DNA from: a virus
Length of the DNA stretch: 24,122 bases
Virus record (IMG/VR): IMGVR_UViG_3300034106_002716
Coordinates: 1 to 24,122 of that record
Direction: 5' to 3' (one strand)
Part shown: positions 1 to 24,122 of the stretch, one piece after another
Layout of the letters: every line of letters starts with the position of its first letter
Numbering within the stretch: the stretch's first letter is position 1
Notes under the pieces: generated by a model
Databases searched by the model: none
What the model saw: the letters and a program-made list of their open reading frames with translations, nothing else
What the model was told of the DNA's origin: nothing
Program-made: the position numbers and the translations under genes

Positions 1-167
1 TTACTTGGATAGGTATTGATGAAATCATTGACTTCAAAGATGCAGATACATTCAAAGGAGTAGTCGTATTAACAAAACGCCCTCATCAAGAAGAATATTA
101 TATCCACGATGTTACAGTTGAAGAATTTAATAAAGAATTGAAATGGTGGCTTCGTGATTCATTTTAA
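1..167 (+). CDS. Small hypothetical protein, 5'-truncated, first tandem paralogue
   Basis: The reading frame enters at the window edge (first full codon at base 3) and ends at TAA 165-167, so the N-terminus is missing. The visible 54 residues begin T-W-I-G-I-D-E-I-I-D-F and match residues 25 onward of the next gene, diverging near the C-terminus, where this copy ends in W-W-L-R-D-S-F. Bases 1-80 are identical to bases 254-333. The product has no recognised domain; it is small and acidic with alternating strand-like and helix-like segments. Its place at the head of the early genes suggests an accessory early role, but this is only inferred from context. Confidence 0.8.
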   Translation, partial: TWIGIDEIIDFKDADTFKGVVVLTKRPHQEEYYIHDVTVEEFNKELKWWLRDSF

Positions 168-333
168 TTTAAGGAGATAAGACATGATTGAGACTAAGCC
201 TAGCATTATGATCAAAGCATCCTATGAAATGGATGTGAACACTAAGCACCTTATTACTTGGATAGGTATTGATGAAATCATTGACTTCAAAGATGCAGAT
301 ACATTCAAAGGAGTAGTCGTATTAACAAAACGC
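1..333 (+). repeat. Recent tandem gene duplication (80-bp exact repeat, offset 253)
   Basis: Bases 1-80 recur exactly at 254-333. The similarity then continues with scattered mismatches to about base 118 / 371. The repeat lies in the same reading frame of two neighbouring genes, so it is a gene duplication and not an intergenic repeat. The left boundary is beyond the window. Confidence 0.9.
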
Positions 334-474
334 GATCATCAAGAAGAGTATTACATCCATGATGCAACAGCCAAAGACTTACAATTTGAGATAGATAAGT
401 ATCGATATATGGAAGAATTGGAAAGAGCCTTTAAAGCGGCAAAGCATTTGGTTGGTTCACTAGGGAGGCGATAA
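184..474 (+). CDS. Small hypothetical protein, second tandem paralogue
   Basis: A 96-residue protein of unknown function. The ATG at 184 follows a good Shine-Dalgarno AAGGAG at 171-176, which supports the start. Residues about 24-60 are almost identical to the truncated upstream gene, including V-V-V-L-T-K-R and E-E-Y-Y-I-H-D-A. The C-terminal third (residues 62-96) is helical and basic and ends G-S-L-G-R-R, unlike the other copy. The stop TAA (472-474) shares its last base with the ATG of the next gene, so the two are probably translationally coupled. No catalytic motif, membrane segment or signal peptide is visible. Its real-gene status rests on the SD, the coupling and the conserved paralogue. 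Confidence 0.85.
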   Translation: MIETKPSIMIKASYEMDVNTKHLITWIGIDEIIDFKDADTFKGVVVLTKRDHQEEYYIHDATAKDLQFEIDKYRYMEELERAFKAAKHLVGSLGRR

Positions 475-1091
475 TGATCAAAATTAGTGCAACCCAGCTC
501 GAATCGTACCGCCGATTTCTTGATGGTCTGATTACAGTCGAGCAGTTCGAGCGCTCACTTCTTAGACTCGACCCGCCTAATGCAATGATGCAAAGAGGGA
601 TAGAGTTTCACGAAATGATGCAGACTGACTCGCCTCAAGAATTCGAGGGTAAGTTTAGCGAAAACTGCATTCTTAATGCACGAAATTGCATGGATTACCG
701 CTCGCGAGTCTTTGAGTACAAAGTTCGCAAAGTATTCCGCACTCAATTTGGTGATATATCAGTAACAGGCGTCGCAGACCAGCTTATCGGACTCGATGTC
801 GTAGAAATCAAAACTAAGTACAGCCCTATCAGTTTTGATGCATATTACGACTCAATTCAATGGCGTGTATATTGCGAGCTTTTCAACGCGCCGTATGTAC
901 ATTACAAGATATTCGAGTTTGACTCGCCTGAAGCGATGGACTTTAAAAACAAAGCGGAATACTCATTCCCAAGACCCGCGTACAATTACGAATATGTCCG
1001 AAATATGATACACTACTTACACGAGTATATCTTAGTTCGAGGGCTTGATAAAGAGGATGTTTTGCAATTGAAAGAAGGAGTTACAGCATGA
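474..1091 (+). CDS. PD-(D/E)XK superfamily nuclease (Cas4/RecB-like)
   Basis: The 205-residue protein has the order of motifs seen in RecB/Cas4-type exonucleases: an N-terminal S-x-x-x-x-Y-R segment, R-G-I-E-F-H-E (residues 41-47, with H46 matching the family His), G-V-A-D (99-102), V-V-E-I-K-T (109-114, catalytic E111 and K113), and a Q-W-x-x-Y helix (129-133). This family cuts or resects DNA with Mg2+, and phage members usually serve recombination or replication. No Cys cluster for a Cas4-like iron-sulphur centre is apparent, so a plain RecB-like phage exonuclease is the better reading. It is preceded by a one-base overlap with the upstream gene and overlaps the next by four bases (ATGA at 1088). 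Confidence 0.82.
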   Translation: MIKISATQLESYRRFLDGLITVEQFERSLLRLDPPNAMMQRGIEFHEMMQTDSPQEFEGKFSENCILNARNCMDYRSRVFEYKVRKVFRTQFGDISVTGVADQLIGLDVVEIKTKYSPISFDAYYDSIQWRVYCELFNAPYVHYKIFEFDSPEAMDFKNKAEYSFPRPAYNYEYVRNMIHYLHEYILVRGLDKEDVLQLKEGVTA

Positions 1092-1426
1092 ATATCAAAC
1101 CAGTTCCCGTACCACCAGAACAAACAGCATTTAAAAAAGGAGTTCCTATGAGTCAGCAATTAAGACAAGAAAGAGAGCAAGTAGAGAAATCTGCAATTAA
1201 ACAAAAAGCTACACCCGATGAACTTGGAGCGCCAATAAGACGCGGACCAAAGCCCGGAAGCGGTGGAAGACCACGCAAAGAGCTTGGCGCAAATTACACG
1301 CCGAAAGCGGTGACTGATGGCTTCAGCGAGCTTGTAAAAGCTACGCTCGAACTACCAACCGAGCAGCATATTAAAGTAAAACTCATATCTGCAGTAATCT
1401 CGATGCACCAGCGAGGTGAACTATGA
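1088..1426 (+). CDS. Small AT-hook-like DNA-binding protein with shared N-terminal peptide
   Basis: A 112-residue protein with a well-placed Shine-Dalgarno AAGGAG (1075-1080). Residues 18-30 carry the peptide G-V-P-M-S-Q-Q-L-R-Q-E-R-E, found in similar form in the next two genes and more weakly in the fourth. It is followed by a basic, Gly/Pro-rich stretch R-G-P-K-P-G-S-G-G-R-P-R-K (52-64), which resembles AT-hook minor-groove binders (core G-R-P). The C-terminal 45 residues look helical and are unassigned. DNA binding is inferred from composition. The neighbours, a nuclease before and DNA-binding proteins then primase after, point to a role in early replication or transcription control. Confidence 0.75.
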   Translation: MNIKPVPVPPEQTAFKKGVPMSQQLRQEREQVEKSAIKQKATPDELGAPIRRGPKPGSGGRPRKELGANYTPKAVTDGFSELVKATLELPTEQHIKVKLISAVISMHQRGEL

Positions 1427-1731
1427 AAACATCCGCCCTATACAAAGAAGTCGCCGGTATCGAAACATCACTTAAGCCAGGCGTGCCATTATCTCAGCAA
1501 TTGCGAGAGGAACGCAAGGTAATCGAGAAAACTGCAATCGGATACCAAAAGAGCAAAGGCGAAGGACTCACACCCGATGAAAGACAAGGCATTACAGCTC
1601 TTGCTCTCAAGTTGCCACACGCAATGGCAGATCGTTTTAGAGAACTCGCAAGAGCGCAAAATATCTCAAAAAGAGAGCTATTCCGCCGAGCACTAACTAA
1701 ATACTTTAAAGAATTTGAGGATGTACAATGA
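1423..1731 (+). CDS. Ribbon-helix-helix-like DNA-binding protein with shared N-terminal peptide
   Basis: A 102-residue protein starting in an ATGA overlap with the previous gene, with GAGGTG just upstream. Residues 20-31 read G-V-P-L-S-Q-Q-L-R-E-E-R, the clearest copy of the N-terminal peptide shared by this run of genes. Residues 58-95 have a CopG/Arc-like pattern: a strand (I-T-A-L-A-L-K-L-P), helix A (H-A-M-A-D-R-F-R-E-L-A-R), a turn (N-I-S) and helix B (K-R-E-L-F-R-R-A-L-T-K-Y-F). Such proteins bind DNA as dimers through the strand pair and often repress or organise promoters and origins. The RHH assignment is from pattern alone; the target is unknown. Confidence 0.75.
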   Translation: MKTSALYKEVAGIETSLKPGVPLSQQLREERKVIEKTAIGYQKSKGEGLTPDERQGITALALKLPHAMADRFRELARAQNISKRELFRRALTKYFKEFEDVQ

Positions 1732-2291
1732 ATTCAGTGTTTTTACTAGATGAGGGGGAAGGTCTACCGACCCCCTTTATCAAAGGCAAAAGCCTATCCG
1801 AGCAACTAAGAGAAGAACGCGAAGAACTCGAACGCAAAGCCAAACAAGCAATAAAAACTAAGAATAACCTCGCGGATTATTACTTTGCAAAACAAAAGAG
1901 ACCGCAAATTCAATACGCTCAAATTAACCCGAAAACTAAAAGCGCTCACTTTATGAAAAGAGGCATGGACTTCGCATTCGCAAATCCATACGCTGAACTA
2001 TCCGGGCTTGAAGTCGAAATACTCAAACACTTTCCGACAAAACACACGCTCAGAGATAAGGTAAGATTCCAAGAGCTAATAGCAGCAAAGCGTATGTTTA
2101 TATTCTTTGCAACCGTATATCTGAAGCTCACATCATTCAAGATCGCCGAATACCTAAACATGAATCGCTCGACTTTATCGCATCATATTTACGCGGCAAT
2201 CGATGAACTTGATACTTACTCGCAAGTGCAAGTAACAGCCCAAAAAATCGAAGACTATCTCTGGACTCGACATGAACAATTTAGATCGTGA
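1728..2291 (+). CDS. DnaA domain IV-like helix-turn-helix protein with shared N-terminal peptide
   Basis: A 187-residue protein starting in an ATGA overlap. Residues 20-35 read G-K-S-L-S-E-Q-L-R-E-E-R-E-E-L-E, a third copy of the shared peptide. The C-terminal half (about 112-165) has the layout of the DnaA C-terminal DNA-binding domain: a long helix with A-A-K-R-M-F-I-F-F-A, then S-F-K-I-A-E-Y-L and N-R-S-T-L-S-H-H-I, comparable with I-G-x-x-F / R-D-H-S-T-V in bacterial DnaA. No AAA+ ATPase motifs exist, so it is not an initiator ATPase by itself. It may bind DnaA-box-like or phage origin sites, or regulate transcription. A generic phage HTH regulator is the alternative. Confidence 0.72.
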   Translation: MNSVFLLDEGEGLPTPFIKGKSLSEQLREEREELERKAKQAIKTKNNLADYYFAKQKRPQIQYAQINPKTKSAHFMKRGMDFAFANPYAELSGLEVEILKHFPTKHTLRDKVRFQELIAAKRMFIFFATVYLKLTSFKIAEYLNMNRSTLSHHIYAAIDELDTYSQVQVTAQKIEDYLWTRHEQFRS

Positions 2292-2330
2292 AACTACTTT
2301 ACAAGTCGGATATTATATCGAGGAAAAAAT

Positions 2331-2771
2331 ATGCCCTTACATCCGATCGGTCACATCAGTGATCTCGCGCAAGATACAAACCCTAAGCCACTGGCTACGC
2401 TTCCGCTTTCAGCGATTCTTAAAATAGAAAGAGAGGAATTGTTCGGAAATCGAACAAAAAAACCGCGCGGACGTGTTCGAAAACTGAACACGGCGGCACT
2501 TTACGAAATATCCGAGCGGGTAATTGAAGTGGTTGCGGAATATTACGGAGTCTCTTTGCAGCATATCCACCAGCGCCAAAGCTTTGCGCGCCATGTGGCA
2601 ATAACAATATGCTACCAAGACTTTAACTTTACCATGACCGATATTGCCTTTATCTTTAATTGCGACCGTAAATTACCTATAATTGCAGCCCGAAATATCA
2701 AACACGAGCGCATCCTAGACCCGAACTTCAACGAAATCTACTTACAACTTATTCGCAAGGCCAAGGCATGA
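2331..2771 (+). CDS. Second DnaA domain IV-like protein with AT-hook-like segment
   Basis: A 146-residue protein; GAGGA lies about 7 bases before the ATG. Residues 24-38 (L-P-L-S-A-I-L-K-I-E-R-E-E-L-F) look like a diverged fourth copy of the peptide in the three preceding genes. Residues 43-51 (K-K-P-R-G-R-V-R-K) are AT-hook-like. From about residue 62 the protein follows DnaA domain IV: V-A-E-Y-Y-G-V-S, then R-Q-S-F-A-R-H-V-A-I, then F-T-M-T-D-I-A-F-I-F-N and C-D-R-K. The usual DnaA D-H-S/T-T loop residues are replaced, so DNA specificity probably differs. Its TGA overlaps the start of the primase-helicase (ATGA), which ties it to replication. Function is inferred. Confidence 0.75.
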   Translation: MPLHPIGHISDLAQDTNPKPLATLPLSAILKIEREELFGNRTKKPRGRVRKLNTAALYEISERVIEVVAEYYGVSLQHIHQRQSFARHVAITICYQDFNFTMTDIAFIFNCDRKLPIIAARNIKHERILDPNFNEIYLQLIRKAKA

Positions 2772-4972
2772 GTATTACTATCTCTTTCTTCAACTCAACA
2801 CGCGAAACCAAAGCCGCGAAGACTATGGACTTCGACTTCTTTCTAAAGTCAGTAGAACAAGGCATATGGCAAGACCTTGTCCTCAAATACCGAAACCTAG
2901 AAGAAGGCGAAAACAAAACCAACTTTAAACGCAAGCTCCCTGCTATCTCCCCCTCTGGTAAATTCGCAGAACGCAAAGCGGACGCGCTCGAAGCTCACTC
3001 TGGTATTCTTTGCATGGATATCGATGAGAAAGATAATCCCGAGATGCAAATCGAACAACTGCAGTCAGATCCATTTGTATATGCCTACCATCAGTCAGTC
3101 GGAGGCTATGGCTATGCAGTGTACTTCTTAATTGAGCCTACAAAGCATTTAGAAGCCTACCACGCTATCGAAAAGCACTTAGCCGATAGTTACCACCTTA
3201 TTTGCGATCCAGCGTGTAAGGATACCTCTAGACTTCGCTTTGTATCCTTTGACCCGCATCTTTACAGACGCGAAGGCAAAACACAAGTATTTAAACGATA
3301 CCTAAAACAACCAAAAGCAGAGGCGCGGAGATATTATCCACACACTAAGTCCGATATAGATCATATCCTCATGCAAATAGGCTCGCGTGGTATTGACCTA
3401 GTAGACTCATACTATGATTGGATGCAAATCGGCTTCGCTCTCGCAGGACACTACGGCGAACAAGGCCGAACATACTTTCACTGCATATCTCAGCAAGGTT
3501 CTAAGTATGATGCCATAAAATGTGATGCTAAGTATACCGAGTGCCTTAAAACAGGAAAAGGCCGCGTAAAAATCAATACTTTCTTTTACAAGTGCAAAGA
3601 AGCCGGTATTGAGATACAAACGGAGGAAAGCCGCAAAGTAGAACGCTATACCAAGGCGCAAATGCTGCAGGGCTTCAAGTCAGATGCCGAAATAGTCGAG
3701 TCAGTTACCAAACTAGCCAAGCAAGACGGCATAGCAACCGAGATAGCTCAAGACATAGCAGAGCAAACACTCGCTATACCACGCTCCGAATTAACAAAAG
3801 AGAAACAAGCAAACCTATTACCCGAAATCCGCGCCGCGCTGGCCTCTTATGGCATGAAGCTTAATGAAGTTACGAACATGATCGAATACCAAGACCGAGC
3901 ACTCACCGACTGGGATGTTAACACCATCTGGGGCGAGATTGCCGATAAACTAGGCTCGCGAGTCGCTAAAACAACCATCGAAGATATCATAAACTCAGAT
4001 GCAACGCCTCGATATAACCCATTTATGCAGTTTTTTGAGGCAAATAAAGATAAAGTAACCCAAAACAACATCGAAAAGCTCGCAGAGTGTATCACCTTTG
4101 ACTCTCAAGGAGTTACATACGAAGAATACCAAGCATATGCACACGCTTTCTTGCGCAAATGGATAGTATCAATCGTTGCATCCATGCATGGCACTTACTC
4201 GCTTCTTATCCTGGTGCTTGTCGGAGGGCAAGGCATTGGGAAAACTAATTTCTTTAGATGGCTCTTGCCAAAAGAGCTACGAAGCTACTACGGAGAATCC
4301 AAACTCGATACCGGCAAGGATGATCTTATGCTTATGTGTACAAAACTAATCCTATGCGACGATGAGTTCTCAGGTAAAAACAAAAGCGAGTACAAACATA
4401 TCAAAGACATAAGCTCAAAGCAAACTATCACTCTTAGATTGCCATACGGCCGCAGGACGCAAGACTTTACACGATATGCCGTGCTTTCAGGAACTTCAAA
4501 CGACCTTGAGATCATAAACGACCCGACCGGGAACCGCCGTATCGTGCCTATCAATATAAAAGCAATTGACTTCGAGGCATTCAACGCGATCGACAAAACC
4601 GAGTTATTCATGGAGGCATATCGCATCTATCATACCGAAGGCGATAGCTCTTGGCAATTATCCAAAGAGGATATTGAAAACCTGAATCAGCTCACTTCAT
4701 ATAACGAGCAAGTAGATACAGTCGAAGAGGCAATCATGATGTTTTTTGAGAGAACTGACTCGAATCATGAATCAAATACCAAAACAACAACCGAGATCAT
4801 ATCCTACATGATGCAGTACACAAAGTTGCATTTTAACACTCAAAGAGTCGGAATCGCTCTCAGAAATTTAGGATTTGAAAGAACCACAAAACGCAAAAAT
4901 GGCAAGCCGGTGAAGTGTTACAAGGTAAAAGAGATACTCCCTACTACACTTAATTCAGGCATTTACGGTTAA
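2768..4972 (+). CDS. Primase-helicase: BT4734/VirE N-terminal, PriCT-like and VirE-family ATPase domains
   Basis: A 734-residue replication protein. The N-terminal about 190 residues look like the BT4734/VirE-N domain, an archaeo-eukaryotic primase-type fold (L-C-M-D-I-D-E with acidic residues; S-V-G-G-Y-G-Y-A-V-Y). Residues about 195-280 match the PriCT-2 type helical module (Y-D-W-M-Q-I-G-F-A-L-A). The C-terminal half is a VirE-family (PF05272-like) SF3-type ATPase: Walker A G-G-Q-G-I-G-K-T at 486-493, Walker B L-C-D-D-E-F around 531-533, and the signature L-S-G-T-S-N-D followed by D-P-T-G-N-R-R. A winged-helix-like tail follows. The protein probably primes and unwinds phage DNA. It starts in an ATGA overlap with a DnaA-like gene and is followed by a repeat-rich gap that may be its origin. 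Confidence 0.9.
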   Translation: MSITISFFNSTRETKAAKTMDFDFFLKSVEQGIWQDLVLKYRNLEEGENKTNFKRKLPAISPSGKFAERKADALEAHSGILCMDIDEKDNPEMQIEQLQSDPFVYAYHQSVGGYGYAVYFLIEPTKHLEAYHAIEKHLADSYHLICDPACKDTSRLRFVSFDPHLYRREGKTQVFKRYLKQPKAEARRYYPHTKSDIDHILMQIGSRGIDLVDSYYDWMQIGFALAGHYGEQGRTYFHCISQQGSKYDAIKCDAKYTECLKTGKGRVKINTFFYKCKEAGIEIQTEESRKVERYTKAQMLQGFKSDAEIVESVTKLAKQDGIATEIAQDIAEQTLAIPRSELTKEKQANLLPEIRAALASYGMKLNEVTNMIEYQDRALTDWDVNTIWGEIADKLGSRVAKTTIEDIINSDATPRYNPFMQFFEANKDKVTQNNIEKLAECITFDSQGVTYEEYQAYAHAFLRKWIVSIVASMHGTYSLLILVLVGGQGIGKTNFFRWLLPKELRSYYGESKLDTGKDDLMLMCTKLILCDDEFSGKNKSEYKHIKDISSKQTITLRLPYGRRTQDFTRYAVLSGTSNDLEIINDPTGNRRIVPINIKAIDFEAFNAIDKTELFMEAYRIYHTEGDSSWQLSKEDIENLNQLTSYNEQVDTVEEAIMMFFERTDSNHESNTKTTTEIISYMMQYTKLHFNTQRVGIALRNLGFERTTKRKNGKPVKCYKVKEILPTTLNSGIYG

Positions 4973-5211
4973 TTCGCTAATTTTTCGCCATTGTGAAGTG
5001 TAGTAAGACTAGAGGTAAAAAACGCCCTAAAACTTCCCAGCAATTTACAGTGTGTGTGATTGCACTTACTATACTATATATAATATATATATATATATAT
5101 ATATTCTCTTACTACATTACTACAAATAGTATAACTACCAATTAAATCAACAATTTAGAGTGTAGTAAGGACTTTTGAAAAACTTACTACAGTCTTACTA
5201 CGTTACTACAA
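4973..5211 (+). promoter_or_regulatory. Repeat-rich AT-rich intergenic region: candidate replication origin or operator
   Basis: This is the longest stretch without a gene in the window. It holds seven exact copies of TTACTAC or its complement GTAGTAA, a direct repeat CTTACTAC[A/G]TTACTACAAAT (5108-5127 and 5194-5213), a direct repeat GTGTAGTAAG (4998-5007 and 5160-5169), and a (TA)n-rich tract at about 5071-5104 that should melt easily. Repeated protein-binding sites next to an AT-rich unwinding element, lying between primase-helicase and helicase genes, is the usual build of an iteron-type origin. Because the last repeat runs into the start codon of the next gene, an operator for autoregulation is an equally fair reading. 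No convincing -35/-10 pair was found. Confidence 0.55.
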
Positions 5212-5213
5212 AT
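4998..5213. repeat. TTACTAC/GTAGTAA iteron-like repeats, seven copies on both strands
   Basis: Copies as TTACTAC on the + strand: 5109-5115, 5118-5124, 5184-5190, 5195-5201, 5203-5209. Copies as GTAGTAA: 5000-5006 and 5162-5168. They come as close pairs spaced 8-11 bases start to start, flanking the (TA)n tract. TACTACACTT at 4942-4951, in the end of the upstream gene, is the exact complement of AAGTGTAGTA at 4996-5005, adding a possible cruciform. Single copies of the heptamer also occur elsewhere in genes, but no other cluster was seen. Confidence 0.75.
5071..5104. repeat. (TA)n low-complexity tract
   Basis: Alternating A and T run almost without interruption from 5075 to 5104, broken by one TAAT. 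Such a tract has low melting energy and is a plausible DNA unwinding element beside the heptamer repeats. It also offers many chance TATAAT-like words, so promoter calls inside it are unsafe. Confidence 0.8.
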
Positions 5214-6633
5214 GATACAATTACGCAAATACCAAGCCGATGCAATTGAGAACCTTCGCAAAGCTTTTGCCGATGGACACCGAGCCGTCATTCTTTGCGC
5301 TCCGACCGGAGCGGGCAAAACGGTTATGTTCTCAGCTATCGCTCAAGGCGCACTGCAAAAAGGCAAAAGAGTGATGATACTTACCGACCGAGGTGAGCTC
5401 TTATGGCAAGCAGGCGGGGCGCTTAATAACCTTGCTATAGTTCCTGAACTCATTACAGCCGAGACTACAAGAGTCAACTCAAGCCAGCGTATATTCGTTG
5501 CTATGATCGAGACAATATACCGCCGAGCTGAACAGCGGATCTACAGCGAACTGCTTCAGAGCGTGGACTTATTCATATTTGATGAGTGCCATAAGCGAAC
5601 ATTCGACAAGCTATTCCCTCTTCTTCCCTCTCATGCGAGGGTGCTTGGAGCGACGGCCACACCATACCGAGAGGGGAAGGGAACGCCCTTGACTGACATG
5701 TATACTCACATGGTCGAAGCTTCAACTATTCCGAGCCTTATTGCAGATGGCTACTTAGCCAAGCCCTCGTATTATTCCGTGCCTATCGATTTGAGCGGCG
5801 TAAAAACCAAGGGCGGTGACTTTGATGCTGATTCACTAGGAGCCGAATACTCAAGAATGCAGATATTCAAGGGCGCCGTGCAGAACTACCAGCGATGGAC
5901 ACCGAATACCAAGGCGATAGCTTTCGCGCCAAATTTGAAGAGCGCATCCGAACTCTATGCAGAATTCGAGAGGGCGGGACACCCTGTAATATCATTAAAT
6001 GCCCTTGCGAGCCGCGAGGAGCGTCGAAACGCTCTCAAGCGGTATAAAGAGACCCCCGCCGCCGTTTTAATCAATGTAGGGCTTTTTACTACTGGCTTTG
6101 ACGAACCGAGCATTGAGACTGTTATTTTATACCGAGCTACTAAGTCGCTTCCGCTTTTCTTGCAGATGGTCGGACGCGGGTCTCGGACCTGCGAGGGTAA
6201 GGAGTCTTTCACCGTGCTAGACTTCGGCAATAACCTTTACCGCTTCGGAATGTGGGACGATTCGAGAGATTGGACTAAGCCGCCGAAGAAGAAGCGGGAT
6301 GGTTTGGCTGTGTATAAGAATTGCCTTGAGTGTGACGCTTTCATATATGCCTCTGCAAGAGTGTGTAACCAGTGCGGCGTAATTATTCCCAAAACAGAGC
6401 GCGAAGTTCAAGAGGAGTTAGTTATATTGACAAAGCATGAGGCTATGGCGCGTGCGAAGACAGGCGGGCTTCAAGATTGGATAGCCTTAACCAAGGCGGG
6501 TAAACTGCATCCTTTGTATGTTCTGCAAAGTTTGTGTAAATTGCGAACTGAAGCCGAGGCCTACCGAGATGCGATGGGATATGCGAGAGGCTGGTTATTT
6601 ATTCACAAAGATAAAACGAGGCATTTGGTATGA
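5212..6633 (+). CDS. Superfamily 2 DEAD/DEAH-like helicase with C-terminal zinc ribbon (RadD-like)
   Basis: A 473-residue helicase with all main SF2 motifs: an early R-K-Y-Q-x-D-A-I (Q-motif-like), motif I A-P-T-G-A-G-K-T (30-37), motif II D-E-C-H (124-127), motif III G-A-T-A-T-P (146-151) and motif VI Q-M-V-G-R-G-S-R (318-325). A four-cysteine zinc ribbon follows (C371-x2-C374, C385-x2-C388). Family members of this size with a terminal zinc finger, such as RadD/YejH, act in DNA repair, and phage ones in replication or recombination. ATP-driven DNA unwinding or translocation is expected. There is no clear Shine-Dalgarno; a copy of the upstream repeat ends two bases before ATG, so expression may be controlled there. 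It overlaps the next gene by four bases. Confidence 0.9.
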   Translation: MIQLRKYQADAIENLRKAFADGHRAVILCAPTGAGKTVMFSAIAQGALQKGKRVMILTDRGELLWQAGGALNNLAIVPELITAETTRVNSSQRIFVAMIETIYRRAEQRIYSELLQSVDLFIFDECHKRTFDKLFPLLPSHARVLGATATPYREGKGTPLTDMYTHMVEASTIPSLIADGYLAKPSYYSVPIDLSGVKTKGGDFDADSLGAEYSRMQIFKGAVQNYQRWTPNTKAIAFAPNLKSASELYAEFERAGHPVISLNALASREERRNALKRYKETPAAVLINVGLFTTGFDEPSIETVILYRATKSLPLFLQMVGRGSRTCEGKESFTVLDFGNNLYRFGMWDDSRDWTKPPKKKRDGLAVYKNCLECDAFIYASARVCNQCGVIIPKTEREVQEELVILTKHEAMARAKTGGLQDWIALTKAGKLHPLYVLQSLCKLRTEAEAYRDAMGYARGWLFIHKDKTRHLV

Positions 6634-7823
6634 GTAATGGAGTGATGAGAGTAGAAAGTAATTTACCGAGCAAGATTGAAGACCTTGCTCAGTTTGTGCT
6701 TGTTGGACGCGATAAGCTCGCGATGGTTAGGGCTGGTATCAAGGCGCTTGATAAGCTTGATGTAGCAGAGGGCGTTCGCCAGCAAAAGAAAGAAGAGGCT
6801 CAAATGTTAGCCGAGGCGCTTCTTGATGCCGAGGTAAAGATTGGTGAGATATTGGCAAGAATGCCGAAGGCGAGTGGGAAGCATTGGGAGGATAAGAGAG
6901 AAAGTAAAAGTTCCACTGCTGGAACATTTAATTCACCTATCGAAACCAAAGAACAAGCTGTTGAGAAATTAGGCTTTGATAGAAAACAAGTGCACCGCTT
7001 TCAAACCCTTGCAGCCAATAAAGAGATAGTTGAGCAGATTAAGCAAGAGGCACGAGAGAATGATGATCTTGCTACAAGAACGGCGGTACTGCAGGTGGTG
7101 AAAGAGAGGGATAAATCAGAGCAGTTGAAACAAGCGCAATTTGAAAAAACAGCAACAATGAATGCGGCAATTGAGACAAAGCCACTTGTTATGTTATCCG
7201 ATTGCAAAGATTACTTACAAACTATTGACAATGAAAGTATAGATTTAATAATTACAGATCCACCATATTTGACAGAGTTCAATACTACTGACTTTAAGAA
7301 TTTTGTAGATAATTGGTTATTTAGTTTGCTTGATAAGTTAAAGTCCACAGGAAGAGCATATATTTGCACAGGCGCATATCCTGATGAAATTGCAATATAT
7401 CTTGAAGCATTCATGAAGACTGATTTCATTATAGACGCACCTCTTGTTTGGACATATAGAAATACACTTGGTCAAACTCCTAAGATGAAATACAATCTTA
7501 ACTATCAATTTGTATGGCATTTATACAGACCAAGCAGTAACCCTCTTGACACTAGTATAACGAATGAAATGTTTTCTGTGCAAGATATAAACGCGCCTGA
7601 TGGTAGATTAGGCAATAGATACCATACATGGCAAAAGCCTGATGAACTTGCAAATAGGATAATTCGCCATGCTTCAAAGAAAGGAGATACAGTCATTGAT
7701 ATATTTGCTTGCACTGGGACATTTTTACTATCTGCTGCAAAAGCAAATAGAATTGCGATTGGATGTGAATTAAGCGAAGAAAATATTAAAATAGCGGAGA
7801 GCAGAGGATGCAGGATTGGATAG
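6630..7823 (+). CDS. DNA methyltransferase (beta-type order) fused to a helical phage N-terminal region
   Basis: A 397-residue two-part protein. Residues 1 to about 165 are helical and charged (G-V-R-Q-Q-K-K, L-L-D-A-E-V-K-I-G-E-I-L, then L-G-F-D-R-K-Q-V-H-R-F-Q), resembling a common stand-alone phage protein with a helix-turn-helix-like end. Residues about 185-397 form an N6-adenine/N4-cytosine DNA methyltransferase: catalytic D-P-P-Y at 210-213 precedes the SAM-binding D-I-F-A-C-T-G-T (357-364) and G-C-E-L-S-E-E-N, the beta-class order. It would methylate phage DNA, for protection from restriction or for regulation. The catalytic half is richer in A+T than the N-terminal half, so it may have been acquired by fusion. 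The start ATG overlaps the helicase stop. Confidence 0.87.
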   Translation: MSNGVMRVESNLPSKIEDLAQFVLVGRDKLAMVRAGIKALDKLDVAEGVRQQKKEEAQMLAEALLDAEVKIGEILARMPKASGKHWEDKRESKSSTAGTFNSPIETKEQAVEKLGFDRKQVHRFQTLAANKEIVEQIKQEARENDDLATRTAVLQVVKERDKSEQLKQAQFEKTATMNAAIETKPLVMLSDCKDYLQTIDNESIDLIITDPPYLTEFNTTDFKNFVDNWLFSLLDKLKSTGRAYICTGAYPDEIAIYLEAFMKTDFIIDAPLVWTYRNTLGQTPKMKYNLNYQFVWHLYRPSSNPLDTSITNEMFSVQDINAPDGRLGNRYHTWQKPDELANRIIRHASKKGDTVIDIFACTGTFLLSAAKANRIAIGCELSEENIKIAESRGCRIG

Positions 7824-8329
7824 CAGATAAAGACAAGAGCGTCATGGCTTTTGAGAAAATCAAGAATACTGTATTGCCAAAACTCATTAGCGGTGAGATA
7901 ATAAGCATTGAGAAAGAGGAGAGTGGTTCAGTCCTTGCCATGATGGATATTCATTCTGGAATTGATTTAGTTAGAAAGAATGAGATAGGATTACAAGGGA
8001 TAGCATGGCGTGCTCAATGGGAGAAAGCGTATAATACTTTTACTATTAGAGCTGAAAGAACAACAGGCACTAAAACAGAATTAGAGAAGCGTTTAGAAGC
8101 TATAGAAAAAGAATACTTTTATCCGGCTTATACGATACAAGCATATTTTGATAATGATCGTGACTTTAATTGGTTGTCAGTTGGCATAATTAGAACAAGA
8201 GATTTATACGAGACATTTATCGAAAGACCTGATTTATTTAGCGAAAGAACAGTCAAATCCGATGGCAATAAATTTTATGTTGTCAATTGGAATAATTTAC
8301 CAACGATGAAAACCTTACACTTGCGATGA
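7808..8329 (+). CDS. Hypothetical protein next to the methyltransferase, possible nuclease
   Basis: A 173-residue AT-rich gene overlapping the methyltransferase by 16 bases. I do not recognise a family with confidence. Conserved-looking segments are M-M-D-I-H-S-G-I-D (45-53), G-L-Q-G-I-A-W-R-A-Q-W (61-71), F-T-I-R-A-E-R-T-T-G (78-87) and E-K-R-L-E-A-I-E (93-100). Aspartates at 47 and 53 followed by strands with Q/R could suit a degenerate PD-(D/E)XK-like fold, but that is a guess. Overlap with, and base composition like, the methyltransferase half upstream suggest the two moved together. They could form a modification pair or a restriction-like module. No membrane segment or signal peptide. 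Confidence 0.7.
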   Translation: MQDWIADKDKSVMAFEKIKNTVLPKLISGEIISIEKEESGSVLAMMDIHSGIDLVRKNEIGLQGIAWRAQWEKAYNTFTIRAERTTGTKTELEKRLEAIEKEYFYPAYTIQAYFDNDRDFNWLSVGIIRTRDLYETFIERPDLFSERTVKSDGNKFYVVNWNNLPTMKTLHLR

Positions 8330-8487
8330 CTACCGAGCAATGGCTTAACGATATGATCGATGACATAGTCATGGAGTACGGCGTGTCTCACGATACGGCG
8401 CGTATTATGCTCTTTGCTTGGCTTGCAGAGTTACTAAGATGGAGTCCGAAGTTTTACGCAATGATGGATTATTTGCTGAATGAGTGA
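8326..8487 (+). CDS. Short hypothetical protein, 53 aa
   Basis: An open frame from ATG 8326 to TGA 8485-8487 fills the gap between two genes. Its ATG overlaps the preceding stop (ATGA), and its end overlaps the next start (8480) by eight bases, the same coupling used throughout this genome. The peptide begins M-T-T-E-Q-W-L and is helical and acidic, with hydrophobic positions spaced as in an amphipathic helix (R-I-M-L-F-A-W-L-A-E-L-L). No known domain. The precise fit between its neighbours is the main reason to accept it. Confidence 0.65.
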   Translation: MTTEQWLNDMIDDIVMEYGVSHDTARIMLFAWLAELLRWSPKFYAMMDYLLNE

Positions 8488-8800
8488 ACAACAACTACAA
8501 GCCCACTGCTTTACATGGCATTGGAATAATTGCCCGCGAGAGCGGGGCTTGCTATACATGAACCACAATAACCCCCGCGATGCGAGGCACGGCGCTCAAC
8601 TGAAAGTGATGGGTATGATCTCTGGCGTTGCAGATATGACTTACCTAAGCAAGAGCGGCCCTATATTCTTGGAGTTCAAGACCGCGACGGGCCGCCAAAC
8701 AGACCGCCAAAAGTGGTGGCAGGATCAAGTCGAAGCGGCGGGGTATCGATACTGCATAATAAGAAATTTCGAAGAGTTTGTAAAGTCTATAGATATTTGA
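8480..8800 (+). CDS. VRR-NUC domain nuclease
   Basis: The 106-residue protein is a complete small VRR-NUC domain. It has an early Q-x-x-x-x-x-W helix, then G-V-A-D (49-52, D52 metal-binding), F-L-E-F-K-T (63-68, E65 and K67 catalytic), G-R-Q-T-D-R-Q-K (71-78) and a C-terminal G-Y-R-Y-C-I-I-R-N strand. Stand-alone phage members of this PD-(D/E)XK family are thought to act as Holliday-junction or structure-specific endonucleases, clearing branches before packaging. It overlaps the 53-aa gene before it and is followed by a tRNA. Confidence 0.88.
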   Translation: MSEQQLQAHCFTWHWNNCPRERGLLYMNHNNPRDARHGAQLKVMGMISGVADMTYLSKSGPIFLEFKTATGRQTDRQKWWQDQVEAAGYRYCIIRNFEEFVKSIDI

Positions 8801-8813
8801 GTATATTACACTT

Positions 8814-8887
8814 AGTCAGGTGGCCTCGTGGTGAGGTGATAGGGTCGCGCCCTATGATGCATGCAGGTTCGAATCCTGCCCTGACTA
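8814..8887 (+). tRNA. tRNA, anticodon tentatively CGC (Ala by codon), atypical loops
   Basis: A cloverleaf folds by hand. The acceptor stem 8814-8820 pairs fully with 8880-8886, with discriminator A8887. The D-arm stem is 8823-8826/8834-8837 with GG in its loop. The anticodon stem is 8839-8843/8851-8855. The T-arm is 8863-8867/8875-8879 with loop TTCGAAT. In the seven-base anticodon loop (GTCGCGC) the only T at position 33 puts CGC at 34-36, reading GCG (Ala). Oddities: G32 and C38 could pair, the variable loop is seven bases, and the third acceptor pair is T-A where alanine tRNAs have G-U, so the amino acid is uncertain. CCA is not encoded. Confidence 0.8.
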
Positions 8888-8909
8888 CAAATAACAACAA
8901 GAGAGAATC

Positions 8910-9491
8910 ATGAACCATTACTACCAAAACATTCACGGCTGGTTCGACTATGAAGACATAATTAAGCTAGCCATTGACAAAGCCGAAGACGGCGCTAAGT
9001 TTGTAGAGATCGGAGCTTGGAAAGGCAAGAGCGCTGCTTTCGCGGGAGTGGAAATTCTAAACAGCGGTAAGGATATTACCTACTATGCTGTAGATCACTT
9101 TCTAGGCTCTGAAGAGCACCGTAACCCAGTTTCAGAGCACTACGATTATGCGACTCAAAGCGGCGAGCTTAGAGGTCAGTACTTGACTAATATCGAGCCT
9201 GTTAAGTCGATAGTAAAGACTTACGACATGACAAGTGCTCAAGCCTCTAAGATGTTCAAAAAGAAGAGCGTAGACTTTATCTTTATCGATGGCTCTCATG
9301 ACTATGACTCTGTTTGCGTAGATATTGAGATATGGCTACCTAAGCTGAAGCCTGGTGGAATGATCGGCGGTCATGATTATACGACGCATGAAACGGTAAA
9401 GAATGCAGTAGATACTTATTTTACGGACTTGCAAATAATCGGCAAGTCATGGTTATACATTTCTAGGAGTAAGGACAATGGCAAAGATTGA
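8910..9491 (+). CDS. Class I SAM-dependent methyltransferase (Methyltransf_24-like)
   Basis: A 193-residue protein. The SAM-binding core shows F-V-E-I-G-A-W-K-G-K-S (motif I, about residues 30-40), Y-Y-A-V-D-H-F (motif II acidic residue), V-D-F-I-F-I-D-G-S-H-D-Y (motif IV region) and L-K-P-G-G-M-I-G-G-H-D-Y. This pattern belongs to the methyltransferase family 24 group, whose members often act on sugars or small molecules and which is common in phages beside glycosyltransferases. A GT7-like gene lies three genes downstream, which makes glycan methylation an attractive idea, but the substrate is not shown by the sequence. Its end overlaps the SSB gene by 14 bases. Confidence 0.85.
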   Translation: MNHYYQNIHGWFDYEDIIKLAIDKAEDGAKFVEIGAWKGKSAAFAGVEILNSGKDITYYAVDHFLGSEEHRNPVSEHYDYATQSGELRGQYLTNIEPVKSIVKTYDMTSAQASKMFKKKSVDFIFIDGSHDYDSVCVDIEIWLPKLKPGGMIGGHDYTTHETVKNAVDTYFTDLQIIGKSWLYISRSKDNGKD

Positions 9492-9801
9492 GATTAGCGG
9501 CGAGGTAGTGTATGTCGGAGCGCCTGTAAAGTATTCCGATAAATTCACAAAAGCGGAAATCGTGGTAAAAGATTCTACTAGCAAGTATCCTGAGTTTATC
9601 AAGTTCGAGGCGATTAACGACAAAGTAGAACTCATGCGAGGCTATCCAATAGGCACGAAGGTCACTGCAGAGGGCTTTGTCGGTGGTAAGGAATACACCA
9701 AGAAAGACGGCGGGATAGGATATATTACAAGTATCAAGCTCGCTAAGATTTACGAAAACAAGCCTGCGCCTGTAGAGGTTCCCGATGCTATACCATTTTG
9801 A
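9478..9801 (+). CDS. ssb: Single-stranded DNA-binding protein, DUF3127-like OB fold
   Basis: A 107-residue protein with the strand pattern of DUF3127/OB-fold proteins: I-S-G-E-V-V-Y-V, then K-A-E-I-V-V-K-D, Y-P-E-F-I-K-F-E-A, D-K-V-E-L and K-V-T-A-E-G-F. It ends V-P-D-A-I-P-F, very like the D-D-I-P-F tail by which bacterial SSBs recruit helicases, nucleases and polymerases. It should coat single-stranded DNA during phage replication and recombination. A good Shine-Dalgarno (AGGAG, 9465-9469) precedes the ATG. The codons for the I-P-F tail are also read, in another frame, as the start of the next gene. Confidence 0.8.
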   Translation: MAKIEISGEVVYVGAPVKYSDKFTKAEIVVKDSTSKYPEFIKFEAINDKVELMRGYPIGTKVTAEGFVGGKEYTKKDGGIGYITSIKLAKIYENKPAPVEVPDAIPF

Positions 9802-10045
9802 CGATCACTTTGATGAGATGCCTACCCTCGACTGGGAGGAACTCAAAGACAAAGACTTCAAGACCGAGATAATGAAAAACGGCGTGCCTTTCGAGGCGCG
9901 TCTGTTTCTCGCTGGTTCGGGATGGAAGCTGAAGTTAACCAACAAGGTAACAGGCCGATATGCTTTGGAGCTTCGCTTCCGTAATATGAGTCTCAATGAT
10001 GCGATGGTAAAGGCGGAGTTTTACATATTGGAGAATCTGGAATGA
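9785..10045 (+). CDS. Hypothetical protein overlapping the SSB tail
   Basis: An 86-residue acidic protein of unknown function. The start at 9785 overlaps the SSB gene by 17 bases and has AGAGG about 7 bases upstream; a later in-frame ATG (residue 12) is the alternative start. The N-terminus is rich in D/E and aromatic residues, followed by strand-like segments (F-E-A-R-L-F-L-A, W-K-L-K-L-T-N, Y-A-L-E-L-R-F) and a closing helix. No known motif. Being coupled to SSB, it may work with it, but this is inference. It overlaps the next gene by four bases. Confidence 0.7.
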   Translation: MLYHFDDHFDEMPTLDWEELKDKDFKTEIMKNGVPFEARLFLAGSGWKLKLTNKVTGRYALELRFRNMSLNDAMVKAEFYILENLE

Positions 10046-10677
10046 GACTTGAAGTAATTATACCCTACCGCAATCGCGAGGCTCACATCCGTAAACAAGT
10101 GCCTCACTTATTCAAGACGCTTGAGGCTCAAGGCTTAGACTTTGGCATAACGATTGTAGAGCAAGAAGAGGGCAAGCTCTTCAATACTGGCATGATGAAA
10201 AACATAGGATTTCTAGAGTCTCAGCACGCGGATTACTTTTGTTTTCATGATGTGGATATGTACGCTCAAGATGCAGACTACTCACCAGTCACGATGCCGA
10301 CTCACTTGGCAAGGTATGTAGAGCAATACGACTGGGATATGCCTTACCGTGCTTACTTTGGTGGAGTTACGCTATTTGACAAAGAGTCATACCGCAAAAT
10401 AAACGGTTACTCTAATGAGTATTGGGGTTGGGCTGTAGATGATGACGATCTATATTGGCGATGCGTATTAACAGGCTTTGCAAGAAGAGAGGGGCGGTTC
10501 TGGTCTGATGATCATGACCGCGAGAACTACGATAAATGGCAAGAAGAAAACTGGGCTAAGTTTCAGGCTTCGCTTTTGGATACTGAAGCCAAGAGCGGAA
10601 TTACAACAACGGAATACACAATACTAGAGTCTAAGCAATTTAATCCACAGCTTAGGCGTATTTTAGTTTCTATTTAG
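10042..10677 (+). CDS. Glycosyltransferase, GT7 / beta-1,4-galactosyltransferase-like
   Basis: The 211-residue protein carries the series of motifs typical of GT7 enzymes (animal beta-1,4-galactosyltransferase family). They are I-I-P-Y-R-N-R-E-A-H (6-15), F-N-T-G-M-M-K-N-I-G-F (47-57), the metal-binding F-H-D-V-D-M (68-73), Y-F-G-G-V (105-109), and N-G-Y-S-N-E-Y-W-G-W (121-130) followed by D-D-D-D (133-136). These enzymes move a sugar from a UDP-sugar to an acceptor sugar in an inverting, Mn-dependent reaction. There is no signal peptide or membrane segment, so it should act in the cytoplasm, perhaps on a lipid-linked glycan, phage protein or modified base. Donor and acceptor are unknown. Confidence 0.85.
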   Translation: MRLEVIIPYRNREAHIRKQVPHLFKTLEAQGLDFGITIVEQEEGKLFNTGMMKNIGFLESQHADYFCFHDVDMYAQDADYSPVTMPTHLARYVEQYDWDMPYRAYFGGVTLFDKESYRKINGYSNEYWGWAVDDDDLYWRCVLTGFARREGRFWSDDHDRENYDKWQEENWAKFQASLLDTEAKSGITTTEYTILESKQFNPQLRRILVSI

Positions 10678-10688
10678 GAATAATCACA

Positions 10689-10955
10689 ATGGATGCAATT
10701 AAGACCTTTGTCCCTTTGGTCGCATTATCAGTCATTGCACTTGGTGCGACCTTAGGAGTGGGAGATGGGAGTTTTAGCACATTCGCGGTCGGTCTTAGCA
10801 AGTATGCACTTGCAGTTGGGGCGGCGTGGTTTGTGGATTCGTACTTAATAAAGGAGGTAAATACTCGTGAAATTATCGCACAAAATCCTGTCGCTTACGC
10901 TCTTTACTTGTCTGCTAACATCATTACCGCTGCACTCTGCTTCAGTCAGTCCTAA
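10689..10955 (+). CDS. Holin-like small membrane protein
   Basis: An 88-residue hydrophobic protein with three likely membrane segments: residues about 7-24, 32-50 and 67-86. Its size, three-segment topology and position directly before a CHAP endolysin fit a class I holin, which forms lesions in the inner membrane to time lysis. The family itself is not recognised. Its last 30 codons overlap the start of the endolysin in another frame (10867-10955), so the third membrane segment and the endolysin signal peptide are encoded by the same DNA. Confidence 0.7.
   Translation: MDAIKTFVPLVALSVIALGATLGVGDGSFSTFAVGLSKYALAVGAAWFVDSYLIKEVNTREIIAQNPVAYALYLSANIITAALCFSQS
10851..10858 (+). promoter_or_regulatory. 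Strong ribosome binding site for the endolysin
   Basis: AAGGAGGT lies 8 bases before GTG 10867 and is the best Shine-Dalgarno in the window. It sits inside the holin-like coding region and decides that the endolysin starts at this GTG, which restores a full signal peptide. Confidence 0.85.
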
Positions 10956-11424
10956 GGTTCTCTTAATAGCCAAGGGCTTTATAGGCACGAAAGAAGAGGG
11001 CAATAACGGAGGCTACTGGGTTCGCCGCTTTCAAGCTTCGACCAAGAGCCCAAAGGGCGCTCAATGGTGTGCAAGTTTTGTGAACTTTTGTCTTGACTCT
11101 GCAGGGGTCAAGGGTTTGCCGTTCACTGGATCAGGCTTGGCGCGTCATTTCGCTACTCGGAATAAGACCATAAAGGCTACGAAAGTCATTGCTGAAAACA
11201 TGACACTACCACCGGGCACAATCATTGTATGGCGAAGGGGAACGACTCCCTTCGGTCATGCAGGGATAGTGGACACTTGGCAGGGCAAAAAGGGTACGAC
11301 AGTCGAGGGCAATACAAGCTCGGGGCTTCGCGGCTCTCAGCATGACGGCGATGGCGTTTGGGCAAGGACGCGAGTAATTAATCCCACCTCATACTTCAGA
11401 ATTACGGATTTTGTTATTTATTAA
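10867..11424 (+). CDS. Secreted CHAP-domain endolysin
   Basis: A 185-residue protein started at GTG, justified by AAGGAGGT upstream. Residues 1-26 form a signal peptide or signal-arrest segment: K-L-S-H-K, a hydrophobic core with L-S-L-T-L-F-T-C-L-L-T, then H-S-A before the mature part. The rest is a CHAP cysteine peptidase/amidase: catalytic C68 in G-A-Q-W-C-A-S-F-V, H131 in F-G-H-A-G-I-V, and E147/N149 in V-E-G-N-T as the polar partner. It should cleave peptidoglycan peptide or amide bonds. With its own export signal it may reach the periplasm through Sec without the holin, the holin then triggering lysis. Confidence 0.87.
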   Translation: MKLSHKILSLTLFTCLLTSLPLHSASVSPKVLLIAKGFIGTKEEGNNGGYWVRRFQASTKSPKGAQWCASFVNFCLDSAGVKGLPFTGSGLARHFATRNKTIKATKVIAENMTLPPGTIIVWRRGTTPFGHAGIVDTWQGKKGTTVEGNTSSGLRGSQHDGDGVWARTRVINPTSYFRITDFVIY

Positions 11425-11510
11425 AAATAAAATTTCTAAGTCCGTTTTACTTGTGCTTATATTTGTTTTGCCAACATAGGCACTCCTTATCTCATGCCTT
11501 CACTCCGCGG

Positions 11511-11539
11511 GCGGTCTGTTTAGGCAGACCGCTTGTTTT
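11511..11539 (+). terminator. Intrinsic (Rho-independent) terminator
   Basis: A perfect 8-bp stem GCGGTCTG / CAGACCGC (11511-11518 and 11525-11532) with loop TTTAGG is followed by TTGTTTT. It lies in the 127-base gap after the endolysin and is the only clear terminator in the window, so it probably ends the replication-to-lysis transcript. The rest of the gap (11425-11510) shows no gene. Confidence 0.85.
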
Positions 11540-11551
11540 AAGATAGATACA

Positions 11552-11848
11552 ATGGATATATTTAGTGAACTCTTGCGTAATGTTCTAGCGACTCTGGTAA
11601 GTACGGTAACGATTGTTATTATGTTTTTCAGATTCATGAATAGGGAACGCTTGCAACACGCAAAACAAATTGCAGATGTAATTGAAAAGACCGCTAAGCA
11701 CGTATTCAATACTGCAACTTTAGAGCACCGCGTAGCTCAGCTCGAGAAGACCGAGAAAGAGCAAGCCGAATCGATAGACAAGCAGTTTGCTTTGGTTCAC
11801 TCAAGACTTGATCAGATCTATTCCATAATTGCAGGGCTTAACAAGTGA
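11552..11848 (+). CDS. Membrane-anchored coiled-coil protein
   Basis: A 98-residue protein with a single N-terminal membrane segment (about residues 11-28, V-L-A-T-L-V-S-T-V-T-I-V-I-M-F-F) and a long charged helix with heptad-like spacing (L-E-H-R-V-A-Q-L-E-K through I-D-K-Q-F). This shape is seen in small lysis-associated phage proteins such as inner-membrane spanins and some holin-like proteins, and the position after the endolysin agrees. No sequence family is recognised. It is the first gene after the terminator, so a promoter should lie at about 11430-11550, but none is convincing. The stop overlaps the next GTG start. Confidence 0.65.
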   Translation: MDIFSELLRNVLATLVSTVTIVIMFFRFMNRERLQHAKQIADVIEKTAKHVFNTATLEHRVAQLEKTEKEQAESIDKQFALVHSRLDQIYSIIAGLNK

Positions 11849-12045
11849 GTTTGCACTTTGGCTTCAAATATTGGAACGAGCCTACGCCTGCAAAGATTCG
11901 CAGAGTCGCGGGCGCTTTAGCCGCCGCTGGCATTGCCGGTTGCGGTTTTGCCTATTTACGCGATAACTTAGCCTTGGCGATTACGCTGTTAAGTCTCGCG
12001 GTTGGTGGGTCATTCATTGCAAAGCTATTTACGGACAAGCCATGA
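11845..12045 (+). CDS. Small two-span membrane protein
   Basis: A 66-residue protein starting at GTG in a GTGA overlap with the previous stop. Two hydrophobic segments (about residues 21-37 and 42-61) are joined by a short R-D turn and followed by a charged end (T-D-K-P). The N-terminus is basic and aromatic. It could be a second holin or antiholin-like component given the lysis genes just upstream, or an unrelated membrane protein. It overlaps the next gene by four bases. Confidence 0.6.
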   Translation: MSLHFGFKYWNEPTPAKIRRVAGALAAAGIAGCGFAYLRDNLALAITLLSLAVGGSFIAKLFTDKP

Positions 12046-12383
12046 GAAGAGATAGATTTAATATAGCAATTTACCGAGGTGAGACTTTCTCACTTGCCGT
12101 GGAATTGAAAGACGCGGACGGCGCGGCTATTACTTTGGTGAATGCGACTTTGACCGCTCAATGCAGAGTAAAGGCTACAAATGCGACGCTCTTTACTTTC
12201 AATACGACGGTAACATCCCCTGCAAGCGATGGCAAGTTTTCAATCTCTTTGCCGGGAGCTACAAGCCTTGCACTCACTCCGCAAAAGGGGCTAGTTTACG
12301 ACGTGAAAATCTCTTGGCTTGGTGGTGATACAAAGTATTGGCTTGGTGGTGATTTGGATATTATCGATACGGTGACTTCATGA
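12042..12383 (+). CDS. Virion structural protein, baseplate/fibre-associated, Ig-like strand pattern
   Basis: A 113-residue all-beta protein. It starts M-R-R-D-R-F-N-I-A-I-Y-R-G-E-T-F, then has alternating strands rich in T, N and V (V-E-L-K-D-A-D-G, N-A-T-L-T-A-Q-C, F-S-I-S-L-P-G), and ends with V-K-I-S-W and W-L-G-G-D twice. The first part resembles the N-terminal domain of phage baseplate upper/fibre anchoring proteins, but only in general layout. It is first in a run of fibre genes with ATGA overlaps, so it may attach the fibres to the virion. It contains an internal 24-base tandem duplication near its 3' end. Confidence 0.6.
   Translation: MRRDRFNIAIYRGETFSLAVELKDADGAAITLVNATLTAQCRVKATNATLFTFNTTVTSPASDGKFSISLPGATSLALTPQKGLVYDVKISWLGGDTKYWLGGDLDIIDTVTS
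12314..12353 (+). repeat. Imperfect 24-bp tandem duplication in the structural gene
   Basis: TTGGCTTGGTGGTGAT occurs at 12314-12329 and again at 12338-12353, an offset of 24 bases (8 codons), giving W-L-G-G-D twice in the protein. The frame is kept. It looks like a small slippage duplication. Confidence 0.85.
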
Positions 12384-12682
12384 GTACTAACAATGTAGTC
12401 ATTACGGCGCTTCCAGAGGTGGTCCGAGTTTCGGTTGGGGCTACAATCAACTCAGGCGCGGCGGTGTATATCTGGAATGAAACGCCGACTGGAAATATCA
12501 ACGGCTCAAATGCGACTTTCACATCATTGCAGAACTTTGTCCCTAACTCTTTGCAAGTCTTCATTAATGGCGTATTGCAAGTGCTTACAAACGATTATAC
12601 GACAAGCGGCTCAACGACAATAACTCTTAATGTTTCGCCTGTCGTTGGTGATGTTATTAGAATACATTACAAATTAGGATAA
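12380..12682 (+). CDS. Small tail-fibre domain protein
   Basis: A 100-residue beta-rich protein. Residues about 35-100 form a fibre-type domain: T-G-N-I-N-G-S-N-A-T-F-T, then S-L-Q-V-F-I-N-G-V, N-D-Y-T-T-S-G, and G-D-V-I-R-I-H-Y at the end. The same domain, diverged, ends the next gene (G-T-I-D-G-S-N-T-A-F-T through G-D-I-L-L-C-D-Y). Such domains are frequent in fibre and neck proteins of phages and probably trimerise or bind glycans. ATGA overlap with the preceding gene. Confidence 0.7.
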   Translation: MSTNNVVITALPEVVRVSVGATINSGAAVYIWNETPTGNINGSNATFTSLQNFVPNSLQVFINGVLQVLTNDYTTSGSTTITLNVSPVVGDVIRIHYKLG

Positions 12683-12686
12683 TACG

Positions 12687-13511
12687 ATGGCTGAAACTAC
12701 AATAGCAGGCCGCCAGATACGCGATGGAGCTATAACCAACGCGAAAGTAGCTGCAGGTGCTGCAATAGATTCAAGTAAATTAGCGGACGGCGCAAACTTT
12801 GTCAAGAAGGATGGGAGCGTAGCGTTTACGGGTGCTCAGTCAATGGGTAACAACAAGCTTACTACCCTTGCGACTCCGACAGACTCAGGGGATGCTGCAA
12901 CGAAGGGATATGTAGATACGCAAATATCTGGATTACCAAGCGCTTACAAGTATCGAACTGTAAAAGCGGCAACAACTGCAAATATCAATTTAAGCAATCC
13001 CGGAACGGATACCTTTGACGTCGTAACTTTAACAAGTGGGGATAAGCTTTTAGTCAAAGACCAAAGCACCCAAAGCCAAAACGGTATCTATGTTTTCAAC
13101 GGATCTTCAAGCGCTTTGACTCGCAGTAGTGATTCGGACGCATGGGACGAGCTTGTAGGTTCTCTTGTTTATGTCGATCAAGGTTCTACTCAAGGCGAAT
13201 ATAGATACTATTGCACTTCAAATAGTGGCGGTACTCTCGGTTCTACGGCGGTTGTATATGTACGTGATTTAAGCGGTACTCTGACTAATAGCAACTTCGT
13301 ATTTGAAGTCACTCCGAGCGGAACTATAGATGGCTCGAATACGGCCTTTACTTTACCTGACACTCCGACTGCAGGGACTCAAAGGCTTTATCTAAATGGT
13401 CAGAGACTCAAGAGCGGCGCGGGGAATGATTACACGATTTCAACGAATACAATCACGATGGCTACAGCTCCGATTAGCGGAGATATTCTTCTTTGCGATT
13501 ACATGAAGTGA
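12687..13511 (+). CDS. Tail fibre protein
   Basis: A 274-residue fibre protein with features common in phage fibres: I-R-D-G-A-I-T-N-A-K-V near the start, then I-D-S-S-K-L-A, the classic D-A-A-T-K-G-Y-V-D motif (about residues 67-75), a central beta-rich part with S-Q-N-G-I-Y-V-F (about 134-141), and a C-terminal domain shared with the upstream gene. No collagen repeats are present. It probably forms part of the receptor-binding fibre on the tail. Which end is tail-proximal cannot be read, though the N-terminus is the usual one. Confidence 0.85.
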   Translation: MAETTIAGRQIRDGAITNAKVAAGAAIDSSKLADGANFVKKDGSVAFTGAQSMGNNKLTTLATPTDSGDAATKGYVDTQISGLPSAYKYRTVKAATTANINLSNPGTDTFDVVTLTSGDKLLVKDQSTQSQNGIYVFNGSSSALTRSSDSDAWDELVGSLVYVDQGSTQGEYRYYCTSNSGGTLGSTAVVYVRDLSGTLTNSNFVFEVTPSGTIDGSNTAFTLPDTPTAGTQRLYLNGQRLKSGAGNDYTISTNTITMATAPISGDILLCDYMK

Positions 13512-13515
13512 TAAG

Positions 13516-13767
13516 ATGCCAACAACAAAACTAAATAACGGTCAACTTCCCGATTCGCTCTCAAGCAAGACAATCGGGACAAGCAATACAATCAATACGA
13601 ATCTTGAGAAGCTATCCATTGCAGGCGGGTCAAATGGTCAGGTATTATCTACAAATGGTAGTGGTACTTTGTCTTGGATCACTGCAAGTGGTGGAGCTTC
13701 AGATGCTTACGACTTTGGGACTTTCGCAGCCCCTGCAGATTTTACACTAGATATGGGAACATACTAA
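13516..13767 (+). CDS. Short fibre-like protein
   Basis: An 83-residue protein of low complexity rich in S, T, G and N. It begins M-P-T-T-K-L-N-N-G-Q-L-P and contains the fibre-like phrase G-G-S-N-G-Q-V-L-S-T-N-G-S-G-T-L-S-W, which is common in long phage fibres upstream of the tip domain. It may be a piece of a once longer fibre or a short capping subunit. It ends one base before the next ATG, so it is expressed with the adhesin gene. Confidence 0.65.
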   Translation: MPTTKLNNGQLPDSLSSKTIGTSNTINTNLEKLSIAGGSNGQVLSTNGSGTLSWITASGGASDAYDFGTFAAPADFTLDMGTY

Positions 13768-13768
13768 A

Positions 13769-14974
13769 ATGGCTTTGAAATTAAGACGCGGTACGAGCAC
13801 TAATCGTACAAGTATCACTCCTGCAGAAGGAGAGCCTATATTTACAACCGATACCAAGAAACTATATCTCGGTGATGGTTCGACTGCAGGCGGTGTAGAA
13901 ATTGGCGGAGTTGCTGACGGAGACAAAGGCGATATTACTGTTAGCAGTTCAGGAGCTACTTGGACTGTAGATAATGACGCGGTCACTTATGCAAAGATTC
14001 AAAATGTATCAGCCGCTTCAAAACTATTAGGCCGTGGTGACTCAGGTTCAGGCGATGTGCAAGAGATTACGCTAGGCACGGGTCTCACAATGACAGGCAC
14101 TACTTTGGCCGCGAGTGGTGGTGGTAGCGCTCCTCAAGTGCAAGTAGATACTATTACAAGTTCACAAACTTGGACTCCTCCTGCGTGGGGTAAATACTTT
14201 AAGGTATTATTGTATGGCGCTGGTGGTGGTGGCGGCGCAGGTGGAAGATATGCAACTACATCTGACAGATGTGGTGGTGGTTCAGGCGCAGGGTCTCCAG
14301 CGGTAATAGCCGATTATACAGCTACTCAAATTACAGGTTCTGTAAGTATAACTATTGGAGCTGGTGGGACTGGCGGAGCTGGACAAACTACAAATACAAC
14401 TGCAGGCGCTAATGGTACTGCTGGAGGTGACTCTACTTTCGGAAGTCTATTGAAATGTATTGGCGGTGGTGGTGGAAATGGTGGTAGTACATCGAGTGGA
14501 TCAGGCGGTGTTCAATATATTACAAATAGTATATTTGGTAACTCTTCTGGTGGTAGTTCATCTAATGGAGCTACAGGTAATGTATCTCAGAGATCATGGA
14601 CAGTAAATGAGGCTAATTCAATAACAGGTGGATACAGAGGTGGTGGTGGATCAGGTCAAACTGCAAACTCTACATCATCTACTCAGGGTGGATCTCATGA
14701 TTACTGGACTGGTATCTACTCATCAGTAGCAGCTTCATCTGGTGGTACAAACGGTGGTAATGGAAACAACGGCGTAACATTCACACATGGTTATGCTACG
14801 CTTGGAACTCCAGGCGGCGGCGGATCATATAAAACAGGACAAGCGACTGGTGCTGGTGGAAATGGACAATATGGATGCGGCGGCGGCGGCGGTGCTGCTT
14901 CTGACAATGGATTCACAAGCGGCGCAGGTGGGAATGGTGGTGGTGGTATTTGTATTATTATTACAGTAGGATAA
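13769..14974 (+). CDS. Glycine-rich receptor-binding adhesin/fibre tip with Mtd-like N-terminus
   Basis: A 401-residue protein. Residues 1-45 (L-K-L-R-R-G-T-S-T-N-R, E-G-E-P-I-F-T-T-D, K-K-L-Y-L-G-D-G-S-T) match the small N-terminal domain shared by the Bordetella phage tropism determinant and many fibres. A middle beta region follows (L-L-G-R-G-D-S-G-S-G-D-V-Q-E-I-T), then from about residue 150 to the end a glycine-rich domain with many G-G-G-G runs and aromatic or Ser/Thr residues between. Glycine-rich tips of this type form polyglycine-helix sandwiches that recognise host surface receptors in some T-even-like phages. No reverse transcriptase or template repeat is visible, so diversification by a DGR is not supported here. 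Confidence 0.82.
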   Translation: MALKLRRGTSTNRTSITPAEGEPIFTTDTKKLYLGDGSTAGGVEIGGVADGDKGDITVSSSGATWTVDNDAVTYAKIQNVSAASKLLGRGDSGSGDVQEITLGTGLTMTGTTLAASGGGSAPQVQVDTITSSQTWTPPAWGKYFKVLLYGAGGGGGAGGRYATTSDRCGGGSGAGSPAVIADYTATQITGSVSITIGAGGTGGAGQTTNTTAGANGTAGGDSTFGSLLKCIGGGGGNGGSTSSGSGGVQYITNSIFGNSSGGSSSNGATGNVSQRSWTVNEANSITGGYRGGGGSGQTANSTSSTQGGSHDYWTGIYSSVAASSGGTNGGNGNNGVTFTHGYATLGTPGGGGSYKTGQATGAGGNGQYGCGGGGGAASDNGFTSGAGGNGGGGICIIITVG

Positions 14975-14978
14975 ACAC

Positions 14979-15206
14979 ATGAGATATGCGGTAATTAATA
15001 CAGCTACGAACGCAATTGAAAATATAATTATTTGGGACGGTGAGTCTATTATTGAGCTTCCTGATGGTTGTAATGCAGTGCCTTGTACTGAAGATCACGA
15101 TGCTCAATGGAGTAATAGATTTCAAGCGCCCGAGCAAGCAGAGCTTAATGCAGAGCAACAACTATTGCAGGCTCTTTTAGAAAAATACGGGATTCCTAAT
15201 CAGTGA
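14979..15206 (+). CDS. Small fibre-associated protein, possible tail-fibre assembly factor
   Basis: A 75-residue protein starting M-R-Y-A-V-I-N-T, with I-I-W-D-G-E-S and L-P-D-G-C-N-A-V, then a helical acidic tail with Q/E/L and an I-P-N-Q end. Short proteins of this form (…V-W-D-G…P-D-G…) are very often encoded just after tail fibre genes, and some act as assembly chaperones, but the function is not proven. Its stop overlaps the GTG start of the phosphoesterase (GTGA). Confidence 0.65.
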   Translation: MRYAVINTATNAIENIIIWDGESIIELPDGCNAVPCTEDHDAQWSNRFQAPEQAELNAEQQLLQALLEKYGIPNQ

Positions 15207-16066
15207 GTCAATACAGACCGCGCTTAAACGATCAAGAATACGCTGCTATACTAAACTATAGACAAGGCAAGCGGTTTGATCCAGATGCAATCCAAGTGGA
15301 AGAGCCGAGCAGAGTTCCTGAATGGCTTAACACTATGGACGATGGACGCGAGGAAGTTTTACCGACGCTTCGCATTCAAGGCAAGACGGCGGTCTTCAGT
15401 GATATTCACTTAGGCATCCATGACAAAGCGGCGCTTATTTCAGCGATTCAATATGCTAAGCAGGATAGAGTAGAAAACATCATTCTGAATGGCGATATAC
15501 TTGACGCGGCTCAAATCTCAGGATATCCAAAGCATCCAGACGCGCCAAAATTCCTGAATGAATTGGAACTTACCAAGCAGTTTTTAGACGGATTGCGGTC
15601 CGAGTTCAAAGAGCAAACAATCTACTTTAAGCTCGGCAATCATGAAGACAGATTGCAGCGGTATTTGATGGCAAAAGCCGACGCGGTTGCAGAGCTGATT
15701 CATTACCGACAACTCTTAAAACTAGATGAGCTTGATATTCGCTTTGTCGAATCTACACAGTTTATGAGAATAGAAAATACATACATAGTGCATGGTCACG
15801 AGATGAAAGTCTCAGGCGGCGTAAACCCCGCCCGCGCTTTGATTCTCAAAGCGGCGGCGAATGTAGTGATGGGTCATGTGCATCGTACTTCTTTTGCATC
15901 TATCAAGAGCTTGGACGGTAAGTTTTACAAGGCATATACAACGGGCTGTTTATGCAAGCTGAAACAAAACTATATGCCACACTCAAATAGCAATCATGGT
16001 TTTGCAATTGTGCAAGAGAATGGTATGGTAGATAATCTCTTTATTGAGAATGGAGTAGTGCAATGA
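15203..16066 (+). CDS. Calcineurin-like metallophosphoesterase
   Basis: A 287-residue enzyme starting at GTG within a GTGA overlap. It has the full two-metal motif set: S-D-I-H-L-G (D67, H69), N-G-D-I-L-D (D98), G-N-H-E-D (N146, H147), V-H-G-H-E (H198) and M-G-H-V-H (H225, H227). It hydrolyses a phosphoester or phosphodiester; the substrate could be a nucleic acid end, nucleotide or phosphoprotein. The first about 60 residues are an extra segment before the catalytic core. Similar genes are widespread in phages, usually without known role. It lies between fibre and packaging genes and overlaps the next by four bases. Confidence 0.88.
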   Translation: MSQYRPRLNDQEYAAILNYRQGKRFDPDAIQVEEPSRVPEWLNTMDDGREEVLPTLRIQGKTAVFSDIHLGIHDKAALISAIQYAKQDRVENIILNGDILDAAQISGYPKHPDAPKFLNELELTKQFLDGLRSEFKEQTIYFKLGNHEDRLQRYLMAKADAVAELIHYRQLLKLDELDIRFVESTQFMRIENTYIVHGHEMKVSGGVNPARALILKAAANVVMGHVHRTSFASIKSLDGKFYKAYTTGCLCKLKQNYMPHSNSNHGFAIVQENGMVDNLFIENGVVQ

Positions 16067-16539
16067 GATTCAATGATGTGCTTAATGCGATGATGATAGT
16101 TGCAGTCTTGCTTATTATTGGCTTTGTTTCAGGGCTTCACATAGGCAAGACAAGCCAAAAGAGAGTAACTGATACTATTACAAGGGTCGAGGTCTTAGAG
16201 CGCCCTGTAACGATTAGAGACTCAGTACATACGAAGTCGGTCATGGTACGAAATCGCGATACGGTTTATTTCCTAGATCGCCCCGTTGAAATCCCTTGCG
16301 GAGATACTGCATTTGTAGCTCAAAGTGATAGCGTAATTACAGCGACTCAAGATACAATCAATATGGCTTTTGCCTATGCAAATCGCAAGGGGCACTTCTC
16401 ACTTGTTTACCGCCCGCGCCCTGACTCAATTAAGGTAATTACTTTACCGACTGAAGTTCGTACGGAAAGCAACTGGGGATGGGTTGTTGGTGCTCTTGGT
16501 GTTGGATTAGGTTTGGGAGTTTATTATGGCAGGCGCTGA
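16063..16539 (+). CDS. Membrane protein with N-terminal anchor, spanin-like candidate
   Basis: A 158-residue protein with a membrane segment at residues about 9-25 (A-M-M-I-V-A-V-L-L-I-I-G-F), a polar and possibly periplasmic middle rich in T, V and R (D-T-I-T-R-V-E-V, R-D-T-V-Y-F, D-T-I-N-M-A), and a second hydrophobic glycine-rich stretch at the end (about 138-154, W-V-V-G-A-L-G-V-G-L-G-L-G). Phages of Bacteroidota often encode such proteins, sometimes near lysis genes. A spanin or membrane-anchored accessory role is possible but unproven. Its last codons overlap the terminase small subunit by 14 bases. Confidence 0.6.
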   Translation: MRFNDVLNAMMIVAVLLIIGFVSGLHIGKTSQKRVTDTITRVEVLERPVTIRDSVHTKSVMVRNRDTVYFLDRPVEIPCGDTAFVAQSDSVITATQDTINMAFAYANRKGHFSLVYRPRPDSIKVITLPTEVRTESNWGWVVGALGVGLGLGVYYGRR

Positions 16540-16864
16540 TAATCTCAAAGGACATAGCTTCAGAGACAAGCCCGAGCGTATCAATAGAAATGGTAGGCCA
16601 AAGGGTTCGATAACCTATGTCAAAGACCTTGCAATGATGGCGGCGCAAGAGCTATCAAAGCCCGGCAAAACTAAAGAAACTGTAGCGGCTGAAATTATCG
16701 ATATGCTGATTCATAAAAAGATCTTGCTAAAAGAAGATATAACAGCCATGAAACTACTAATGGAGTTACTGACTCACTTGAATAATCAAGTAGCAGAGAA
16801 AGGCAAAATGATAATTGAGTGGGGTTCACAAAATGGACACAGTGATCAGGATAAAACCGCATGA
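16526..16864 (+). CDS. Terminase small subunit-like DNA-binding protein (DUF5681-like N-terminus)
   Basis: A 112-residue protein. Its N-terminus N-L-K-G-H-S-F-R, then N-R-N-G-R-P-K-G-S, is the basic motif found at the start of many DUF5681-type phage proteins, which precede terminase large subunits. The rest is helical (M-A-A-Q-E-L, V-A-A-E-I-I-D-M-L, M-K-L-L-M-E-L-L). Its role would be to recognise packaging sites and recruit the large subunit. The assignment rests on position and the N-terminal motif. It overlaps the large subunit by 32 bases if that gene starts at 16833. Confidence 0.72.
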   Translation: MAGADNLKGHSFRDKPERINRNGRPKGSITYVKDLAMMAAQELSKPGKTKETVAAEIIDMLIHKKILLKEDITAMKLLMELLTHLNNQVAEKGKMIIEWGSQNGHSDQDKTA

Positions 16865-17993
16865 CAAACAGCTTGAGATACTTCGGAATAGGAAGCGCTT
16901 TAATGTTGTTCGGTGCGGCCGTCGCTTTGGTAAGTCTTATCTGGCTTTTGCTTTGGCCCTTGAGAAAATGCTGGAAATTGATGGCTCGTATGTTCTCTAC
17001 ACCGCGCCCTCATACACCGAGCTCTCAGGAAGAGAAACCGAAGCACAAAATTTCTTTGCACCGCTTGGCGCAACTTACAAACAAGGCCAGATTAAACTAG
17101 GCCGCAGTACATTGGTTTTGCAAGGTATTTACCGAGCGGATGGCTTAAGAGGTAATAAGTTTCATCGAGTGATTTGCGATGAGTGGGCACACTGCCCGAA
17201 TGCTGAAGATGACTGGAACTTTGTGCTTAGTCCGATGCTAGCAGATTATGAAGGAGATGCTTATTTCTTCTCAACGCCAAAAGGCAAGAATCACTTTTGG
17301 CAATTAGATCAGCTCTCCGAGACTATGGAAGACTGGCAATCATTCCACTACTCGACATACGACGGCGGGCAAATCAAGATAAGCGAAGTTGATAGACAAA
17401 AGGAACTATTACCGAGCTTGGTTTTCGCGCAAGAGTTTCTTGCAGAATATGTCGATAGATCAGCGGCTAAGATCAAGCGCGAATGGTTACGCACGACAAA
17501 CGGTCAAGAATGCACGGCGTATTACATCGGAGTTGACCTTGCAATTAGTCAGAAAGAGACTGCAGATTATACTGCGATTGTGGTAATAGGCACGACAAAA
17601 GATGGCGAGGTAGTTGTAGTCGAAGCCGATCATTTTAGAGCGCAGTTCCAAGAGATAGGGCGCAAGATCATGTCAGCCGAGCAACGATGGAACGCAAGAG
17701 TAGTTGCAGTCGAATCAAATCAGGCGCAGGCCTGGATGGTTCAAGAGCTGAAAAGAAATACTAAAATGAATGTCGTAGGTGTGAGAGCGGATAGAGATAA
17801 GGTTATACGCTTTCAGCCTGTAGAGGCACGATATGAGCAAGGGCTTGTCTATCATGTCCCTCATATCAATCCAGAATTTACCGAGGAGCTGCTAAGTTTT
17901 ACAGGCACTCCGCAAGACAAGCATGATGACTTTATTGACGCGTTGGGTTATGCCTTCAACGCTATTCGCAAAACTCCACAGATATATGTATGA
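16833..17993 (+). CDS. terL: Terminase large subunit (ATPase/nuclease packaging motor)
   Basis: A 386-residue packaging motor; the ATG at 16833 is preferred over an in-frame TTG at 16815. The ATPase part shows Walker A G-R-R-F-G-K-S (29-35) and Walker B V-I-C-D-E-W-A-H (D116, E117), with a coupling-like F-F-S-T-P-K-G after it. The C-terminal RNase H-like nuclease shows G-V-D-L-A (D235), V-A-V-E-S-N (second acidic residue) and D-D-F-I-D-A-L-G-Y (D365, D366, D369). It cuts concatemeric DNA and pumps it into proheads through the portal encoded next. The length is short for the family but all catalytic parts are present. ATGA overlap with the portal. Confidence 0.92.
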   Translation: MDTVIRIKPHDKQLEILRNRKRFNVVRCGRRFGKSYLAFALALEKMLEIDGSYVLYTAPSYTELSGRETEAQNFFAPLGATYKQGQIKLGRSTLVLQGIYRADGLRGNKFHRVICDEWAHCPNAEDDWNFVLSPMLADYEGDAYFFSTPKGKNHFWQLDQLSETMEDWQSFHYSTYDGGQIKISEVDRQKELLPSLVFAQEFLAEYVDRSAAKIKREWLRTTNGQECTAYYIGVDLAISQKETADYTAIVVIGTTKDGEVVVVEADHFRAQFQEIGRKIMSAEQRWNARVVAVESNQAQAWMVQELKRNTKMNVVGVRADRDKVIRFQPVEARYEQGLVYHVPHINPEFTEELLSFTGTPQDKHDDFIDALGYAFNAIRKTPQIYV

Positions 17994-20005
17994 GTCTACT
18001 TGACCAACTTAGAGATAGAATCGCGGCTGCAGTTGCACCGCGAAGAAACGACAGACCGTATATTCGGTCGGGTGGCTCTCGCAATATCGGTGCGACTCAA
18101 GTCGGTAATGAGTTAAGCGCCTCGCTTCGAGGGACGGTTTTCGCTTGCTTGCAGCATAGAGCAAATGCTTTGAGCGGTATCAAGTTCGATGCATACAAAG
18201 AGCAAAATTGGGAAAAAGAGGAACTCGGACGCGGTCACTGGACTAATGAGCTGCTATCAAATCCGAATCCGTATTTCACACGCTCTCAAGTCTTTGGCTA
18301 TATTGAAAACTGGCTTAGTATCAATGGCAATGCGTTTATATGGACTCCGACAAACGGCTACCGCGTGCCTTTGCAGATGTGGGTACTTAACCCTACAAGA
18401 ATGCGAGTCATTAAAGGGGAAAATAACTTCATTGATGGGTATGTTTATCAGTCAGCGCAAGAGGGTAATATCGCCATACCTGAAAAGGAGATTATTCACC
18501 TTGCGAAGCTCCACCCCGCCTCGCGTCCTGAAGAAATTATCGGAATGAATATCTTTGGTGTTGGTCTTGTTTCAGCCGCTTTGGAATATGCGAACATAGA
18601 CCGCGAAGTTAGTGCTTATTTAGCTCGCCTCTTTGCGAATAATACCGTCCCGCCGCTTATTGCGAAGTTTCCCGAAAGGTTTGACCAAGACGAATGGCAA
18701 AAGCTTAAGTCTGCATGGAATGAAGAACTACCAGACTACAAGCTCCGCGCTTTGCTTGGTGGTGGGATGCAATTAGAACTACCGCCAAAAGGCGAGCTTG
18801 CAGTAAGCTATGACGCGGTAAGCCGAGATACCCGCGCTCAAATCGCTCAAGTCTTTGGCGTGCCTCCTGGAATGCTCGATGGCTCGTTCCAAAACAGAGC
18901 AACTGCAGAGGTTCAATTCGCAATCTTTAGACAAAACACGATAGACCCCGAAGCGCTCTACATTGCTGAAGAGTTTACGCGTCATTTTAGACGCTGGGAA
19001 GAGGATGTCTTAATCGAAGCGCAACCATATGAATATGCAGATCCCGACGCTGATATGAGGCAAGAAGAGTTCGAGCTTAAGTGGGGAATTAAGACGATCA
19101 ACGATGCAAGAGGCGAGCGCGGATATGATCCGATACCTGAAGGCAATACGCCGCTTATTGCTAATGGTTTTGTCCCGCTTAACGCGGCCGTAAATCCCGC
19201 TCCCGCGCCCGTGGTTGCACGAAAACTCTTAACAAGGGCAAACGCCAAACTCCCTATCGTTACAGCCGATGCAAAGGATTTGTTTTGGAGAAACTTTGAT
19301 GGGATAACTGAAGCGAATGCTGGTGCTTTGGAAAATGTAGTTGAGATGATCATAGCTCAAATCAAAGAGCAAGTTTTTCAATTAGCAGATGAGGGTGTAA
19401 TTAGCCTTTCAACTGTTGATATTCCTGATAGCGAACTTGCAAAGTATGATGCAATCATAGCCGAGGCCGCAAATCAAGTAGCTACCGAACTCTATGCGAC
19501 TCTTGCAATCGAAGGCGGCGTTCCTCCAACTGCAGAGGTTATTGCACTTGTCGAAGAGTCAAGCGCTCAAATCCGAGATTCTATCGGAGTTATCAAGCAA
19601 GAAGTCCAAGCGACTTTAACTGCAAATGCTGGTAAGGATAAAGACGAATTATTTAAGATACTAACAAGCAAGTTCGACTCACTGCAAACAAGCAGAGCGC
19701 GTGCAATTGCAAATACAACAAGCGCAAATGTGACAAGCGGAATGCAATACGCCGTGTACAAAGATGAAGGCTTCAAAATGGTATGGCTAACTCAACGCGA
19801 TAACCGCGTAAGACCAGCACACGCCGCCATGGAAGGCTCGACTCAAGGCGCGGATGGATACTTTACGGTAGTGACTGAAGTCAAAGATAAAGAAGGCAAT
19901 ATCATTGAAGTCAAAACCGAAAAAGCAAAGCGCCCTCTTGGCTCTGGTCTAAGCGCTTCAAATGCAGTCAACTGCAGATGCCAATTATTCCCAGTGGAAA
20001 TGTAA
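17990..20005 (+). CDS. Portal protein fused to Mu F/SPP1 gp7-like minor head domain
   Basis: A 671-residue fusion. Residues 1 to about 395 are an HK97-type portal (early R-G-T-V-F-A-C-L-Q-H-R-A, then L-L-S-N-P-N, I-I-H-L-A, G-V-P-P-G-M-L-D-G). After a Pro/Ala-rich linker (about 398-412) a helical region leads into a Mu F-like domain (about 560-671): S-R-A-R-A-I-A-N-T-T-S, W-L-T-Q-R-D-N-R-V-R-P-A-H and the final N-C-R-C-Q-L. The portal forms the dodecameric DNA channel at one capsid vertex; the minor head domain usually belongs to a separate few-copy protein that is ejected or guards the channel. The fusion would give twelve copies fixed at the portal. Four-base overlap with terL. Confidence 0.88.
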   Translation: MSLLDQLRDRIAAAVAPRRNDRPYIRSGGSRNIGATQVGNELSASLRGTVFACLQHRANALSGIKFDAYKEQNWEKEELGRGHWTNELLSNPNPYFTRSQVFGYIENWLSINGNAFIWTPTNGYRVPLQMWVLNPTRMRVIKGENNFIDGYVYQSAQEGNIAIPEKEIIHLAKLHPASRPEEIIGMNIFGVGLVSAALEYANIDREVSAYLARLFANNTVPPLIAKFPERFDQDEWQKLKSAWNEELPDYKLRALLGGGMQLELPPKGELAVSYDAVSRDTRAQIAQVFGVPPGMLDGSFQNRATAEVQFAIFRQNTIDPEALYIAEEFTRHFRRWEEDVLIEAQPYEYADPDADMRQEEFELKWGIKTINDARGERGYDPIPEGNTPLIANGFVPLNAAVNPAPAPVVARKLLTRANAKLPIVTADAKDLFWRNFDGITEANAGALENVVEMIIAQIKEQVFQLADEGVISLSTVDIPDSELAKYDAIIAEAANQVATELYATLAIEGGVPPTAEVIALVEESSAQIRDSIGVIKQEVQATLTANAGKDKDELFKILTSKFDSLQTSRARAIANTTSANVTSGMQYAVYKDEGFKMVWLTQRDNRVRPAHAAMEGSTQGADGYFTVVTEVKDKEGNIIEVKTEKAKRPLGSGLSASNAVNCRCQLFPVEM

Positions 20006-20024
20006 TTAAAATAGAGGTTTTAAT

Positions 20025-20999
20025 ATGAATTTAATAACACGCGAGCTGAACCTACAACTTAGGGACGGCTACGAAATGGAGGAAGGCTACGAAGAGAAAG
20101 AGAATGATCTCTATACTTTCGTAGTTTCAACTCCCGAAGTAGACCGCTATGGGACTATCATAGTTCCAAGCGGAATAGACTATCAAGCATATCTAAATAA
20201 TCCCATAGTCTTAGCTCAGCATGACTCGGACAAGTGGCCTATCGGTCGCTGTTTGGGTTTTGCAATGAATGGCGAAAACTTGGAAGCGACAATTCAAATT
20301 GAGTGTATTACCGAAGAGGGTAAGAAACTCAATAAGCTAATCAATGCAGGTTTTGTGAAGGCCGTATCAGTTGGTATCATTCCAAACGAATACGAAGAGC
20401 AAACAATCGACGGTCAAAAGGTAACTGTTTACACAAAGTCCGAGCTTGTAGAATTTAGTGTCGTATCAGTTCCTGCAAATCGCCAAGCCTTGCTTAAGAA
20501 ATCAATCAAGACATTACTCCAAGATTCAATTCAAAAATACAAAAAGGAAAAGAGAATGTTAACCCCAGAGATCGAAGCCAAGATCAAAGACGAACTTCTT
20601 CCGGCAATTAAGGAAGCTTTTGTCAATGAGGTAATTAATCTCGGCTTTTCACCTGAAGAAGCCGAAGCATCTGTAAACGCTTTTATCACTGCAGGCGCTC
20701 CTCCAATGCTAGCAGTTTTGCAAGGCGAAGTAGAGCCTGAAGTAGCCGAAGAACCAGAAGCCGCCGAGCCCCCAGTCGAAGTGGTATCAGAGTCCATCGA
20801 GGCTAGTTTCGAGGTTCCTGAAACTCGGGTCGGTAAGAAAATTGCAGCTTCAACACAAGCGCAAATTAATGAAGGTATGGATATGATTCAAAACGGTTAC
20901 AAGATTATCAAATCTGCAGTAGCCGGCGAAGCAGGCCGTTCAATTACTTTGAATATGCCGAAGAAACTCAATACAGACGAATTACTCAATTTAATCTAA
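20025..20999 (+). CDS. Prohead maturation protease (HK97/S78 type) with C-terminal scaffold region
   Basis: A 324-residue protein. The first about 155 residues are an HK97-family prohead protease: T-P-E-V-D-R-Y-G-T-I, catalytic H66 in L-A-Q-H-D, S115 in A-V-S-V-G, and the typical end E-F-S-V-V-S-V-P-A-N. It cleaves scaffold and capsid N-terminal regions during head maturation. Residues about 178-324 are acidic and helical with a P/E/V-rich stretch (about 238-268), looking like an assembly scaffold. An in-frame ATG at 20556 with AAGGA upstream could make that part alone. It lies between the portal and capsid genes, the standard order. Confidence 0.88.
   Translation: MNLITRELNLQLRDGYEMEEGYEEKENDLYTFVVSTPEVDRYGTIIVPSGIDYQAYLNNPIVLAQHDSDKWPIGRCLGFAMNGENLEATIQIECITEEGKKLNKLINAGFVKAVSVGIIPNEYEEQTIDGQKVTVYTKSELVEFSVVSVPANRQALLKKSIKTLLQDSIQKYKKEKRMLTPEIEAKIKDELLPAIKEAFVNEVINLGFSPEEAEASVNAFITAGAPPMLAVLQGEVEPEVAEEPEAAEPPVEVVSESIEASFEVPETRVGKKIAASTQAQINEGMDMIQNGYKIIKSAVAGEAGRSITLNMPKKLNTDELLNLI
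20556..20999 (+). CDS. Probable nested in-frame scaffold protein (internal start)
   Basis: Codon 178 of the protease gene is an ATG preceded by AAGGA eight bases upstream in an A-rich, open-looking context, just where the protease domain ends and the helical acidic region begins. Translation here would give a 147-residue free scaffold, as lambda Nu3 is made from within the protease gene C. The supporting evidence is the site and the domain boundary; production of the short form is not shown. Confidence 0.5.
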   Translation: MLTPEIEAKIKDELLPAIKEAFVNEVINLGFSPEEAEASVNAFITAGAPPMLAVLQGEVEPEVAEEPEAAEPPVEVVSESIEASFEVPETRVGKKIAASTQAQINEGMDMIQNGYKIIKSAVAGEAGRSITLNMPKKLNTDELLNLI

Positions 21000-21011
21000 G
21001 GATATTGCATA

Positions 21012-22196
21012 ATGGAAAACATTATCGTAACAAAAGACCAACTGAAAGAAGTTGTTGACCGCAAAGTAGCCGATCAACTTCGCTCGCAAAAGCCGACTAA
21101 TAACAATGGCTTCGTATCAATCAAAGCAGATCATGATGCACGCCGCGACCAAGCTCGCGTAGTTGCTGATTATATTCTTGCAGTTCACAAAGGCCGCGAC
21201 GGCGTTGCAGACGATATTGCACGCAAGGCAAACGAAAAGTACATCACAAGAGCTGACTTCAATACAGGTACAGCATCTCAAGGTGGCGCGGCGGTTCCAC
21301 AATTTTGGGTAGAAGAGATCATGTCTTTTGCAGACCAATTTGGATATGCAAGAGCACTCGCGAAGATCTATCCAATGCGTGGCAAAACAGAGAACCTCGT
21401 ATCAAGTGGCGCGTTCACTGGCGCGGTAGTTGCCGAAGGTTCTGGCTTGACATTGACTGACTCAACTAACTTCTTTACAGCTACAGCAATGACAGCTCGC
21501 AAGATTGTCGGTGGTGCGATTATCTCTGAAGAACAACTTCAAGATGCAACGCCTGCATTCTTGGATTATGTAGTAAACGGTCTTGGCCGCGCTCTTGCTG
21601 AAACAGAAGACAAGCAGTTTTTCAATGGTAATGGTACAGCTCCAAACTTTACAGGTCTTGCAACTTTGTCAGGAACTACAGTAGTTCGCCAAGGTGGTGC
21701 AAATAACTCTGGTAAGGATACATTCGGCGAAATCTCATGGACTGACCTTTGGAACTTGCGTTTGGGTGTTAACTCCGGCGTTGGTGCAAATGGTGTATTC
21801 GTAGTGCCTCAGTCAGTATTCGGCTTCTTGATGAAAGAAACAGCAGGCTCACGCCCTGTATTCGATATGATCCGCCCTATCGAAGTTACATCAATTGGCT
21901 TGACAGCACTTCAAGGTAACTCATACTTTACTCCAACAGGTCGTCCGATGCACGTCGTACCAGATGCACTCTTCCCAACAAGTGCAGCGAATACAACTTC
22001 AGCGCTCTATTGCGACTTTAATCAGTTCACTGTTATGGGTATCCGCGAGGATGTAACAGTTAACGAATACAAAGAGTATTTCGGTGCGACTGGTTTGGGT
22101 GGTACTCATCAAAAAGGTATCGAAGTAGTTGAGCGCGTTGCTTTTGCATTCCCTGCTCCTTCTGCAATCGGTGTTCTCAAAACTTCAACAACCTAA
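21012..22196 (+). CDS. Major capsid protein, HK97 fold
   Basis: A 394-residue HK97-type capsid protein. The N-terminal about 95 residues are helical and charged (delta-like scaffold domain), followed by the core beginning near Q-G-G-A-A-V-P-Q-F-W-V, then A-V-V-A-E-G-S-G and A-R-K-I-V-G-G-A-I-I-S-E-E-Q-L, and the later D-F-N-Q-F-T-V-M and A-F-P-A-P-S-A-I-G. These are familiar landmarks of the fold (N-arm, E-loop, P-domain, A-domain). It builds the icosahedral head. The prohead protease probably removes part of the N-terminal region, but the exact site cannot be read. AAGGA sits about 9 bases before ATG. Confidence 0.92.
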   Translation: MENIIVTKDQLKEVVDRKVADQLRSQKPTNNNGFVSIKADHDARRDQARVVADYILAVHKGRDGVADDIARKANEKYITRADFNTGTASQGGAAVPQFWVEEIMSFADQFGYARALAKIYPMRGKTENLVSSGAFTGAVVAEGSGLTLTDSTNFFTATAMTARKIVGGAIISEEQLQDATPAFLDYVVNGLGRALAETEDKQFFNGNGTAPNFTGLATLSGTTVVRQGGANNSGKDTFGEISWTDLWNLRLGVNSGVGANGVFVVPQSVFGFLMKETAGSRPVFDMIRPIEVTSIGLTALQGNSYFTPTGRPMHVVPDALFPTSAANTTSALYCDFNQFTVMGIREDVTVNEYKEYFGATGLGGTHQKGIEVVERVAFAFPAPSAIGVLKTSTT

Positions 22197-22207
22197 TCAG
22201 GTGATTT

Positions 22208-22366
22208 ATGCTCGTAGATGTAATTCTAATCGAGCCGTATAAAGGTGTTTCGGCAGGGTATGAGACTTCTCTCCCTGCCGAGATTGCCGAGGCTCTTATT
22301 AAACAAGGCAAGGCGAAGGATGCAAAGCCCGCGCCGAAAGTAGAAACAAAGAAAACAGGTAAATAA
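22208..22366 (+). CDS. Small head-region protein, 52 aa
   Basis: An open frame between the capsid and connector genes, starting M-L-V-D-V-I-L-I-E-P-Y-K-G and running through L-P-A-E-I-A-E-A-L-I-K-Q-G-K-A to a Lys/Pro/Ala-rich tail. This layout (hydrophobic strand, Y-K-G-x-x-A-G-x, L-P-x-E-x-A-E-x-L-I-x-x-G-x-A) is that of a small protein very often found just after phage capsid genes and usually described as a head-tail connector or head-fibre-like domain; its function is not settled. No clear Shine-Dalgarno, but GGTGAT is upstream. It contains the 22251-22280 inverted repeat. Confidence 0.8.
   Translation: MLVDVILIEPYKGVSAGYETSLPAEIAEALIKQGKAKDAKPAPKVETKKTGK
22251..22280 (+). other. Perfect 8-bp inverted repeat in the gene after the capsid gene
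   Basis: CGGCAGGG (22251-22258) and CCCTGCCG (22273-22280) can form a GC-rich hairpin with a 14-base loop. No T-run follows, so it is not a standard terminator. It lies 55 bases past the capsid stop and could slow RNA decay from the 3' side or reduce read-through, or be chance in coding DNA. Confidence 0.5.
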
Positions 22367-22368
22367 CC

Positions 22369-22995
22369 ATGCCATATACAAGCGCAAATCCGAGGGCGTT
22401 CAATGCTCTCATGACCTTTCTAAATTTGGAAGTTAATGGCGATCCGACATCCGAGGATACGGCGCTGTATACTTGGTTTGATGACCTTATTACAACTTGC
22501 TATGTAGAGGCTGAAGGCTATTGCGGTCAGCCTCTCCGTAGTGGGACGATATATTACCAATTTTACGCCTCAAAAGCTCAACGCGGCCTCGAAGCGAATC
22601 ACTCATGGAAATATATCCCATACAATGCTAACACGGCTCTTACGGCTTTGCAGTGGCGCGAGAATGAGTTTGCAACTTATGCGAACTTTGACGCGGGTAA
22701 CTATGCATGGAACGCCGAGCCGTATGCTAATTACATTGTCTTTCGTGACAAGACAAATGGACAATTCAAGGCGACGCTAACAACTGGCTTCAGTGATGCG
22801 TCTATGCCTTATACAATCTTGCAAGGCATAGCCGAAATGGTTGCTCTTGCATATAAGCAAAGCCCTCAAGGCGGTAATTGGTTCGGGCTTAACTCCGTCG
22901 CTACAGGCGGCGCGGGTCAAACAGTCAGCCAATCACTGAAAACCGATATAGGATGGCATAAGTACTTTGCTCAATTCGTTATACCAACGGTGTAA
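22369..22995 (+). CDS. Head-tail connector protein, HK97 gp6-like
   Basis: A 208-residue protein in the position of the head completion/connector. It starts with a helical part (T-S-E-D-T-A-L-Y-T-W-F-D-D-L-I-T-T-C and V-E-A-E-G-Y-C-G-Q-P-L) that matches the gp6-type pattern of long helices followed by beta strands, then F-K-A-T-L-T-T-G-F and a helix I-L-Q-G-I-A-E-M-V-A-L. Such proteins form a ring under the portal to seal the head. The identification uses layout and gene order. Confidence 0.72.
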   Translation: MPYTSANPRAFNALMTFLNLEVNGDPTSEDTALYTWFDDLITTCYVEAEGYCGQPLRSGTIYYQFYASKAQRGLEANHSWKYIPYNANTALTALQWRENEFATYANFDAGNYAWNAEPYANYIVFRDKTNGQFKATLTTGFSDASMPYTILQGIAEMVALAYKQSPQGGNWFGLNSVATGGAGQTVSQSLKTDIGWHKYFAQFVIPTV

Positions 22996-22997
22996 CA

Positions 22998-23540
22998 ATG
23001 ATCAATAGCGAAGCTTTAAAAGGCATTCTACGGCCTGTTATTATGAAGAGCTTGGAGCGCATGCCTTTTGTGATGCAGGCGTATATCGGAGCGAATATGG
23101 AATTCAGAGGCGCGGCCGATAGAATAGCACCTTCGACAAGTTCTAAGCTCGCGATTAACTCAGGTAATTTGTTTCGTAGTTTCTCCAAAGGTCAGCCCGG
23201 TAATGTTTTCAAAGTCTCGCAAGAAGGCGATAACTTCGAGGTAGAATACGGGTCAGACTTGCCATATGCAAGAGTGCAAGAGTTCGGCGGCTTCATTGCA
23301 AGCAAAGGCAATATGCATAAATACTTCTGGGCTAAATTCGCAGAAACTAAACAGCCGTATTTTAAGAATATCGCATTAAGCGTAAAAAAGAAAGGCGGCG
23401 TAAACATACCAGCCCGACCTTACTTTAATCCTGCAGTCGATAGACTTCGAAATGACACGAAATTCGCAAGTAATATAAGACAAGAAGTCATAAACGGAAT
23501 ACAACAATGGCAAGAGAATCAGCGGCGATCAAATCCATAG
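22998..23540 (+). CDS. Mu gpG/virion morphogenesis-like tail completion protein
   Basis: A 180-residue protein with the short signature Y-A-R-V-Q-E-F-G-G-F-I-A-S-K (about residues 90-103), typical of the phage virion morphogenesis/tail completion family (Mu gpG, P2 S-like), followed by basic residues and R-P-Y-F-N-P (about 138-143) near the C-terminal helix. These proteins finish the head-to-tail joint or control the tail tube end. Its last codons overlap the next gene by 34 bases. No obvious Shine-Dalgarno. Confidence 0.75.
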   Translation: MINSEALKGILRPVIMKSLERMPFVMQAYIGANMEFRGAADRIAPSTSSKLAINSGNLFRSFSKGQPGNVFKVSQEGDNFEVEYGSDLPYARVQEFGGFIASKGNMHKYFWAKFAETKQPYFKNIALSVKKKGGVNIPARPYFNPAVDRLRNDTKFASNIRQEVINGIQQWQENQRRSNP

Positions 23541-23971
23541 CAGATAGACTACGCACAATGAGTGGAGTCAAAGTCTATGACCAAGTAATGCTAGATAAAT
23601 GGAATACTTACCAGTTCCCTTTTGTCGGTGTTTTGTCAGGTGCAGACGCTCGCGAGGTTATTGGACTTGAAGACGATTCAGCCTTTGCAAATAAGGGTAC
23701 GCTGGATATGTACTTGCTTGTCGGAGTGCAAGTAAAAAAGAATAGCACGGCGGGCAAAGCTAATTTGAGAGAAGCTCTTGCAGACTTATGCGAGGCAATT
23801 GAGAATAAGCTCACAAACTATAAGCCCGATATCTATGAGTCCGATTATGAAAGGACTTATTTTGCGCCCGTGCATTTTATCGACGCGCAAGCGGTCACAT
23901 TCAATGACGATGAAACGAAAGGCATATCTTTCATGACTTTCAGAACGGTATATTACAGAGGAGATGTATGA
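23507..23971 (+). CDS. Tail terminator-like protein
   Basis: A 154-residue protein with a helical start (A-A-I-K-S-I-A-D-R-L-R), strands (Y-Q-F-P-F-V-G-V-L, L-D-M-Y-L-L-V-G-V-Q-V), a central helix (A-L-A-D-L-C-E-A-I-E-N-K-L) and later strands (T-F-R-T-V-Y-Y). This alpha-beta pattern, size and position after the gpG-like protein fit minor tail proteins of the lambda gpU/HK97 gp10 kind that cap the tail tube. No diagnostic motif, so the call is tentative. Its first 34 bases lie within the upstream gene, and its stop overlaps the next start (ATGA at 23968). Confidence 0.65.
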   Translation: MARESAAIKSIADRLRTMSGVKVYDQVMLDKWNTYQFPFVGVLSGADAREVIGLEDDSAFANKGTLDMYLLVGVQVKKNSTAGKANLREALADLCEAIENKLTNYKPDIYESDYERTYFAPVHFIDAQAVTFNDDETKGISFMTFRTVYYRGDV

Positions 23972-24122
23972 AGTTAAGTGCATGTGTAATCTTTCAGGAT
24001 GGAGATGACCTGAAAGGATGGAGGGATTCTTTGCCGAATGATAATGTCGAAGTCATTGCACTTCGTACGGCGGTGAATCCAAAACTTAAAGAGCCTGTAT
24101 TCCAAGAAGTCGGTCGGACTTC
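23968..24122 (+). CDS. Glycosyltransferase family 2-like protein, 3'-truncated by the window
   Basis: An open frame begins at ATG 23968 inside an ATGA overlap, with an AGAGGAG run about 8 bases upstream (around 23957-23963), and runs off the end after 51 codons. It starts M-K-L-S-A-C-V-I-F-Q-D-G-D-D-L, then L-P-N-D-N-V-E-V-I-A-L-R-T. The first strand, an acidic turn, a helix and a second strand ending V-E-V-I resemble the start of family 2 glycosyltransferases. Too little is present to identify donor or catalytic residues, so this is a weak fold-level guess. Confidence 0.5.
   Translation, partial: MKLSACVIFQDGDDLKGWRDSLPNDNVEVIALRTAVNPKLKEPVFQEVGRT

Follow-up and report, generated by a model that had tools for sequence, protein, structure and literature searches.

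A short N-terminal peptide reused before unrelated DNA-binding regions in a phage replication locus, and its possible role as a docking helix

Why should four consecutive phage genes encode proteins that share a short N-terminal peptide and then continue into different DNA-binding regions? The question is raised by a virus record of 24,122 bases from an uncultivated phage group, which is called the window here. An earlier note on this DNA had suggested that the peptide is a docking tag for one common partner.

The peptide and the genes that carry it

The gene order in the window is a Cas4/exonuclease-like gene (474), the four genes in question, which represent families A (1088), B (1423), C (1728) and D (2331), and a primase-helicase gene (2768). 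An iteron-bearing intergenic region (4973-5211) lies downstream of the primase-helicase gene, and a ResIII helicase gene (5212) follows. Genes A, B and C follow one another with their ends overlapping. Related records contain, further upstream, what we take to be a Sak4-like ATPase, named from the appearance of its sequence. Because the nearest named relatives of the primase-helicase are from Cellulophaga, Nonlabens and Flavobacterium phages (31-39% identity), a Bacteroidota host appears likely.

All four genes are on the plus strand. The family A gene (1088-1426; 112 aa) encodes its peptide core, GVPMSQQLRQER, at 1139-1174 (residues 18-29), followed by an AT-hook-like basic segment (RRGPKPGSGGRPRKELG) and a helical C-terminus of unassigned kind. 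In the family B gene (1423-1731; 102 aa), the core GVPLSQQLREER at 1480-1515 (residues 20-31) precedes a ribbon-helix-helix domain (residues 62-94), and in the family C gene (1728-2291; 187 aa), GKSLSEQLREER at 1785-1820 (residues 20-31) is followed by a linker and a DnaA-domain-IV-like fold (about residues 87-186). The family D gene (2331-2771; 146 aa) has the core LPLSAILKIER at 2400-2432 (residues 24-34), a basic linker, KKPRGR, and again a DnaA-domain-IV-like fold (about residues 54-145). Common to all four is the N-terminal motif [LM]-S-x-x-L-[RK]-x-E-R-x-x-[LIV], and the open reading frames and peptides were confirmed in the sequence where the earlier note had placed them. A 51-aa reading frame (2272-2427) overlaps the 5' end of the family D gene in another frame; it is open across the window clade, has a similar start in the sister clade, and is possibly a small overlapping gene.

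The likeness of the peptides was measured as the best 12-residue match between N-termini and compared with 300 shuffles. The scores were 54 for A-B, 45 for A-C and 42 for B-C, and none of the 300 shuffles reached these values; shuffled N-termini had mean scores of about 19-20 and maxima of 33-36, and among 351 control pairs of other window genes the top score was 32. The fourth peptide, which the earlier note had counted as a weaker copy, scored 26-31 against A, B and C, values reached by 2-7 of 300 shuffles. Judged from the window alone it is marginal and could be due to chance, and it is through relatives that its membership is confirmed: in the sister clade, family D reads LPLSQQLKIER and was found by a profile built without D at an E-value of 3e-5. 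Family A, where present in that clade, reads GVSMSEQLRRER.

Reuse and selection of the peptide within one phage group

About 35 IMG/VR contigs carry tagged genes, that is, genes with the peptide, and 5 of these contigs form a sister clade with primases about 50% identical. Every carrier comes from the same phage group, for which metagenomes are the only source. The motif is borne by 10 members of family A, which is accessory among the contigs examined, by 30 of B (30/30 members), 32 of C and 31 of D, and by 2 of a fifth family, E, seen in sister phages only. E matches D over its first ~43 residues but not at the C-terminus, and the alignment of the two covers just the opening 43-48 residues (hhalign E 7e-8, 42% identity). 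The peptide is missing from only two family members examined, the C homologues of sister phages 25445 and 27659, in which the whole N-terminal module is gone and the DNA-binding domain is retained. Apart from this loss, none of the outcomes that the earlier note had named as refuting its reading was seen, whether gene runs lacking the peptide, free variation of it in related phages or matches no better than chance. Within the window clade the A slot varies: in some phages it is empty, and in others its occupant is a Recombinase-type gene that has no copy of the peptide. Many relatives have an insertion between B and C that encodes a SNF2-type helicase and an N6/N4 DNA methyltransferase, either as one fused gene or as two genes (L010:5306-7486, L015:5306-7676, L055:2049-4401).

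Each family was then held out in turn, and profiles from the other four were searched against 1,175 open reading frames. Held-out members were recovered at E-values of 9e-10 to 3e-11 for A, 1e-8 to 4e-12 for B and 3e-5 to 8e-10 for C; the values for D (0.13 to 3e-5) and E (0.02-0.1) were modest. In all five tests the held-out family ranked above every non-member, including the weakest D member at 0.13. Together with the shuffles and the gene-pair control, these profiles exclude a chance likeness of Q/R/E-rich helices, directly in the window for A, B and C and through relatives for D and E. A combined profile run on 13 phage records found 2-4 copies in each, all in the tagged-gene locus, and the match ranked after these had an E-value of 0.019; the peptide does recur before other DNA-binding regions of the same locus. 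Three DNA-pattern scans of IMG/VR gave matches only in the same phage group. The same profile that had proven itself on phage records gave 0 matches in 396 Bacteroidota genomes, the peptide was not found in phages whose primase is 31-44% identical, and a genome-collection scan with the C protein returned no relative. We found no description of the peptide in the open-access literature.

The earlier note had further held that the peptide is selected and not recently copied, its DNA having diverged between genes. Both points hold. Seven of the 10 residues that are identical in the 1088 and 1423 peptides have different codons, and silent divergence is abundant where residues are unchanged, which excludes recent DNA copying of the peptide. 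In family D, phages 44591_1189 and 25445 have 15/15 core residues identical with 13 codons silently changed; these 13 silent changes between sister phages also counter dual coding with the overlapping frame as the source of D conservation. The window and 44591_1189 share 80% identity in the core of C as well as of D, against 35% and 46%, respectively, for the rest of the protein. In family A, the window and 42559 are identical over residues 1-32 and 42% identical over the remainder; an exception is the comparison with 42326, in which the core is 80% identical and the region behind it 95%. Shared descent within one phage group inflates the count of independent cases among all these comparisons. 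Family profiles, codon changes and module swaps support a real module that is under selection and has been reused in front of unrelated DNA-binding regions.

The conserved positions (-1, 0, 3, 4, 6, 7 and 10) fall on one face of a helix across ten sub-lineages (moment test p 0.012), a test that is partly circular in that the search expression itself fixed some of the positions. In AlphaFold models of C and D, made from shallow alignments, confidence is low for the peptide helix (pLDDT about 50-65) and for the linker, and the C-terminal domain is well modelled; the helix starts at residue 23 in C (pLDDT about 62-64) and at residue 26 in D. The peptide has the features of a selected short motif in a flexible region that is reused on unrelated domains.

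The DNA-binding regions behind the peptide

The C-terminal regions had been described as unrelated, namely AT-hook-like, ribbon-helix-helix-like and, twice, DnaA domain IV-like. This description stands for three of the genes, and the first remains AT-hook-like only. Gene 1423 scores 28.1 bits against Pfam RHH_1 over residues 62-94 (cut-off 20.5). The AlphaFold model of gene 1728 aligned in Foldseek with DnaA domain IV of M. tuberculosis and E. coli at a TM-score by target of 0.84-0.86, and gene 2331 aligned with DnaA domain IV at 0.77-0.79; the probability was 1.00 in each case, with E-values of only 0.02-0.4 (1728) and 0.005-0.02 (2331). Gene 2331 also matched Aquifex DnaA in a PDB sequence profile search (E 0.0016). 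Both genes fell below the gathering score of Pfam Bac_DnaA_C, with 14.5 bits for 1728 and 24.5 bits for 2331 (cut-off 31.5), as did the sister orthologue of gene 1728 (E 5e-4). Gene 1088 has no Pfam AT_hook match; its sister orthologue (L075:6306-6650) contains RGRPPK/MGRPKK and scores 14.5 bits, below the cut-off of 17.4.

Families C and D are like DnaA in that an N-terminal interaction element and a flexible linker precede a fold of the domain-IV type, and in being part of a replication locus. Unlike DnaA, they are without domain I and without AAA+ domain III: genes 1728 and 2331 have no AAA match, and 187 and 146 aa leave no room for it. Their N-terminal element is a single short helix that is also found on non-DnaA domains, and canonical DnaA boxes are not in excess in the window. 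Another comparison is with phage regulators such as KilA-N, BRO-N and ORF6N, in which one N-terminal module is joined to different C-terminal domains, a combination that the tagged genes resemble. The modules of those regulators, however, are folded domains and much longer than the ~15-residue helix core described here, and in the present case a single locus holds every copy, with the DNA-binding domain as the part that varies.

What the peptide may bind

A one-faced helix, a low-confidence linker and module swapping fit the pattern expected of a docking helix for a common partner, and we judge this reading, the simplest one, to have about an even chance of being correct. Under it, a short linear motif would be tethered by a flexible linker to an AT-hook-like, ribbon-helix-helix or DnaA-domain-IV-like domain; each tagged protein would find its own DNA sites, and the common helix would recruit the same partner to all of them. 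Since the genes lie between a Cas4/exonuclease-like recombination gene and a primase-helicase gene, such a partner would most likely belong to the replication or recombination machinery of the phage or the host. That one short helix serves several DNA-binding domains of a single locus as a universal adaptor handle, taking one effector to many sites, is a tentative proposal that we would lean against.

The main rival is a self-assembly helix, through which tagged proteins would pair or bundle into one nucleoprotein complex without an outside partner. Hydrophobic residues at -1, 3 and 10 have the 4-7 spacing of a short coiled coil, the 2-4 tagged genes per phage record searched all share one locus, and DnaA-type proteins function as assemblies, which we count on this side. 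The helix is short, however. The Glu at position 6, which is invariant, lies on its hydrophobic side and Ser and Arg are invariant too, features that a specific groove would fit better than a generic coiled coil; moreover, C lost its tag in 25445 and 27659 while the other families retain theirs. We regard self-assembly as unlikely. Less probable again is that the N-terminus is a relic of gene duplication, spread by recombination and marking a common origin instead of a common partner. Such a history might leave genes that adjoin and overlap at their ends, as A, B and C do, and the swap seen inside family A genes immediately after the peptide. Continuing selection is nevertheless needed, because the core residues are constant, nearly all of their codons have silently changed and conservation is mostly higher in the core than in the DNA-binding domains, and we consider a mere relic quite improbable.

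As a sub-case of docking, the partner could be host RNA polymerase or a sigma factor, and the genes would then form a set of transcription regulators with one activation helix. One tag on different DNA readers would suit a regulon, and ribbon-helix-helix and AT-hook-like domains, such as those in genes 1423 and 1088, are common in regulators. Two of the four window families nevertheless have DnaA-type domains and adjoin replication genes, and the peptide matches no solved protein structure beyond a single chance-level match; this sub-case is distinctly unlikely. Finally, a host protease or adaptor might read the peptide as a degradation or localisation signal, giving all tagged DNA-binders the same short life. 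A near-N-terminal position and disordered surroundings are typical of such tags, yet this one lies some 20 residues into the protein, shows the pattern of a helix and does not occur in the phage's other proteins, and we know of no degron that matches it. This explanation is very improbable.

If the docking reading holds and the helix binds one partner, it would be a compact handle on how a single replication, recombination or transcription factor is directed to several kinds of DNA site, and the peptide could be used as bait to find that factor. It would likewise be a clear example, in prokaryotes, of a single short motif moved around between unrelated DNA-binding domains, and a recruitment network of this kind would have a logic comparable to that of interchangeable activation domains in eukaryotes. 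The sliding clamp was rejected as a partner, as the peptide does not read QLxLF, the clamp motif.

The primase-helicase (2768-4972, plus strand; BT4734-like_N, PriCT_2 and VapE-like) adjoins the tagged genes and is a candidate partner. It had been the first partner named in the earlier note, and that proposal is possible but weakened, its C-terminal segment covarying with iterons of its own. The primase and the ResIII helicase are present in both tagged and untagged phages compared, which leaves the primase-helicase as only one of several candidates. A Cas4-like gene, a 53-aa gene (8326-8487), a DUF3127 gene (9478) and several more occur in nearly all tagged phages and in few or none of the untagged phages compared. 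The DUF3127 protein (9478-9801) ends in DAIPF, a sequence resembling the tail tip of single-strand DNA-binding proteins. On the primase, only 13 scattered positions separate tagged from untagged phages, and no docking patch can be seen. The primase tree, which tells neither for nor against the partnership, is compatible with a single clade of tagged phages at a support of only 48, and the primase exchanges seen lie inside the tagged group. Within the window clade, B, C and D are 84-98% identical to those of the window, with one divergent member at about 60% (B and C) and 88% (D); the primases of these same phages are 46 to 99% identical.

The region at 4973-5211, directly downstream of the primase-helicase gene, has an AT-rich core flanked by CTTACTAC(A) iterons and is a candidate replication origin. 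Five of the 6 matches to CTTACTAC in the window are in this region, and none of 100 shuffles reached 6. Relatives keep the iteron layout with a changed iteron sequence, and this sequence tracks the C-terminal segment of the primase-helicase (residues about 641-734; window 4688-4969), not its N-terminal part. In 42321_946, the protein is 97% identical to that of the window over residues 1-360 and 62% over 675-722, and the iteron is CTGACAACA; in 32050_6297, the corresponding values are 41% and 79%, and the iteron, CTTACTACA, is that of the window. Four phages with the iteron CTTACCACA have a few changes in common in the C-terminal segment. From this covariation the primase-helicase appears to read its own iterons through that segment, and since these iterons lie beside its own gene, it probably finds the origin unaided. 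The tagged proteins are unlikely iteron readers, being near-identical across phages with different iterons. The initiator and iteron pairs make a natural domain-swap set for the recognition code of VapE/D5-type initiators.

SaPI Rep and SCCmec Cch2 are initiator helicases whose C-terminal domain binds repeats that lie downstream of the helicase gene (PMC7581432). The primase-helicase next to the tagged genes is like these in its downstream iteron array and in a C-terminal segment that follows the iteron sequence. The likeness is limited to the primase-helicase; the passages on these elements in PMC7581432 describe no set of tagged DNA-binders.

Contig 3300032050_006297 (47,520 bases; L072, L073) contains two different primase-helicase genes, 58% and 50% identical to that of the window, and may be a chimera or two joined phages. 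In the window itself (1-474), a 96-aa gene at 184 has an apparent near-copy just upstream, cut by the window start: the window opens with a repeat of the middle part of this gene.
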